A stretch of DNA of 64,000 nt from Exiguobacterium acetylicum DSM 20416 (GTDB lineage Bacteria > Bacillota > Bacilli > Exiguobacteriales > Exiguobacteriaceae). Both the position numbers and the translations under genes were made by a program. The stretch covers positions 300,501 through 364,500 of the forward strand of contig NZ_JNIR01000001.1 in assembly GCF_000702605.1 (NCBI RefSeq), read 5' to 3'. The notes beneath the pieces were generated by a model. It was not told the origin of the DNA and did no database searches. It saw only the letters and a program-made list of their open reading frames with translations. This document shows positions 1-64,000 of the stretch, piece by piece; within the stretch, counting starts at the first letter, position 1; every line of letters starts with the position of its first letter.

Positions 1-94
1 TATCAGAACCTGCGTTGTCGTTCGAAGCGCCGCATGCTGCAAGCACCCCCGCTGTTGATAATGCTGCTACAGCTAATTTCAAACCGTGTTTCAT
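1..94 (-). CDS. N-terminus of a lipoprotein, probably a sugar ABC solute-binding protein (partial)
   Basis: Only the first 31 codons are inside the window. They read as a lipoprotein signal peptide: a short basic start (MKHGLKL), a hydrophobic stretch and a lipobox ending LAAC, followed by a Ser/Asn/Asp-rich linker. AGGAGAGAGCG precedes the ATG. The mature protein would be lipid-anchored outside the membrane. A solute-binding role is inferred only from the adjacent MsmX-type ATPase gene; the diagnostic domain lies outside the window. Confidence 0.75.
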   Translation of the reverse strand, partial: MKHGLKLAVAALSTAGVLAACGASNDNAGSD

Positions 95-169
95 AGCGCT
101 CTCTCCTTTATAAATAAATGATTTCAATTCCTAGTTTTCGAATAGGATTAATTTTAAGCTACAAGCAGT

Positions 170-199
170 ATCATACAAAGTTACAGGAACGTCTGTCAA
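170..199 (-). promoter_or_regulatory. Sigma-A-type promoter for the lipoprotein gene
   Basis: On the minus strand a perfect TTGACA (194-199) and TATGAT (170-175) are separated by 18 bases, about 75 bases upstream of the lipoprotein ATG. The gene therefore probably has its own promoter in addition to any read-through from msmX. Confidence 0.6.
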
Positions 200-202
200 T
201 AA

Positions 203-229
203 AAAAGACTGCCCTTAATAGGACAGTCT
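203..229 (-). terminator. Intrinsic terminator after msmX
   Basis: On the minus strand AGACTGTCC pairs with GGGCAGTCT (one mismatch) around a six-base loop and is followed by a run of T. It separates msmX from the downstream lipoprotein gene. Confidence 0.7.
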
Positions 230-257
230 GAAACATCGTAACTGATCGATGATGCGA

Positions 258-1354
258 TTAACGGATCGTTGCTTCTGTTGAAGCATCGAAGAAGTGTGCT
301 TTTGTCATATCGAAGAAGAGATCAAGCTGCGATCCCATCTCGACGTGTGAACGTGAATCAACACGTGCCGTGAACGCTTGTTGTCCGACTTTTGAGTAGA
401 GGTAAGACTCTGCACCCATCAATTCAGATACTTCGATATGTGCTGGGAAGCGGTGTGCTGTTTTCGTGTCTTGGTAAATCAATTCCGCATGGATATCCTC
501 TGGACGAATTCCGAGGACGAGATCTTTATTCGTATAACCGCGGTCGCGGAGAACTTTCATTTTTCCTTCTGGTACTTCGAATTTCTCTTCTGTTCCTGAA
601 ACATGGAAGAGACCGTCTTCTGCCAATTTACCTGTCAAGAAGTTCATCGATGGTGAACCGATGAATCCAGCGACGAACATGTTATCTGGGTGATCATAGA
701 CTTCTTTCGGCGTACCGACTTGTTGAATGATTCCCGCTTTCATGATGACGATCCGTGTCGCAAGCGTCATCGCTTCCGTCTGATCGTGCGTGACGTAAAT
801 CGTCGTCGTCTCAAGACGTTTGTGTAACTGAATGATTTCCTTACGCATTTGTACACGCAATTTAGCATCTAAGTTCGAGAGCGGCTCATCCATCAAGAAG
901 ACTTTAGCATCACGAACGATGGCGCGACCAATCGCTACCCGTTGGCGCTGACCACCAGAGAGTGCTTTTGGCTTCCGCTCGAGGTATTCTTCAAGACCAA
1001 GGATACGAGCTGCGTTATCAACGCGTTGCTTGATTTCATCTTTAGGGAACTTCCGAAGCTTTAATCCGAATGCCATGTTATCGAAGACGTTCATATGCGG
1101 ATACAATGCATAGTTTTGGAAGACCATCGCGATATCGCGATCTTTTGGTGCTACATCGTTCATGCGTTTGCCATCGATGATGAAATCCCCACCTGAGATT
1201 TCTTCAAGTCCAGCGATCATCCGAAGTGTCGTTGATTTCCCGCAACCTGATGGTCCGACGAAGACGATGAATTAATGTGAAGGTTGAAGTCATCAACCGC
1301 TTTTGCATCACCTGAGTAGATTTTATCGATATGTTCAAGACGAATTTCAGCCAT
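258..1354 (-). pseudogene. msmX: MsmX/UgpC-type sugar ABC transporter ATPase, frameshifted ahead of Walker A
   Basis: From the 3' part the product is clearly the multi-sugar ATPase MsmX: LSGGQRQRVAIGRA signature, Walker B VFLMDEPLSNLDAK, H-loop YVTHDQTEA and the C-terminal regulatory domain. The true start is the ATG at 1354 (AGGGGGAAC upstream), reading MAEIRLEHID and then VDDFNLHI. At about 1272-1273 the frame breaks. B. subtilis MsmX has four residues between NLHI and FIVFVGPSGCGKST; here only two bases remain, so ten bases are missing and the Walker A region falls in another frame. The ORF starting at Met 1220 lacks the P-loop and cannot bind ATP. This is either a genuine inactivating deletion or a sequencing error. 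MsmX normally energises several oligosaccharide importers. Confidence 0.85.
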
Positions 1355-1384
1355 GTGTAGTTCCCCCTAATGTAAATGATGAAA

Positions 1385-1398
1385 TAATAACGCTTACA
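1385..1398 (-). promoter_or_regulatory. cre-like (CcpA) site in the msmX leader
   Basis: The minus strand reads TGTAAGCGTTATTA, one mismatch from the catabolite-responsive consensus TGWAANCGNTNWCA. It lies just downstream of the putative msmX -10 box, a position expected for roadblock repression by CcpA. Confidence 0.5.
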
Positions 1399-1404
1399 AG
1401 ATTT

Positions 1405-1433
1405 AGTATAAAAGAAGTCAGGGAGTCTGCCTA
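1405..1433 (-). promoter_or_regulatory. Putative msmX promoter
   Basis: On the minus strand TAGGCA (1428-1433) and TATACT (1405-1410) are separated by 17 bases, about 50 bases before the msmX ATG. The -35 is weak (four of six). Confidence 0.4.
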
Positions 1434-1450
1434 TGGACAACCTGACTAAA

Positions 1451-1464
1451 TGCAAACGTTTTCA
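1451..1464. promoter_or_regulatory. Second cre-like site
   Basis: TGCAAACGTTTTCA has one mismatch to the cre consensus and is nearly palindromic. It sits between the end of the PucR-type regulator gene and the msmX promoter, so CcpA could act from two sites here. Confidence 0.45.
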
Positions 1465-1472
1465 ATTAGGCA

Positions 1473-2306
1473 TCATGCTACAAGAAGTAAGGTATAGAGA
1501 AAAGTAGCACCTTCAAATGAGCGAACATCGATTCCAGTCTGCTCCGTCAACCGGTCGAGTCGATACTGGAGGCTGTTTCGATGTAAGAATAGATGTTTTG
1601 CTGTCAGGGAGACGTTCAAATTAGCTCGACAAAAAGCAAGGATCGTCTCACGAGACTCTGGCTCGAGGGAACGGATGAACTGATCGACGAGTGTCGCGCG
1701 ATGCCGGTCATCTAGACTTGAAAGGCGGAGCATGGCAGGCAAGAAACGTTCGATGTGCATCGAAGGAACGAAAGCAAGCGCTGCTTGTTCAAGTTGGAAC
1801 TGAACGGCGATATCACCTGCAGCACGTTGTTGACCAAGCAATACCTTACCGTCGAGTACAAAATCAGATTGTAATGCTAAAAATAAATCGGATAGTTCTG
1901 ACTCGATGACAAACTCTTCACGTTCAACGACCGTGAAGCGATGTGCGCTAAAAGGAATAAGGATGCTCGTCTGCGAAAAGAAAGAGGAGAGCAATTGTTG
2001 AATTTCTTCACTTGTCCGTTCATCGGTTGGATTGAACAAAAAATGGACAAGTCGGAACGACTGATCTTCCAAGGCATGAGCAGATTGGATACGCTCTCGC
2101 CATAGGTCGATATCAGACCGTGACGTCGTGATGATGCGTTCAGCGAATACATCAAGCAGTTGTTGTTCACGGTCAGAGATGGCAGTCGCCTTGATTCCAA
2201 AACAAAGTCCATCTTCAAGGCGATATACGCTATACTGTTCCTGGCAATAAACATTCGGATCGGTCGTAAGCTGGTCATTGAATACAGTCATCAGTTGTCG
2301 TAACAC
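1473..2306 (-). CDS. PucR/CdaR-type transcriptional regulator
   Basis: A 277-residue protein whose last 65 residues match the PucR C-terminal helix-turn-helix found in CdaR and PucR regulators (AFCRANLNVSLTAKHLFLHR followed by NSLQYRLDRL). The first 200 residues are a poorly conserved effector region with no motif I recognise. It lies upstream of msmX in the same direction, 118 bases away, and divergently from yheB. A role in sugar or sugar-acid control is plausible from the context but not shown. Confidence 0.7.
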   Translation of the reverse strand: MLRQLMTVFNDQLTTDPNVYCQEQYSVYRLEDGLCFGIKATAISDREQQLLDVFAERIITTSRSDIDLWRERIQSAHALEDQSFRLVHFLFNPTDERTSEEIQQLLSSFFSQTSILIPFSAHRFTVVEREEFVIESELSDLFLALQSDFVLDGKVLLGQQRAAGDIAVQFQLEQAALAFVPSMHIERFLPAMLRLSSLDDRHRATLVDQFIRSLEPESRETILAFCRANLNVSLTAKHLFLHRNSLQYRLDRLTEQTGIDVRSFEGATFLYTLLLVA

Positions 2307-2380
2307 ACGGCATCACTCCTAAATCGTACATAACTATCTCGACTTTACCATAAGTCGAAAATCGGAAGGAATGATAACTT

Positions 2381-3517
2381 ATGTCAGATACGTTTTTACT
2401 CGTATTGAAACTTGTCGGAATCATTGTCATTGGGGCTCTGATTGGGGCAGTCACGAATCATTTAGCGATTCGGATGTTATTTCGACCACTTGAACCGAAA
2501 TACATCGGAAAATTTCGCGTACCATTTACACCTGGTCTGATTCCTAAACGGCGGGATGAACTGGCAGCGAATCTCGGACGGACGGTCGTCAAGCATCTCT
2601 TGACGCCAGAAGGAATCGGGAAACGTCTCGCATCACCAGCTGTTCGTGGAGCCGTCACTCGGCTCGTCGAACAAGAAGTCATGAAATGGACGCGCTCGGA
2701 AGAGACGACGGAAGCGTGGATCGGTCGATTCATCGACGAACCAAAACAACGGATCCAAGGGAAAATCAGTTATCACTTGGAGCAGGAGTTTTCGCTCCTC
2801 ATGGGCAAATGGCGTGAGCAGTCTGTGCGCGAGTTGATCGGGGAAGCCGGAGAACAAAAAATCGAGGAAGTCATGCCAAGACTCATCACATCCGTATTAC
2901 ACCAAGCAGAGGAATATTTTGATGGACCAGAAGGACGTTTACAACTTGAGGAAACGGTTGCTCGCTTCATCCAACAGCGTCTCGGAGGTGGGATGTTCGG
3001 GATGTTGCTCGCGAACGTCAACGTCGTTGATATGATTCAGCCGGAGCTGAAACGGGTACTTCAATCAGAGTCGACGTCTCAGTTCATCCTTGCCTTATTA
3101 CGTCAGGAATGGCAAAAGGGACTGGATCGTCCACTCTCATCCTATATGACGGAAGAGACGGAGTCACGGATTCGACAGACCGTCAAAGAACAAGTCTTGG
3201 CGCGTTTACCGATTGAATCGATGCTTGCTACACCATTACGCGTCTGGTTGAATCCACTCGAGTCACAATTGCTCGAGCAACATGTCCCTGTTGTCATCGA
3301 TCATCTATTTGAACGGACGACGAATCAAATCGGACAAATTCTACAAACGCTTGATCTCGAAACGATCGTTCGAGAAGAGGTCGGTTTGCTGGATACTGCG
3401 TATCTCGAGGAAATCGTCTTATCGATTTCTAAGCGAGAATTCCGGGCTATCACTTGGCTTGGAGGGTTGTTAGGTGGTTTAATTGGATTGATACAGGCGG
3501 GGCTTTATCTCGTCTAA
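2381..3517 (+). CDS. yheB: DUF445 family membrane protein YheB
   Basis: A 378-residue protein with an N-terminal membrane helix (about 6-28) running into the conserved segment GAVTNHLAIRMLFRPLEP and then RVPFTPGLIPKRR, typical of the DUF445/YheB family. A C-terminal glycine-rich helix (about 357-376) is a second membrane segment, leaving a long charged, helical middle part. yheA follows 20 bases downstream, the same pair order as in B. subtilis. The biochemical function of the family is unknown. Confidence 0.85.
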   Translation: MSDTFLLVLKLVGIIVIGALIGAVTNHLAIRMLFRPLEPKYIGKFRVPFTPGLIPKRRDELAANLGRTVVKHLLTPEGIGKRLASPAVRGAVTRLVEQEVMKWTRSEETTEAWIGRFIDEPKQRIQGKISYHLEQEFSLLMGKWREQSVRELIGEAGEQKIEEVMPRLITSVLHQAEEYFDGPEGRLQLEETVARFIQQRLGGGMFGMLLANVNVVDMIQPELKRVLQSESTSQFILALLRQEWQKGLDRPLSSYMTEETESRIRQTVKEQVLARLPIESMLATPLRVWLNPLESQLLEQHVPVVIDHLFERTTNQIGQILQTLDLETIVREEVGLLDTAYLEEIVLSISKREFRAITWLGGLLGGLIGLIQAGLYLV

Positions 3518-3537
3518 ACAAATTGGAGGTTTTACTC

Positions 3538-3912
3538 ATGGCAGAAACAAACTTATACGATCACGCGTACACTCTGGAGCGTGCATTACGTGAAACTTCG
3601 GAGTACACGACATTAAAAGATTTGTACACGCAAGTGAATGCGGATCCGGAATCAAACGAATTGTTCGCATCGTTCCGTAACATCCAACTTGAATTACAAC
3701 AAAAACAGATGCAAGGTGAAGAAATCACACCAGACGATATGGCGTCTGCCCAAACTAAGATGCTTGAAGTACAAAACAACCCATTAATCAGTCAGCTGAT
3801 GCAAGAAGAGCAACGGATGCACACGATGTTGACGGAAGTCACACAAATCATCATGAAGCCATTAGAAGAACTCTACGCGCCAATGATGGAGCAACAAGAC
3901 GACGTCCAATAA
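3538..3912 (+). CDS. yheA: YlbF/YmcA-family protein YheA
   Basis: The ATG at 3538 follows GGAGG with good spacing, giving 124 residues. The protein is all-helical and charged (YDHAYTLERALRETSEYTTL, then a central LQQKQMQGEEITPDD linker), matching the YheA/YlbF (DUF964) family. Its relatives YlbF and YmcA form the RNase Y-specificity complex in B. subtilis; YheA itself has no firmly assigned role. It ends at a strong terminator and is probably co-transcribed with yheB. Confidence 0.85.
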   Translation: MAETNLYDHAYTLERALRETSEYTTLKDLYTQVNADPESNELFASFRNIQLELQQKQMQGEEITPDDMASAQTKMLEVQNNPLISQLMQEEQRMHTMLTEVTQIIMKPLEELYAPMMEQQDDVQ

Positions 3913-3921
3913 GTAATCAAA

Positions 3922-3957
3922 AAGGAAGACGGCCATAATGGCACGTCTTCCTTTTTT
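3922..3957. terminator. Bidirectional terminator between yheA and the 70-residue gene
   Basis: AAGGAAGACG pairs with CGTCTTCCTT around a 12-base loop; T runs flank the stem on both strands. It serves the two convergent genes. Confidence 0.85.
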
Positions 3958-3964
3958 GTATGGC

Positions 3965-4177
3965 TCAAGATGAAGCAGGGACGATCCGTGGCAAGTAAGC
4001 GCGCTCGAAATGAATCAAACGACCTGAACGTGTGACGCGAGCTGCATGATGGGCGTATCCACTCTCATTGAGACGTCGAATCCCTTCTTCTCGTGCCTGT
4101 CCATCTGTTTCTGCTTCAAAAACGTCATCGAGTAACGTTTCACCACGATCTGAAAAGACTGTCATCGTATACTGCAT
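3965..4177 (-). CDS. Small conserved hypothetical protein
   Basis: A 70-residue acidic and basic mixed protein (starts MQYTMTVFSDRGETLLDDVF, ends LPRIVPASS) with a strong GGGAGG ribosome site. The pattern of a short beta strand, an EAETDGQAREEG helix and a second strand resembles small Bacillales YhzC/YhzD-like proteins, but I cannot assign it. It lies 58 bases downstream of dinB in the same direction. Confidence 0.6.
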   Translation of the reverse strand: MQYTMTVFSDRGETLLDDVFEAETDGQAREEGIRRLNESGYAHHAARVTRSGRLIHFERAYLPRIVPASS

Positions 4178-4235
4178 ACTTGTTCCTCCCTTGTCTAATC
4201 GGTATTGTATTCAGTATAATGAATCGCTATTCATT

Positions 4236-5315
4236 TTACAAGCGCAAGTCTAAGTCTTGCCACGTCAGTTGTCTCGCAGCAGGAGGTGTAGTAAGGTGAC
4301 TGACCGTCATACCAATCAAACGGATTGGTCCGTCGAAGGTGATGCCATTGAAGAGTTTCGTTGTTTCCTCAAGTAATCGTTCTTCGTCCGCCGTCTCTTC
4401 TGAAAATGTATGCCGTTTCGAACGTGACTGGAATGTATCAGTCTTCCACTTGATCGTGATCGTTCGGCAAACGAGTTCTTTTTTTTGAAGACTCGCAATG
4501 ACGGATTTTGATTCTCGAATCAACGTCTCAAATATCGTATCGATATCCTCCGTATCTTCTTCGAAGGTCGTCTCAGAACCGATTGATTTTCGCTCGCGTT
4601 CCGGACGAACCGGACGCTCGTCGATCCCATGCGCCATCGCATGTAGTTCCGTTCCCCGATCGCGTCCAAGCAATGCTCGTAATTGTTCGACCGGCATTGC
4701 TTGAACATCTGCGACGGTTTCAATCCCTTGTTTGCGTAACGCTTGTTCCGTGACTTTTCCGACGCCATGTAAGTCTCCAATTTTTAATGGAGATAAGAAA
4801 CTCAGGACGTCCTCTGGAGGAACGACCGTCAATCCGTTCGGTTTCTCGTATCCGGAAGCGACCTTCGCGACGAGTTTAGAGTTAGAAACACCAGCAGAGG
4901 CAGTCAGACCTGTCCGTTCTTTAATTTGTTGTAGAACATATTGCGCAATATAGGTCGCACTTTTTTGATCAAAGTAATTTTCGGTGACGTCGAGGTACGC
5001 CTCATCCAGTGAGAGGGGCTCGACGAGCGGTGTCACTTCTCGAAAAAGTGCCATGATTTGCGCACTGACAGCCCGGTAGACGTCAAAGCGAGGACGAATG
5101 AAGACGGCACGAGGGCAAAGCTGGAAGGCACGTCTTGACGGCATCGCGCTATGGATGCCGTATTTCCGTGCTTCATAGGAACAGGTCGCTACGACACCGC
5201 GTGCATGAGGCGGTCCACCGACGACGACGGGAACACCTTTTAATCGAGGACGATCGCGTTGCTCGACGGAAGCGTAAAAGGCGTCCATATCAATATGAAT
5301 GATTTTTCGTTCCAT
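4236..5315 (-). CDS. dinB: DNA polymerase IV (Y family)
   Basis: A 359-residue translesion polymerase. The N-terminal catalytic motif IIHIDMDAFYASVEQRD supplies the first metal-binding Asp and the steric residues, and PLSLDEAYLDVT supplies the second acidic pair. The SKLVAKVASGYEKPNG segment and the helix-hairpin-helix GVGKVTEQALRK in the thumb follow, then a little-finger domain. The C-terminus QDLDLRL resembles a beta-clamp binding tail. Error-prone bypass is the known role of the family. No LexA-type operator was identified upstream. Confidence 0.92.
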   Translation of the reverse strand: MERKIIHIDMDAFYASVEQRDRPRLKGVPVVVGGPPHARGVVATCSYEARKYGIHSAMPSRRAFQLCPRAVFIRPRFDVYRAVSAQIMALFREVTPLVEPLSLDEAYLDVTENYFDQKSATYIAQYVLQQIKERTGLTASAGVSNSKLVAKVASGYEKPNGLTVVPPEDVLSFLSPLKIGDLHGVGKVTEQALRKQGIETVADVQAMPVEQLRALLGRDRGTELHAMAHGIDERPVRPERERKSIGSETTFEEDTEDIDTIFETLIRESKSVIASLQKKELVCRTITIKWKTDTFQSRSKRHTFSEETADEERLLEETTKLFNGITFDGPIRLIGMTVSHLTTPPAARQLTWQDLDLRL

Positions 5316-5378
5316 CGTACAAGCGTCTCCTTTCAGTAGATATGATACAATTAGTATAACGAACTTATGTTCTGATAT

Positions 5379-6284
5379 CTATTTTTTTGGTCGACTGTTC
5401 TTTGGCATCCGAACAAGAGCGCCTAACCATCCACGCCAGCGCATCCAGTAGAAGATGCCACCGGTCGAGAGAAAGATTAGACCTAGGGATAGGGCGTAAC
5501 CATATTTCCATTCTAATTCCGGCATGATTTTAAAGTTCATCCCCCAAATTGCACCGAGGGCCATCGTTGGTGTCGCGACGGCAGTAAAAATCGTTAACGC
5601 CTTCATGATTTCGTTTCCACGGAAGTTCGAGACGGTCGTCGATAAGTCGAGCAGGACCTCAATGTCTTTTTGATAATGTTCGATGAGCATTAACAGGCGG
5701 CGGACACGTTTCGTAGATAGCTTCAACGAGAGATCCTCGAGATACGTGTCCTCGTCGAGAAATGATTCTTCACCAGCCATGACGAGCTCTTGAAACGGAA
5801 CGATCAAATCGGACCAGTTCTCGATCGTGTCGCGTAGCGCGAAGATGCTATCAAGCGAATCTTCATTAATGCTGCCACGCAGTTCATCTTGTCTTGAGAA
5901 CAGTTCCGTCTCAAACTGATCGATACCGGCAAAATATGTGTTCAGCTGTAAAGCAAGAATCGTATAAAAAGCAGCGAACGGATGCGCGGGCGAGTAGGGG
6001 GCAACGAGTGTCACGATCGATTCCGACAATCCGATCGTGATCAGTTTTTCTTTCGTCACATAAAAACAAATCGAGCGACGGTCACTTTTGTCGACGGGAT
6101 TTTGCCAGGTGACGACAGCACCATAAAGAACCCCTTTTTCCGACCGGGTAAAGTTCATGTCTTTTGATCGTAGCTGCGTGAGCCAGTCCATTTCGGATTG
6201 GTCGACGGTAGCCGCCGGAAATGTTTGTTCATAGTCAGCTAAATCGAGATAGCGGGACCAATTAAATTGAGGTTCCAGTTCCAT
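5379..6284 (-). CDS. CorA-family divalent cation transporter
   Basis: The ATG at 6284 is 8 bases from GGGAG and gives 301 residues. The protein has a long cytoplasmic helical domain and two C-terminal membrane helices. The first ends in the CorA signature GMN (AIWGMNFKI, about residue 252), and the second helix is followed by a short basic tail. This is the standard pentameric Mg2+/Co2+ channel layout. A TATACT -10 lies just upstream. It is divergent from yhaM. Substrate (Mg, Co, Ni or Zn) cannot be told from sequence. Confidence 0.88.
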   Translation of the reverse strand: MELEPQFNWSRYLDLADYEQTFPAATVDQSEMDWLTQLRSKDMNFTRSEKGVLYGAVVTWQNPVDKSDRRSICFYVTKEKLITIGLSESIVTLVAPYSPAHPFAAFYTILALQLNTYFAGIDQFETELFSRQDELRGSINEDSLDSIFALRDTIENWSDLIVPFQELVMAGEESFLDEDTYLEDLSLKLSTKRVRRLLMLIEHYQKDIEVLLDLSTTVSNFRGNEIMKALTIFTAVATPTMALGAIWGMNFKIMPELEWKYGYALSLGLIFLSTGGIFYWMRWRGWLGALVRMPKNSRPKK

Positions 6285-6387
6285 GTTCATGACTCCCATA
6301 TAGTAGAATGAAATAGTATATGCCTTAAGTGTAGTCAATGGAATAAAAAAAGACACCTATTTTACAGATAAAGGACGTGTTTCAAGT

Positions 6388-7308
6388 ATGAAAGGAATCG
6401 GTAAGTTAGCAGTTGGAGAAACGCTCGATCAACGAGCGATGATCAAGCAGGCGGTCAAAGGAATTGCAGCAAATGGGAAACCGTATTTAACGCTCATCTT
6501 GACGGACAAGACAGGCGAAATCGAGACGAAGATGTGGGATACGAGTGATCTTGAAAAATATGCGCCGAAGTCGATCGTCCATGCTGCTGGAGAAGTCATG
6601 GACTATCGAGGACGGACACAGCTGAAGCTTAAACAAATCACAGTACTAGAAGAGACGAATGTCGAGGATTATGTTCAATCGGCACCAATTCCGCGAGAGC
6701 AGATCGAGACGGAAGTCCTCGCGTTCGTAGAATCGATTCAAAACAGTGACATGAAAAAGCTCGTCAAACATTTGATTACTTCACGATTTGACGCCTACTT
6801 CACGCACCCGGCAGCGGTCAAGAACCATCATGCCTTTTACTCGGGGCTGTCGTACCATGTCCTTTCGATGTTGCGTCTAGCGGATCAAATCGCTCAACTC
6901 TATCCGACGTTAAACCGTGACGTGCTAATCAGTGGCATCATTCTACACGATTATGCGAAAATCAAGGAGTTATCCGATCCGGTTGCACCGGAATATACGT
7001 TGCCTGGTAAACTCGTCGGTCATATTACGATGATGGTAGCGGAACTTGAAAAAGTCGGAGCAGAATTACAAATTGACGCAGAAGTACTGACGGTCTTGCA
7101 ACATCTCGTCTTAAGTCATCACGGACGACCAGAATGGGGTTCTGCCGTCGCACCACAGATGCGAGAAGCAGAAGTTTTGTTCTTGATCGATAACCTTGAT
7201 GCACGGATGACGATGATGGATCGCCTTCTGGAATATGTCGAGCCAGGACAGTTCTCGGAACGATCATTTGCACTAGATAATCGTGCTTTTTACCGTCCGA
7301 AGCTATAA
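6388..7308 (+). CDS. yhaM: 3'-5' exoribonuclease YhaM
   Basis: A 306-residue protein starting with an OB-fold nucleic-acid-binding domain (about residues 10-85) and followed by an HD domain with HHAFYSGLSYHVLSML and ILHDYAKI supplying metal ligands. Length and order match B. subtilis YhaM (314 residues), a Mn2+-dependent 3'-5' exonuclease acting on RNA and single-stranded DNA. namA follows after 12 bases, so the two are probably one transcript. Confidence 0.9.
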   Translation: MKGIGKLAVGETLDQRAMIKQAVKGIAANGKPYLTLILTDKTGEIETKMWDTSDLEKYAPKSIVHAAGEVMDYRGRTQLKLKQITVLEETNVEDYVQSAPIPREQIETEVLAFVESIQNSDMKKLVKHLITSRFDAYFTHPAAVKNHHAFYSGLSYHVLSMLRLADQIAQLYPTLNRDVLISGIILHDYAKIKELSDPVAPEYTLPGKLVGHITMMVAELEKVGAELQIDAEVLTVLQHLVLSHHGRPEWGSAVAPQMREAEVLFLIDNLDARMTMMDRLLEYVEPGQFSERSFALDNRAFYRPKL

Positions 7309-7320
7309 GGGGGAAGAAAG

Positions 7321-8352
7321 ATGAAGACGAAGTTGTTTGATAGGGTTCAACTTGGAACATTGACATTCCGCAATCGTGTCATCATGGCGCCGATGTGTAT
7401 GTACAGTGCAAAAGAAGATGGACTGGTGACGGATTGGCATGTCACACACTATGCAACCCGTGCAATGGGTGGTGTCGGTGGTGTCATCTTAGAGGCGAGT
7501 GCTGTCACGCCAGACGGTCGCATTTCAGCCGGTGACCTTGGAATTTGGTCAGATGCACATATCGAAGGATTACAACGGATTGCAGACCAAGTCAAAGCAG
7601 CGGGTGCAAAAGCAGGCATTCAACTGGCCCATGCTGGGCGCAAAAGCACGACGGCAGAACCACCAGTCGCGCCGAGCGCTTTACCGTTTGATGACACATA
7701 CGGTCATCCGCGAGCATTAACGCTTGAGGAAATCGCAACGATCAAACAACAGTTCATCGATGCAGCACTGCGTGCGGAACGAGCAGGGTATGATTTCATT
7801 GAAATTCATGGGGCTCATGGTTACTTATTGAACACGTTCCTCTCTCCGTTATCAAATGTTCGTGAGGACCAATACGGTGGATCGATTGAAAATCGGATGC
7901 GCTTGTTGCTAGAGATCATTGATGGGATTCAGGCAGTCTCCAAGTTGTCGATTTGGGTCCGGATTTCAGCAGCGGATCACGCAACAGGGGGAATGACAGC
8001 GACAGATTATATTCCACTCGCGAAAGAACTAGCTGCACGTCACATCGATCTACTCGACTGTAGTTCAGGGGCTGTCGTCGCTAATGCGGTACCGGAAGTG
8101 TATCCGGGCTATCAAGTGAGCTATGCGGAAGAGTTGAAACGAGAGACAGGTATTGCCACGGGAGCGGTTGGATTGATCACGACAGCTGCCCATGCAGAAG
8201 AAATCGTCCGTAACGGTCGAGCAGATATCGTCCTGCTCGCACGTGAGTTGCTGCGCCAACCTTACTGGGTTTATCATGCGGCAGCCGAACTAGGAGACAC
8301 GGTCGCCTTGCCGAAACAATACGAACGAGCACCGATTCGGACAGTTCGCTAA
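7321..8352 (+). CDS. namA: NADPH dehydrogenase, old yellow enzyme family
   Basis: A 343-residue TIM-barrel flavoprotein. MAPMCMYSA near the start, the FMN-site segment AGIQLAHAGRK, the substrate-binding pair in EIHGAHGYLLNTFLSPLSN and the Arg near the end (LARELLRQPYW) match the YqjM/NamA class. These enzymes reduce activated C=C bonds and nitro compounds with NADPH. The ribosome site is GGGGGAAG. Confidence 0.92.
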   Translation: MKTKLFDRVQLGTLTFRNRVIMAPMCMYSAKEDGLVTDWHVTHYATRAMGGVGGVILEASAVTPDGRISAGDLGIWSDAHIEGLQRIADQVKAAGAKAGIQLAHAGRKSTTAEPPVAPSALPFDDTYGHPRALTLEEIATIKQQFIDAALRAERAGYDFIEIHGAHGYLLNTFLSPLSNVREDQYGGSIENRMRLLLEIIDGIQAVSKLSIWVRISAADHATGGMTATDYIPLAKELAARHIDLLDCSSGAVVANAVPEVYPGYQVSYAEELKRETGIATGAVGLITTAAHAEEIVRNGRADIVLLARELLRQPYWVYHAAAELGDTVALPKQYERAPIRTVR

Positions 8353-8381
8353 CTATTCAACATATGAAAAACGATACGAAA

Positions 8382-8410
8382 AAAGGAAGCCTTCACGGCT
8401 TCCTTTTTAA
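8382..8410. terminator. Bidirectional terminator between namA and prsA
   Basis: GGAAGCC (8385-8391) pairs with GGCTTCC (8397-8403), flanked by A and T runs on both sides. It ends both convergent genes. Confidence 0.85.
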
Positions 8411-9328
8411 TTACTGCTGTTGTTGTTGCATCATTTGTTGTTGCATTTGTTGTTGTTCTTGTTTATCTAAATCAAAAGCATCCTTGAAGTCTTTGTTTTC
8501 GATTTTGACATCGTATTCTTTCATGAGTGAACGGTAGATATCGTTCGGGTTGACTTGTGCTGCTTTTTCTTCAGCAAGTGCTTTTTTGATGCGTGATTTT
8601 TCTTTATCAAGTGTAAAGTCTTTCTTTTCTTTACGATCGACTACTTTAATGATGTGGTAACCGAACTGTGTTTTAATTGGATCGGAGATTTTACCTTCAA
8701 CGCCATCCTTGAACGCATAATCTTCGAATTCCTGGACCATCTTACCTTTTGTGAAGTATCCGAGGTCTCCACCTTTTGTACCGCTACCTGTATCTGTTGA
8801 TTTCTCTTTTGCGAGTTTCGCGAAGTCCGCGCCGTCATCCAATTGCTTTTTGATGTCTTTTGCTTCTGACTCTTTCGCGACGAGGATATGGCTTGCTTTA
8901 ACTTCGACTTTTTCTTGGTCAAAACGCTCTTGGATTTCTTTATCTGTTACTTTTGATTTTGCAGATTTTGCTTCCGTTAAGAGCATTTGTGTGCGAAGAA
9001 CTTTCTCGAATTCTTTTTCGTTCTTGATTCCAGCAGATTTCAATGTCGTACTGAACTGCTCTTTATCCGGGAACTGGTCTTTTGTCTTTTTGACTTCTGC
9101 TTCGACTTCTTTATCCGTGACTTCCTTGCCGTATTTCTTCTCGAGCAATTTGTTCATCGTTTGCTGGAAGGCGATTTGAGCACCAGCTTTTTCGTATGCT
9201 TCTTCTTGGACGTCAGCCTTGTTGACTTCTCCACCTTTGTAATTGATGACGGCTTCGTCATTTGATCCACATGCTGCTAACGTAAATACACTTGCGACTG
9301 CTGCTGCGCCTAACAATTTCTTTTTCAT
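8411..9328 (-). CDS. prsA: Foldase lipoprotein PrsA (parvulin-type PPIase)
   Basis: A 305-residue secretion foldase. The N-terminus is a lipoprotein signal (MKKKLLGAAAVASVFTLAAC). Helical chaperone segments flank a PpiC/parvulin domain (about 135-230: VKASHILVAKESEAKDI, GDLGYFTKGKMV, FGYHIIKVVD). The tail is a low-complexity Gln/Met run of about 15 residues, unusual for PrsA. PrsA acts outside the membrane on exported proteins; ScoC, encoded just upstream, is a known repressor-type regulator of exoprotein genes. Confidence 0.93.
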   Translation of the reverse strand: MKKKLLGAAAVASVFTLAACGSNDEAVINYKGGEVNKADVQEEAYEKAGAQIAFQQTMNKLLEKKYGKEVTDKEVEAEVKKTKDQFPDKEQFSTTLKSAGIKNEKEFEKVLRTQMLLTEAKSAKSKVTDKEIQERFDQEKVEVKASHILVAKESEAKDIKKQLDDGADFAKLAKEKSTDTGSGTKGGDLGYFTKGKMVQEFEDYAFKDGVEGKISDPIKTQFGYHIIKVVDRKEKKDFTLDKEKSRIKKALAEEKAAQVNPNDIYRSLMKEYDVKIENKDFKDAFDLDKQEQQQMQQQMMQQQQQ

Positions 9329-9547
9329 ACATACACCCCTAATTTACCATTTATTTCAACCGTTTTATCATATCATATTCTCGTCTGGTTGACAGCTGTA
9401 TCTTGTCATGCCAAGAGATACTTGCTCTTTTTCATGCTATCACATCCAAGTAGTTGGTTGAGGATAATTTTTATGGGAAATTGTGAGGGAAATAACGCTC
9501 TTGAGACATAGTAGTAATGTCCTTGTCATGAGGAAAAAAGACCTAAG

Positions 9548-9581
9548 AAAAAGCATTCTAGCTAGAGGCTAAAACGCTTTT
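9548..9581 (-). terminator. Terminator after scoC
   Basis: On the minus strand AAAAGC and TTTTAGC pair with GCTAGAA and GCTTTTT with one mismatched position, ending in T. The rest of the gap up to prsA (9329-9547) holds the prsA upstream region with a TATGAT-like -10; I see no gene in it. Confidence 0.65.
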
Positions 9582-9588
9582 GGTAAGG

Positions 9589-10158
9589 TTATGCTTTTTT
9601 GATTGAGTCCATGACTGGATCTTGAGGGCGACGATCTGCTTCTTCTGTGATCATCTTCGATGTCTCAGCGAATATGTCCATGAAGCTGTCGCCATACAAG
9701 CGACGTACGATCGCAGAAATGTCCGTTAATTCCGGGAACTTCCCGTACAGTTCCTGAAGAGGAAGTGATGCACGGAAGACACCGTTTTCTTCAGGGCGGA
9801 ACGCTTGAATCGTCTCAAGTAAGAGTGATTCGCCCTCTGGTGTCAACTGGACGTAGGTATTTCGTTTATCTGTTTCCTTTTTTGAGAACGTCAACAGTCC
9901 GCGGTCTTCTAACTTCTTCGAGAAGTTAAATGCCGTTGAGACGTGCATGACACCATACTTCGCGATTTCTGAGATTGAGGCGCCACCTAGCGCGTGCGAA
10001 ATCCACAAGATATGATGTTCATTGATGTTCAGATCAAAGGGCTTGATCCAATTTTGCCAATCTTTTTCTACCGTTTTCCATAGTGCTTTGCTTAACTGGA
10101 CAATCTTGTGGCTATACAATAAAGCTTCTTGTCCAGGATATAACTTTTCGTGTTCCAT
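9589..10158 (-). CDS. scoC: MarR-family regulator ScoC (Hpr)
   Basis: A 189-residue winged-helix regulator. [20 protein letters not shown], then [15 protein letters not shown] and a [17 protein letters not shown] wing match Hpr/ScoC, the transition-state regulator of exoprotease and sporulation genes in B. subtilis. The order prsA, scoC, yhaH, hit is also that of B. subtilis, which supports orthology. SD GAAAGGATGA lies 8 bases before the ATG. Confidence 0.92.
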
Positions 10159-10241
10159 ATCTGACTCATCCTTTCGAAAGGTGACAATGGCTCAAACGCG
10201 CAAAATGCAAACTATACAAAAACAAATCGAAGCAACGGATC

Positions 10242-10583
10242 TTACTTTTGTGGAGAAAGCTGGTCTGCTTCCTGTTTCGCTTCATCAGCGAGAGACTGGA
10301 TCTTCGTGAGCGATGCTTGGACTTCCGTTTGGTATTCCGAGACGCTCTGCATGACTTCTTCTTTGAAGTGCATACCAGACGCTTTTGCTGTCTCTACTAA
10401 GTTCTTGCCCTCCTGGGTCAAATCCTGCACATTCGTTACGATTGTAGAATAAGAATTTCGACGTTGATGACCGTTCGAAGAGTCGCTTTTCGTACCTTGG
10501 CGAAGCGCCTTCAGACCGTAAAAAGTCACAAGTGTTAGCGTAGCACCAAAAGCGACCCAGTTACGGGCGGGACGCTTCGACAT
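10242..10583 (-). CDS. YhaH/YtxH-like small membrane protein
   Basis: A 113-residue protein with one N-terminal hydrophobic segment (about 8-25) and a long charged amphipathic helix containing repeated Glu/Lys/Gln. This fits the YtxH-domain family that includes B. subtilis YhaH, located between hpr and hit as here. Such proteins are often general-stress-induced; no function is known. SD AAGGAGG is strong. Confidence 0.75.
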   Translation of the reverse strand: MSKRPARNWVAFGATLTLVTFYGLKALRQGTKSDSSNGHQRRNSYSTIVTNVQDLTQEGKNLVETAKASGMHFKEEVMQSVSEYQTEVQASLTKIQSLADEAKQEADQLSPQK

Positions 10584-10697
10584 ATTGAACCTCCTTTTTA
10601 ATATTAAAATATTTGTTTCATATTATTTTACCGAAAATCGAATGAAAGAAACCTATTTCGGCAATATTTTTCTAAGAATAGAAGAAAAAGAACAGAC

Positions 10698-11123
10698 TTA
10701 GATGCGTGAAGCGATCGAGTTAGCGAGTTCAGCCAATTCCTCTGCCGTGTAATCGTCATTATGAACTTCCCATTTCGCGCCGAAACCATCTTGTTTATCG
10801 TGACGCGGAATGAGATGCAGGTGGAAGTGGGAGACCGATTGACCTGCTACTTTTCCTGTATTCGATAAGAGATTCATGCCAGCTGCCTCTGTCTCTTGTT
10901 GAAGTGCACGACTGATTTGCGGGATCGTCGCAAATACGTCTTGTGCTTGTTCAGGAGAGAGATCATACAAATTATCGGCATGTTGTTTTGGGATGACGAG
11001 CGTATGTCCTTTTGTCACTTGTGACAAGTCTAGGAAAGCGAGAACTTGTTCGTTCTCGAATACGATATGACCAGGAACTTCTTTGCGAGCAATTTTACAG
11101 AAAATACATGACTCTTTTTGCAT
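10698..11123 (-). CDS. hit: HIT-family nucleotide hydrolase
   Basis: A 141-residue histidine-triad protein. CIFCKIARKEVPG (two Cys of a likely zinc site) opens it and the catalytic triad is in SVSHFHLHLIPRH (HxHxH). The family hydrolyses purine nucleoside phosphoramidates or dinucleotides. It is divergent from the membrane protein gene at 11253, as hit is at the edge of the ecs region in B. subtilis. Confidence 0.92.
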   Translation of the reverse strand: MQKESCIFCKIARKEVPGHIVFENEQVLAFLDLSQVTKGHTLVIPKQHADNLYDLSPEQAQDVFATIPQISRALQQETEAAGMNLLSNTGKVAGQSVSHFHLHLIPRHDKQDGFGAKWEVHNDDYTAEELAELANSIASRI

Positions 11124-11252
11124 GGAACGTTCACTCCTTTGGGTAAGATAATATTAGTATACGGAAAGTTTCCGACTTCCGCACGATTGACAGTCAAATT
11201 GAACCCGATACACTTAGAAACATACAGCTACTGAAGGGAAGGAGTGAACTGC

Positions 11253-12305
11253 ATGGCATCACGAGTAGCCTCAACGGCTCAAAAAAAACGAAAACAGCGT
11301 CTGCTCGTCGGTAGCGTTATCGTCGTTGGTCTTTTCTTATTAGTTGCCTTTTGGTTTGGTCGTAACATACAAGAAGCGGCGAAAATGGAGAAAACAGACG
11401 AGCGTCTTGCTGTCTTATTAAAGGAAAAGGATCAGCGTGGGTTCCAAAAGCTAGTCACGATGAGCGGTAAGTCACTATCGATGAGTGAAGCGACGCGACT
11501 CGTTAGTTGGTTGACGGCTGATGCAGAGCGGACGGACCGGGTCATTGCACAAGTCAAACAGGATCAAGACGCAGGTAAGCAAGTGAAAACACATCTGTTT
11601 TCGTTACAAGAAGAAGATGGATGGCTTTGGTATGATCGGTACTCTCTTGATGTGAATCCTCAGCGGTTAACCGTTTCGAGTGATCTACCGGGAACCAAGG
11701 TTTCTTTAGATGGAGAAGAAGTCGGAACGATTGATCAGAAATCCCTTGAAATCAAGCGTTCTCCTGGAGAGTATGATGTTCAGGTAAGCGCGGAACAATC
11801 AGGACAGACCATCGAGGAATCAAAGACTATACAACTCGGAGATGAACCGAACGCGACAGCCGACTTTAAATTGGCGGATCGGTTCAATACGACCGTTTCG
11901 AACGAATATGCGGTCGATATCAAAACGTTACTTGAGACGGAAGTAAAAGCCCGGACTGGAAAAAGTATCGATACGATGACTGGTTATCTTGGACGTTCGC
12001 GTGATTCGTTTGAGAATACGTTCGGCACGCCTGATTCAACGGTTGCCAATCGAGCGCGATACGATGGATATGAAGTGACCTATCAGTCGGGGCAGGTGGA
12101 AGAGTTGTTAATTCGATTGAATAAGACTCCGGATGAACTTGAAGCCATCGCTGGAAAACCAGAAGGAAAGAAGCAAGAACAAGTCGGTACGATTTGGGAA
12201 TATCCGTCTAGTTTTCTTGAAGGTGTGTTCGAATGGTTAAATTTACGGACGGAAAAGCGGGTCGTCGAGCGAGAGGACGGCATGTGGTTACAATTAAAAG
12301 ACTAA
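11253..12305 (+). CDS. Membrane-anchored protein with PEGA/TcaA-like extracellular region
   Basis: The ATG at 11253 follows AAGGAGTGAAC; 350 residues. A basic stretch (AQKKRKQR) precedes a single membrane helix (about 20-40); the remainder is predicted outside. A central stretch (TVSSDLPGTKVSLDGEEVGT) looks like a PEGA-type beta domain, as in TcaA/YvbJ proteins, but the zinc-ribbon that usually opens those is absent. The C-terminal part has no motif I recognise. Function unknown; a cell-envelope role is an inference from topology. Confidence 0.6.
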   Translation: MASRVASTAQKKRKQRLLVGSVIVVGLFLLVAFWFGRNIQEAAKMEKTDERLAVLLKEKDQRGFQKLVTMSGKSLSMSEATRLVSWLTADAERTDRVIAQVKQDQDAGKQVKTHLFSLQEEDGWLWYDRYSLDVNPQRLTVSSDLPGTKVSLDGEEVGTIDQKSLEIKRSPGEYDVQVSAEQSGQTIEESKTIQLGDEPNATADFKLADRFNTTVSNEYAVDIKTLLETEVKARTGKSIDTMTGYLGRSRDSFENTFGTPDSTVANRARYDGYEVTYQSGQVEELLIRLNKTPDELEAIAGKPEGKKQEQVGTIWEYPSSFLEGVFEWLNLRTEKRVVEREDGMWLQLKD

Positions 12306-12309
12306 AAAA

Positions 12310-12336
12310 AATCCTCGGACAGGATGTCCGAGGATT
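12310..12336. terminator. Bidirectional terminator
   Basis: An 11-bp perfect stem AATCCTCGGAC/GTCCGAGGATT with loop AGGAT. On the minus strand it is followed by eight T, so it mainly ends the GlsB-type genes; on the plus strand it ends the preceding gene. Confidence 0.85.
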
Positions 12337-12341
12337 CTTGT

Positions 12342-12593
12342 TTATCGTTTATTCACCGCACGGAGAATGAACGATACGATAAGGATAAGGATGATAGCTC
12401 CGAGTAAAGCAGGAACGATTGCGAATCCGGCAACCATTGGACCCCAATCTCCAAATAATGCTTGACCAATTAATGCCCCAACGAAACCAGCGATGATATT
12501 ACCGATGATGCCGCCTGGTACGTCTTTACCTAAAATTAGACTTGCTAACCAACCAATAATACCACCAACGATTAATGCCCATAAGAATCCCAT
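12342..12593 (-). CDS. GlsB/YeaQ/YmgE-family membrane protein, copy 1
   Basis: An 83-residue protein with three hydrophobic segments and the family hallmark DVPGGIIGNIIAGFVGALIG. This is the transglycosylase-associated family, frequently induced by general stress, with no proven activity. It is a close paralogue of the gene 33 bases upstream (identical MGFLWALIVGG start), so a tandem duplication. Confidence 0.85.
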   Translation of the reverse strand: MGFLWALIVGGIIGWLASLILGKDVPGGIIGNIIAGFVGALIGQALFGDWGPMVAGFAIVPALLGAIILILIVSFILRAVNKR

Positions 12594-12626
12594 TTAAAAC
12601 ACTCCTTTTCAATTTGAAATATATGA

Positions 12627-12875
12627 TTACTTGCGTACTGCCCGGAGAATAAGTGAGACGATGAAGATCAAGATGACTGCTCCGAGAATAGCCGGAATGA
12701 CTGCAAATCCACCAACTTTTGGTCCCATTGAACCAAAGATAGCTTGACCAATCATCGAACCGATGAAACCAGCGATGATGTTACCGATGATGCCACCCGG
12801 TACATCCTTCCCAATGATTAAACTTGCAATCCAACCGATGAGACCACCAACGATTAATGCCCATAAGAATCCCAT
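12627..12875 (-). CDS. GlsB/YeaQ/YmgE-family membrane protein, copy 2
   Basis: An 82-residue paralogue of the downstream gene, sharing the glycine-rich GKDVPGGIIGNIIAGF core and the ending LILRAVRK. It is first in the pair and would be transcribed from the region 12904-12929. SD GAGGAGTTG lies at a usual distance. Confidence 0.85.
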   Translation of the reverse strand: MGFLWALIVGGLIGWIASLIIGKDVPGGIIGNIIAGFIGSMIGQAIFGSMGPKVGGFAVIPAILGAVILIFIVSLILRAVRK

Positions 12876-12903
12876 TTTTAAACAACTCCTCTACATATTA
12901 GTT

Positions 12904-12929
12904 TTACCTGTTTTCAGGCAGTTATAAAC
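12904..12929 (-). promoter_or_regulatory. Possible sigma-B-type promoter of the GlsB-type pair
   Basis: On the minus strand GTTTAT and AGGTAA, 14 bases apart, resemble the sigma-B elements GTTTAA and GGGTAT (five of six and four of six). Distance to the ATG is about 30 bases. The assignment rests on sequence similarity plus the stress link of the family. Confidence 0.35.
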
Positions 12930-12935
12930 ACGTGT

Positions 12936-13035
12936 GAAAGTGAAAAAATCTGAAATCGTTCGTTCATTAAAAAAAGGACTAGAAGATTAGACCACTTGAT
13001 AGAGAATAAATGAACGATTCATCGATTTCACTTTC
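12936..13035. repeat. Imperfect inverted repeat in the ecsA upstream region
   Basis: Arms 12936-12968 and 13009-13035 share GAAAGTGAAA at the outer end and CGTTCATT at the inner end in inverted orientation. The gap 12876-13195 otherwise contains only AT-rich sequence with promoter-like elements before ecsA. The repeat could be an operator pair or an RNA fold. Confidence 0.5.
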
Positions 13036-13195
13036 GATTTGCATGTAAATCGTTTTCATATATTGATGTAACGATTACACTTAGAGTAATTACCGAAAAA
13101 ACAAGTATTAAAACATTATATTTAAAAAAACTACTCGTTACGCTAGAAAAACGAAGCGAGTCTACTTTACGATTAGTCTAAAGGGAGTGGCAAAT

Positions 13196-13930
13196 ATGTT
13201 ATTAGACATTAAAGGTTTGTCAGGAGGATACGGGTCAAAAACGGTTCTGCATGACATCAATATCGAAGTCGATCAGGGGGAACTTGTTGGTTTAATTGGT
13301 TTGAACGGTGCCGGAAAATCGACGACAATCAAGCACATACTAGGTCTTTTACCAGTCAAGACGGGATCCGTTCGAATCAATGGATTGGATTTAGCGACGA
13401 ATGAAACCGAGTATCGTCGTCAAGTCGCGTATATTCCGGAACAGCCGATGTTATATGAACAACTGACGTTACGTGAGCATCTTCGTCTGATGGCGCAAGG
13501 ATATGACGTCGAAGAGACGATTGCGACAGAACGCGCGCAACATTACGCTGAACGACTCCGAATGACGAAGCAACTAGAATGGTTTCCAAGTGTCTTCTCA
13601 AAAGGGATGAAGCAAAAAGCAATGATTTTATGTGCACTCGTCACAGGCAGTGAGCTGTTAATCGTCGATGAACCATTCGTTGGATTAGATCCGCTCGCGA
13701 TTCGTGAATTACTTCAGATTTTTAGTGAACTCAAGCAGGACGGTAAAGGGATTTTAATGTCGACGCATATCCTTGAGACAGCCGAGCGTCACTGTAATCG
13801 ATTCGTGCTCTTACATGAGGGGCATATTGCAGCGGAAGGAACGACAGCTGCTTTACGAGCCCGATATGGACTGCAAGATGGAACGCTGGATGATCTCTAC
13901 GTTGCCGCGATCGAGGAGGCGGAACGATGA
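13196..13930 (+). CDS. ecsA: ABC transporter ATPase EcsA
   Basis: The ATG at 13196 is 8 bases from GGGAG, giving 244 residues. Walker A is GLNGAGKSTTIKHILG, the signature is FSKGMKQKAM (a degenerate LSGGQ typical of EcsA) and Walker B is LLIVDEPFVGLDP. In B. subtilis EcsAB is needed for normal secretion, competence and RasP-dependent intramembrane proteolysis. It overlaps ecsB by four bases (ATGA). Confidence 0.92.
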   Translation: MLLDIKGLSGGYGSKTVLHDINIEVDQGELVGLIGLNGAGKSTTIKHILGLLPVKTGSVRINGLDLATNETEYRRQVAYIPEQPMLYEQLTLREHLRLMAQGYDVEETIATERAQHYAERLRMTKQLEWFPSVFSKGMKQKAMILCALVTGSELLIVDEPFVGLDPLAIRELLQIFSELKQDGKGILMSTHILETAERHCNRFVLLHEGHIAAEGTTAALRARYGLQDGTLDDLYVAAIEEAER

Positions 13931-15063
13931 ACAGCCAGTCCTTATGGAAGGAACGATATCAGGCGGCGATGACGGAGACCGCGAAATATACAAGGTACAT
14001 GGCGAATGGCGGACTGTTATTCACCGTTTACTTCGTTATTTTGTACGGTTTAGTCGTCTACGGTCGTTTCCTCGATCAACTCGATCCATCGTTTCCTGGT
14101 CGATATCTCATGGCAGCCTTATTTCTGATTTTACCGCTCTACCGGACAAGTCGGACGTTTCTCGTCGAAGCGGATCAAGTGTTTCTATTACCGGTATTAG
14201 CGAAGTTATCAAGTTTCATGCAACAAGTACGAGCGTACAATGCGGTCTTTGGGATCATTCGTGCCATAATTCCGTTTTTAGCAGTCGTTGTCCTTTATGT
14301 CCGAACGGAACAGACGACACCACTTGAACTTGTTTTACTTGGAGCAGCGCTTGCTTTGTTCGGAGCGGCTGCGAATTTATCAAAGCTTGAAGGTATCGCA
14401 CATCGGACGGTGTTACTGTATGCGTTTGGAGCGGCGCTACTCGTCATCATCGATATGGCGTGGATGACGATCGTCGTCGCACTTCTCTTAATGGTCGTAC
14501 TCCATTTGAAGCGTCAGGACCATCTTCCTCTACGCGAATGGATTGCACTTGAGCAGGAATCGCGCGATCGATTTTATCGATTAGCGAATTGGTTCGTCGA
14601 TGTTCCCCATTTGACAGCAACGTATAAACGGCGTCGTCTCTTAAGTAGCATGGTCGAGCGGATTCCACATCGAGCGCAAACGACATTCGATTACTTGTAT
14701 GTCAAACAGTTCATCCGGAGTGGAGACGGGATCGGATTGATTGTTCGTTTGACATTAATCGGGGCTGTGTTCATGTGGTTAGCAAATGGCAACGAGTTGT
14801 TCGTTGCGCTTGCAATCCCTGCGTTTGCAGGACTGACAAGCTTTCAGTTAGCACCGTTCACGAAGGCAGTAGACCAACATCTATTGACTCGTCTATTACC
14901 GTTTGGAAATGCTGTACAGGCGAAACGGAAAATCATTCGTTTCGCAGCAATCAGTCAATGTATCGTCTTGACGCTACTCGGATTCTTTTTAAGTGGATCC
15001 CTCTATGTCGTTGGTGGTGCAGCCTTGGCGCTTGTAATTGGTGAATACTACGCTCGAAAATAA
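13927..15063 (+). CDS. ecsB: ABC transporter permease EcsB
   Basis: A 378-residue integral membrane protein with several hydrophobic segments (for example around 28-48, 58-75, 105-185 and a C-terminal pair at 300-375). It is translationally coupled to ecsA and ends at a strong terminator. An ecsC gene, third in the B. subtilis operon, is absent. Assignment rests on size, topology and position. Confidence 0.88.
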   Translation: MNSQSLWKERYQAAMTETAKYTRYMANGGLLFTVYFVILYGLVVYGRFLDQLDPSFPGRYLMAALFLILPLYRTSRTFLVEADQVFLLPVLAKLSSFMQQVRAYNAVFGIIRAIIPFLAVVVLYVRTEQTTPLELVLLGAALALFGAAANLSKLEGIAHRTVLLYAFGAALLVIIDMAWMTIVVALLLMVVLHLKRQDHLPLREWIALEQESRDRFYRLANWFVDVPHLTATYKRRRLLSSMVERIPHRAQTTFDYLYVKQFIRSGDGIGLIVRLTLIGAVFMWLANGNELFVALAIPAFAGLTSFQLAPFTKAVDQHLLTRLLPFGNAVQAKRKIIRFAAISQCIVLTLLGFFLSGSLYVVGGAALALVIGEYYARK

Positions 15064-15072
15064 TAAACAAGA

Positions 15073-15108
15073 AAGAGCCTACGCGATGAATCCATCGCGT
15101 AGGCTCTT
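15073..15108. terminator. Bidirectional terminator between ecsB and amt
   Basis: A perfect 16-bp stem (15073-15088 with 15093-15108) closed by a four-base loop between convergent genes. Confidence 0.88.
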
Positions 15109-15123
15109 GTTCGTTATCAATCA

Positions 15124-16422
15124 TTAATTGACACGTTCGTTTGAGAGATCTTCTTCTTCGACCATACGTAATTCTTTGCTGACAGGAGCAGGGAGATCGT
15201 AAGAAGCTTGACCATGTTCTGCGACGTCAAGTCCACGTAGTTCATCTTCGCGTGTGATCCGAAGACCAATCGTAAGGTCGAGAACTTTTAAGAATGCGTA
15301 ACTTAAGACGCTGACGATGACGACGGCAAAGACGACACCAAGTGCTTGAACACCGAGTTGCGTAAAACCGCCACCATAGAAGAGACCAGCTTGTCCGATT
15401 CCTGTGATTTCAACGAGTCGTGGTGAAGCGAAGAATCCAGTTGCGAGTGTACCCCAGATACCAGCGACGCCATGAACGGAGAAGGCACATAGTGGATCAT
15501 CTACACGGCTAGCGAGAAGAATACTCGTCCCATACGTGATCACACCAGCGAGGAAGCCGATGACGACAGCTGCCCACGGTTCAACGAAGGCACAGGCTGC
15601 TGTGATGGCAACGAGTGCAGCTAATACACCGTTGATGATCGACGGGATATCTGCGACACGACGGTGCCAGAATGAGATGGCAAGAGCACCGAGGGCACCT
15701 GCTGCAGTCGCCAGTAACGTCGTCAAGGCAACGTAACTAAAGAATCCATCTGCAATCGTTAGTGTCGAACCAGCGTTGAAGCCGAACCAACATAACCAGA
15801 GGATGAAGGCACCGACGACAGAATAGATGACGTTGTGTCCGAGTAACGGTGTTTTTTCAGCACCGATTCGTTTCTTAAGCAGTAAAGCAGCAACAAGTGC
15901 AGCGATCCCACCTTGTAAGTGGACGACCGTTGACCCAGCAAAGTCTTGCATCCCGAGCGAACCAAGGAATCCACCTGCCCAAACGGAACGAGCGATGATC
16001 GGATAAATGATAGCAACGAAAAACGTTCCGAACAACAGGTAGACGGATAATTTAGCACGTTCTGCGAATCCGCCCCAAGCGATCGCGAGGGAGACAGCGA
16101 CGAATGAGAGTTGGAAGAGGAACTTCACATCAATCGTGATGTTTGACCAATCAAGACTGCTGAATCCTCCTTGTAATAAAAATCCTTCCGTTCCGATGAT
16201 GGAATTGCCATCACCGAACGTCAATCCGAATCCGATTGCCCAAAAGGCGAGAGCGGCAACTGAGAAGCTGATGATTTGTTTGACGGCGACGTGACCCGCG
16301 TTCTTCGCTCGTAACATCCCTGTTTCTAGCAGTAAGAATCCGATTTGCATCGTAAAGACTAGTAGTGCTGCGAATAAGACATAAAACGTATCGACTGAGA
16401 TAGCGAGTTGTTCCAGTTTCAT
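15124..16422 (-). CDS. amt: Ammonium transporter (Amt family)
   Basis: The second Met (16422) has the ribosome site AAAGGAGGAACGACA, so the protein is 432 residues. It shows the Amt layout of about 11 membrane helices with the pore segments [20 protein letters not shown] and [16 protein letters not shown] carrying the two conserved His. The cytoplasmic tail is charged. No glnK (PII) gene follows, unlike B. subtilis amtB-glnK. It is divergent from tnrA with a shared TnrA box. Confidence 0.93.
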
Positions 16423-16493
16423 TGTCGTTCCTCCTTTATCCATTTAAAGTATGTGTTTACTTTAGACGGAAATACTTTCGAAGAAACGTGTTG

Positions 16494-16510
16494 TGTCAGA
16501 AAATCTAACA
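16494..16510. promoter_or_regulatory. TnrA/GlnR operator
   Basis: TGTCAGAAAATCTAACA is a perfect 17-base match to TGTNA-N7-TNACA. It lies midway between the divergent amt and tnrA starts (72 and 30 bases). The palindrome explains nitrogen-limitation control of amt and autoregulation of tnrA, as known in B. subtilis. Confidence 0.85.
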
Positions 16511-16539
16511 TGGTATTTTTGTGGAAAGGAGTGACGAAG

Positions 16540-16842
16540 ATGAACTACCGTGAGAAAAAGGTGATGTCGATCGGAATCGTCTGTGAATTGACCGGCTTGT
16601 CAGAACGTCAGATTCGTTACTATGAGGAACGGAAGTTAATCTTTCCAGAACGGACAAATGGAAAGACACGAAAATATTCGTTTACGGATGTCGAGCGACT
16701 CGTCGAAGTCGCGGAAAAAATCGAGGATGGCTGGCGCACGCACGAAATTCGAGAAAAAGAACGCAAGGTAACGGAACAACAACGTTCTGACTTGATTCGT
16801 GGTCAGTTGAATGCTGCATTCGGTCTTTACAAGAAACAGTGA
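16540..16842 (+). CDS. tnrA: Nitrogen regulator TnrA (MerR family)
   Basis: The ATG at 16540 follows AAAGGAGTGACGAAG; 100 residues. The winged helix [20 protein letters not shown] followed by [19 protein letters not shown] is nearly that of TnrA/GlnR. The short C-terminal tail [14 protein letters not shown] corresponds to the glutamine-synthetase-binding tail of TnrA (QLNAHFR in B. subtilis) rather than the longer GlnR tail. No glnA is adjacent, also favouring TnrA over GlnR. Confidence 0.88.
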
Positions 16843-16888
16843 ACATTTCATGAACTGGTAACAGAACTGTCATTTTGTAAACGATTTA

Positions 16889-16919
16889 TTGGCACAGACT
16901 TCTTAATTTCAGATATAAT
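16889..16919 (+). promoter_or_regulatory. Promoter of the haem operon
   Basis: A perfect TATAAT at 16914-16919 lies about 67 bases before hemE, with TTGGCA at 16889 as -35 (19-base spacer, slightly long). Confidence 0.5.
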
Positions 16920-16985
16920 GTTTCTGTGTTCACAAACTTATCGTACGTTTTTTTGGGGCGTTAGAACGAGTATAAAGGGGTAGTT

Positions 16986-18032
16986 ATGATGAAGAAATTC
17001 AATGATACGTTTTTGCGGGCGATCCGTGGCGAGCAGATTGATCACGTTCCCGTCTGGTACATGCGACAAGCAGGTCGTTATCAAGCGGAATATCGTGAAA
17101 TCAAGAAGACGCGGACGCTTTTCGAGATCACACATGACTCGGAACTAGGCGCATATGTGACAGAACTACCTGTAAAACAATTAGGGGTCGATGCAGCGAT
17201 TCTGTACAAAGACATCATGACGCCACTTCCATCGATGGGTGTTGACGTCGAAATCAAGAGTGGCATCGGGCCAGTCATTGCGAATCCGATTCGCACGATG
17301 GCAGATGTAGAAGCACTGCAACCTTTCAACCGTGAAGATATTCCGTATATCTATGAAACAATTCGTTTGTTACGGGAGCGACTCGAAGTACCGTTGATTG
17401 GTTTTTCCGGGGCACCATTCACGCTCGCGAGCTATATGATTGAAGGTGGTCCTTCGAAGGGATACCATAAGACGAAAGCATTGATGTATGGACAACCTGA
17501 GGTATGGCATGCCTTAATGGAGAAACTAGGTGACATGGTCATCGATTACATCAAATCACAAGTAGATGCAGGAATCCAAGCGTTCCAAATCTTTGATTCA
17601 TGGGTCGGAACGACAAGCCGGAAAGATTATGTCCGTTACATCAAGCCGACGATGGAACGCATTTTCACGGAATTAAAAGACACAGGCGTGCCGATGATCA
17701 TGTTCGGTGTAGGAGCGAGTCACTTGGCGGAGGAATGGCACAGTTTACCGTTAGACGTCGTCGGACTTGATTGGCGTTTGTCGATCGACGAAGCGCGTGA
17801 GCGTGGACTGACGAAACCTGTCCAAGGAAACCTCGACCCATCTTATCTGTTAGCGCCATGGGATATCCTTGAAGCAAAAACGAAGGAGATTCTCGACATG
17901 GGAATGAAGCAACCAGGCTTCATCTTTAATCTCGGTCACGGCATCTTCCCGGAAGTCGATCCAGAAGTATTGAAACGTTTGACTGCATTTATCCATGATT
18001 ATTCGAAAGAAAAAATGGAGGTAGGAAAATGA
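16986..18032 (+). CDS. hemE: Uroporphyrinogen decarboxylase
   Basis: A 348-residue enzyme. [16 protein letters not shown] near the N-terminus and [17 protein letters not shown] in the middle are the two UroD signatures. It converts uroporphyrinogen III to coproporphyrinogen III. SD AAAGGGG. The stop overlaps hemH by four bases, giving an operon in the B. subtilis order. Confidence 0.95.
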
Positions 18033-18961
18033 AGACGTTAGGACTACTTGTTATGGCGTACGGTACGCCATATAAACCAGAAGATATCGAGCGTTATTAT
18101 ACGCACATCCGTCGCGGACGCAAACCGTCTCCAGAAGCATTGGCAGAGTTGACGGAACGTTACGAAGCCATCGGTGGTGTCTCACCACTCGCACAAGTCA
18201 CGATTGATCAGGCTGAAGAGCTACACCGTCAATTGTCTGAGAAATATGCTGGTGAAATTGAGTTCAAGCTCTATCTTGGTCTGAAACACATCGAGCCGTT
18301 CGTTGAGGATGCTGTCGAGCAAATGGCAAAAGACGGCATCACGGAGGCGGTCACGGTCGTTTTAGCACCGCACTATTCGACGTTCAGTATCCGTTCATAC
18401 AATGGTCGTGCGAAGGAAGTCGCGGACAAGCACGGTATTCATTTAGCATCTGTTGAATCGTGGTACAAAGAAGAAGCGTTCCTCGATTGGTGGGGTAAAG
18501 AAATCCGCAAGACGTTCGACGCTTTACCAGTACCTGAAGAGAAAGCTGTCCTTGTCGTTTCAGCACACAGTCTGCCTGAGAAAATCATCGCAAACGGTGA
18601 TCCATACCCAGAGCAATTGAAAGAAACAGCCGAATTGATCGCACAACGTGCAGGTGTACCGCACATGATCACAGGCTGGCAATCGGCTGGACAAACGCCA
18701 GAACCATGGCTTGGACCAGATGTTCAGGATTTGACGCGTGATGTTTACGAAGAAAAAGGATACGAAGCATTCGTCTACGTACCCGTTGGTTTCGTTGCCG
18801 ATCACTTAGAAGTACTGTTTGATAATGATTACGAGTGTAAAGTCGTCTGTGACGAACTCGGAATCCATTATGCGCGACCTGTCATGCCAAATGCGAATCC
18901 AGCTTTCATGAAGGCTGTCACGGAAGCCGTAGCGAAACAGGTGGGTAGTTATGTCCAGTAA
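18029..18961 (+). CDS. hemH: Ferrochelatase (coproporphyrin-type)
   Basis: A 310-residue class of monofunctional ferrochelatase: [10 protein letters not shown] at the start, [12 protein letters not shown] with the catalytic His, and a C-terminal Glu-bearing segment ([19 protein letters not shown]). In firmicutes HemH (CpfC) inserts iron into coproporphyrin III. It overlaps hemY by 11 bases. Confidence 0.94.
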
Positions 18962-20360
18962 ACGTCTCGTCATCGTGGGCGGTGGTATATCAGGACTTGC
19001 AGCCGCCTATTATGCAGAGAAACAGTTTCCGGAAATGAATATCACGTTACTCGAGGCAGAAGGTCGTCTCGGTGGTAAGGTGGCGACATATCGGGACGAA
19101 GGATTGACGATCGAGCGTGGACCGGATTCATACGTCGCTCGGAAACACGTGCTGACGGATCTCATCGAAGAGATCGGATTAGGGGAACAACTCGTTCGCA
19201 ATAACACGTCGCAAGCGTATATCTTGGATGTGCGCGGTCTCCACCCGATTCCAAAAGGTGCCGTCATGGGTATCCCGACCGATTTAGAGTTATTCGCAGA
19301 GACATCTCTATTGACGGAAGAAGAAAAAGCAGAGGTGTCAGAACGCTTGCTTCACCCTGCTCCTGATTTGACGATTCCGGAAACGGACATTCCATTAGGG
19401 GAATACCTGCGTCCGCGTCTTGGAGATGCGCTCGTTGAGAAGTTGATCGAACCGCTTCTTTCAGGCATCTATGCGGGTGATATCGACCGGATGAGTACGT
19501 TTGCAACCTATCCGCAATTTGTTGCCAATGAACAAAAAGCAGGAAGTTTGTTCGAAGGAATGCGTCTCATGCGTCCGCTTGACCAACAACAAGGTCCGAC
19601 GCTCAAAGCGACAGGTCAATTCTTGTCACTTGCTACTGGACTTGAATCCCTTGTCGAGCGGCTAGAAGGGGTGCTTGAACGGACAGAAATTCGTCTTGAG
19701 ACACCACTTCGCTCCATTGAACGGGAAGAAGATGGGCGGTATCGTCTCGAAACGGATCATGGTCCAGAGTATGCCGATGATATTTTGTTGACGATTCCGC
19801 ATCACCAAGTCGTGTCCCTGTTACCAGAAGCGACGCTTCCAGGGCTTGCGAACCTTTCGACACACTCAACGGCGACGGTTACGTTGATTTTCGATAAAGA
19901 AACTGCGTTACCGATTGATGGAACAGGATTCATCGTCAACCGTCGGGCACCGTATTCGATTACAGCATGCACGGCGATTGATCAAAAGTGGAATCATGCG
20001 GCACCAAATCATACCGTGCTCCGTGCCTTCATCGGACGCCCCGGAAAAGATGCACTCGTTCGTGAATCAGATGAAGTGATTGAACGCGTCGTCTTAGAAG
20101 ACCTTGAAAACATCTGTGGTCGTCCATTGCAACCGGAACGTGTCGTCATCAGTCGTCTATTAGACGGCTTACCGGCCTACACGGTAGGACATGCACAGCG
20201 GATTCAAGAAGTGCGAGAAATCGTCTCTTCTCACTATCCACACATTCATTTAGCCGGACTTGCTTATGATGGTGTTGGATTGCCAGACTGTGTGGCAGGT
20301 GTCAAAGCGACGCTTGAACAAATGGCGTTACAACAACCAGAACCATGTCCAGAATCATGA
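18951..20360 (+). CDS. hemY: Coproporphyrinogen III oxidase, oxygen-dependent (HemY/CgoX)
   Basis: A 469-residue FAD enzyme with the dinucleotide fold [20 protein letters not shown] and GPDSYVARK, ending in a second FAD contact [18 protein letters not shown]. In the firmicute pathway it oxidises coproporphyrinogen III to coproporphyrin III for HemH. It is last in the operon and is followed by a strong terminator. Confidence 0.94.
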
Positions 20361-20368
20361 CACACCTA

Positions 20369-20408
20369 AACCTTTTTGAAGCTAGCAGTGCTTCAAAAAG
20401 GTTTTTTT
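20369..20408 (+). terminator. Terminator of hemEHY
   Basis: A 14-bp stem AACCTTTTTGAAGC/GCTTCAAAAAGGTT with loop TAGCAGT followed by a T run. Confidence 0.88.
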
Positions 20409-20496
20409 GTCTTCAGAAGAATGATGAGGAAAGAAACGGGAATAAGAGACAGAGGAATCAAAATCGAAGAATACCGTTAAAACGGGAGGGAATCGT

Positions 20497-21948
20497 ATGG
20501 TGGAAGTATGGAGTACATTCACGATCATCATCGTCTACGGATTGCTCATCATGAATATCTTGGCTGTTCTGACAGTTATTTTTCTCGAACGGCGCGATAT
20601 TGGTGCGACGTGGGCATGGGTATTCATCTTGTATTTCGTTCCGCTCGTAGGATTTCTCGTCTATCTGTTTTTCGGAAGACTGTTGAAAAAAACGAATTTT
20701 TATCGTGTCACGGATGAAGAACAACTGGAACAGGATAGACGGATTGCCTTACAGAAAAAAGAACTTGTAACGATGGGACGGCACCCGATGATTCAAAAGC
20801 ACCGGGATATGATTCGGATGAACCTGATGTCGAACGGTTCGTTACTCAGTCTCTCCAATCAACTGCAGATTCTTTCGGATGGCGAGCAGAAGTTCAATCG
20901 GATGATTCAAGATATCCGCCAGGCTGAGCATGAAGTGAATATCCAGTACTACATCATTCAGAAAGACCGCCTCGGGTTAGCGTTGATCGATACATTAACC
21001 GATTGTGCCCGTCGAGGAATCAAAGTCCGTCTCTTGTATGATGCTGTCGGATCACGCAGTCTCAAACGGACGGATTTCAAGGATTTACTCGCACACGGCG
21101 GAGAAGTGTTTGCCTTTTTCCCATCGACGATCGGATTCGTTAATTTTCGATTGAACAACCGCAATCACCGTAAATCTTGTATCATCGATGGTCGAATCGG
21201 TTACATTGGTGGGTTCAACGTCGGTACGGAATATCTCGGGATCGATGAAAAGTTTGGCTACTGGCGAGATACACATTTTCGCTTGGAAGGTGACGTCGTT
21301 CACGATCAGCTTGATCGCTTTATTCTCGACTGGAACCAAGCAAGTGACGTCTATACGGAAAAATCTTTGTTTTACTATGGAACGCACAGGATTCAGGATA
21401 TATTACCGATGCAAATCGTCACGTCGGGTCCGGATTCCCGTTCAGAATATTTGAAGCTTGCCTTGATTAAGATGATTAACGAAGCAAAACGGACGATTTA
21501 CATCCAATCGCCTTATTTCATTCCAGACACGAGTTATTTAGATGCGTGTAAGGCAGCTCTTCTGTCCGGAGTGGAAGTGCGAATTATGATCCCGAACAAA
21601 CCGGACCATCCATTTGTTTACTGGGCAACGACTGCTGCTGTAGGGGAACTACTATCTTACGGAGCTAAAATCTACACGTATGAACCTGGATTTTTACATG
21701 CGAAGACGATCGTCGTCGATGGCGAGGTTGCTTCGGTTGGAACGACGAATATCGATGCACGAAGTTTTCGGTTGAATTTTGAAATGAATACGATTGTCTA
21801 TGATCAGGAAGTAACGATTGAACTAGAACGGCTCTTCCTCGCCGATTGTGAGGTATCAAAGCTCATGACGGTCGATTCGTATGCCGCGCGTTCAAGAATG
21901 ATTAAATTCAAGGAAAGTATTTCGCGTTTGTTGTCCCCGATCTTGTAA
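20497..21948 (+). CDS. cls: Cardiolipin synthase (phospholipase D type)
   Basis: A 483-residue enzyme with two N-terminal membrane helices (about 8-30 and 38-60) and two HKD motifs: NHRKSCIIDGRIGYIGG and LHAKTIVVDGEVASVG. It condenses two phosphatidylglycerols to cardiolipin at the membrane. SD GGGAGG is good. Monocistronic by spacing. Confidence 0.93.
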   Translation: MVEVWSTFTIIIVYGLLIMNILAVLTVIFLERRDIGATWAWVFILYFVPLVGFLVYLFFGRLLKKTNFYRVTDEEQLEQDRRIALQKKELVTMGRHPMIQKHRDMIRMNLMSNGSLLSLSNQLQILSDGEQKFNRMIQDIRQAEHEVNIQYYIIQKDRLGLALIDTLTDCARRGIKVRLLYDAVGSRSLKRTDFKDLLAHGGEVFAFFPSTIGFVNFRLNNRNHRKSCIIDGRIGYIGGFNVGTEYLGIDEKFGYWRDTHFRLEGDVVHDQLDRFILDWNQASDVYTEKSLFYYGTHRIQDILPMQIVTSGPDSRSEYLKLALIKMINEAKRTIYIQSPYFIPDTSYLDACKAALLSGVEVRIMIPNKPDHPFVYWATTAAVGELLSYGAKIYTYEPGFLHAKTIVVDGEVASVGTTNIDARSFRLNFEMNTIVYDQEVTIELERLFLADCEVSKLMTVDSYAARSRMIKFKESISRLLSPIL

Positions 21949-22023
21949 ACCGCGTTTACGACCAGTCAAAATGTGAAAAATGGTATAGTGGTATGGAAAT
22001 AGAAAAAGAGGAGAGTGAAGACG

Positions 22024-22905
22024 ATGGCAAATCCAATCAAACTACTCGTATCAGACATGGATGGAACCGTTCTTTCGGGTAAACAACGAATTGAACCGGA
22101 AACGATTCAGGCAATTGAAGCAGCACGCGAACAAGGTGTCGAGTTTGCAATCGCGACAGGACGTAACTACTTAAATGCAAAAGAATTAACAGATGCAGCA
22201 GGAATCCACTGTCCGATCATCGCGTCAAACGGGGCACGTGTGATGACCGTCGATGGAGAAGAGTTGAGTGCGACGACGTTAACGACGGAGCAAGCGCAAC
22301 AAATTTACGGCATCATCAGTCAATATGAAGTCTTCTTCGAGATGTTCTGTGATCAAGGACTCGTGACAGCACAAGGGGCGACAATCGATGCAGCCTACGA
22401 TTCGTTGAAAGAGTTGAGTGAAGAGAGTGATCGGGCAAAACAAGTGCTCGATTTCTTCCACGATCGCTATTATGTCCAAGAAGACGTCAAGATGATTGAT
22501 GGATTCCGATCGTACATTCGCAACCAAGCAGGACAAGTGTTCAAGTTCATCTCGTTCTCGTTTGATCAAGAATTAATGAAAAAGATTTGGCAGGAAATCG
22601 AGCAGAAGGTCGACGGTGTCTATGTCACGTCGTCAGGACACGATAATATCGAAGTCATGGCAGCTGGGGCCGATAAAGGAACGGCAGTTAAAATTCTTGC
22701 CGACCACCTTGGTGTTCCGATTGAACAAGTCGCTGTCATCGGTGATAACTTGAACGATATCCCGATGTTCAAGGTTGCCGGCAAGGCGATTGCGATGGGG
22801 AATGGTCATGATGAAGCAAAAGCGATTGCCCATCACGTGACGAAAACAAACAATGAGCACGGCGTCGGATATGCGATTCAGCAGTTGGCGTCCCGCGCTT
22901 GGTAA
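22024..22905 (+). CDS. Cof-type HAD phosphatase
   Basis: The ATG at 22024 with GAGGAGAG upstream gives 293 residues. Motif I is LLVSDMDGTVLSG with both catalytic Asp, and motif IV is VAVIGDNLNDIPMF. A C2B-type cap lies between. The family dephosphorylates sugar phosphates or flavin and pyridoxal phosphates; the substrate is not identifiable. mscL starts 12 bases downstream. Confidence 0.87.
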   Translation: MANPIKLLVSDMDGTVLSGKQRIEPETIQAIEAAREQGVEFAIATGRNYLNAKELTDAAGIHCPIIASNGARVMTVDGEELSATTLTTEQAQQIYGIISQYEVFFEMFCDQGLVTAQGATIDAAYDSLKELSEESDRAKQVLDFFHDRYYVQEDVKMIDGFRSYIRNQAGQVFKFISFSFDQELMKKIWQEIEQKVDGVYVTSSGHDNIEVMAAGADKGTAVKILADHLGVPIEQVAVIGDNLNDIPMFKVAGKAIAMGNGHDEAKAIAHHVTKTNNEHGVGYAIQQLASRAW

Positions 22906-22917
22906 GGGGGACGTTTC

Positions 22918-23310
22918 ATGTTTAAGGCATTCAAGGAGTTCGCCTTTCGCGGAAATGTGATTGACTTAGCGGTCGGGGTCATTCTCGGTGCTGCCTTTAG
23001 CGGGATCATCAAGTCGCTTGTCGACAGTGTCTTCATGCCGTTGATCGGAATCATCATCGGTGGCATTGATGTCAAAGGCTTGTCAGTCATGGTCGGAAAC
23101 GCGGAGTTACAGTATGGTCAGTTTCTTCAAGCAAGTATTGAATTCTTGTTGATCGCATTTGCTCTGTTCCTCTTCGTCAAGGGCATCACTTCGTTCCGAA
23201 AGAAAGAAGAAGTCGTCGAAGAAGAGGCAGCGCCAACGACAGAAGAAAAATTACTGACAGAAATTCGGGACGCCTTGGTTCGTCAGAATGAGTCATCGAC
23301 GAAAAATTAA
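22918..23310 (+). CDS. mscL: Large-conductance mechanosensitive channel
   Basis: A 130-residue channel. The N-terminal amphipathic helix and TM1 (FKEFAFRGNVIDLAVGVILG) and the second helix (about 73-95) are typical, with a charged C-terminal bundle. It releases solutes on hypo-osmotic shock. SD AAGGGGGA; probably co-transcribed with the HAD gene. Confidence 0.95.
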   Translation: MFKAFKEFAFRGNVIDLAVGVILGAAFSGIIKSLVDSVFMPLIGIIIGGIDVKGLSVMVGNAELQYGQFLQASIEFLLIAFALFLFVKGITSFRKKEEVVEEEAAPTTEEKLLTEIRDALVRQNESSTKN

Positions 23311-23322
23311 CGGATACAACAA

Positions 23323-23344
23323 AGGCTGACTCAAAAGTCAGCCT
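23323..23344 (+). terminator. Hairpin after mscL
   Basis: AGGCTGACT and AGTCAGCCT form a 9-bp stem with a CAAA loop. No T run follows, so termination is not certain. Part of it (CTGACTCAAAA) can instead pair with TTTTGAGTCAG at 23548-23558. Confidence 0.5.
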
Positions 23345-23351
23345 CTACAAA

Positions 23352-23388
23352 GATAAAGGTGGCAGAATAAAAATCTGCCACCTTTATC
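23352..23388. repeat. 15-bp perfect hairpin
   Basis: GATAAAGGTGGCAGA (23352-23366) pairs with TCTGCCACCTTTATC (23374-23388) around a 7-base loop. It is part of the structured block between mscL and the convergent helicase gene. Confidence 0.7.
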
Positions 23389-23395
23389 TCGTAAC

Positions 23396-23549
23396 AAAAA
23401 GAATGACGCGTCACACGTCACTCCTACAGGAAAAAGCGCATTATGCGCTGTCAGAGACAAACAAGACCCGCTTTCCTGCTGAATGAAGCAGGAAAACTGG
23501 CTTGTGTCTCGCCTGAGGAAAGAGCGTGAAAAGACGCGTCATTCTTTTT
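23396..23549. repeat. 154-bp palindromic element with 17-bp terminal inverted repeats
   Basis: AAAAAGAATGACGCGTC at 23396-23412 is repeated perfectly inverted at 23533-23549. Inside are GCGCATTATGCGC and the stem TTTCCTGCT/AGCAGGAAA nested in AGACA.../...TGTCT arms. It encodes no ORF. It may be a MITE-like repeat or a multi-stem RNA or terminator for the convergent genes. Confidence 0.65.
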
Positions 23550-23570
23550 TTGAGTCAGGTCCATTTTAAA

Positions 23571-25733
23571 TCATAAAATTTCGAGTAATGCATTTTCAGA
23601 GCAGACTTGTAACGAAAGCTGTTTTTTCATTCCTTGATCAAATGAAATTTCTAGCACGTCGTCAACCAGGTGCAAGACGGTTCCAGGACCAAATGCTGTA
23701 TGCGAGACACGCATGTTCTCAGTGATCGGTAGTGGAGGAATGCTAGCTCGCGCTGTAACAGCAGGGCGATGGTGCTCTACTTTTCGTTTTGCAGCGTCAG
23801 GCGTGACAAGACGATGGACGTCTTCGACGAATGGCGAGACATCAAATGATTTTGATTTAAAACGATAGGACAGGAGATGTAGTTCATGTCTTGCCCTTGT
23901 CATGCCGACGTAAAACAAGCGCGCTGCTTCTTCCATATCATCGAGTTGCCCATTCTTATAAGCTTTAATCGTATCAGCTGACGGTAGAATCCCTGCGACG
24001 AGATCGATCATGAAGACACGATCGAATTCGAGTCCTTTCGCACTGTGGAAGGTCGAGAGGGTGACCGCATTTTGATTTTTATTTTGTTTCGCATCACGCA
24101 TTAACTGTTCAAGATGCGATATTCGTTCGCGAAAGGCAAGTAACGTCGGTACATCGCTTGCGATATTATCGATCGTATTCAATGTTTCGAGCAGATGATC
24201 GAGGCTAAAACCAAGACTCTCACTCATTTTCCGTAAATTCTTTTCGTATCCTAATTCATGACGAATGAGGGAAAGCGCAGCAGACGGACGAACGGTCTGA
24301 ATGGAAGCAAACGTCCGTTTCATTTGCTGGAGTTGTTTCTTTTGATAGAACTTCATCTCGATTTTATTTATAAGCAGATCAAACAAAGACTCACCCGTAC
24401 CGAACTGCTGCAATTGAGCCAGTTGCGCTTTTGAGATATACCCGGCGAATTTCGTATGGATGGTTGCTAGAATCTCGATATCTGTTGGATCTTGTGCGAA
24501 TGTCATGAAATTTAAAATATCCTTCAAAATCCAATGACTGAAGAATTTATGATCAACATCCTTAATGTAGAAAGGGATATTTGCTTGATCTAACGCATTC
24601 ATGACGTTAATTGAAGAAGCGTTGTTGCGATATAAGATGGCTACTTCACGATAATTTGTCTCTGTCCGTAACTGATTCAACAGATAGCGGGTCTGATCTT
24701 CATAAGTCGGTAGCGTCTCTAAGATGATTGGACGAACAGCAGCGTTCTCCGTGAACATCTGTTTCGGATAGCGTGCTTTATTGCGCTGAATGAATTGGTT
24801 CGCGACGGATACGATGTCTTGAGACGAACGATAATTTTGCTCCATATAAAGAATCGTCGCATTCGGATACGTATCCTTGAAATGAAGGATTTTCGAAGCA
24901 TCTGCACCACGCCAACTGTACAGTGTTTGGTCATCATCCGCGACGACACATAGACGGTTGTGTGGTAAGGCTAACTTCTCGACCAATTGATGCTGGACGA
25001 GTGACGTATCCTGACTCTCATCCGTTAAAATATAGTCAAAGCGTCGCTGATAATGTTGCAACAGACGACGGTCTTGCTCCAAAATCGTATTTGCATACGT
25101 CAACATATCGTCAAAGTCGAGTAACGGATGTAAGGGATCACGCGACTTAAATTGTTCATATGCCACATAGATATCAGGAAAATGTTTAATCGTCGTCGGT
25201 ACTGCCTTGATTTCCTTTAAAGACAGGAGACGGTTCTTGACGAAGGAAATCATCCGTAATAACTCATCCATCTGATCATCAGTAATGACACTCCGATTCA
25301 TTTCCTGGAAAATACGCCGGAGTAACATGCGTTTATGTGGCGCATTCGGATGTTGTTGATCCATCGGTCCTTCGATGATCGTATAGGAGAGACGTTGCTG
25401 GGATGTATGATCCCGAACGACTTGAAAAGCAAAACTATGGATCGTTGAAAAAGCTGCCGTTGTTCCGATTAGCTCATGGAATAAGTGATAAAATCGATCC
25501 GCCATCTCACGCGCTGCCGCTTTACTGAAGGTCAGCCCTAGAATACGATGTGGTTCGATCTTTTTTTGTAAAATCAAATAGGCAATTTTAAAATTAAGCG
25601 TCGTTGTTTTTCCAGAGCCGGGTGAGGCGAGTAACAGCAACGGACCATGGTCATGTTCGATTGCCTGTTGTTGAACAGGATTCAGTTGAATGCCGGTCAA
25701 TCGCTCCATCTGTTCGAAAAAATCTTCATGCAT
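23571..25733 (-). CDS. UvrD/PcrA-family DNA helicase
   Basis: The ATG at 25733 is preceded by GAGGTG, giving 720 residues. Superfamily 1 motifs are visible: Q-motif LNPVQQQAIEHDHGPLLL, Walker A SPGSGKTTTLNFK, motif II ILTDESQD, motif III VVADDDQTLYSWRGA, motif IV MEQNYRSSQDI, motif V LSTFHSAKGLEFDRVF and motif VI YVGMTRARHELH. It is shorter and more divergent than PcrA and resembles the YjcD-type second helicases of Bacilli. A DNA repair role is inferred. Confidence 0.88.
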   Translation of the reverse strand: MHEDFFEQMERLTGIQLNPVQQQAIEHDHGPLLLLASPGSGKTTTLNFKIAYLILQKKIEPHRILGLTFSKAAAREMADRFYHLFHELIGTTAAFSTIHSFAFQVVRDHTSQQRLSYTIIEGPMDQQHPNAPHKRMLLRRIFQEMNRSVITDDQMDELLRMISFVKNRLLSLKEIKAVPTTIKHFPDIYVAYEQFKSRDPLHPLLDFDDMLTYANTILEQDRRLLQHYQRRFDYILTDESQDTSLVQHQLVEKLALPHNRLCVVADDDQTLYSWRGADASKILHFKDTYPNATILYMEQNYRSSQDIVSVANQFIQRNKARYPKQMFTENAAVRPIILETLPTYEDQTRYLLNQLRTETNYREVAILYRNNASSINVMNALDQANIPFYIKDVDHKFFSHWILKDILNFMTFAQDPTDIEILATIHTKFAGYISKAQLAQLQQFGTGESLFDLLINKIEMKFYQKKQLQQMKRTFASIQTVRPSAALSLIRHELGYEKNLRKMSESLGFSLDHLLETLNTIDNIASDVPTLLAFRERISHLEQLMRDAKQNKNQNAVTLSTFHSAKGLEFDRVFMIDLVAGILPSADTIKAYKNGQLDDMEEAARLFYVGMTRARHELHLLSYRFKSKSFDVSPFVEDVHRLVTPDAAKRKVEHHRPAVTARASIPPLPITENMRVSHTAFGPGTVLHLVDDVLEISFDQGMKKQLSLQVCSENALLEIL

Positions 25734-25932
25734 GATACAGTTCACCTCGAGCGTATTAATTTCGCGTCCAATAATCGAACTTTCCCTAGTGTATCATTTT
25801 TAGTGTCAGGAGTGGATTACGGAAAGAAGAACCGTGGAATAAAGAGACAAGAACCTATTGGATGTTATGTAAGACGAGTACCCTAAAAGACTAGGCAAAT
25901 GGACACAAAAACATTAAAATGGGAATAGATGT

Positions 25933-25948
25933 AAGAGAGTACTCTCTT
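25933..25948. promoter_or_regulatory. Perfect 16-bp palindrome upstream of the GNAT gene
   Basis: AAGAGAGTACTCTCTT ends 25 bases before the start of the acetyltransferase gene. It has the size and symmetry of an operator. No regulator gene is adjacent. The rest of the gap 25734-25973 shows no gene. Confidence 0.4.
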
Positions 25949-25973
25949 GTCCTGTACAAAGAGGGAAGGCGGA

Positions 25974-26477
25974 ATGAGAATGTCTGTAGTGAAATTACAC
26001 ATGTATACGAATGAACATTATGAACAATGTGAGGCGTTCATTCTTCCAGAAGAACAAGTCCAGTTTACTTCTTTTCCGACGGATGTCGTCACAGATGCAG
26101 TTGCCCATCCAGATAAATTCCCGGTCGTCATCAAAAAAGACGATCTCGTCGTCGGATTTTTTATTCTCCATCTCAATCCCCCTAAAACACATCGAACACA
26201 TGAACAAAGTGTCCTGTTACGTGCCTTTTCCATTGATGTACGCCATCAACACCAAGGATACGCGAAGGAGGCAATGATGCAGTTGCCAGAGTTTGTCCAT
26301 CATCATTTTCCAGAAGTCACAGCGATCACACTGGCAGTCAATAAGAAGAATATTGCTGCAAAATCATTGTATTTCAAGACGGGATACGTCGATACGTTAC
26401 AGTCCGTCATGGGTCCGATTGGGGAGCAACACATCCTTGCATTTGATTTAGAAAAAGAACTGCGATTGAAGCATTGA
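25974..26477 (+). CDS. GNAT-family N-acetyltransferase
   Basis: The first Met after AGGGAAGG is at 25974 (a second at 25980 is also possible), giving 167 residues. The acetyl-CoA site is in FSIDVRHQHQGYAKEAM, where the usual Q/RxxGxG/A reads QHQGYA, followed by the ITLAVNKKNIAAKSLY strand and helix. Substrate unknown. It stands alone between convergent and divergent neighbours. Confidence 0.82.
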   Translation: MRMSVVKLHMYTNEHYEQCEAFILPEEQVQFTSFPTDVVTDAVAHPDKFPVVIKKDDLVVGFFILHLNPPKTHRTHEQSVLLRAFSIDVRHQHQGYAKEAMMQLPEFVHHHFPEVTAITLAVNKKNIAAKSLYFKTGYVDTLQSVMGPIGEQHILAFDLEKELRLKH

Positions 26478-26481
26478 ATTA

Positions 26482-26521
26482 AAAAAGCATTTTCCTGATT
26501 CTATTCAGGAAAATGCTTTTT
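26482..26521. terminator. Bidirectional terminator
   Basis: A perfect 17-bp stem AAAAAGCATTTTCCTGA with its complement, between the GNAT gene and sacA, which converge. Confidence 0.88.
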
Positions 26522-26527
26522 GTTCAT

Positions 26528-27994
26528 TTAAGATAAATCAAAAATGGATAGATGGGCAGTCGCTTCACCAGAGAAGGCGATCCCACGACTGGATGCTTTC
26601 GGGAAGATGCGTCCAGATGCAACGGCTTCTCCATCGTTCAGGAAAAGTTCAAATGAAGAACGATCTACGAACAAACGTAATGTATGCAAGTCTTTTGTAA
26701 GGACAGTCGACCGCGATGTACCAAATGTTTCAGCAGGGACTTCCGCGCCTGAACGGCTTCGATCGATCGTAAATTGACGTGATACAGCATCGTAGTGGAA
26801 TACCGTCTCTTCTGTAGCGTCTTGACGAATCGAGAAGCGGAACGAGTCGGACGACAGCTTCAAGTCTGTCATCATGAGTTCGAAAATCTCGGCTTCCGCA
26901 ATCGTCACATCTTGCTCGAAAAGAATCGTTTCGTCAAACAGTGTCTCTTTTCGTAGCTGTGTCAGTTCACGGACAGGTCGTTGACGAAGTTGTCCCTGTT
27001 CGATCGTTAATTCACGTGGCAATGTCAAAGCATGTGCCCAGTTATAGATGTCAGAAGGATAACTAATATCCGGTAACCCCATCCAACCAACAAGAATCCG
27101 TCGACCATCTGCCGCTTCAGTTGTTTGTGGCGCGTAGAAGTCAAATCCGAAATCGAGTTCTTGGAACGATTCGTGTGTGAATGTTAAGTCGGGTAAAGCT
27201 AACGGTTCACCGATGAAATAACCGGACTGGAAGATATTTTGATAGTTCGTACCATCCGGTTCAATCCCTTGAGGACTAAAGAGGAGAACACCTTTTCCAT
27301 CGAGTTCAAAATAATCAGGACATTCCCACATATAACCGAATGTTGGATTGTTCGTCTGTAATTCACCGAGGAATGTCCAGTGCTCTGCATCTTGAGACTG
27401 ATAGATGACAGTACAACCCGTCAAGTCAATGCGCTGTGCACCAATGATGCAGTACCAGGTACCCGATGCATCTTGGAAGACTTTCGGATCACGGAAATGT
27501 TCCGTATATCCTTCAGGAACGTTTGGGATAGCAGGTGGTAAATGTTTTTCGATTCGTCCATCCGAGCGGAGATGACCGACGATCTGGCTCGTATGGCGAT
27601 TCCAATCCGCATCCCGTTTATTGCCGGTATACATGATGTGCACTTGATCATCTTTAATGAAGCCACTACCGGAATAAGCACCGTGCGAATCAGGATCGTC
27701 ATTCGGGATCAAGGCGGCTCCTTCATCGAACCAATGTACAAGGTCTTTTGATGTCATGTGATACCAGTACTTCAGCCCGTGTACGGGTCCGAGTGGAAAC
27801 CATTGATAAAACAAATGATAGAGACCATCATGATAGACGAAGCCGTTCGGATCATTCAAAAGTCCGGTCGGAGGTTGGATATGGTAAGAAAATCGCCAAG
27901 GAGATGTGCGAACTTCTTCCTTCATCGCTTGGTAGACGCTCGGATCGACATCCGAGAGGGGACGGTATCGTGCTTCACGTGTCCATTGATTCAT
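26528..27994 (-). CDS. sacA: Sucrose-6-phosphate hydrolase (GH32)
   Basis: The ATG at 27994 follows GAGGAG; 488 residues. The three GH32 acidic motifs are present: GLLNDPNGFVYHDG (nucleophile Asp), HFRDPKVF (transition-state Asp) and MWECPDYF (acid/base Glu), in a five-blade propeller followed by a beta-sandwich. No signal peptide, so it acts in the cytosol on sucrose-6-phosphate or sucrose. No PTS or regulator gene is adjacent, unlike most sac loci. TATAAT lies 21-26 bases upstream of the SD. Confidence 0.88.
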   Translation of the reverse strand: MNQWTREARYRPLSDVDPSVYQAMKEEVRTSPWRFSYHIQPPTGLLNDPNGFVYHDGLYHLFYQWFPLGPVHGLKYWYHMTSKDLVHWFDEGAALIPNDDPDSHGAYSGSGFIKDDQVHIMYTGNKRDADWNRHTSQIVGHLRSDGRIEKHLPPAIPNVPEGYTEHFRDPKVFQDASGTWYCIIGAQRIDLTGCTVIYQSQDAEHWTFLGELQTNNPTFGYMWECPDYFELDGKGVLLFSPQGIEPDGTNYQNIFQSGYFIGEPLALPDLTFTHESFQELDFGFDFYAPQTTEAADGRRILVGWMGLPDISYPSDIYNWAHALTLPRELTIEQGQLRQRPVRELTQLRKETLFDETILFEQDVTIAEAEIFELMMTDLKLSSDSFRFSIRQDATEETVFHYDAVSRQFTIDRSRSGAEVPAETFGTSRSTVLTKDLHTLRLFVDRSSFELFLNDGEAVASGRIFPKASSRGIAFSGEATAHLSIFDLS

Positions 27995-28039
27995 GTTGAC
28001 AGCTCCTCGTTGAAAAATTATACGCTTCTCGTTCACCTT

Positions 28040-28071
28040 ACGGAGGAGAGCAGCGCTTGTCAATCCTCCGT
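28040..28071. repeat. Small inverted repeat upstream of sacA
   Basis: ACGGAGGA (28040-28047) and TCCTCCGT (28064-28071) flank 16 bases between the cyclase gene end and the sacA promoter region. It has no T run. Its role could be an operator or an mRNA hairpin. Confidence 0.35.
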
Positions 28072-28080
28072 CCTGAATGG

Positions 28081-29664
28081 TCAATGAACGGACATACATC
28101 CTCTACCGTTTTGCTTCGAACGATAGAGCGCTAAATCAGCATGATGCATGACTTGTTCGAGTGATTCTCCTGTCACCTGTTCGGCGACTCCGATACTCAT
28201 CCCGATGTGGACGGTTTGTTCTTCTAAGTGATACGGCATCGAGACGTGAGCGATCCATTGTTCACCTAAGTATCGTGCTTCTGTTAAGGATTGAGTCGTC
28301 AAGACGATGATGAACTCATCGCCGCCCAGACGAGCCACGAATCCACCCGGTGGAAGCAATTGTTCGAGACGTTGACTGACTTCGATCAGCAGGAGATCAC
28401 CTAGCGCGTGACCATACGTATCATTGACTGATTTAAAGCCGTCTAAATCAAGGCAAAGATAGATAGAATGCGTTTCTGCAGGCAATTGTTCGATGTATTG
28501 AGCGAGACCGTTGCGGTTCGCGAGACCAGTCAGGCTATCGCGTTGTGACAAGCGTTCAAACGTTAATTTCTCTTGTTCGGTATGTAGCAAGCGATGAATC
28601 AGTCGTTGTAAGGCATCCGTCAGTGTCTCGATTTCTCGGATTCCACGATGATTCGGGAGTGATTTTGATGGATCATCCTGCATCTGTTGTGCGGCATGCG
28701 TGATTTTTAATAATGGTCGTGTCAATAGCTTCGCTAACATCCAGCCAAGTACGGCTGTAACGAAAGAGGCAATCAAACCAGCGATGAAAATCGTTTGACG
28801 TAAAGCATCGGCATCAGCGAACGCAATCGAAGTCGGTTGACGTACGAGAACCGTCCAACCTAAGCCATCGTAATCCTTGTAACCTCGGCTTGTGCTTTGA
28901 CCAGAGACAAATTCTTTCCCTTGCCAGGAAGCGGTCGCAGAAGCATTCGAAGTCAGCGTTACGCTATCGGGTAATGTTTTACCGCTCCATCCGCTTGGTC
29001 CAAGTAAAATCGTTTTTCGATCTTGACTAATGATGAAGACATCGACTTGTTGGAGAGAGGAAGTAGCACTCTGAAAGCTTTGTTCAATCGCTTTTGCCCA
29101 TTCGAAACTGAGATGTGTTGCGAGGACACCAGAAAATCGACCCTGATCATATAAAGGTGTACTAATATCGACGAATTGGAGTGGCTCACCGCTTGGGTTC
29201 GGCAATAATTTTGCGAGTAGGACAGCTTCATGGACATCCCCGATGAATGGTTGTGATAAGGCTTGTTGGAAGACAGGGCGTTCCTTGATCGACGTTCCTT
29301 CAAGAATCTGGTTCGTTGACGCAACGACGTTACCTTCCGTATCTAATCGACCAATCCAAGAAAAGTCAGGAATCTGCCGTTGTAACTCTTCGAGTGTCCG
29401 TCGCGTTTCTGTTTTTTGTTCTGTTTGTTGAATCGTTGATAAGGAACCCAGCAATTTTACTTCGGCATAACGTGACCACATGTAATGATCAAGCTTATCA
29501 GATAGTTGGTGAGCGGTCGTTGACAGATTCATCCCGACTTCCGAATGGAGTCGGTTTGTTGCATGTTGACTAATGAAAAAAGTTAATCCGAGCGTCATGC
29601 TAAAAAATAGCAGGGAAATCAATCCCGCTAACAAAATATCAAAGCGAAGTGAGGGTTTGGACAT
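28081..29664 (-). CDS. Membrane diguanylate cyclase with Cache sensor
   Basis: The ATG at 29664 is 9 bases from GGAG, giving 527 residues. Order: membrane helix (about 10-32), extracellular double-Cache domain (about 40-270), second membrane helix (about 280-305), HAMP, then a GGDEF domain with RDSLTGLANRNG and the intact active site ARLGGDEFIIV. The inhibitory RxxD site usually five residues before GGDEF reads LPPG, so product inhibition is probably missing. It should make cyclic di-GMP in response to a small extracellular ligand. Confidence 0.9.
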   Translation of the reverse strand: MSKPSLRFDILLAGLISLLFFSMTLGLTFFISQHATNRLHSEVGMNLSTTAHQLSDKLDHYMWSRYAEVKLLGSLSTIQQTEQKTETRRTLEELQRQIPDFSWIGRLDTEGNVVASTNQILEGTSIKERPVFQQALSQPFIGDVHEAVLLAKLLPNPSGEPLQFVDISTPLYDQGRFSGVLATHLSFEWAKAIEQSFQSATSSLQQVDVFIISQDRKTILLGPSGWSGKTLPDSVTLTSNASATASWQGKEFVSGQSTSRGYKDYDGLGWTVLVRQPTSIAFADADALRQTIFIAGLIASFVTAVLGWMLAKLLTRPLLKITHAAQQMQDDPSKSLPNHRGIREIETLTDALQRLIHRLLHTEQEKLTFERLSQRDSLTGLANRNGLAQYIEQLPAETHSIYLCLDLDGFKSVNDTYGHALGDLLLIEVSQRLEQLLPPGGFVARLGGDEFIIVLTTQSLTEARYLGEQWIAHVSMPYHLEEQTVHIGMSIGVAEQVTGESLEQVMHHADLALYRSKQNGRGCMSVH

Positions 29665-29689
29665 TGTGTGATACTCCATTCATACGTTT

Positions 29690-30160
29690 TCATTTGTTTT
29701 TACTTACATCATACACGTAGACGTCTACGAGTTGTTCGCGGTTCGAGAAACTCGTTCGCACATAGCGGAAATCGTGTTTTTCCCAAAAACGACGGGCTCT
29801 TAAATTATCAGGTAAGACCGCGAGATGAATGTGAGGTTCCTGACTTAGGAATCGATCACAAAAAGCGGATAGTAACCGACTGCTAATTCCCGTACCGTGT
29901 TGAGAAGCATCCATTAAGAATAAACCGATCCAAGGTGTACCGTCTTTTGGATGCTTCGGTAGGTAGTCAATCAGTAAGACGGGTTCTCCGTCCACATATC
30001 CAATCAGCGATACGGTATCGGGATTTAAAAACTCTTCCTGTAAGGTCGAATCAGAGAGCGGAAGCACTCGTTCTTCTAAGAGCGCATATTCAGGAACGCT
30101 CGCGTACAACGATTGGATGATCGGAAAGTGATCATGTGTTACTTGTTCAAAAAGAATCAT
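29690..30160 (-). CDS. GNAT-family N-acetyltransferase
   Basis: A 156-residue protein. The acetyl-CoA loop is SQHGTGISSRLLSAF (QxxGxG type), followed by VLPDNLRARRFWEKHDF, the usual C-terminal helix and strand. SD GGAG is 7 bases from the ATG. Substrate unknown. It is 25 bases upstream of the cyclase gene in the same direction and could be co-transcribed. Confidence 0.85.
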   Translation of the reverse strand: MILFEQVTHDHFPIIQSLYASVPEYALLEERVLPLSDSTLQEEFLNPDTVSLIGYVDGEPVLLIDYLPKHPKDGTPWIGLFLMDASQHGTGISSRLLSAFCDRFLSQEPHIHLAVLPDNLRARRFWEKHDFRYVRTSFSNREQLVDVYVYDVSKNK

Positions 30161-30313
30161 CTAGCGACTCCATTTTTTATTTTTAGTATAAAATTTCTGC
30201 TGTTACGCCTTTTTAATTGGAATCGGATTACATATTTGTAAGAAATGAAACTTATCCTTTAAAATCACGTACACTAATAGCATAGACAAAATATGAATGA
30301 GGAGGAAGAGCAG

Positions 30314-31231
30314 ATGTTAAAGATTGAAAATATCTCAAAGCGTCTCGGGAAAGAGCAAATTTTAAAAGACGTCAGTTTTGAGGTATCCCCAGGAGAAGTG
30401 TTCGGCTTCCTCGGACCGAACGGAGCAGGGAAGACGACGACGATTCGCATCATCACGGGACTACTCGAGCAGGATGCAGGGAAAGTCACGGTCAATGGAT
30501 TTGATGTCGTAGAAGAGCGTTCGAAAGCGTTGACGCAAATTGGAGCAATCGTGGAGAATCCAGCGTTTTATCCTTATCTGACAGGAAAACAAAACTTGGT
30601 TCATGCAAAAAACCTCATTCCGGGACTCGGTCAAGTTGATTATGATGCACTAGCACGACTCGTTGGTCTCGAAGGAAAGCTTTCAAAAAAAGTCGGAGAG
30701 TACTCACTCGGAATGAAGCAACGACTGGGAATTGCTCGTGCCTTGCTACATAACCCGCGCGTCTTGATTTTAGATGAACCGACGAATGGTCTGGATCCAT
30801 CCGGGATTGCGGAGCTTCGTGAATATTTACGCCAAATGGCGCGTGAACAAGATATCGCGATTTTAATTTCAAGCCATATGTTGAGTGAGATGGAACAAAT
30901 CAGTGATCGTTACGCGATCATCGATCAGGGTGTCATCAAGTCGGTCGAGTCCGTTCGTAATGAAACCGGAGCGAAAATCGCTCTACGTGTCAATGCGGAA
31001 GCGATGACAGATGTACTCGATGCCCTTCGCGTCGCAAACTACCCATCAGAAGTACTCGAGAATAAAATCATTATCACCGCACCGGAAAGTGAATGTCCAG
31101 CTATCGCTCGACTCGTCGTGCCGATTGCCGATTTACATGAACTGACCGTTAAACGCTTGACGCTCGAGGAACAATTCCTGCAAGTAACGAAAAAAGAGGG
31201 GGATTCACATGCTTTCGCTCATACAAAATGA
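30314..31231 (+). CDS. ABC exporter ATPase (BcrA/DrrA type)
   Basis: The ATG at 30314 follows GGAGGAAGAG; 305 residues. Walker A GPNGAGKTTTIRI, signature YSLGMKQRLGIA, Walker B VLILDEPTNGLDPSG and the H-loop SSHMLSEMEQ are intact. A 75-residue C-terminal extension follows. Such ATPases pair with an ABC-2 permease for export of peptides or antibiotics. The permease gene overlaps the 3' end by 23 bases. Confidence 0.88.
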   Translation: MLKIENISKRLGKEQILKDVSFEVSPGEVFGFLGPNGAGKTTTIRIITGLLEQDAGKVTVNGFDVVEERSKALTQIGAIVENPAFYPYLTGKQNLVHAKNLIPGLGQVDYDALARLVGLEGKLSKKVGEYSLGMKQRLGIARALLHNPRVLILDEPTNGLDPSGIAELREYLRQMAREQDIAILISSHMLSEMEQISDRYAIIDQGVIKSVESVRNETGAKIALRVNAEAMTDVLDALRVANYPSEVLENKIIITAPESECPAIARLVVPIADLHELTVKRLTLEEQFLQVTKKEGDSHAFAHTK

Positions 31232-31952
31232 ATGGATGAAATGGTGGACGACTAAAAAAGCGAAAATCGTTTTAGCGCTATATGTCGTTATTGCAGTTGG
31301 TATTATCATCATTGCAAAGACGAATGATTTTGAGTTCACACGTTATGATTATTATTCATTAACGTTCCTTTTACTGACATCTCTATTAGGAATCATTACG
31401 ATTGTCTTCACGGCAGAAGCCATCGGGAATGAAGTACGTTATGACACGATGAAACACTTATTAATGAGTCCGTATTCCAGAATGACGATTTACTTCTCGA
31501 AATTGATTTTCTCGATTTTGATCATGTTATTTCAATTCGTGTTCATCGCTGCGATCGTCTACGCAGGCTCATTTGCGTTTTCAGAAGCAGGAGATCCAAT
31601 TCTGTTCCGAGATACGATCGTCGAAGTTGTCAGTCCGATTTTTACAATATTCATGACGTTATTCTTCTCATTGTTATTCCGTTCTGTCGGAATGATCATC
31701 GGCTTCACCGTACTGGCTCAGTTCTTTACGAGCATTGCGGGTAACTTACTGATTGGCTTCAAGCCAGCAATCGCTAAGTGGATCATATTCATGCATTTAG
31801 ACTGGTCAATGTATTTCAAGGATTCTATGACCTATGGTACGAGTGAAGCGATGGGAACATCTTTGACATTCTCCGTCTTGTTCGTATTGGCACACATCAT
31901 CGTCCTATTAGGTGCATCGATTCTTGTCTTCCAAAGAAAATCATATACGTAA
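31209..31952 (+). CDS. ABC-2 type permease
   Basis: A 247-residue membrane protein with six hydrophobic segments and the typical first-helix layout (MLSLIQNEWMKWWTTKKAKI). It is the partner of the overlapping ATPase gene. No sensor kinase or regulator is adjacent, so whether this is bacitracin-type resistance or general efflux is unknown. Confidence 0.85.
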   Translation: MLSLIQNEWMKWWTTKKAKIVLALYVVIAVGIIIIAKTNDFEFTRYDYYSLTFLLLTSLLGIITIVFTAEAIGNEVRYDTMKHLLMSPYSRMTIYFSKLIFSILIMLFQFVFIAAIVYAGSFAFSEAGDPILFRDTIVEVVSPIFTIFMTLFFSLLFRSVGMIIGFTVLAQFFTSIAGNLLIGFKPAIAKWIIFMHLDWSMYFKDSMTYGTSEAMGTSLTFSVLFVLAHIIVLLGASILVFQRKSYT

Positions 31953-31956
31953 ATGA

Positions 31957-32005
31957 AAGAGCTCCTGCTGATAGATAAATTCGTCTATCAGCAGAAGCTC
32001 TTTTT
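31957..32005. terminator. Bidirectional terminator
   Basis: AAGAGCT and CTGCTGATAGA pair with TCTATCAGCAG and AGCTCTTTTT around an eight-base loop, between the convergent permease and YczE-like genes. Confidence 0.85.
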
Positions 32006-32011
32006 CAGTAT

Positions 32012-32653
32012 TCAAGAACTTGTTCGTTTAGGCGGACGTGCTGTAATCGGGAACAATTGCTGGAACCATTCGATTAGTGGACCGTTCAATAAGAGGAAAA
32101 TGAAAGTTCCGACTCCGATGCCGATCAGTTCGCGTTCAATTAGTGAAAAGAGGCAAGCAATCACAAAAGGAATGCCGAGGCTGATCGTTGCTCCGAGCGA
32201 TGTACTTTTAAAACGACTGATGAGTGACTTCATCAAGTAATCCGGTGGCATCAATACGAACCCGATTTGGAGATAGAGGGCGAGTCCAAGTGAAATCAAC
32301 GGCATGCCGATCAACATGTACACGGCGCGCATCCACAATCCTTGTGGTGTATAAATCAATTGATGGATCGATAAGAAGAAATCAATCGCGGCGCCGAAAA
32401 GGACGACGAGTGCAAAACTAAGGACGATCGTCCACCAACTGAAGCGGCTTCCGAGAAAGAGTGTTGCAATCAAGGCGAGTACATGTAGGACGATGATCGC
32501 TAGTCCAACGGTTAACGGTGAGATTGCCGCGACGGCTTCACTCGCTGAAGTCCAAGGTGCACTCCCGATCGAGGCGGTCACCATGAAGCTGTTTCCTAAG
32601 GCGTTAATTAAAATAGAAAATAAATAGATGACAATCCGTTTTTGCTGACTCAT
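32012..32653 (-). CDS. YczE/YitT-like membrane protein
   Basis: From the Met at 32653 the protein is 213 residues with about five membrane helices, including FSILINALGNSFMVTASIG and a PWTSASEAVAA loop. Length and this loop resemble the YczE family of Bacilli (function unclear). The start is uncertain. AGGAGG lies about 35 bases before this ATG and directly abuts an in-frame GTG at 32686, so neither start has good spacing. Confidence 0.65.
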   Translation of the reverse strand: MSQQKRIVIYLFSILINALGNSFMVTASIGSAPWTSASEAVAAISPLTVGLAIIVLHVLALIATLFLGSRFSWWTIVLSFALVVLFGAAIDFFLSIHQLIYTPQGLWMRAVYMLIGMPLISLGLALYLQIGFVLMPPDYLMKSLISRFKSTSLGATISLGIPFVIACLFSLIERELIGIGVGTFIFLLLNGPLIEWFQQLFPITARPPKRTSS

Positions 32654-32824
32654 TGACGTGCACAGACGGTAGGACTGCGCGTTCACCTCCTGAAAATAAA
32701 TCGTTTCGTTAAGCTATACCCTAATCGTAGCGCTCTTTTCACTTATTTTCATGAAAAGAGCATTGCCTATTCCTTATGTTTCACGACATACTTAGGACAC
32801 ATTACGAATCAGGGGGGAGAACGT

Positions 32825-33388
32825 ATGACATATTTTGGACAGAAGATCCTGCCTTCCGTTAGAAAATTAGAAGACTTTGAAAAGATGCTGAAGAGTCCAT
32901 ATGAATATGGGGTCTTACTCGAAATGCACGTATCGCGTTTAAAAGCAGTCTACGAGATGGCGCATCGTTACGACAAAAAAATGTTTTTGCACATGGATCT
33001 CGTTCAAGGATTAAAAAATGATGAATACGCAACGGAATACGTCTGCCAAGAATTGAAACCGTATGGTGTCATTTCGACGAAGGCAAGCGTCATCTTGAAA
33101 GCACGTCAAAAAAAGGTCAAGACGATGCAACGCATGTTCTTACTCGATTCGAGTTCACTCGAAAAGAGTTATCAACTTATGGAACGGACGCAACCTGATT
33201 ACATCGAAGTGTTACCAGGGTTAATGCCAAAGTACATTCAAGAAGTGAAAGAAAAGACGGGACGTCTCGTTTTTGCAGGAGGACTCATCGATACGGTCGA
33301 GGAAGTTGAACAAGCGATTGAAGCAGGTGCCTCAAGTATCACGACATCGAATAAGGATTTGTGGCGTCATTTTGAACCACGCTCCTAA
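32825..33388 (+). CDS. glpP: Glycerol-3-phosphate-responsive antiterminator GlpP
   Basis: A 187-residue TIM-barrel-like regulator. MFLHMDLVQGL, VISTKASVILKARQ, PDYIEVLPGLMPK and GGLIDTVEEVEQAIEAGAS are GlpP hallmarks. In B. subtilis GlpP with glycerol-3-phosphate binds glp leader RNAs and prevents termination. Two target leaders are visible here, before glpF and glpD. SD AGGGGGGAG. Confidence 0.93.
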   Translation: MTYFGQKILPSVRKLEDFEKMLKSPYEYGVLLEMHVSRLKAVYEMAHRYDKKMFLHMDLVQGLKNDEYATEYVCQELKPYGVISTKASVILKARQKKVKTMQRMFLLDSSSLEKSYQLMERTQPDYIEVLPGLMPKYIQEVKEKTGRLVFAGGLIDTVEEVEQAIEAGASSITTSNKDLWRHFEPRS

Positions 33389-33418
33389 TCGGGGTGTGAG
33401 GAAAATCATTCGGATTAT

Positions 33419-33447
33419 TTGACAGCGTTTTCACTGGTTGTTATAGT
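33419..33447 (+). promoter_or_regulatory. glpFK promoter
   Basis: TTGACA (33419-33424), a 17-base spacer and TATAGT (33442-33447) form a near-ideal promoter. The next 130 bases are a leader with a terminator. Confidence 0.85.
33420..33433 (+). promoter_or_regulatory. cre-like site over the glpFK -35
   Basis: TGACAGCGTTTTCA has one mismatch to the cre consensus and overlaps the -35 box. CcpA repression of glpFK by a cre at this position is established in B. subtilis. Confidence 0.65.
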
Positions 33448-33479
33448 GATATCAAGTTGATACAAAGTGACGGAGAAAA

Positions 33480-33545
33480 GGGAGATTCACGTGTGAGTCC
33501 TGCTTGAAGAAAATTCAAGCATGAACTGACGTGGATCTCCTTTTT
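33480..33545 (+). terminator. GlpP-controlled leader terminator of glpFK
   Basis: GGAGATTCACGT pairs with ACGTGGATCTCC and is followed by TTTTT, 40 bases before the glpF SD. The loop contains a smaller TTGAAGAAAATTCAA hairpin. A terminator inside the leader, right after glpP, is the classic GlpP target. Confidence 0.8.
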
Positions 33546-33583
33546 ATGTTGCTTTTTTCACATAACAAAAAGGAGGAATACAC

Positions 33584-34408
33584 ATGTCACCCTTACTAGC
33601 GGAATTTTTAGGTACAGCCTTGCTTGTCGCGCTTGGAAACGGTGTTGGTGCAGGCGTTAGTTTGACGAAATCGTTTGCGAAGGATGCAGGCTGGATCGTC
33701 ATCACGTTTGCCTGGGGTTTTGCTGTGGCGATTGCAGCGTATGCCGTCGGTCAATTCAGTGGAGCACACCTTAATCCAGCAGTAACGCTTGGTTTAGCCT
33801 TTGACGGTTCATTTGCATGGGCGGACGTACCAGGCTATATCGTCGCTCAAATTGCCGGCGGGATACTTGGTGCAAGTCTTGTTTTCGTTCATTACTTACC
33901 ACACTGGGCGGAGACGAAAGACCCAGCAACGAAACTCGGCGTCTTTGCGACGTCACCAGCGATTCCACATACATTTGCCAATCTAATGAGTGAAATGATT
34001 GCGACATTCTTACTTGTCATCGGGTTGTTATCGATCGGAGCGAATAAGTTCTCAGATGGTTTAAATCCATTGATCGTCGGTTTCTTGATCGTCAGCCTCG
34101 GTATGTCATTCGGAGGCACGACAGGATATGCGATGAATCCGGCGCGGGACCTTGGTCCACGTATCGCTCACTTCATCTTACCGATTCATGGAAAAGGATC
34201 TTCGAACTGGGGATACTCATGGATTCCGGTTCTCGGACCAGTTCTCGGTGGAAGTCTTGGCGGATTGTTTTATCGTTCGGTCTTCACAGGAAAAGATACA
34301 CCGGCTTTTTGGGTTGTAGGACTTGTGACAATCGTCATATTAGGCTTATGCTATAGATTCGGTGTTCGTCCGAACAAAACAACGTCAGTGGAGTCAAAGT
34401 CAGCTTAA
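33584..34408 (+). CDS. glpF: Glycerol facilitator
   Basis: A 274-residue aquaglyceroporin with six membrane helices and both half-helix motifs, HLNPAVTLG and AMNPARDLGPR. The Arg after the second NPA and the glycerol-type Asp are present. SD AAAAAGGAGG. glpK follows 30 bases downstream in the same operon. Confidence 0.95.
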   Translation: MSPLLAEFLGTALLVALGNGVGAGVSLTKSFAKDAGWIVITFAWGFAVAIAAYAVGQFSGAHLNPAVTLGLAFDGSFAWADVPGYIVAQIAGGILGASLVFVHYLPHWAETKDPATKLGVFATSPAIPHTFANLMSEMIATFLLVIGLLSIGANKFSDGLNPLIVGFLIVSLGMSFGGTTGYAMNPARDLGPRIAHFILPIHGKGSSNWGYSWIPVLGPVLGGSLGGLFYRSVFTGKDTPAFWVVGLVTIVILGLCYRFGVRPNKTTSVESKSA

Positions 34409-34417
34409 CTTATTTAG

Positions 34418-35947
<1,530 letters not shown>

Positions 35948-35981
35948 AAGGTCAAGTTAATAAATCGGTCGGAGAATATGG

Positions 35982-36038
35982 AGAGACCACAGCAACAGTT
36001 GACATAGTCAGCGTGTTTGTTGTGGTCTCTTTTTTTTC
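35982..36038 (+). terminator. GlpP-controlled leader terminator of glpD
   Basis: AGAGACCACA pairs with TGTGGTCTCT, followed by eight T, just before the glpD SD. The sequence ahead (TCAAGTT at 35952, CGGAGAA at 35970, GGAGA) repeats that ahead of the glpF terminator, supporting shared control. Confidence 0.82.
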
Positions 36039-36062
36039 GAACCTAAACAGGAGGAACTATTC

Positions 36063-37718
36063 ATGGCTAACCAACCATTTTCAAGCAAAAACCGTGCAGA
36101 TGTCTATAATCGATTAACACGTGAAGAACTCGATCTACTCGTCGTAGGTGGCGGGATCACAGGTGCGGGGATCGCCCTCGATGCGGCATCACGCGGTATG
36201 AAGATTGGCCTCGTCGAAATGCAGGATTTCGCGTCCGGTACATCTAGTCGTTCAACGAAATTAGTCCATGGTGGTCTACGTTATTTAAAACAATTCGAAG
36301 TTCAAATGGTCGCGGAAGTCGGTAAAGAACGTGCGATCGTTTACGAAAACGGACCACATGTCACGACACCAGAGTGGATGTTGCTTCCGATGCATAAAGG
36401 CGGTACGTTCGGACCATTCAGTACGTCGATCGGTCTTCGTGTCTATGACTTCTTAGCAGGTGTTAAACGTTCTGAGTGGCGTTCGATGTTATCTGCGAAA
36501 GAAACATTGGCAAAAGAACCACTCGTCAAACAACAAGGTCTTAAAGGTGGCGGATACTACGTCGAGTACCGTACGGATGACGCTCGTCTTACGATCGAAG
36601 TCATGAAAGAAGCGGTTGAACACGGTGCACGTGTCGTCAATTATACAAAAGCAGAAGAAATCATCTATGATGCTGGGAAAGTCGTCGGAATGCGTGTGAC
36701 AGATCTTTTGACAGGTGACGTGCATGAAATCCGTGCGAAAAAAGTCGTCAACGCGACAGGTCCATGGGTCGATGAATTACGTGAAAAAGATGGCTCTAAA
36801 GTCGGGAAACAACTTCGTTTGACAAAAGGTGTCCACGTCGTCATCGATCAATCGAAATTCCCACTCAAACAAGCGGTCTACTTCGATACACCAGACGGTC
36901 GGATGATCTTCGCGATTCCACGTGATGGAAAAGCATACGTGGGTACGACAGATACGTTCTTCGATAAAGATACAGCACATCCGAAGTTCACAGTCGAAGA
37001 CCAAGACTACGTCCTAGACGCGATTCACTATATGTTCCCAGAGGTTAAAGTGACAGCAGAAGACGTAGAATCAAGCTGGGCTGGTGTACGTCCATTGATT
37101 TATGAAGAAGGAAAAGATCCTTCTGAAATTTCTCGTAAAGATGAAGTTTGGCAATCTGAGTCAGGTCTCATCACGATTGCTGGTGGGAAATTGACTGGAT
37201 ACCGTAAAATGGGCGAGCACGTCGTTGATCTCGTCGCTAAACTTTTGAAAAAAGAAGAAAACGTCGCATACGCACGTTGTTCGACGAAAAACATGCCAAT
37301 GTCTGGTGGACACGTCGGCGGAGCAAAAGGATTTGCTGAATTCCTTAAAGCTCAAACAGCAACGAATGGTCTAACGACAGAAGAAGTTCAATTCCTTGCA
37401 AAACGCTACGGTTCGAACTTACCGAAAGTACTTGAATATGCAGCAGCATACGATGCGGCAACGACAGCTCTTCCACGTTCTGTCTATGCACAACTCCACT
37501 ACAGCATCGAACATGAAATGGTCGCTCGTCCGATCGACTTCTTCATCCGTCGTACAGGCGCTGTCTTCTTCGACATCGCGTGGGCTCGTACTCACAAAGA
37601 CGCGGTCATCAAAGAGATGAAATCTGTCTTGAACTGGACTGCAGAACAAACAGCTGCTTACACGAAAGAACTCGATATCGAAATCGAAGATGCAGCGCAT
37701 GCACTCGTGACAGAATAA
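36063..37718 (+). CDS. glpD: Aerobic glycerol-3-phosphate dehydrogenase
   Basis: A 551-residue FAD enzyme: dinucleotide fold [35 protein letters not shown] and [15 protein letters not shown] are GlpD motifs. It oxidises glycerol-3-phosphate to DHAP at the membrane and feeds electrons to quinone. Codon use is noticeably strong, as expected for a highly expressed gene. DHAP from here could feed the methylglyoxal synthase encoded at 42249. Confidence 0.95.
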
Positions 37719-37731
37719 GTTTTAAAATGGT

Positions 37732-37766
37732 AAAGAACCAAGATGCAATGTCTTGGTTCTTTTTTG
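37732..37766 (+). terminator. Terminator after glpD
   Basis: A 12-bp stem AAAGAACCAAGA/TCTTGGTTCTTT with a seven-base loop and T run. Confidence 0.88.
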
Positions 37767-37862
37767 TATGAAGTCAAGGAGGTCTTGGGCGGAAAGATTG
37801 CAACTCTGCCTAGAGGCGACTATGCTTAAAGTATGATATCGCACAAAAAGGAGAGAACACAG

Positions 37863-38543
37863 ATGAAAGTAGAAGTATGGTCGGATTATGCATGTCCGTT
37901 TTGTTATATTGGGAAGCGTCGCCTAGAACAAGCAATTGCGAATGAAAAGTTGGATGTCGAGGTCGAATTTAAAAGCTTTGAACTCGATCCAGATGCACCA
38001 GCAGTACCAACGCAAGGATTATACGAAATTCTTGCTTCAAAATATGGAACGACTCTCGAGCAAGCACGGAATATGTCGCAAGGTGTCGTTGATACGGCAC
38101 GTCAGGAAGGCTTGCACTATGAGATGGATCGTGTCATCCCAGCCAATACATTCGAGGCTCATCGCCTGACTCAATTCGCTAAAAAACATGGTAAGATGAA
38201 TGCAGTATCAGAAGCCTTGTTCACAGCGTATTTCATGAATGGAGAAGATTTAAATGACCCAACCATTCTGACACGGATTGCAGTAGATGCTGGACTTGCT
38301 GAAGCAGACGTCACAGCGTTTCTCGCTTCAGAAGAACTGGCGACAGATGTTCGAGAAGAAGAAGCAATGGCGCAACAACTCGGTGTTCGTGGTGTACCGT
38401 TCTTCGTCTTCGACCGGAAATATGCCATTTCAGGCGCACAACCAGTAGAGGCATTCGAACAAGTCTTCGCGAAAATTCGCCAAGAACAAACACTTGAAGT
38501 CATCGCTGAAGGTGACGCATGTGGTGTTGACGGCTGTAACTGA
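37863..38543 (+). CDS. DsbA-family oxidoreductase (FrnE type)
   Basis: The ATG at 37863 (AAGGAGAG upstream) gives 226 residues. The thioredoxin-fold active site is CPFC in VWSDYACPFCYIGKRRLEQA, with the cis-Pro loop GVRGVPFFVF. A C-terminal CGVDGC pair adds a second potential disulphide, as in FrnE/YwbO proteins. No signal peptide, so cytosolic; a role in thiol stress is inferred. Confidence 0.87.
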   Translation: MKVEVWSDYACPFCYIGKRRLEQAIANEKLDVEVEFKSFELDPDAPAVPTQGLYEILASKYGTTLEQARNMSQGVVDTARQEGLHYEMDRVIPANTFEAHRLTQFAKKHGKMNAVSEALFTAYFMNGEDLNDPTILTRIAVDAGLAEADVTAFLASEELATDVREEEAMAQQLGVRGVPFFVFDRKYAISGAQPVEAFEQVFAKIRQEQTLEVIAEGDACGVDGCN

Positions 38544-38581
38544 TCAATTATGATTCCATCACAAAGGAGCATGAAACCCTT

Positions 38582-39571
38582 ATGAAATTCATCTTCCATC
38601 CTGAGATTCGCGATGCGCGAATCAATCTCGCTGTTGAAGAATTCATCTTGAACAACCTGAACGTCAATGAAGAAGACTATTTCTTGTTTTATATCAACGG
38701 TCCGTCGATCATCGTCGGAAAAAACCAGAACACGAACGAAGAAGTCAATCTGAAGTATGTTGAGGAAAACGGCATCCACGTCGTCCGTCGTCTTTCCGGT
38801 GGTGGCGCTGTGTATCATGACGAAGGAAACTTGAACTTCAGTTTCTTGACGAAAGATGACGGAGATTCGTTTAACAACTATAAAAAGTTCACGGAGCCGG
38901 TTGTACAAGCGCTGCATAAACTCGGTGTCGAAGCGGAGTTATCCGGACGAAACGATATTCATGTCGGAAGCCGGAAAATCAGTGGGAATGCCCAGTTCAC
39001 GACTAAAGGGCGGATGTTTAGTCACGGGACACTGATGCTCGATTCAAACATTGAAGAAGTCGTCAATGCGCTTGTCGTCAGTGAAGAGAAGATGCGCTCT
39101 AAAGGCATTAAATCAGTCCGGAGCCGTGTCGCGAATATTTCGGAATTTCTGTCAGAACCATTGACGATGGAACAATTCGTCGATCATCTCCTTGCTTCGA
39201 TCTATGAAGGGAAAGAGATTGAACGGTATATTTTGACAGAAGAGGACTGGGATAAAGTACGTGCCATCTCGGCAGAACGTTATGGCAACTGGGAGTGGAA
39301 TTTCGGAAAATCGCCGAAATTCGATGTCATCCATAAAAAACGATTCCCGATCGGGACGATTGATTTCCGATTAAACGTTAAAAAAGGCATCATTGAAGAA
39401 GCGAAGATCTACGGCGACTTCTTTGGTGTCGAAGATGCGGAAGAAATCGCACGGGCGCTCGAAGGTTCACGTTATGACCGTGCGTCTCTTCGCGAAGTGC
39501 TCGGTCGCTATGAATTGAAAAAATATTTCGGGGCTGTCGAACTTGATGAGGTCCTAGACGTTTTAGCGTAA
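38582..39571 (+). CDS. lplJ: Lipoate-protein ligase
   Basis: A 329-residue ligase. NEEVNLKYVEENGIHVVRRL, then SGGGAVYHDEGNLNFSF, and SGRNDIHVGSRKISGNAQ with the catalytic Lys are signatures. It attaches scavenged lipoate to E2 subunits and GcvH in the cytosol. The C-terminal accessory domain (about 245-329) is present, so it is the bacterial LplJ form. GGAG lies 12 bases before the start. Confidence 0.93.
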   Translation: MKFIFHPEIRDARINLAVEEFILNNLNVNEEDYFLFYINGPSIIVGKNQNTNEEVNLKYVEENGIHVVRRLSGGGAVYHDEGNLNFSFLTKDDGDSFNNYKKFTEPVVQALHKLGVEAELSGRNDIHVGSRKISGNAQFTTKGRMFSHGTLMLDSNIEEVVNALVVSEEKMRSKGIKSVRSRVANISEFLSEPLTMEQFVDHLLASIYEGKEIERYILTEEDWDKVRAISAERYGNWEWNFGKSPKFDVIHKKRFPIGTIDFRLNVKKGIIEEAKIYGDFFGVEDAEEIARALEGSRYDRASLREVLGRYELKKYFGAVELDEVLDVLA

Positions 39572-39582
39572 GTCTTTATGGG

Positions 39583-39619
39583 AAAACTCTTTCTATCAAC
39601 TGCATAGGGGGAGTTTTTT
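39583..39619 (+). terminator. lplJ terminator whose 3' arm carries the next gene's SD
   Basis: AAAACTC and CTAT pair with ATAG and GAGTTTT, followed by T. The only SD for the next gene, GGGGGAG (39607-39613), lies in the 3' arm, nine bases before its ATG. The hairpin could end transcription or mask translation. Confidence 0.6.
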
Positions 39620-39621
39620 TC

Positions 39622-40509
39622 ATGGGCTATAATAAAGATAATTTTTTAGAAGGTTCGTTGACGGACTTTATTGATTTTGAACGGATTTCAGAAGGGTTAC
39701 CAAAAACGGAGGATCAACAACCGTTACCATATTATGAGCGTGATGATTATAAGGCAGCAGGTAAACTGGAAGGAAAAGTAGCAATCGTCACAGGCGGAAA
39801 CTCTGGGATTGGACGCGCTGTCTCGATTGCTTATGTCCGGGAAGGTGCAAAAGTCGTCATCGCTTTCTACGGTGATCAAGAGGGCGCGGAAGAAACAAAA
39901 GCACGTCTCGAGGAACTAGGAGGCGAAGTCCTGCTCTCTCAAGGGGATATCGGAGATGCGGAGTACTGTGAAACACTCGTCCAAAAAACAATCGATCGTT
40001 TTGGTCGCTTAGATATCGTCGTCAATAATGCGAGCATGCAAAAACCTGAAGATAGTCTGAAGGACATCACAGACGAGTCGATGGAAAAGACGTTCAAGAC
40101 GAATATCTTCGGAATGATGCGTCTTGCACGTGCTGCGCTACCGCACCTTTCACTCGGTTCTGCCATCATCAATACGACATCGTCGACGGCATACGAAGGG
40201 AACGCGCTTTTAATTGACTATTCTGCGACGAAGGGAGCCATCGTCAGCTTCACGCGGAGTCTTTCAATGAACTTAGCGAAAGAAGGAATTCGTGTTAATG
40301 CCGTAGCACCAGGCCCAATCTGGACGCCGCTCATCACAGAAACGTTCCCACATGAATCGGTCAAGACATTCGGGAAGAATACACCGATGGATCGTCCGGG
40401 ACAGCCAGCTGAAATGGCATCGGCATATGTCTTCTTAGCGTGTAATGATTCAAGTTATATGACAGGACAAGTTCTTCATTTAAACGGTGGCGTCATCGTC
40501 AACGGTTAA
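39622..40509 (+). CDS. Short-chain dehydrogenase/reductase (YhdF/YdaD-like)
   Basis: A 295-residue SDR. The NAD(P) motif is AIVTGGNSGIGRAVSIAY, the NNAS motif is VVNNASMQKPE and the catalytic Tyr-Lys is in DYSATKGAIVSF. About 50 N-terminal residues before the Rossmann fold (TEDQQPLPYYERDDYKAAGK) are typical of the general-stress SDRs YhdF and YdaD of Bacilli. Substrate unknown. Its ribosome site lies within a hairpin. Confidence 0.88.
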   Translation: MGYNKDNFLEGSLTDFIDFERISEGLPKTEDQQPLPYYERDDYKAAGKLEGKVAIVTGGNSGIGRAVSIAYVREGAKVVIAFYGDQEGAEETKARLEELGGEVLLSQGDIGDAEYCETLVQKTIDRFGRLDIVVNNASMQKPEDSLKDITDESMEKTFKTNIFGMMRLARAALPHLSLGSAIINTTSSTAYEGNALLIDYSATKGAIVSFTRSLSMNLAKEGIRVNAVAPGPIWTPLITETFPHESVKTFGKNTPMDRPGQPAEMASAYVFLACNDSSYMTGQVLHLNGGVIVNG

Positions 40510-40521
40510 AAAGAAACTCGG

Positions 40522-40535
40522 TGAAAACGTTTCCA
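40522..40535 (+). promoter_or_regulatory. cre-like site upstream of the acyl-CoA ligase gene
   Basis: TGAAAACGTTTCCA, one mismatch to the cre consensus, between the SDR gene and the ligase gene. Confidence 0.5.
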
Positions 40536-40549
40536 AAAAGTGTTACACT

Positions 40550-40588
40550 ATCCATACGGTCGCTTTTGACTACGTATGGATTTTTTTT
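40550..40588 (+). terminator. Terminator after the SDR gene
   Basis: ATCCATACG (40550-40558) pairs with CGTATGGAT (40573-40581), followed by eight T. Confidence 0.8.
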
Positions 40589-40596
40589 ACGCAAAA

Positions 40597-40614
40597 AATG
40601 AATAGTCATTCATT
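40597..40614 (+). promoter_or_regulatory. FadR-like operator
   Basis: AATGAATAGTCATTCATT is an inverted repeat with 7-bp arms. Fourteen of its bases (TGAATAGTCATTCA) match the B. subtilis FadR (YsiA) box. It lies 20 bases before the start of a fatty acid activation gene, a known FadR target class. Confidence 0.65.
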
Positions 40615-40633
40615 CGAAAGGGGAATTTTGCTC

Positions 40634-42181
40634 ATGCTTGGATTGATTCAATCCGTCGAAGAAACCGCTCGAACACATCCGGACTCAACCGCGTATGTGT
40701 TTGAGGACACGCAAATCAGCTATCGTGAGTTCGTCGAGAAGTTTCACCGGGCAGCCGGTGCGCTTGAAGCGAACGGAATCCGAAAAGGCGATCATGTCGC
40801 GCTGATCTTAGGGAATAGCCCAGCATTCCTAGTGGCATATTACGCCATCATGAAACAAGGGGCAATCGCGATTCCAATCAACCCTACATATACACCGGAT
40901 GAGATCGGGTATATCCTGATGAACGGTGATGTGAAGGGGATTTTAGGCATTGCGCCGCTCGTCGAAGCTGCAAAAGATCGTCTCGTGCATTTACCGAATC
41001 TCAAGATTGTTGTCTCTGTTCCTTACGCGGATCAAGAAGGACCAAACGAAACACATCAACAAGTGACGTTCATCACGCTCGATCGCTGGCTCGAAATCGA
41101 ACATCCCTTGACAGAAGTGACGAATGAACTGGACGACATCGCTGTCATTCTCTATACGAGTGGAACGACAGGAAAACCAAAAGGTGCGATGTTATCCCAC
41201 CGTAATCTGACATCAAATGCGCGCTCGATTGGAGATTATCTACATGTATCTAGTAGCGATCGAACACTTGCTGTGTTACCGATGTTCCATGTCTTTTGTT
41301 TGACGGTCGTCGTCAATGCTTCACTCGCACATGGAGCGTCAATCATCATTGCTTCACGTTTTTCACCACAGGAGACGTTCGAGTTAGCGAAAAAAGAACA
41401 GGTGACAATCTTCGCGGGAGTGCCAACGATGTATAATTTCTTACTTCAAACCGTGAAGGCCCATCCAGAATATGCGACCTATTTTGAATCAACACGTTTG
41501 TTCGTCTCAGGGGGAGCGAGTCTTCCAGTGCCGCTTCTTGAAGCGTTTGATCGGACGTTCCAGTGTCATATCCTCGAAGGATACGGTTTATCGGAAGCAT
41601 CACCCGTCACTTGTTTCAATCCGGTCAATGGTATTCAGAAACCAGGATCGATTGGTACGTCGATCGTCGATGTCGAAAACAAAGTCGTCGATGAACTCGG
41701 ACAGGAATTACCAGATGGTCAAGTCGGAGAATTGATCGTTCGTGGACCGAACGTCATGACGGGTTATTACAAGATGCCGGAAGAGTCGCAAGCGACGTTA
41801 CGCGACGGCTGGCTGTTTACGGGTGATTTAGCTCGTCGAGATGAGGATGGATACTTCTATATCGTTGATCGCAAAAAGGACATGATCATCGTCGGTGGTT
41901 ACAACGTCTATCCACGTGAGGTCGAAGAAGTGCTTTATCAACATCCAAATGTCATCGAAGCAGCCGTCATCGGCATACCGGACGAGGAGATGGGCGAGGC
42001 TGTCAAAGCATTTGTCGTTGCCTGTGAGACGATGACAAAAGAGGAAACACAGGCGTTCTGTGCTACATCACTCGCAAAATATAAATGTCCGACACAGATT
42101 GAGTTCATCGATCAATTACCTCGTAATACGACCGGAAAGATTTTACGGACCGTATTGAAGAAACAACCGACGAATTCATGA
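40634..42181 (+). CDS. lcfB: Long-chain acyl-CoA ligase (YhfL/LcfB type)
   Basis: The ATG at 40634 follows AAGGGGA; 515 residues. The AMP-binding motif is [16 protein letters not shown], with [24 protein letters not shown] and the C-terminal Lys in [10 protein letters not shown]. It activates fatty acids to acyl-CoA for beta-oxidation. In B. subtilis lcfB (yhfL) also lies near lplJ. The FadR-like and cre-like sites upstream indicate induction by fatty acids and catabolite control. Confidence 0.85.
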
Positions 42182-42189
42182 GTGGAATC

Positions 42190-42218
42190 AAGAACTTCAG
42201 GTTTCTGAAGTTCTTTTT
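42190..42218 (+). terminator. Terminator after the acyl-CoA ligase gene
   Basis: AAGAACTTCAG and CTGAAGTTCTT around a GTTT loop with T run. Confidence 0.88.
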
Positions 42219-42248
42219 CTGTGCATAGACAAGAAGGAGGGGATACAG

Positions 42249-42683
42249 ATGAACATCGCATTGATTGCACACGATGAAAAAAAGGATGAGATGATGGGCT
42301 TTACACGAGCTTACGCCGCATTCTTCAAGAAAAATACATTGTATGCGACAGGAACGACCGGACAACGAATCATGGAAGCAACCGACTTGCACGTCCATCG
42401 CTGTAAGTCAGGTCCACTCGGTGGTGATCAGGAAATTGGCGCTCTCGTGGCGCAAGGGAAAATCGATATCGTAATCTTCTTACGGGATCCACTGACGGCG
42501 CAACCACATGAACCGGACGTCTCGGCACTCATTCGATTATGCGACGTATACGATCTGCCGCTTGCGACGAATGTTGGAACTGCTGAAATTTTAATCAATG
42601 GACTCGAACAAGGACAATTCGATTGGAAGGAAATCATCCGAAAACGTCATGAACTGGAACAAAAAAAGTTTTTAGACGATTAA
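42249..42683 (+). CDS. mgsA: Methylglyoxal synthase
   Basis: A 144-residue enzyme. [29 protein letters not shown] (phosphate-binding), [15 protein letters not shown] and the catalytic Asp segment [14 protein letters not shown] are diagnostic. It converts DHAP to methylglyoxal and phosphate, a bypass when phosphate is low or sugar phosphate is high. SD AAGGAGGGGA. Confidence 0.95.
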
Positions 42684-42688
42684 TTTCA

Positions 42689-42703
42689 TGAGAACGCTTC
42701 TCA
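42689..42703 (+). promoter_or_regulatory. Fur-like box overlapping a -35
   Basis: TGAGAACGCTTCTCA is a perfect 6-3-6 palindrome resembling the Fur 7-1-7 box TGATAATNATTATCA (four mismatches). It covers the -35 of the small gene at 42780. Confidence 0.4.
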
Positions 42704-42726
42704 TTTTCGATTGAGCATGCTATAGT
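42698..42726 (+). promoter_or_regulatory. Promoter of the 51-residue gene
   Basis: TTCTCA, a 17-base spacer and TATAGT. Four and five bases match the consensus hexamers. Confidence 0.55.
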
Positions 42727-42737
42727 CAGTTTGAGGA

Positions 42738-42752
42738 TGATACTGATTATCA
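42738..42752 (+). promoter_or_regulatory. Fur box just after the promoter
   Basis: TGATACTGATTATCA has one mismatch to the B. subtilis Fur 7-1-7 consensus. It sits about 12 bases past the -10, ideal for blocking transcription. Confidence 0.6.
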
Positions 42753-42779
42753 ATTGCGATGGAAAAGGTGGCGAAGAAA

Positions 42780-42935
42780 ATGGAGATTCTATTAATGACG
42801 GGTGTAACGGTATTGCTAGGAGGCGGCGTTGGATTCTTGACGCACGTCGTAAAAATGGAACGTCGTCAACAGGCAACAACTGTGACTTCAAAGAACGAGC
42901 AAGTAGCGTATCCAGCGCTCCGTCTCGTCAAATAA
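42780..42935 (+). CDS. 51-residue single-pass membrane protein, putatively iron-regulated
   Basis: An ORF too short for routine calling. It begins MEILLMTGVTVLLGGGVGFL, one glycine-rich membrane helix, then a basic TM border (KMERRQQ) and a 25-residue polar tail ending RLVK. AAGGTGG precedes the ATG. It has its own promoter, two Fur-like boxes and its own terminator, so it is an independent transcription unit. I do not recognise the family. Iron control and membrane location are inferences. Confidence 0.6.
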   Translation: MEILLMTGVTVLLGGGVGFLTHVVKMERRQQATTVTSKNEQVAYPALRLVK

Positions 42936-42954
42936 TAGAAAATTTACGACTTCG

Positions 42955-42987
42955 CCTTTCTTTTCTTTTGAAAAGAAAGGTTTTTTT
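42955..42987 (+). terminator. Terminator of the 51-residue gene
   Basis: CCTTTCTTTTC pairs with GAAAAGAAAGG around a short loop and is followed by seven T. Confidence 0.88.
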
Positions 42988-43069
42988 GAATTATTATCCA
43001 CTCTCCCATAATTTTGCGGAATTCCTTTGATACACTGAAACAAAGCACATTAGTCGAGGAGTGAGAGCC

Positions 43070-43732
43070 ATGCATACAATCTATTTAGTTGATGATGAAG
43101 TGAACTTGAATCGTGTACTCGTGAAATATTTGGAGCAAGAAGGATGGCAGGTGAAATCGTTTACGTCTGGTGAGGCGGCAGCCTCTGCCATCGTTGAAAA
43201 GCCTGACTTATGGATTTTAGACATCATGCTACCGGATATGGATGGTTTTCAATTGATTAAACGGATCAAGGCACATGATGAGACGACACCTGTCATTTTC
43301 ATCTCGGCTCGGGATGAGGATATCGATAAAATCATTGGTCTTGAGATGGGATCGGACGATTACATCGCAAAACCGTTCCTTCCGCGAGAACTCGTCATCC
43401 GCGTCAAAAAGATTTTGGCACGAACGTATGCGACACCAAAGAGTGGTGTCATCCAATACGGTGATTATATGATTTATCCAGAGAAACGAATCATCGAAGA
43501 GAATGGTCAAGAAATCGATTTGACGTCGAAAGAATACGATCTATTGATTTTATTCGCCACACAAATTGGGACGCCGATGTCACGCGAGCAGATTCTCGTC
43601 AGCGTCTGGGGTGACGATTATTTCGGTTCAGACCGAGTCGTCGATGATCTCGTTCGTCGCGTCCGTAAAAAATTATCGAAGCTTGAGCTCGAAACGATTT
43701 ACGGTATCGGTTATCGCTTGGTGTCTGCATGA
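43070..43732 (+). CDS. cssR: Response regulator CssR (OmpR type)
   Basis: The ATG at 43070 follows GAGGAG; 220 residues. The receiver has the phosphorylation Asp in WILDIMLPDMDG and Lys in SDDYIAKPFLPREL. The winged helix ends in RVVDDLVRRVRKKLSKLELE and YGIGYRL. TIYLVDDE, KPFLPREL and SDRVVDDLVRR match B. subtilis CssR closely. CssRS senses misfolded exported protein and induces HtrA-type proteases. It overlaps cssS by four bases. Confidence 0.88.
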   Translation: MHTIYLVDDEVNLNRVLVKYLEQEGWQVKSFTSGEAAASAIVEKPDLWILDIMLPDMDGFQLIKRIKAHDETTPVIFISARDEDIDKIIGLEMGSDDYIAKPFLPRELVIRVKKILARTYATPKSGVIQYGDYMIYPEKRIIEENGQEIDLTSKEYDLLILFATQIGTPMSREQILVSVWGDDYFGSDRVVDDLVRRVRKKLSKLELETIYGIGYRLVSA

Positions 43733-45111
43733 AAAACCGCAGTCTTGGATTCCAGATTTGGGCGATGTTTCTGCTCGTCATCGTCACGCTTTCTGCGGTC
43801 ATTCTCCTGGTCATCCGGTCATCGATCGGAAATTTCATCGATGAACAGGTCTATGCGACACTTGAGAATAGCGAAGTCTTCTTCTCGAAAGATGCTTCCG
43901 TCATCGAGATGCTTCAAGATAATCCGATTGAATTTGACCGCCGGAAACAGGAGTCCCGTTCTGTGAATATCCTACTTCTTTCTAAAAACGGAAAGCTCTA
44001 TTACGGTGGAGCGCCACAACAGCTGATCAATCAGATGTACCGTGATGCGATTGATCAAAAAACAGTTACGGCAAAGTATACGACGCGTCTTGATAAAGAA
44101 GATGTCTACTACAGTATTCGAAAAATCGAGGATAGTGGTGAAACGTACTATCGTGTCTCCTATGTTTGGGATGCGTATCGACAAGAACTGATTACGCAGT
44201 TATTCTCGAAAATCGGATTCGTCGTCATCATCGGAAGTATCTTTACGCTATTCATTGCGTTTTGGTTAGCACGACGTTTGACACAACCACTCGTTGAAAT
44301 CGAGGGAGCGGTCGGTAAAATCGCGGCTCAAAAATGGGATACACCACTTCCGCTTGACCGCGGGGATGAAATCGGACGACTCGCACGATCCGTCGATGCG
44401 ATGCGGATGGATCTTGAAAAGCAGGATAAGGCACAAAAATCATTACTTCAAAACATCTCCCATGATTTGAAAACGCCAATCATGGTTATTCGAAGTTATG
44501 CCCAGTCCATCTCAGACGGGATTTATCCAGATGGTGATTTGACCGGATCCGTATCCGTCATTGATGAAGAGGCGGAGCGGTTAGAGAAAAAAGTCGCGGC
44601 TCTACTTTATGTCACGAAGCTCGACTATTTCGAGCTCGATCGTTCGACCTGGGACAATGTTGACATCGACCGGATGGTGCATCTGTTGAAAAATCGCTTT
44701 TCTGGAACGAAGTCACTGGAATGGCATGTCAGCGGAGAAGCAGGAATTGTTCTTGGTGAAGGAGAGCAGTTACGTGTTGCGCTAGAAAATGTCATGGACA
44801 ATGCGATTCGTTATGCCGAAACACGAATCGATATCCGATTGTCCGGAACAGCGGATCAGGTGCATATCGAAATCGAAAATGACGGACCACCGCTTGACGC
44901 CTCCTCGCCACTGTTCCATCAATTCTCACGTGGCAAGGAAGGAAAGTTTGGGCTTGGTCTCTATATCGTCAAACGGATCGTTGAGCGTCATGATGGAACG
45001 GTCGCAATCGAAAACCGTTCTGCGGGAAATGGAGTTGGAAAAGTTTGTGTGATTTTTAATTTCCCACGTCATTTTATTGTGCAAGAGGAAAAAAAACCAA
45101 AAGAATTTTAA
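43729..45111 (+). CDS. cssS: Sensor histidine kinase CssS
   Basis: A 460-residue kinase: membrane helix (about 9-31), an extracellular domain of about 130 residues, second helix (about 165-187), HAMP, H-box LLQNISHDLKTPIMVIRSYA and an ATP-binding domain with N-box ALENVMDNAIRYAE and G-box KFGLGLYIVKRI. It pairs with cssR by overlap. Its outside domain should sense secretion stress; prsA is also in this window. Confidence 0.87.
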   Translation: MKNRSLGFQIWAMFLLVIVTLSAVILLVIRSSIGNFIDEQVYATLENSEVFFSKDASVIEMLQDNPIEFDRRKQESRSVNILLLSKNGKLYYGGAPQQLINQMYRDAIDQKTVTAKYTTRLDKEDVYYSIRKIEDSGETYYRVSYVWDAYRQELITQLFSKIGFVVIIGSIFTLFIAFWLARRLTQPLVEIEGAVGKIAAQKWDTPLPLDRGDEIGRLARSVDAMRMDLEKQDKAQKSLLQNISHDLKTPIMVIRSYAQSISDGIYPDGDLTGSVSVIDEEAERLEKKVAALLYVTKLDYFELDRSTWDNVDIDRMVHLLKNRFSGTKSLEWHVSGEAGIVLGEGEQLRVALENVMDNAIRYAETRIDIRLSGTADQVHIEIENDGPPLDASSPLFHQFSRGKEGKFGLGLYIVKRIVERHDGTVAIENRSAGNGVGKVCVIFNFPRHFIVQEEKKPKEF

Positions 45112-45141
45112 AAACGGGATCTTTGGATCTCGTTTTTTTCG
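45112..45141 (+). terminator. Terminator of cssRS
   Basis: AAAACGGGATC pairs with GATCTCGTTTT (one G-T pair) around a four-base loop, with a T run. Confidence 0.8.
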
Positions 45142-45221
45142 TTAGGAAATAATCGTTCCGTTCATGCAAGGCAAAAGGAAGTTTGATATAACCAATATAA
45201 TCCAGGAAGGGAGCGAAGGAG

Positions 45222-45695
45222 ATGTCATACCCAATCACGGAAGAAACGTTAGCCTTGATCCCGCGATACGGTCAATACGGTGAACCGCAGACACTCGTCA
45301 TCAAGGAACATTCTGAAAGTATTTTAGATGGTCATCCCATTAAGTTGATTGAAGAATCCTGTTTGTATTTTGGTTCGTCGATGCGTGGAAGAATTGAAGC
45401 AGCGCGGCATATTCTTGGTCCGAACCGAAAGACACCTGTTTTAGTGGATTGGCAAGCACAGACGATTTTCTTTCCAACGACCGCAAAAGAAAAGGCAGAA
45501 TGTATTTGGATTAATTTTAAACAGATGAAGACTGTTCAGAAAAAATCGGGTAAAGTACAAGTCGAATTTCAGACCGGGCAATGTATCGATACCGATGCAT
45601 CTGCGTACAGCATCGAGCGACAACGGATTAAAACGCTGGAACTGGCGTATGAAATGCAACGTCGTTTTCAGTTGCCGGAGTTTAAGAATCGGTGA
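45222..45695 (+). CDS. comK: Competence transcription factor ComK
   Basis: A 157-residue protein. ESCLYFGSSMRGRIEAARHI, KTPVLVDWQAQTIFFPT and CIWINFKQMK match the ComK core (in B. subtilis SCRFFGSSYAGR, PPIMVDPSNQIFLFPT, CGWISHVHVK). It is shorter than B. subtilis ComK (192), mainly at the C-terminus. ComK activates the DNA-uptake genes. TATAAT lies about 25 bases upstream of the ATG and AAAAGGAAGTTTG nearby is one mismatch from half a ComK box, so autoregulation is possible. Confidence 0.85.
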   Translation: MSYPITEETLALIPRYGQYGEPQTLVIKEHSESILDGHPIKLIEESCLYFGSSMRGRIEAARHILGPNRKTPVLVDWQAQTIFFPTTAKEKAECIWINFKQMKTVQKKSGKVQVEFQTGQCIDTDASAYSIERQRIKTLELAYEMQRRFQLPEFKNR

Positions 45696-45760
45696 AAAGT
45701 GGAAACACATAACAGGAATCTTACTTACGTAAGGAGAAACAGTAGAGAGAGAAATCATAG

Positions 45761-45786
45761 GGAGGTGAAGCGGTAACTTTTACCGC
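45761..45786 (+). promoter_or_regulatory. SD sequence followed by a hairpin before the start codon
   Basis: GGAGGTGA (45761-45768) is the only SD. GCGGTAA (45770-45776) and TTACCGC (45780-45786) then form a perfect 7-bp stem with a CTT loop, and the ATG is at 45793. Linear spacing is 24 bases; with the hairpin folded it is about 7. Confidence 0.7.
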
Positions 45787-45792
45787 GACACG

Positions 45793-46200
45793 ATGAATGA
45801 ATCATACGAATGGTTAAATCGCCGAAAACTACAGCCTGGATTTGGTGCGACTGGAGGCAGACGCTTTATCAGTTCTCGCATCGTGCGTCCGGAAAATACA
45901 CCGGGTAAACGAATCAAAGGAATTAAACGGGCACGACAATTGGTCGTCGATGATGCTGGAAATCGCCGTTGGGTCACGAAACGCATCGTCGTGACGGATG
46001 CTGCGAAACACGTCACGATGAACCGTCGGACATCTATCGCCTTGAAGGAGACGAATGAGTCGCGCCTTGAGCAAGTCAAACAAAAACTAGCATCTAACAA
46101 AAAGGTCTTATTACCGATTTTGGCGGCAACAGGGATCGCTGTCGCAGGTGGCGTTCTTGCTTACGTTCTTCGTCGGAAGAAAAAACAATCTGATCAATAA
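45793..46200 (+). CDS. Basic protein with C-terminal membrane anchor, unknown
   Basis: A 135-residue, strongly basic protein (RRKLQPGFGATGGRRF, RIKGIKRARQL, RRWVTKRIVV) ending in one membrane helix (about 105-125, LPILAATGIAVAGGVLAYVL) and a KKKQSDQ tail. An in-frame TGA at 45766 and no other start codon force the ATG at 45793. It follows comK by 97 bases with no terminator between, so it may be on the same transcript. I do not recognise the family. Confidence 0.65.
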   Translation: MNESYEWLNRRKLQPGFGATGGRRFISSRIVRPENTPGKRIKGIKRARQLVVDDAGNRRWVTKRIVVTDAAKHVTMNRRTSIALKETNESRLEQVKQKLASNKKVLLPILAATGIAVAGGVLAYVLRRKKKQSDQ

Positions 46201-46201
46201 A

Positions 46202-46237
46202 AAATAAGCCGTTCTCCAATCGGAGGATGGCTTATTT
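46202..46237. terminator. Bidirectional terminator
   Basis: AAATAAGCC pairs with GGCTTATTT with an inner TCC/GGA pair, between convergent genes. Confidence 0.75.
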
Positions 46238-46243
46238 CATGCA

Positions 46244-46585
46244 TTATAAGAATCGTTTTCGTAAAGAAGTCGAGAGTGCTTTGTCTGCGATTTCTTCTAG
46301 TTCCGTCAAGTTTGTCGGATCAAAGCTATCATTGTAGAAACGACCTACGAAGTCGACACGATCGTAATCGAGTTCCTTGAAAATCAAGTGTTTATGGTCG
46401 TCATAAAAAACGACACGATAGTAATCAGATCCACGTTCAAGTGTTACGAGACCTTTGATATGATCCAATTTTTTTTGTTCTTCGGTTTGCTCTTCCTCGA
46501 GCGTGTCATCCTCGTTCGTCGATGCTTCTGCTTGCTCGATCGCATTCTTTACGAGTTCAGGTCGTTGTTCTTGTTCTTCCGTCAT
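46244..46585 (-). CDS. Acidic hypothetical protein
   Basis: A 113-residue protein with a very acidic, low-complexity N-terminal third (EDDTLEEEQTEEQKK) and a C-terminal part with alternating strands (SDYYRVVFYDDHKHLIFKEL). No motif I recognise. GGAGG is 9 bases from the ATG. Soluble by composition. Confidence 0.65.
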   Translation of the reverse strand: MTEEQEQRPELVKNAIEQAEASTNEDDTLEEEQTEEQKKLDHIKGLVTLERGSDYYRVVFYDDHKHLIFKELDYDRVDFVGRFYNDSFDPTNLTELEEIADKALSTSLRKRFL

Positions 46586-46645
46586 GTTTTATCGCCTCCA
46601 ATTATTATTTTACATGGAAATGGACAGATGAGAAAGAAAAATCCC

Positions 46646-47023
46646 TCAGTCCATCTGGTGTGCTTCACAAACGCGTAGTACATTCATCGCGCCAATTCGT
46701 AATCGCTCGAGTAGTTGGAGTCGTGCTTCTTCATTTGGAATCGTATCAAGAGAAGCTACTTCCATCAGTTCCAACCAACGGATGGCATGTTCTTTTTGAA
46801 TCGGTAATAACCGGTGAATCATCGCTAAACTCGCCGGCGGTTGATCCGGGTCGCGCGGTCCTCCTGTCAATTGGATCAAGAAGACGAGTTGTGCCTGTTC
46901 GACACGTTGTCGATCTTCAGGGAATAACGGTCGCAACAGTGAATCATGGTAGACTTGATGATAGAACGAGCGAACCAAGGATGTGAGTATATGCTCGCCT
47001 CCGATGGTTTCGTAAAGTGACAA
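46646..47023 (-). CDS. Truncated haemoglobin (2/2 globin)
   Basis: The start is a TTG at 47023: AGGTG lies upstream and an in-frame TGA lies 9 bases before it, so no other start exists. 125 residues. SLYETIGGEHILTSLVRSFY opens the fold, LRPLFPED is the B-C region, and the proximal His is in MIHRLLPIQKEHAIRWLELM. This resembles YjbI/TrHbII of Bacilli, which bind O2 or NO. It is 138 bases from the divergent addB start. Confidence 0.85.
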   Translation of the reverse strand: MSLYETIGGEHILTSLVRSFYHQVYHDSLLRPLFPEDRQRVEQAQLVFLIQLTGGPRDPDQPPASLAMIHRLLPIQKEHAIRWLELMEVASLDTIPNEEARLQLLERLRIGAMNVLRVCEAHQMD

Positions 47024-47161
47024 GAAGCATCACCTGCCTTACATAGGATGTGTCCTGATTATAGCAAATTTATACTTAGAAGACATGCGCCAAAAACAGT
47101 ACATTTGTTCTTGTTTGTGAGATACTGATAGTAAAGAAAAAACGAGGAGGAGGTTTTCTTG

Positions 47162-50100
47162 ATGAACCATATGCATATTGGTCGTGCCGGTAGTGGGAAA
47201 ACGACACAATTGATCGAGCGCGTCGTACAAGAACTCGAGCAACGACCGCTAGGGGAGAAGATGTATTTCATCGTTCCGGATCAGATGTCATTTGAAATGG
47301 AGCGGCGGATTGCGACAGATGACCGGATAGCAGGTCTTGTTCGTCTTGAGGTCATGAGTCTACGGCGCTTTGCGTTTCATATCTTACGCGATTACGGGAA
47401 TCAAGCGATTCCATTTCTCGATGAGACAGGGACACAGCTATTACTGCGACAGGTCGTCGAGGAATCAGAAGACGAACTGAAGATTTTTAAACGAACTAAA
47501 AACATGCCAGGATTTTTCCAAGGACTTGATGAGCTCATCGCGTCGTTTAAACGCTCGCTGATTGAACCAGATATGTTGCGTCAAGTGAGTGATCGTTCTC
47601 TCGAACGGTCACCGAAATTGAACGATCTTGCTTTGATTTATGAGCGCTTTACGGAACGCATCGTCGATAAAGCACTCCATGCGGACGATTACTATACGAC
47701 GTTACTTGAATTACTTCCAAAAGCACGACTGGATCAAGCGACGATCATCGTCGACGGATTTTATGAATTTTCGCTTCAGGAACAACAAGTACTGCTCGCC
47801 TTGATGCAACAAGTGGCTGAAATGCATATTAGTTTTACGATGGACCCAACGGATCCTTATGCGAAACAAACCTCTTTTGGTGTGTCTCAGCGATGCTACA
47901 TGCAGTTGATCGGTCAGATGCAGGAGCTGTCGATTCCATACGAAGAAATCTTGTACGATCAACCAATCAAGTTTCAATCAGAAGGGCTACGACATTTGGA
48001 GCAGGCCTTGTTGAAGCCGGGATATCCCGCTGTCGATCATGACGTTGACGGCTTTCAGATGACAGCTGCAGTTAACCGTCAAGTCGAAGCAGAATCAGCC
48101 GTGCGGAAAGCGATTCAACTCGTTCGACAAAAAGGGTATCGTTTTCATGAAATGGCATTCGTCGTGCGACATCTTGAGCCGTATGCGGATCACTTGGAAC
48201 GAGCCTTCCACATGTACGATGTTCCGTATTTCTTGGATCAACGTGAGTCGATGGTTCATCATCCGCTCATTGACTTGATTCAATCTGCTTTAGACATCGT
48301 GACGTCGGGTTATCGGGAAGAAACAGTCTTTCGTTTACTGAAGACGGAGCTCTTGCCGATTCCAGCAGAAGATGCGCGTCTAGCGCTCGATCGTTTCGAG
48401 ACGTTCGTGCTCGAACGCGGCATCAAAGGATCGATGTGGCAACAACCATGGCAATTAAAGCGACGCCTAGCAGAGGAAGTTCGCTTAACGGAAGAAGAGC
48501 TTGCGCAAGAAGAAGAACTGAACGATTTACGAACCTTCGTCGTCGACTTGATTGAACCATTGCACCGTCGGTTGAAGCAGGCAAAGACAATGAGCGCGTA
48601 TACGAAAGGTCTTTATCAATTCCTTGAAGAACAAAAAATTGCAGAACGTTTAATGGAATGGCGTAAGCAGGCACTAGAGCAGGATCAGTTACTTGTTGCT
48701 CGAGAGCACGATCAAGTGTACGAAGCGATACTCCATCTATTCGAACAGCTAGAAGCTGCTGCGCCTGAGCATACCTTGTCAACGGAACTGTTTGTTCAGA
48801 TGGTCGAGACAGGACTTGAGAGCCTTCGTTTTGCACTTGTTCCTCCATCGCTTGATCAAGTTATCGCGACGGACTATGTCCGTGGACGATTACAACGAGT
48901 GAAAGTCGTCTTTTTACTGGGAGCGAATGATGGTCTGATTCCGTTCGTTCAAGATCAATCAAAGTTACTGTCCGAAAATGATCATGACTTCTTACATGAA
49001 CATGGTATTCCGGTTGGAAAAGCGTCTCTTGACGTGTTTGATGATGAGCTGTTTTACCTGTATCAAGGGATGATGGCTCCAAGTGAAGCATTGTATGTTA
49101 GTTACGCACTTGTCGATGAAGAAGGAAAGGCGCTTCAGCCGGCAGCGATCACAAAACAATTAAAGCGACAACTGTTGCTCGATCGTCCGATCAAAACACA
49201 CTTTGCAGAAGCTGGAGAACATGCACCGCAAGAACAACTTGATTTCGTGACGAGCCCAGATCGCGCGGCAGCAGCGACAGCGATTGAACTCCGGCGTCTG
49301 CAACGACGTTATCCGATCCAGCCAATTTGGTTCGAAGTGTATAATACGCTTCTCGAAAACGGACAGGGACGTGAACGGATGGGATTATTCTCGAATGCCT
49401 TGTTCTATCAAAATCAAGCGGAAGCCTTGCCGGAAGGATTGGCGCATCGTTTATATGGTGAGTCACTGCAAGCAAGCGTTTCGCGTTTTGAGACCTATAA
49501 TGCCTGTTCGTATAAGCATTTTGCACGATACGGCCTTCGTTTACGCGAGCGAAAACTGTATAAATTCGAAGCACCGGACATTGGGAATCTGTTCCACGGT
49601 GCACTGAATGATCTGTCGCTCAGTATTAAAGCTTCTGGACGACACTGGCGCGAGCTCGATGGCGAGACGTGCGGAACACTTGCGAAGGAAGCTGTTGAAA
49701 AGGTGACACCTGAAATTCAGAATGCGATTTTGATGAGTTCGAGTCGGTTCGGGTATATCAAGAAAAAATTGACGGATGTCGTCGAACAAACAGCTAAAAT
49801 GCTTGTTGAACAAGCAAAACGAACAGATTTTGAACCTGACTTATTTGAAATCAGTTTTGGGAACGCGACGTTCCCACCATTACGCTTTACATTGCCGGAT
49901 GGAACAGAAATTGAATTCACGGGTCGCATCGACCGGATTGATCAGGCGACGATTGGTGATCAGCTATACGTTCGAATCATTGATTATAAATCAAGTGCTC
50001 GAGGACTTGATTTTGCGGAAATCTATTATGGGCTTGCGATTCAGATGTTGTTGTATTTGAAGACGGTCGTGGAACAGTCGGAGCTGCTTTATCAACAGCA

Positions 50101-50593
50101 GGCAAAACCAGCTGGTGCGTTATATTTCCACGTCAAAAACCCCATGTTGCGGGGCGATTTATCGGCTGACGAAGAAGAACGCAACCGATTGTTACTCGAG
50201 TCCTATCAAATGCAAGGCGTCATCCTCGAGAATGACGAAGTACTACGAGCGATGGATCATATTGCGTACGATGAACGAAAAAAATCACCGCTTGTCAAAG
50301 TGACATTCACGAAAAACGGACTGCATAAGACGCAGACGAAAGGTGTCGTACAGGAGGAAGATTTATCAGCGCTGATGGATCATGCATGGGAGGCACTAAA
50401 AGACAGCAGTCAAGACATCTATGATGGGGATATCGCTATCAATCCATTTGATTATCAAGAGCGGACTCCGTGTAGTTTTTGTGAGTATCGTTCAGTCTGT
50501 CAGTTCGATGAATCGCTTGGGAATCAGTATCGCCCATTAAAGCCGATGTCTGAAAAAGAGGTACTGGAACGGTTGAAGGAGGAAGAAGAATGA
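47162..50593 (+). CDS. addB: Helicase-nuclease subunit AddB
   Basis: A 1143-residue protein from the ATG at 47162 (a TTG lies directly before it; SD GAGGAGGAGG). Walker A is IGRAGSGKTTQLIE. The C-terminal RecB-type nuclease has GRIDRIDQ and IIDYKSS. The iron-sulphur cysteines are visible: NACSYKHFARYG and CSFCEYRSVC near the end. It forms the AddAB complex that resects double-strand breaks and reads Chi. It overlaps addA by four bases. Confidence 0.95.
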   Translation: MNHMHIGRAGSGKTTQLIERVVQELEQRPLGEKMYFIVPDQMSFEMERRIATDDRIAGLVRLEVMSLRRFAFHILRDYGNQAIPFLDETGTQLLLRQVVEESEDELKIFKRTKNMPGFFQGLDELIASFKRSLIEPDMLRQVSDRSLERSPKLNDLALIYERFTERIVDKALHADDYYTTLLELLPKARLDQATIIVDGFYEFSLQEQQVLLALMQQVAEMHISFTMDPTDPYAKQTSFGVSQRCYMQLIGQMQELSIPYEEILYDQPIKFQSEGLRHLEQALLKPGYPAVDHDVDGFQMTAAVNRQVEAESAVRKAIQLVRQKGYRFHEMAFVVRHLEPYADHLERAFHMYDVPYFLDQRESMVHHPLIDLIQSALDIVTSGYREETVFRLLKTELLPIPAEDARLALDRFETFVLERGIKGSMWQQPWQLKRRLAEEVRLTEEELAQEEELNDLRTFVVDLIEPLHRRLKQAKTMSAYTKGLYQFLEEQKIAERLMEWRKQALEQDQLLVAREHDQVYEAILHLFEQLEAAAPEHTLSTELFVQMVETGLESLRFALVPPSLDQVIATDYVRGRLQRVKVVFLLGANDGLIPFVQDQSKLLSENDHDFLHEHGIPVGKASLDVFDDELFYLYQGMMAPSEALYVSYALVDEEGKALQPAAITKQLKRQLLLDRPIKTHFAEAGEHAPQEQLDFVTSPDRAAAATAIELRRLQRRYPIQPIWFEVYNTLLENGQGRERMGLFSNALFYQNQAEALPEGLAHRLYGESLQASVSRFETYNACSYKHFARYGLRLRERKLYKFEAPDIGNLFHGALNDLSLSIKASGRHWRELDGETCGTLAKEAVEKVTPEIQNAILMSSSRFGYIKKKLTDVVEQTAKMLVEQAKRTDFEPDLFEISFGNATFPPLRFTLPDGTEIEFTGRIDRIDQATIGDQLYVRIIDYKSSARGLDFAEIYYGLAIQMLLYLKTVVEQSELLYQQQAKPAGALYFHVKNPMLRGDLSADEEERNRLLLESYQMQGVILENDEVLRAMDHIAYDERKKSPLVKVTFTKNGLHKTQTKGVVQEEDLSALMDHAWEALKDSSQDIYDGDIAINPFDYQERTPCSFCEYRSVCQFDESLGNQYRPLKPMSEKEVLERLKEEEE

Positions 50594-53500
50594 GCGTGCG
50601 TTGGACGGAAGAACAACAACAAGCCATTTCAGCTAGAGGTGGACATATCCTAGTCTCAGCGGCAGCCGGATCAGGGAAGACAGCTGTCCTCGTCGAACGG
50701 CTGACGCAACGATTGATTGATCCCAAAGATGAGTTGTCGGCAGATCGAATTCTAGTTGCTACCTTTACGAATGCGGCAGCACGTGAGATGAAGACGCGGG
50801 TCATCGAGGTCATGGATCAGCGCATCAAAGAGGCACCGGACGATTTGTATTTGAAAAAACAGCGTCAATTGATGAACCGGGCACAAATTACGACGATTCA
50901 TTCGTTCTGTTTGTCGATTCTCCGCGAAAATTATTACCGGATTGGTCTGGATCCTGCGTTTCGAATTGCCGATGAATCTGAATTACTGTTATTACAAGAC
51001 GATGTCTTAGAAGCGGTCTTTGAGTCCTTTTATGCTTCTGAGGACCCGGGATTCTATGATTTGATTGATAGTTATACGTCAGATCGGGATGATCAAGCGA
51101 TGCTGACACTGATTTCGAATCTCTATCGGTTTTCCCGTTCCTTACCGGATCCGGAAGCCTTTTATGCACATTTAATCAGTCAGTACGATCAGCCAATTGA
51201 TCCGGATGATTCTCCACTTATGCAACGACTAGTCGAATTAGAGTGGGAAAGTCTCTCAAATGTATTGGGACGTTACCGAGAACTTGCTTTTGAGCTGGAG
51301 CAGTCTGGTTATGCGGAAATGGGAAACATGATGCGACAGGACATTGCTCCTTTTACCTCACTTGAGACGTCAGCACGCCAATGGTCGATGGTTGCGCTTG
51401 CTTTTCAAGCAGTAGAGTTCGGTCGCTGGAAGAGTCCACGCGGGGATGAAGGAATCAAGCCGTTTCAAGCAGAGCGGACGCGACTCGTAGCGGAGTTCAA
51501 GAAAATGAAAGAGCTATTCGTCCAAAAGACTGGTGTTGATTATTTAGAAGACTTACGATCGCAGCTTCGACATGTGGAAACGATCGTAACACTCGTACGT
51601 CAATTTGCAAGTGATTATCTTGAAGCGAAACAACAACGTGGTATCGTCGATTTTTCGGATCTTGAACATTTTGCATTAGAGATTTTGACGGACGAAGGAC
51701 AACCGTCAGACGTGGCAAAACTTCTGAAGGAACGCTTCGTCGAAGTACTCGTTGACGAATATCAAGATACGAATGAGGTTCAGGAACGCATTATCCAATT
51801 GGTCTCGAAAACGGATGAGGCGACAGGAAATCTATTCATGGTCGGTGATGTCAAACAATCCATCTATAAATTTCGTCATGCAGAGCCAGGATTGTTCCTT
51901 GAGAAATTCAAACGATTCCAACAGACCGACGTGGGAACACGGATCGATTTAACAAAAAACTTCCGGAGTCGTCTTGAGGTGCTGGATGGAACAAATCAAA
52001 TCTTCCGCCAAGTGATGGATGAGACCGTCGGGGAGATTGATTACGATGAAGCCGCGCACCTTCGACTCGGGAATCTGAGTTATCTCGAATCGGAGCAAGT
52101 GGCGCCTGAATTACTCTTGATTGATCCACTTGATAGTGAAAAAGAAGAGGTTGAAGCACGAGCGATTGCAACACGAATTTTAGAACTCGTTGATTCGATG
52201 CATCCACATCTAATTTACGATGCGAAAGCAAACCGATTCCGGACCTGTGAATACCGCGACATCGTCGTCTTAGCACGGTCGCGTGGTAAGCGTGTCCAAG
52301 CGCTTGTCGAAGTGCTCGAACAGTATGAGATTCCGGTCTATGCGGATACGACGGGCGGATACTTCCAAGCGACGGAAATTCAAATCATGATGGCATTGCT
52401 CAAGACGATCGATAATCCACTTCAAGATATTCCATTCGCGAGTCTGTTACGATCGCCGATTTTTGGAGTGGCAGATCGAGATTTAGGACGGATTCGAGCA
52501 AAACAAAAAGAAGGAAGCTTTTATGAGGCAGCGCTAGCGATGGCGGCAGAGGAATCATCACTCGGGATTCGAATAGATGAAATCATCCGTCAGATTCAAT
52601 CATGGCGAACTGAAGCGCGTGGGAGTGCTCTTCCGGCTTTCATTCGATCGCTCTTTGATCAGACCGGCTATTTTGAGTACGTCGGCTGTCTCGCCGGAGG
52701 AAAAAGTCGTCAAGCCAACTTGAACGCCTTATATGAGCGAGCGAAGCAATATGAGACGTCCGGTTATCGTGGATTATATCGTTTCCTTCGTCTGATCAAT
52801 CGATTAATTGAACGAGGAGAAGACTTCGCAGAAGCCCGTTCGCTTGGAGAAGACGAGGACGTCGTTCGCATCATGACGATCCACCAATCAAAAGGACTCG
52901 AGTTCCCTGTGACGATCGTCAGCCAATTGACGAAGCAATTCAACAAACAGGATCAGATGCAAGCGATTCAGTTGCATAAGACGTATGGCATTGCCCTAGA
53001 TGCGATTGATCCAATTCGTCGTTTAAGATCTGGGACCCTTCTGAAAGAAGTCATTCGCCGGGAAATGGATCGAGAGATGAAGGCGGAAGAGATGCGCGTC
53101 TTGTATGTTGCGATGACTCGAGCGAAGGAAAAGTTGATTCTCGTCGGCACAGTCAAGGATTTAGAAGATCAAATGGCGACTTGGCAGATGACGCCACCAG
53201 ATGAAGTCTTACTACCTGAAAATGACCGGCGCCAAGCGAAGAGTTATGCAGAATGGGTCGTTCCGGCAGTTTTACGCAGTAGTTTACTACGTCCGGATGA
53301 GACGGATTGGTCGATTCGCGTGATGTCTTTAGAGGAGTTAGCACCGTATCAAGAAATCTCAACACTCGTGGAGCAACTCGAACACGTCCAGAAGCTTGAA
53401 AAAATCGATGTGCCGATTAATTCGCAAGTCAAAGAAATCGTCGAAGCGGCATTTTCGTATCAGTATCCGCATGCGCTTGCGACAGAGACGGCAGCAAAAC

Positions 53501-54141
53501 AGACCGTCACGGAACTGAAGCGAGCGGAACAGCTGGAACGTGCAGCATTTGAAACGACATATCGCCAGACGACCTATTACCGAACGCCTCAATTCCTCGG
53601 ACCAGTTCTCAGTGGGGCGGAACGAGGAACGGTCTTACACTTAGCGATGCAATTGTATGAACCGGACGAATCGATTTCGCATCAAATTGATCAGTGGGAA
53701 GCAACGGAACGCATTACGCCGATTGAAGCGACGACGATGCGGGAAGCGACAGCACAGTTACAAGGGTTCCTCGACTCTGAAATCGGACAATTGTTCAGCG
53801 AACGATTACGGACGAACCACGTCTATCGTGAGTTGCCATTCACTTATAAGATCGGGGCATCGCGTTTCCGGAAAGATTGGACAGGTCCAGTGGATGACGC
53901 AGTCATGCAAGGAATCGTCGACTGTTTGATTCAGGATGGAGAATCATATATCTTGCTCGATTATAAATCGGATCAAATCGTTACGACGGAAGTCGGACAA
54001 ACACCTGCAGACGTGTTACGTGAACGATATGCGACCCAATTGAATCTGTATCAAGAAGCGCTAGAAGCGATTCTTCATATTCAGATTACACGGAAGGTCA
54101 TCTATGCGTTTGCTTTAGAAGAAACGATTGATTTAGTTTAA
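50590..54141 (+). CDS. addA: Helicase-nuclease subunit AddA
   Basis: A 1183-residue UvrD-type helicase-nuclease. Walker A is SAAAGSGKTAVLVERLTQ, motif II LVDEYQDTNE, motif III MVGDVKQSIYKFRHAEP, motif V IMTIHQSKGLEFPVTI and motif VI YVAMTRAKEKL. The C-terminal nuclease has LLDYKSDQ. It is the 3'-5' motor subunit of AddAB. No sbcDC follows; a terminator ends the operon. Confidence 0.95.
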   Translation: MSVRWTEEQQQAISARGGHILVSAAAGSGKTAVLVERLTQRLIDPKDELSADRILVATFTNAAAREMKTRVIEVMDQRIKEAPDDLYLKKQRQLMNRAQITTIHSFCLSILRENYYRIGLDPAFRIADESELLLLQDDVLEAVFESFYASEDPGFYDLIDSYTSDRDDQAMLTLISNLYRFSRSLPDPEAFYAHLISQYDQPIDPDDSPLMQRLVELEWESLSNVLGRYRELAFELEQSGYAEMGNMMRQDIAPFTSLETSARQWSMVALAFQAVEFGRWKSPRGDEGIKPFQAERTRLVAEFKKMKELFVQKTGVDYLEDLRSQLRHVETIVTLVRQFASDYLEAKQQRGIVDFSDLEHFALEILTDEGQPSDVAKLLKERFVEVLVDEYQDTNEVQERIIQLVSKTDEATGNLFMVGDVKQSIYKFRHAEPGLFLEKFKRFQQTDVGTRIDLTKNFRSRLEVLDGTNQIFRQVMDETVGEIDYDEAAHLRLGNLSYLESEQVAPELLLIDPLDSEKEEVEARAIATRILELVDSMHPHLIYDAKANRFRTCEYRDIVVLARSRGKRVQALVEVLEQYEIPVYADTTGGYFQATEIQIMMALLKTIDNPLQDIPFASLLRSPIFGVADRDLGRIRAKQKEGSFYEAALAMAAEESSLGIRIDEIIRQIQSWRTEARGSALPAFIRSLFDQTGYFEYVGCLAGGKSRQANLNALYERAKQYETSGYRGLYRFLRLINRLIERGEDFAEARSLGEDEDVVRIMTIHQSKGLEFPVTIVSQLTKQFNKQDQMQAIQLHKTYGIALDAIDPIRRLRSGTLLKEVIRREMDREMKAEEMRVLYVAMTRAKEKLILVGTVKDLEDQMATWQMTPPDEVLLPENDRRQAKSYAEWVVPAVLRSSLLRPDETDWSIRVMSLEELAPYQEISTLVEQLEHVQKLEKIDVPINSQVKEIVEAAFSYQYPHALATETAAKQTVTELKRAEQLERAAFETTYRQTTYYRTPQFLGPVLSGAERGTVLHLAMQLYEPDESISHQIDQWEATERITPIEATTMREATAQLQGFLDSEIGQLFSERLRTNHVYRELPFTYKIGASRFRKDWTGPVDDAVMQGIVDCLIQDGESYILLDYKSDQIVTTEVGQTPADVLRERYATQLNLYQEALEAILHIQITRKVIYAFALEETIDLV

Positions 54142-54162
54142 TTTAATTTTGATACGATCGAG

Positions 54163-54206
54163 ACCTTCCTCGTTCTCCTACTTAAGGTAGAGATGAGGGA
54201 GGTTTT
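54163..54206 (+). terminator. Terminator of addBA
   Basis: A long stem ACCTTCCTC...GTAG with small mismatches to GTAG...GAGGGAGGT, loop TTAA, followed by TTTT. Confidence 0.7.
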
Positions 54207-54347
54207 AGCATAGGACGAAAGAGGGATGAGGAATAAGGAGGGAAAATCAGTTTCTGAAGCGATTTCCGTTTCTTATTGTGAAGGAACTGTGTAAAATAAA
54301 GAAGATATGTCACTTTGACGATGGATAATTTTGGGAGGTTTTAATAG

Positions 54348-54725
54348 ATGGCACGTATTTTATTAGCAGAAGACGAAGATGTCTTACGAATGTTAGTACT
54401 CGATACACTAGAAGATGAAGGATATACGATCGACGAAGCGACAGATGGAGACGAAGCGTATCAAAAAATCATGAACGCTGAATATGATCTCGTTTTACTC
54501 GATTACATGATGCCTGGAATGACAGGGATTGAAGTCATCGAAAAAGTCCGACAACATCCGGATAAGCAACATCTAAAAATCATGATGTTGACGGCTAAAA
54601 GTCAACAATCGGACCGCGAACGAGCGGAAGAGATTGGTGCGAATTACTTTTTCTCAAAGCCATTTAGTCCGTTAGAACTGATTGATGTCGTGGGAGGAAT
54701 ACTGAGTGATCACCAAGTGGATTAA
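54348..54725 (+). CDS. Single-domain response regulator
   Basis: A 125-residue receiver without output domain. Acid pocket LLAEDEDVLRML, phosphorylation Asp in LVLLDYMMPGMTG, Thr in MLTAKSQQS and Lys in FFSKPFSPLEL. It overlaps the kinase gene by 20 bases. A stand-alone receiver must act by protein contact, for example in a phosphorelay or on the kinase itself. Its partner output is not in this window. Confidence 0.87.
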   Translation: MARILLAEDEDVLRMLVLDTLEDEGYTIDEATDGDEAYQKIMNAEYDLVLLDYMMPGMTGIEVIEKVRQHPDKQHLKIMMLTAKSQQSDRERAEEIGANYFFSKPFSPLELIDVVGGILSDHQVD

Positions 54726-57249
54726 TCGAAAAATCGGGCGCCAACTCATGGCTTCCTTTTATGTCGTATTAGCTACATTGATGATTTCATCATTGATCGT
54801 CTACAACTATACCGATACGAAACTGCAGGCGACTCGGGCGAAATTAGAAGATATCCGTGATCGGAGTGCACGTGCGGGTGCCTTATGGGAAGAGTGGCAG
54901 GATGTCCAGTTCAATATGCGTGGTTATGCCTTGATGGGGAATGGAGAATTGTACAATCAAGTCATGGCTCAGCAAGATAAGATTGATCAGGATACAGAAT
55001 GGTTCGAAAAAAATGCGATTTATGATCAGGGAAAGGCATTCGCCCAGTCCTCGAGAGAATTGTATGGTTATTATTTCGATGCCATTTTGCCGCTTATTCA
55101 ATCTTATGTCAAAGCGAAAGAATCCGGAGATGTCACGGAATCGCTCTTAAAAGGAACAACACTTGCTGAACTGCCACTTGGTCAGCGATTGTTAGCTGAA
55201 GGTAAGATTCAATTAGATGCTCAAGGAAACATTGATGTACTATCAGAGATCAATAAGAGCGAGCTAGCACTCGGCGGTTATCGTGAATTTTTAGAGGATT
55301 GGGCACAACGGACGAGCGCCCAGCTGGAACGGGAAATCCGGACGACACAGCTGATTTGGTTAGCGAATATCGTCGTCTTACTTGCCATCTTGATTTTCTT
55401 TATTTATCCGTTTATTCGCCGCATCACGATGGAATTATTATCTCTCGTCAAGAACAGTCAACGGCTTGCAAACGGTGAAGATGTTTCGAGCGTCAAAGTA
55501 CCGAATCGTAAAGATGAAATCGGAATTCTGGCGTTATCCTTCAATCAGATGGCAAGTTCGATTTCCGAGAACAAGCAGCATTTATTAGCGAAAAATGAAG
55601 AATTACAGGCGCAACAGGAAGAACTGCAAGCCCAACAAGAAGAATTGCAAGCACAACAGCAAGAGCTTGAAGAAGCGTTAGAGCTGACGATGCGCAATGA
55701 ACAGCATCTCCAGTACCGGAATGATTTAACCGAGACACTTGCGGCACGTGAGTCGTTGACCGCTTATCCCGAAATCATCGAGAAGCTCGTCACAATCACG
55801 GATTCGGAGATCGGTGCATTGGTGTTCGTGGATGAGGAAGATAGTTATTCTGTCGTCACTTATGGGATGACGGATGAACTGGCAGAACAGTTGCTCCAAA
55901 ATGATGCGTCACTGTTGAAACGAGCAGAATCGCTTAAGACCCCAGTTCATTCTTCTAAACAAGTCGCAAGCAATCATCCATTACCGTATCCGTACTATAT
56001 GTATGAAACGGCTGTGCCGATTCTCGATCCAACGGCAGATGATATCATCGCGTATATTTACCTTGTCCGCTACCGCGATCAGTTCACGAATGAACAGATG
56101 CGAGACGTCATGTCCTTCTCCCGTCAACTGTCACTATCACTCTTGCGAATGCGTTTATTTGACGAGATGACAAAAGAAAAAGCGAAAACGGAGCGAATTC
56201 TCGATTCGATTCGAGAAGCGGTCATCTATCTTGAACCTGGGAAAGAAGAGGTCTTCGTCAATCGACCGCTGTACGATCTGTTCCCGGAATTACGATATGG
56301 AGTCCACACGGAGCAAGAAACGCTTCAAACATGTCTTGAAGTCATTCGATCTGTCGTCGATGAACCAGAAGTCTTCAGCAGATACGTCGATTCAGTTCTC
56401 CGTGGAGAATTACCGACGGATAGTCTACAATTCTCGATTCGAAACGAGACGGTATTCATTCAATTTTATGTCGAGGTGATCCAGATTCATCAGGTGCATA
56501 AAGGAACGATGCTTGTCATGCGTGATGTGACGAAAGAGACCGAAATGGATCGTTTGAAATCGGAACTCGTTTCAACCGTCTCTCATGAACTTCGGACGCC
56601 ACTCTCTTCGATTTACGGCTTTACAGAGCTCATGCTCAACCGGGACATCGAAGAATCGCGCCAAGATCGATATTTACGGACGATCCATTCCGAAACGGAA
56701 CGCCTTGCGAATCTCGTCAATGATTTCTTAGATGTCCAGCGTATGGAGTCGGGCACACAATCGTATAAAAAAGCATCGGTGAACGTTCATGCGATTGCCG
56801 AAGAGACGACACAGTTCTATGCAGCTTCGACACAAGCTCATCGGATTACGTTCCGTCACGAAGGAGATCAGTTACCCGTCATTGAAGCAGATGAAGAAAA
56901 AATCAGACAGTTGCTCAATAATTTATTGAATAATGCGGTGAAGTATTCACCATCTGGCGGTGCGATCGATGTCGTACTGACGACATCGCTTGATCAAGTC
57001 ATTCTTCAAGTTCGGGATGAAGGAATTGGGATTCCAGAACAATCGCTCAGTCGTCTCTTTGAAAAATTCTACCGCGTCGACAACTCAGATAGTCGAAAAA
57101 TTGGTGGTACGGGTCTCGGTCTAGCTATCTGTAAGGAAATCGTCACCGGTCATGGTGGAGAAATTCACGTGGAATCGGTCGTAAGGGAAGGAAGTCTCTT
57201 CACTGTCAAATTCCCACTCGTCCAATCCACACATGTGACAATCTCCTGA
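54706..57249 (+). CDS. Multi-domain sensor histidine kinase
   Basis: The start is a GTG at 54706 (GGGAGGAATACTGA before it); 847 residues. Membrane helices at about 12-35 and 222-244 bracket a helical outside domain (CHASE3-like). HAMP follows, then a coiled coil with three exact-length ELQAQQE heptads (about 298-330), a GAF-like region (about 345-490), a PAS-like region (about 495-605), H-box VSTVSHELRTPLSSIYG, N-box LLNNLLNNAVKYSPSG and G-box GGTGLGLAICKEI. Signal unknown. Confidence 0.88.
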   Translation: MITKWINRKIGRQLMASFYVVLATLMISSLIVYNYTDTKLQATRAKLEDIRDRSARAGALWEEWQDVQFNMRGYALMGNGELYNQVMAQQDKIDQDTEWFEKNAIYDQGKAFAQSSRELYGYYFDAILPLIQSYVKAKESGDVTESLLKGTTLAELPLGQRLLAEGKIQLDAQGNIDVLSEINKSELALGGYREFLEDWAQRTSAQLEREIRTTQLIWLANIVVLLAILIFFIYPFIRRITMELLSLVKNSQRLANGEDVSSVKVPNRKDEIGILALSFNQMASSISENKQHLLAKNEELQAQQEELQAQQEELQAQQQELEEALELTMRNEQHLQYRNDLTETLAARESLTAYPEIIEKLVTITDSEIGALVFVDEEDSYSVVTYGMTDELAEQLLQNDASLLKRAESLKTPVHSSKQVASNHPLPYPYYMYETAVPILDPTADDIIAYIYLVRYRDQFTNEQMRDVMSFSRQLSLSLLRMRLFDEMTKEKAKTERILDSIREAVIYLEPGKEEVFVNRPLYDLFPELRYGVHTEQETLQTCLEVIRSVVDEPEVFSRYVDSVLRGELPTDSLQFSIRNETVFIQFYVEVIQIHQVHKGTMLVMRDVTKETEMDRLKSELVSTVSHELRTPLSSIYGFTELMLNRDIEESRQDRYLRTIHSETERLANLVNDFLDVQRMESGTQSYKKASVNVHAIAEETTQFYAASTQAHRITFRHEGDQLPVIEADEEKIRQLLNNLLNNAVKYSPSGGAIDVVLTTSLDQVILQVRDEGIGIPEQSLSRLFEKFYRVDNSDSRKIGGTGLGLAICKEIVTGHGGEIHVESVVREGSLFTVKFPLVQSTHVTIS
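55600..55662 (+). repeat. Three 21-bp tandem repeats encoding ELQAQQE heptads
   Basis: Repeats at 55600-55620, 55621-55641 and 55642-55662 encode ELQAQQE, ELQAQQE and ELQAQQQ, with synonymous drift. They form a heptad coiled coil in the kinase linker and are a possible site of length variation. Confidence 0.85.
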
Positions 57250-57333
57250 AAAAACCATATATCAACAAAATAACACTAGGTGTTCGTACGGAAATCAGAT
57301 ACGATGAGATAGGAAAAGAAAGGAGGAAATGAA

Positions 57334-57714
57334 ATGCCAATCACAGCATTCGTTCACACACACGTCTTACTTTGGGTACTTTTATTGGTCACGTTCTTCG
57401 TCGCCTTTTCGATGTACAAGAACAATAAGAAAGCCGCAAAAGGCATTCATATGGCGTTCCGTCTTCTACTTTTATTGACGTTCGCGACAGGTCTTTATCT
57501 GTACATCAAAATCATGGGGATGTCTGAAAACCCAGATCCACTCTACCATGCGAAGATCACAGCAGGATTACTAACGCTCATCTTCGGAGAGTTGACACTT
57601 GTTCGGCTTAAAAAAGGAAAAGCTTATTCCGGTTTCGTCATCGGATTCGCCGTGCTCGTCCTTGTGACAGTATTCCTTGGTTATTCACTCCCATACGGTA
57701 TGAAGTTCTTCTAA
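57334..57714 (+). CDS. YisL family (UPF0344) membrane protein
   Basis: A 126-residue protein with four membrane helices; HTHVLLWVLLLVTFFVAFSM, FATGLYLYI and HAKITAGLLTLIFGELTLVR match the DUF1516/YisL family. SD AAAGGAGG. Function unknown. It stands alone between the kinase gene and a terminator. Confidence 0.85.
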   Translation: MPITAFVHTHVLLWVLLLVTFFVAFSMYKNNKKAAKGIHMAFRLLLLLTFATGLYLYIKIMGMSENPDPLYHAKITAGLLTLIFGELTLVRLKKGKAYSGFVIGFAVLVLVTVFLGYSLPYGMKFF

Positions 57715-57729
57715 GTTCATACAGAATCA

Positions 57730-57773
57730 AAAGAGTCCTTTTCGACCTTATAGGTTGAAAAGGACTCTTTTTG
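57730..57773 (+). terminator. Terminator of the yisL-type gene
   Basis: AAAGAGTCCTTTTC pairs with GAAAAGGACTCTTT, with an inner ACC/GGT pair, followed by T. Confidence 0.88.
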
Positions 57774-57855
57774 TCATGTCCGTTAGTAATTTTTGTTTAC
57801 AAGTGGTTGTTATTTGGGAAAAGGGATGTATTACACAGTAGAGAGGGGAACGCTT

Positions 57856-58854
57856 GTGGCACAGTTGAAGGAATGGACGAAGGTTTTCCGGGCACGGAAA
57901 TGGATGAAACGCGCAGAACCGGTGTTACCACTTTGGCATGGGTATATCGGTTATAAATATGGATTATTCGATGCTCTTCAAACAGGAGCAACGCAAGCAG
58001 AGGCACAGCTACGGATGCAGCGTCCGCTGACACAGGAAGCGCTATCCCGCTGGTTCGAAGTCGGCGTCGCAGTCGGTCACTTGAAGAAAAAAGATTTACG
58101 CTATACAGCGACTCGCCATGTTCTTCCGGAACTCTCTCAATCAGACGACCGCAGTATCGGATTTATGTTATCGGAAATGATGGAGCTGCACTTACCAGCA
58201 CTATTCTCTTATCCTCAATTCTTAGAAGAGGGTCAACAAAAGACCTTTAATGGAGAGGAACATGGAGACGTTGTAGCCGAAACTTCAGCTCTCGTTGAGA
58301 CTGTCGCTTTCCCAGCAGTACGTCACATCATTCGGAATCGTAATCTAACTTCACTTCTTGATATTGGTTGTGCCTATGGCGGGTATCTCCGTAAAATTCA
58401 CGAGGCATTGCCGGACTTACGACTCGCCGGAATTGATATTGAAGAATCAGTCATCGCCGAAGCAAAACGGCGAGATACGAGCGGAGAGATTGATTTTGTC
58501 GTCGGGGATATCAAAACGTTTGATGTCAAAGAGACATATGACGGTGTCATGATGAATAATATTTTGTATTACTTCCCGCAACCGGAACGACTTGCACTAT
58601 TAGAAGGAGTTCGTCGTTTCGTCAAGGATGATGGAACAGTCATTCTCGTCACACCATTACGTGATAGTTCACATGGCGCACCTTTCTCAGCAGCATTCAA
58701 TGCCTTTATGACGTTGCATGAGAATCTGTATCCATTACCGAGTAAGGAAGAATTGAAAGAAGATCTATCAAAAGCTGGGTTTGAAAACATTTCGATCACA
58801 CCATTCTTAAAAGAAGGTGCCTGGTATATCGTCACTGCAAACGCCACTTCCTAA
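57856..58854 (+). CDS. SAM-dependent methyltransferase
   Basis: The GTG at 57856 has AGAGGGGAACGC upstream; 332 residues. The SAM motif I is LLDIGCAYGGYLRKI, with acidic AGIDIEESVIAEAK and GVMMNNILYYFPQPE further on. A helical N-terminal dimerisation region of about 140 residues (LWHGYIGYKYGLFDALQTGA) is like that of O-methyltransferases acting on small molecules. It is separated from the crt operon by a terminator, so a link to carotenoid modification is only positional. Confidence 0.8.
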   Translation: MAQLKEWTKVFRARKWMKRAEPVLPLWHGYIGYKYGLFDALQTGATQAEAQLRMQRPLTQEALSRWFEVGVAVGHLKKKDLRYTATRHVLPELSQSDDRSIGFMLSEMMELHLPALFSYPQFLEEGQQKTFNGEEHGDVVAETSALVETVAFPAVRHIIRNRNLTSLLDIGCAYGGYLRKIHEALPDLRLAGIDIEESVIAEAKRRDTSGEIDFVVGDIKTFDVKETYDGVMMNNILYYFPQPERLALLEGVRRFVKDDGTVILVTPLRDSSHGAPFSAAFNAFMTLHENLYPLPSKEELKEDLSKAGFENISITPFLKEGAWYIVTANATS

Positions 58855-58872
58855 GCGAAGTCTGGCGTTTTT
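58839..58872 (+). terminator. Terminator overlapping the methyltransferase stop
   Basis: AAACGCCACTTC pairs with GAAG and TGGCGTTT with a two-base bulge, followed by T. The TAA stop is inside the loop. Confidence 0.75.
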
Positions 58873-58894
58873 ACAGTTGGAAGACAGTTCAAAT

Positions 58895-58924
58895 TTGTCG
58901 CTTTTACTATGTGCTTAGTATAAT
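58895..58924 (+). promoter_or_regulatory. Promoter of the crt operon
   Basis: TTGTCG, an 18-base spacer and a perfect TATAAT (58919-58924), 36 bases before the first crt gene. Confidence 0.65.
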
Positions 58925-58959
58925 AGTTGAAACGATGAGAGATAAAAGGAGAGATTTGG

Positions 58960-60450
58960 GTGAAGCGACGCGTAGCAGTGATAGGAGCAGGACCTGGGGG
59001 ACTTGCATGTGCCTTGTTATTAGCAGGAAAAGGAGTAGACGTCACCGTTTACGAAAAACAAACGCAAGTCGGTGGACGAACTTCTGCCGTTAAGCTAGGT
59101 GACTATACATTTGATCGAGGACCAACATTCCTTAATATGCCGCATATTTTAGAAAACGTCTTTCACGAAGCCGGTTTACGGTTAGAAGACTATTTAGATT
59201 TAAAGGCACTTGATCCAATGTACACGCTCTATTTCAAAGGCGGAACGGAGCAGTTCACGATGACGACGGATCGGGACCGGATGAAAGAGACGATTGAACA
59301 ACACTTCCCTGGAAACGGAGAAGGATACGATCGATTCATGGCAGAGCAAGCACTTAAGCTTGGAAAACTCATGCCCATCTTGCAGACACGTCACGATCGG
59401 CTGACGGATTACTTATCACCACGTGTCTTAACAGCACTTCCGCGTCTTTCGCTCGGTCGATCCCTCTATGACGTGTTATCCGATTATTTCACGAGCGAAG
59501 AACTGAAGTATTCTTTTACATTCCAAGCGAAATATTTAGGCATGTCAGCTTGGGAATGTCCAGGTGGTTTTTCGATCTTGTCTTATATGGAACATGCTTA
59601 CGGTGTCCACCATCCGATTGGCGGGATGCATCAAGTACCGCTAGCAATGCAACGTGCGATCGAGGAGCTGGGCGGAACCGTACAGTTAGGTGCGGGCGTC
59701 GAACAATTGATCTTAAATGGAAAAACTGTCGAAGGAGTCATCCTTGAGTCAGGTCAACATGAGTTATTCGATGAAGTCATCATCGGTGCCGATTTCGCAC
59801 ATGCGATGAATCATTTGGTGCCGGAAGGGGTTTTGAAAAAATGGTCCCGACCAAAAATTGACCGTAAAAAATTCTCATGTTCGACGTTCATGTTATATCT
59901 TGGTGTCAACCGGACGTTTGATGCACCACACCACACGATTTATTTTGCGGAGGACTATGAGAAAAACGTTCGTGAGATGACACAGACGCTTGAGCTATCT
60001 GATGACTTTTCATTCTATGTCCAAAATCCATCCGTGATTGATCCAACGCTAGCACCTGAAGGCAAGTCTGCTATGTATGTACTAGTGCCGGTACCGAACA
60101 ATTACTCTGAACTTGATTGGTCGATCGAAGGACCGAAACTACGTCGTCGTGTTCTTGACGCCCTTGAAACGCGTTCGCCGTATCAAGGGATTGAAGCAGC
60201 AATCGAAGTCGAAGAGATGTTCACGCCAGACGACTGGGAAGCGATGGGGATCCATCAAGGCGCGACGTTCAATCTCGGTCATCAGTTGACGCAGATGATG
60301 TATTTCCGACCGCATAATCAATTTGAAGAGCTCGATCATCTGTATCTCGTCGGAGGTGGCACACATCCAGGTAGCGGATTACCAACGATCTTCGAATCCG
60401 CGCGTATCACGGCAGAACTTGTGCTCAAAAAAGAAGGGGTGCGGACATGA
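58960..60450 (+). CDS. crtN: Carotenoid desaturase, CrtN/CrtI type
   Basis: A GTG start (58960) with AAAAGGAGAG upstream; 496 residues. FAD fold VAVIGAGPGGLACALLLAGK, DRGPTFLNMP, and the C-terminal signature HLYLVGGGTHPGSGLPTIF. SCSTFMLYLG and LAPEGKSAMYVLVPVP are close to S. aureus CrtN. It should desaturate 4,4'-diapophytoene (C30) at the membrane, given the crtM downstream. Which of the three crt flavoproteins here does which step is not certain. ATGA overlap with the next gene. Confidence 0.78.
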   Translation: MKRRVAVIGAGPGGLACALLLAGKGVDVTVYEKQTQVGGRTSAVKLGDYTFDRGPTFLNMPHILENVFHEAGLRLEDYLDLKALDPMYTLYFKGGTEQFTMTTDRDRMKETIEQHFPGNGEGYDRFMAEQALKLGKLMPILQTRHDRLTDYLSPRVLTALPRLSLGRSLYDVLSDYFTSEELKYSFTFQAKYLGMSAWECPGGFSILSYMEHAYGVHHPIGGMHQVPLAMQRAIEELGGTVQLGAGVEQLILNGKTVEGVILESGQHELFDEVIIGADFAHAMNHLVPEGVLKKWSRPKIDRKKFSCSTFMLYLGVNRTFDAPHHTIYFAEDYEKNVREMTQTLELSDDFSFYVQNPSVIDPTLAPEGKSAMYVLVPVPNNYSELDWSIEGPKLRRRVLDALETRSPYQGIEAAIEVEEMFTPDDWEAMGIHQGATFNLGHQLTQMMYFRPHNQFEELDHLYLVGGGTHPGSGLPTIFESARITAELVLKKEGVRT

Positions 60451-61928
60451 AGATAGGATTCGTAGGAGCCGGTGTCGGTACACTGCATGCAGCGCTTTTG
60501 CTGACAGCAAGACATCCCGGAGTCGAGATTACGATTTTTGAAAAAGAAGCGCATGTCGGTGGTCGATTACAATCCGTCGATTTTGAATCAGGTGGCCGCA
60601 TCGATGAAGGTCCGACGATCGTCCTGATGCCAGGCAAGTTAAAAGAGCAGTTGGCAGAAGCCGGCGTGACGGGAGTAGAACTTGAACGGGTCGATCCATT
60701 GTATGACCTTCACTTCGACGACGGTACCGTCGTCACGAAAGTAGCCGATGTCGTGGATCAAGCGATCGCAATCGAACGTCAATTCGGTGAAGGGCGTGGA
60801 TTTTATGAATTCATGCATCAAAAAGAAAAGGATTATGAGACGAGTGTATCGAAATTTTTAGAACGTGGTTATCGTCGAAAGACAGAGTTGTTGCACCCAG
60901 ACATGATGCGTCCATTATTACAGATGCATGCTCTAGAAACTGCACATGACCATTTGAAGCGATACTTCAAGAGTAAATATTTGCGCATGGCATACAGTTT
61001 CCCGACATTTTATATCGGCGGAAATCCTTATACAACACCATCGATTTACGGTTTGATTCCGTACCGGGAACAAGCAGAAGGTGTCTGGTATGTAAAAGGT
61101 GGCTATTTCTCGCTTGCTGAACGCATGTATGACACATTAGTCGAACGTGGTGTCCGATTCGTCTTCGAGGCACCCGTTGAACGAATCGTTGTCGACCAAG
61201 GACAGGCGAAAGAAATCATCTTACAAGATGGAACACATGAAGCCTTCGATCAAATCGTACTAAATGGAGAGTTTCCATTGATGGAACGTCTTGTGGAAGG
61301 TAAACAACCTAAAACCTATACGCCTTCAGGCGGTACGCTACTGCTGTATTTCAAAATGAAAGGGAAAGTCGATTTACCAGTGCATCGCTTTTTGATGCCA
61401 AACGACTTGGAACCGCTCATGACGAATATCTTTAAAAAGGGACGATTACCTGAACATCCGGCAGTCTATCTGTTCCATCCAAGTCAGATTGACCGTAGTT
61501 TGACAGGAACGGACGATAGCGTCGTCTATTCATTAATTCCTTCTCCACGTGGCTATGGTGTAGAAGATTATGAAAAAGTAGAGTTCGTTGAGACCGTACT
61601 TGAAAAAATCGAGCATCATCATCCGGGATTCCGGGAAAAGATACAAGAAATGAAGATTCGTACACCGAATGATGCACAGGCCTTTGGATTGTATCAGGGA
61701 GGGAGTTTTGGGATTGCGCCGACGATTCGCCAATCCGCTGCCTTAAAGACACAGGCAAAACCGTATCCGGATATCGATCGATTATATGCCGTCGGTGCAT
61801 CGGTGCATCCGTGTGGAGGAGTACCAGTCGTCATGATGGGCGCAACGATACTCGTAAACCGAATGGAACAAGAGATGGGGTGGAAACATGAATTCAGTGA
61901 CGATCCAGAACGCGTATATCAAATGTGA
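60447..61928 (+). CDS. Divergent CrtN-like flavoprotein
   Basis: A 493-residue amine-oxidase-type FAD protein. DEGPTIVLMPGKL and FLERGYRRKTELLHPD match CrtN. The nucleotide loop is VGAGVGTLHAA (a Thr where the third Gly or Ala is expected) and the C-terminal signature reads VHPCGGVPVVMM instead of HPGAGVP. It may be a CrtNc-type or otherwise specialised desaturase or oxidase. It sits between crtN and crtM with overlaps on both sides, so co-expression is certain if the operon is transcribed. Confidence 0.7.
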   Translation: MKIGFVGAGVGTLHAALLLTARHPGVEITIFEKEAHVGGRLQSVDFESGGRIDEGPTIVLMPGKLKEQLAEAGVTGVELERVDPLYDLHFDDGTVVTKVADVVDQAIAIERQFGEGRGFYEFMHQKEKDYETSVSKFLERGYRRKTELLHPDMMRPLLQMHALETAHDHLKRYFKSKYLRMAYSFPTFYIGGNPYTTPSIYGLIPYREQAEGVWYVKGGYFSLAERMYDTLVERGVRFVFEAPVERIVVDQGQAKEIILQDGTHEAFDQIVLNGEFPLMERLVEGKQPKTYTPSGGTLLLYFKMKGKVDLPVHRFLMPNDLEPLMTNIFKKGRLPEHPAVYLFHPSQIDRSLTGTDDSVVYSLIPSPRGYGVEDYEKVEFVETVLEKIEHHHPGFREKIQEMKIRTPNDAQAFGLYQGGSFGIAPTIRQSAALKTQAKPYPDIDRLYAVGASVHPCGGVPVVMMGATILVNRMEQEMGWKHEFSDDPERVYQM

Positions 61929-62721
61929 GGAAGTCATTCAGTCCGGATCTAAAACGTTCTATAAAGCCTTCTCACTCTTACCAAAAGCAGATCGACAAGC
62001 TGTTTATGCCATCTATACATTTTGCCGATTCCTCGATGATACCGTCGATGAATCAGAGACACCAAAAGAGAGCTTAATGGCTTTCTTGAATGAATTCAAA
62101 CGATTCCGTGATGGCGAAGTACTAGATAAACCGTTATGGATTGCTTTAGCAGATGTATTTGAACGTTATGAAATGGATGAGACACCATTTCTTGAGCTCG
62201 CAGAAGGGATGCGTTGGGATATCGAGAAAAATCGTTATCAAACGCTTGAGGAGACAGAGCAATACAGCTACTACGTAGCGAGTACTGTCGGTTTGATGCT
62301 GTTACCCATCCTTGCACCGCAACAGCCTGATCTCCGTAAATCAGCTATCGATCTTGGAATCGCGATGCAACTGACGAACATTTTGCGCGATGTCGGTGAA
62401 GATGCAAAACGCGGCCGCATCTACTTGCCCCATTCATGGATGGAGACATACGGTGTCACAGCGGAGTCGTTACTCGCTGGTCGTCCTTCAGGAGACTTCA
62501 TCGGTCTCTGGGAAGAGGTTGCCCTTCGAGCAGAGCATCTATATGACGCGGCGATTCCATCGTTTGAACGATATCCACGTGAGAGTCGGCGTGCTCTAAA
62601 AGCTGCTGCCTTCCTATACCGCGGTATTCTTGATGCAGCGCGGGATAATCACTATGACGTCTTTACGAAACGCGCGTACGTCAGCCGTTGGCAAAAAATG
62701 AAGTTACTTGCTACGATTTAA
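61888..62721 (+). CDS. crtM: Diapophytoene (phytoene) synthase
   Basis: A 277-residue squalene/phytoene synthase. The two Asp-rich prenyl-diphosphate sites are FLDDTVDES and NILRDVGEDAKRGR, with YTFCRF ahead of the first. It condenses two farnesyl (C30) or geranylgeranyl (C40) diphosphates; C30 is inferred from the CrtN and CrtP relatives. It overlaps the previous gene by 41 bases and ends at a 22-bp hairpin terminator. Confidence 0.87.
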   Translation: MNSVTIQNAYIKCEEVIQSGSKTFYKAFSLLPKADRQAVYAIYTFCRFLDDTVDESETPKESLMAFLNEFKRFRDGEVLDKPLWIALADVFERYEMDETPFLELAEGMRWDIEKNRYQTLEETEQYSYYVASTVGLMLLPILAPQQPDLRKSAIDLGIAMQLTNILRDVGEDAKRGRIYLPHSWMETYGVTAESLLAGRPSGDFIGLWEEVALRAEHLYDAAIPSFERYPRESRRALKAAAFLYRGILDAARDNHYDVFTKRAYVSRWQKMKLLATI

Positions 62722-62726
62722 TACAT

Positions 62727-62776
62727 GACCATAGAAAAAAGACCTTGGCGGGGACCAAGGTCTTTTTTCTATGGTC
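62727..62776. terminator. 22-bp bidirectional terminator with CGGGGA/TCCCCG loop
   Basis: A perfect 22-bp stem (62727-62748 with 62755-62776). The inner part GACCTTGG/CCAAGGTC followed by six T is an intrinsic terminator in both directions. It ends crtM on the plus strand and the candidate RNA on the minus strand. Confidence 0.88.
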
Positions 62777-63080
62777 TGAGACCGGGGAGTCTCAGATTAC
62801 TTCTACACCAGAGCGAACATCTGGACTACGAGATAGGTCTGTTTCGACCACGGGGATGGTCTTTTCTTTATCGAGCTATCTGTGGACCATTCGGATGAGA
62901 CGATCTAAGGGGGAACGTCGTAAGTCATGCGAATGGACACACGATGAGTCACGTGATGAAATGGGTGGGTCCCATTTGATTTCGCTGGTTAGAAAAAGTA
63001 AGTTCTTCAACGCTCTTGACTCGGGGAAGTCACCTTGCGCTTGATTGAGGATGTGGGGTCAATCACTACCTCTTGAACTC
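62735..63080 (-). ncRNA. Candidate structured RNA with repeated UCCCCG loops
   Basis: The 420-base gap between crtM and the CrtP-like gene contains no plausible gene but many hairpins. On the minus strand, in order: TGATTGA/TCAATCA with loop CCCCACATCC (63065-63042); TGACT/AGTCA with UCCCCG (63032-63017); AAATGGG/CCCATTT with ACCCA (62977-62959); CCATTCG/CGAATGG (62936-62887) holding GACG/CGTC with loop UUCCCCCUUAGAU; GACCA/TGGTC with UCCCCG (62861-62846); CCAGA/TCTGG (62824-62808); TCTGAGAC/GTCTCAGA with UCCCCG (62796-62775); and the terminator, also UCCCCG. The 5' end is inferred from a promoter-like sequence at 63087-63115. C-rich apical loops are a known feature of Gram-positive regulatory RNAs that bind Shine-Dalgarno regions. 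The orientation is inferred. Confidence 0.55.
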
Positions 63081-63086
63081 GAAGTA

Positions 63087-63115
63087 ATCGTATCAAATCT
63101 TAGTTGTCCGTACAA
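63087..63115 (-). promoter_or_regulatory. Possible promoter of the candidate RNA
   Basis: On the minus strand TTGTAC and TACGAT are 17 bases apart, and the -10 is preceded by TG as in extended -10 promoters. Both hexamers are imperfect. The RNA could alternatively be part of the 3' UTR of the gene ending at 63143. Confidence 0.35.
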
Positions 63116-63142
63116 GTGATTGATATGCAATTCACATAACGT

Positions 63143-64000
63143 TCACAGGGTAGTGGCGACAGCAGAGACGATTCGTTCACTTGCTAGTTTTCCTGAAAGC
63201 GTCACCATTGGACTACCGCCACCAGGATGCGTTGATCCACCGGCAAAAAACAAATTGTGAACATTCTTTGAACGGTTGCTCGGACGGAGGAAAGACGACC
63301 GGATGCCATTGGATGACAAGCCATATAACGAGCCGTGATAAGCAAAGAAGGTTTGTTCGATATCCTGTGGTGTGATCCGTTGTTCGAAGACGACATCAGA
63401 TGAAATATCAATTCCAAATGACTGCAATCGTTGATTGATCAGTTGATCATACGTATCAAAATCAATCGCATGTCCAATATCCGTTGCGGGTGCATTGACG
63501 AGCACGAATAAGTTGTCACCCGCTTGTCCCATTTCTGGTGCTGTGACGGAAGAATTCGAGATATAGATCGTCGGCTCCTCAGCGTAACGTTTTTCATCAA
63601 AGAGTGCCTTGAACTCAGCTTCGTAATCCGAAGAGAAGAAGACGTTATGATGAGCCAGTCCTTCGATCCGACGTGAGAGACCGATACATCGGACGTAGGC
63701 AGAAATTGATGGTTCGACTTGAGCAGGTGTCGGATTTTTAAAATCAGGTCGTGCCGTTTCTGAGATCAGGCGTGGATATTGTGTCAATAAATCGCCGTTC
63801 ATGACGACGAAGTCGACCGGTAGATATTCCAAATGATTCAATTCGATTTCCGTTGCTTGTCCATCTACGACTTCGATCTGTGTCACCTCATCGCCAAGAC
63901 GGAAGACGACACCTAGTTCTTTTGCACGTCGAGCGAATCCTTCTGCGATTGCCGTATTGCCGCCATTCGTGAAGTAGACGCCGTCATTTAGTTCTAAATG
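63143..64000 (-). CDS. crtP: CrtP/CrtNb-like carotenoid oxygenase or desaturase (3' part)
   Basis: The frame stays open from the window edge to the stop at 63143; the Met at 63886 is internal (ARRAKELGVVFRLGDEVTQI runs through it). The C-terminal FAD signature FFAGGSTHPGGGSPMVTLSG is nearest S. aureus CrtP (GGGMPMVTLSG) rather than CrtN. CrtP-type enzymes oxidise the end groups of diapocarotenoids. It faces the crtN-crtM operon on the opposite strand. Only about 285 residues are in the window. Confidence 0.75.
   Translation of the reverse strand, partial: HLELNDGVYFTNGGNTAIAEGFARRAKELGVVFRLGDEVTQIEVVDGQATEIELNHLEYLPVDFVVMNGDLLTQYPRLISETARPDFKNPTPAQVEPSISAYVRCIGLSRRIEGLAHHNVFFSSDYEAEFKALFDEKRYAEEPTIYISNSSVTAPEMGQAGDNLFVLVNAPATDIGHAIDFDTYDQLINQRLQSFGIDISSDVVFEQRITPQDIEQTFFAYHGSLYGLSSNGIRSSFLRPSNRSKNVHNLFFAGGSTHPGGGSPMVTLSGKLASERIVSAVATTL

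Follow-up and report, generated by a model that had tools for sequence, protein, structure and literature searches.

A candidate family-wide small RNA with repeated C-rich loops behind the carotenoid desaturase gene of Exiguobacterium

RNAs of the CsrB/CsrC kind carry many copies of one GGA loop motif on differing stems. In Firmicutes, the available parts of two reports describe small RNAs (sRNAs) with C-rich regions capable of pairing with Shine-Dalgarno sequences rich in G (PMC4409812, PMC2837412), and, by the same partial texts and one on Xanthomonas, C-rich loops or regions of Staphylococcus aureus RsaE and RNAIII and of Xanthomonas sX13 have a known or proposed action on start regions rich in G (PMC4409812, PMC2837412, PMC3771888). 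Among the titles listed in the open-licence literature we found no paper on such an RNA in Exiguobacterium; a 2024 ISME J study of the genus predicted sRNAs and, in its available part, reported them as numbers (PMC10837837), and the available part of the E. antarcticum B7 RNA-seq paper took reads as possible coding regions only where they mapped to no ncRNA, rRNA or tRNA. Here we describe a candidate RNA with repeated C-rich loops in a window, meaning the whole stretch of DNA that was analysed, of 64,000 nucleotides from E. acetylicum DSM 20416. Exiguobacterium is known for cold and salt tolerance, and the RNA, if true, would add a new regulatory RNA, common to the whole family, to this genus and its sister genus.

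Position, promoter and strand of the candidate RNA

The candidate lies in the intergenic stretch 62722-63142 between two convergent genes (Table 1). Its upstream neighbour, with a stop codon at 63143, is a 247-aa fragment whose best NCBIfam matches are CrtD and crtI_fam, both below cut-offs. The RNA is found at the same place, downstream of this CrtI-family desaturase gene, in 38/38 genomes searched of the family, comprising 19 of Exiguobacterium, the genus of the window, and 19 of a sister genus. BLAST found the stretch in all 19 Exiguobacterium genomes; with the window stretch as query it gave no match in 18 sister-genus genomes, and the RNA was nonetheless located there by its position behind the desaturase gene (19/19), with most of the stem sequence replaced. 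The sole other BLAST match was 31 bases in a distant genome (G041). A pattern for the 5' part recovered it in ten named records, including E. sibiricum, E. undae, E. antarcticum, E. indicum and E. flavidum. Among 360 Bacilli genomes from outside the family, the pattern GTTCCCCCTTAGN{5,12}CATCC matched in one, and this match (L171) was discarded, similar hairpins being absent there by eye. For the 5' part we also made a covariance model, with 178 positions and based on 21 of the 38 sequences; run under strict filters by which weak homologues could be lost, it matched 12 of 161 genomes, all family members, and none of the 149 others. Thus, the sequence searches gave no convincing copy outside the family. 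The original prediction had proposed an Rfam search, and in Rfam 15 no family matched the whole window or the loci of four relatives at the gathering score.

The intrinsic terminator and the extended -10 promoter that had been claimed for this stretch are present and conserved in 38/38 genomes, though a simple consensus scan listed neither. The stretch carries promoter and terminator sequences of its own, as expected of a C-rich-loop sRNA, and the promoter layout is common to both genera: the stop codon, 24 nt, CACTTGT or TACTTGT, 16 nt and TG-A/T-[-10], the last element being TGATAATAT or TGATAACAT in all 19 sister-genus genomes. In the sister genus a palindrome, TCGACACTTGTCGA, overlaps the -35 (for example in L142, downstream of position 2235); it is absent in Exiguobacterium. 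From these signals we infer a stand-alone sRNA of about 346 nt, transcribed leftward on the minus strand from the extended -10 just behind the desaturase stop codon and ending at the terminator behind crtB. This agrees with the structured minus-strand RNA of about 350 nt foreseen in the original prediction, which is supported by the promoter, the terminator and covariation.

The same position could also be explained by a structured 3' UTR of the desaturase mRNA, or by an antisense element at the crtB end, acting in cis on the stability or termination of the carotenoid transcript. Such an element would fit the place behind the desaturase stop codon, which is fixed in 38/38 genomes, and the last hairpin, which in Exiguobacterium might end crtB transcripts on the plus strand as well and so serve both convergent genes. 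We consider it improbable, however, as the conserved extended -10 promoter stands between the gene and the structured part, and conserved C-loops would be unnecessary for stability or termination in cis. The start region of the desaturase gene, which by eye reads GGAGG in 27/30 loci and GGGGG in 3/30, likewise has no conserved match to the loops.

The strand assignment bears on another reading of the original prediction, in which a plus-strand RNA of the CsrB kind would sequester CsrA with GGGGA loops. CsrA is encoded in the genome (PF02599, E 7.2e-25), most loops read GGGGA on the plus strand, and this strand, too, beats its shuffles in folding (z -4.90). Against this, the minus strand carries the promoter and terminator and accommodates most G-U exceptions, which is why we read the RNA on that strand; in the 11 sister-genus loci that were read, the terminator stem differs and the U-tract behind it is present only on the RNA's strand. 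Where pairs of the minus-strand consensus vary, G-U outnumbered A-C by 30 to 4 in Exiguobacterium and by 113 to 4 in the sister genus, counts that are biased by folding, and a strand-neutral count made without an alignment gave 14 G-U, 2 A-C and 19 other mismatches; all of these sequences are related, hence the events are not independent. A strand-neutral count by columns gave 54 G-U to 10 A-C in the sister genus, but 26 to 33, with 63 other mismatches, in Exiguobacterium, where it does not discriminate; we think that alignment errors and an alternative hairpin interfere there. Taken as sequence evidence, this is good but not complete support for synthesis from the minus strand, and it leaves the CsrB-like reading very unlikely.

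A 118-codon open frame crosses the RNA on the plus strand (window 62688-63044). It looks like chance, since within the RNA it is open for 99 codons in three of the seven printed Exiguobacterium rows and closed in the other four. In the rows inspected (7 of 19 per alignment), no open frame of at least 20 codons was common to both genera; such frames recurred only in close groups (on the plus strand, 99 codons in 3/7 Exiguobacterium rows and 48-49 codons in 4/7 sister-genus rows), and a coding role for the stretch was rejected on this ground.

Table 1 Features of the candidate RNA locus. Positions are those of the window; loop letters stand in brackets within hairpin sequences
Feature	Position	Strand	Support or remark
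crtB-like gene, squalene/phytoene synthase family, convergent neighbour	61888..62721	+	PF00494, E 4.8e-77
Terminator hairpin G, loop UCCCCG (62749-62754)	62727..62776	-	
Predicted RNA, ~346 nt; 5' end ~7 nt past the -10 hexamer, 3' end inside the terminator U-tract	62735..63080	-	Ends predicted from promoter and terminator sequences, in 38/38 family genomes
Hairpin F, UCUGAGAC[UCCCCG]GUCUCAGA, loop 62783-62788	62775..62796	-	
Branch enclosing hairpin E; closing helix ACAGAUAGCUC (62883-62873) / GACCUAUCU (62839-62831)	62831..62883	-	Covariation
Hairpin E, GACCA[UCCCCG]UGGUC, loop 62851-62856	62846..62861	-	
Hairpin D, GACG[UUCCCCCUUAGAU]CGUC	62899..62919	-	Sister genus GAUG[UUCCCCCUUAGUC]CAUC
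Hairpin C, AAAUGGG[ACCCA]CCCAUUU	62959..62977	-	3 pairs changed on both sides
5' domain; closing stem GAGUUC (63080-63075) / GAACUU (63005-63000)	63000..63080	-	Paired in all rows of both alignments
Hairpin B, UGACU[UCCCCG]AGUCA, loop 63022-63027	63017..63032	-	Sister genus GGCU[UCCCCG]AGCC
Hairpin A, GAGGUAGUG[AUUGACCC]CACAUCCUC, Exiguobacterium only	63047..63072	-	19/19 Exiguobacterium, no variation
-10 hexamer TACGAT, TG at 63095-63094 (extended -10)	63087..63092	-	19/19 Exiguobacterium
Weak -35 TTGTAC (sister genus TTGTCG), 17-nt spacer	63110..63115	-	
TTATGTGAAT element (TTTTGTGAAC in sister genus), about -59 to -50 from predicted start	63130..63139	-	TTnTGTGAA in 38/38 rows
CrtI-family desaturase gene, upstream neighbour on the RNA's strand, runs off the window	63143..64000	-	NCBIfam

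Covarying stems and preserved C-runs

The claim of four minus-strand hairpins with the hexaloop UCCCCG on unrelated stems was confirmed. The TCCCCG words lie exactly at the loop positions of hairpins B, E, F and G (Table 1); the stems below them, unrelated in sequence, have 5, 5, 8 and 22 Watson-Crick pairs, respectively. We compared them with a background sample consisting of the window and 20 stretches of 20 kb from the same genome (464 kb, both strands). The 136 TCCCCG words of this sample gave four hairpins with at least five Watson-Crick pairs, every one in this RNA, while the overall rate of 1470 per ~928,000 positions predicts about 0.2 for the entire sample; a further TCCCCG hairpin, in L111, has four pairs, two of them G-U. 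In folding, the stretch beats 100/100 shuffles on either strand, with z -7.15 on the minus strand, and z was -6.83 for the predicted RNA alone and -9.10 for a sister-genus relative (L142).

Three further hairpins with C-rich loops had been claimed, and the loops ACCCA and UUCCCCCUUAGAU are indeed present on the minus strand. The third, the 5' hairpin UGAUUGA[CCCCACAUCC]UCAAUCA, is shortened to four pairs in two relatives (all Watson-Crick in L019, two of them G-U in L020) and was therefore set aside for an alternative, GAGGUAGUG/CACAUCCUC, which is unbroken in all 19 Exiguobacterium genomes, but without any variation; its counterpart in the sister genus is GUAAC..GUUAC. Because hairpin A, and hairpin D inside one genus, never vary there, and the stem closing the 5' domain is invariant inside each genus, these elements contribute no covariation evidence.

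Such evidence comes from the other stems. For the Exiguobacterium alignment (19 sequences, 16 distinct), RNAalifold gave a consensus of 71 pairs in which 98.9% of cells are paired, compared with 95.6 in shuffles. Thirteen pairs were changed on both sides, against 7.0 in shuffles (1/500 as high), and the covariation score was 0.138 against 0.071 (0/500 shuffles as high), with slid controls at 0.015-0.050; further pair types were not raised, 274 of the 500 shuffles being as high. The helix closing the branch around hairpin E (helix 7) accounts for five pairs changed on both sides, with 96.9% of its cells paired in Exiguobacterium. The sister-genus consensus has 103 pairs, nine of them changed on both sides; the shuffle control covered the Exiguobacterium alignment only.

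Between and within the genera the stems are exchanged around their loops. Hairpin C appears elsewhere as CAAG[ACCCA]CUUG and UCGUUUAAG[ACCCA]CUUAAACGA, and becomes GCGAGU[UUCCCC]ACUCGU in the sister genus. The stem of hairpin D passes from GACG/CGUC to GAUG/CAUC around UUCCCCCUUAG, and its loop core, GUUCCCCCUUAG, is identical in 38/38 family genomes. Hairpin E has the stems UCCA/UGGA and UUCA/UGAA in other Exiguobacterium genomes and reads UCAU[UCCCC]AUGA in the sister genus; its loop is UCCCCG in 18/19 Exiguobacterium genomes (UCCCCC in L020) and UCCCC in 18/19 of the sister genus (UCCCU in L151). Hairpin F has AGUUUAGAC/GUCUAAACU in other Exiguobacterium genomes and CGGAC/GUCCG in L020, and GAC[UCCCCG]GUC is replaced by an unrelated 12-pair stem around UCCCC in the sister genus. 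The terminator CCUUGG[UCCCCG]CCAAGG becomes ACUUUUGG[UCCCCCG]CCAAAAGU. In all, Exiguobacterium presents seven C-run loops and the sister genus six, of 4 to 13 nt between hairpins, and these unpaired, conserved C-runs are a feature of sRNAs whose C-rich loops pair with Shine-Dalgarno regions.

Selection on the loop, as the original prediction proposed, is thus borne out where it could be computed, the stems covarying or being replaced while the C-runs stay. The idea of fixed UCCCCG loops holds in part: the C-run is preserved nearly everywhere, but the exact letters occur in 38/38 genomes only in hairpins B and F. These comparisons support selection acting on the loops while the stems vary, and we are highly confident that a structured, family-wide RNA is real. 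Chance hairpins or a functionless repeat element would be a barely credible explanation in view of covariation and loop conservation over 38 genomes, and BLAST found no second copy in the own genome and no match among plasmid and phage records at its limit.

Possible pairing partners and the upstream element

The proposed function is that of a multi-loop C-rich sRNA acting on Shine-Dalgarno regions, which we regard as probable, with moderate confidence. When folded, the RNA would comprise a domain at the 5' end, a branched middle part and two hairpins at the 3' end, and its six (sister genus) to seven (Exiguobacterium) C-run loops would serve as anti-Shine-Dalgarno fingers. They would pair either with several mRNAs at their G-rich ribosome-binding regions or with sRNAs rich in G, and thereby block translation or alter decay. 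Loop D (GUUCCCCCUUAG) would be the main contact, and judging from its sequence it is the most likely main pairing site, while the other loops may give extra or further contacts.

We searched for partners in the start regions of 374 genes of the sample, with starts assigned by our own rule using an anti-Shine-Dalgarno sequence. GGGG was present in 72/374 start regions and GGGGA in 49/374, and at this frequency the GGGGA noted in Shine-Dalgarno regions is unremarkable; CGGGGA, which complements the recurrent hexaloop exactly, was found in 0/374. The complement of loop D matched the start regions of 33 of the 374 genes over at least 7 nt (30 for the reversed control), of 14 over at least 8 nt (15) and of 6 over at least 9 nt (6). 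For the other loops, matches of at least 7 nt in the same set and in the reversed control numbered 2 and 6 (A), 7 and 8 (B), 0 and 0 (C), 4 and 5 (F), and 0 and 1 (G), with loop E at 3 against 1. Several loops amount to CCCC tetraloops with a closing U-G, and as seeds these are short. The loops are complementary to G-rich Shine-Dalgarno sequences in general, no better than controls, and no specific target was conserved across both genera (374 start regions, 38 genomes, 11 sister-genus loci per candidate gene). Of the multi-target translational regulator in the original prediction, the general complementarity stands, while a specific family-wide target was not found.

The exact 12-nt complement of the invariant loop D core, CTAAGGGGGAAC, occurs in every family genome by way of the RNA's own opposite strand, which is its only match in 16/19 sister-genus genomes; apart from the RNA it had 21 matches in the 38 genomes, against 36 for the reversed control. 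In Exiguobacterium, exact loop D complements of 12-14 nt sit at the Shine-Dalgarno of two genes (L073, L074 and L076-L079, near position 1501; L085, L086). At the start of a leucine-dehydrogenase-like gene there are 14 Watson-Crick pairs in six Exiguobacterium genomes and 13 plus one G-U in a seventh, and at an E2-like gene start 12 pairs in nine, 11 in seven and 10 with G-U in three. These genes, which we take to be bcd and bkdB, have HMM matches below the equivalog cut-offs and lie about 5.6 kb apart on the same strand (G000). The coincidence of two matches so placed is suggestive. By inspection, a portion of the E2 match resembles the stop codon of the gene before it. As family-wide loop D targets both genes were rejected, the match being present in 0/11 sister-genus loci read for each.

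A decoy RNA, whose C-loops would be copies of a binding site for a UCCC-recognising protein or a G-rich partner RNA titrated in the manner of CsrB or a sponge, would account for one loop recurring many times on unrelated, freely replaced stems within one RNA, for the U and G often kept around CCCC, and for the failure to find a specific conserved mRNA target. Firmicute G-rich sponges that bind C-rich sRNAs exist, as the available part of one report describes for RosA with RoxS and FsrA (PMC8216469). However, loop size varies from 4 to 13 nt between hairpins and also between genera, and loop D keeps 12 bases, beyond the need of a UCCC site, so that we hold a decoy to be unlikely. A more speculative combination, to which we give only tentative credence, is a multivalent hub RNA of this one bacterial family, in which six or seven equivalent C-loop docking sites would titrate a UCCC-binding protein or G-rich RNAs as a C-rich counterpart of CsrB, and loop D would be a separate specific contact.

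Upstream of the predicted start, the TTnTGTGAA element (Table 1) is a possible response-regulator site. In the available part of the roxS report, it was an 8-nt conserved element near -65 that pointed to ResD (PMC4409812); that ResD/SrrA, or redox-type response-regulator control, might act on the promoter described here is only a guess. In Exiguobacterium a direct repeat, TGTGAA-N5-TGTGAA (window 63131-63147, minus strand), precedes the promoter, and near-copies occur elsewhere in the genome. One sequence resembling it, TGTGAACATTATTTGAA, starts 96 nt ahead of the ATG of an open reading frame (L046) whose product HMMs place among pyridine-nucleotide oxidoreductases, below cut-offs, and which by inspection resembles a type-2 NADH dehydrogenase; a hint of shared control from this copy is a lead, not evidence. 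Near-copies also precede an apparent 5S rRNA, recognised by eye, in four spacers (L036, L049-L051). PhoP-, WalR- and CcpA-like readings of the repeat were dropped, as the sister genus keeps one half-site only.

If the sRNA acts on Shine-Dalgarno regions as proposed, stems that change almost freely around loops that do not would offer a clean test, set by nature, of how loops rich in C locate G-rich ribosome-binding sites. The RNA also raises the question of why one molecule needs so many C-loops, and it is a ready covariance family for Rfam.

Comparison with described RNAs

RoxS is shorter than the Exiguobacterium RNA, and RNAIII also encodes a peptide. FsrA (RF02273) has C-rich regions, according to the available part of one report (PMC8216469), and its model weakly matches the same strand, at 18.6 bits in full length and 19.7 bits over positions 30-83; membership was rejected at these 18.6-19.7 bits against a gathering score of 80 bits. 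Another weak FsrA match in the own genome (L121) reads like coding sequence by eye.

With CsrB/CsrC the Exiguobacterium RNA shares one loop motif repeated on differing stems, but its promoter-bearing strand has C-loops instead of GGA. RNAIII of S. aureus, in the available part of its report, is similar in being long and in using C-rich hairpin loops at the ribosome-binding sites of several mRNAs (PMC2837412), and the Exiguobacterium RNA differs in having no Rfam match and no frame common to both genera (7/19 rows per alignment). The sX13 RNA of Xanthomonas, as partially available, resembles it in CCCC motifs in apical loops of stable stems and in G-rich targets (PMC3771888), but has three loops and belongs to a different phylum; the likeness drawn here is one of description. 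RoxS/RsaE of B. subtilis and S. aureus is alike in having several C-rich regions able to pair with G-rich Shine-Dalgarno sequences, and in its own promoter with a conserved upstream element, near -65 for roxS in the available text (PMC4409812) and near -55 for TTnTGTGAA here; the Exiguobacterium RNA is distinguished by six or seven C-loops and by the lack of an Rfam match. Judged by sequence, the best explanation is that the Exiguobacterium RNA represents an RNA family absent from Rfam 15 and separate from RsaE/RoxS, RNAIII and sX13, with more loops than these.
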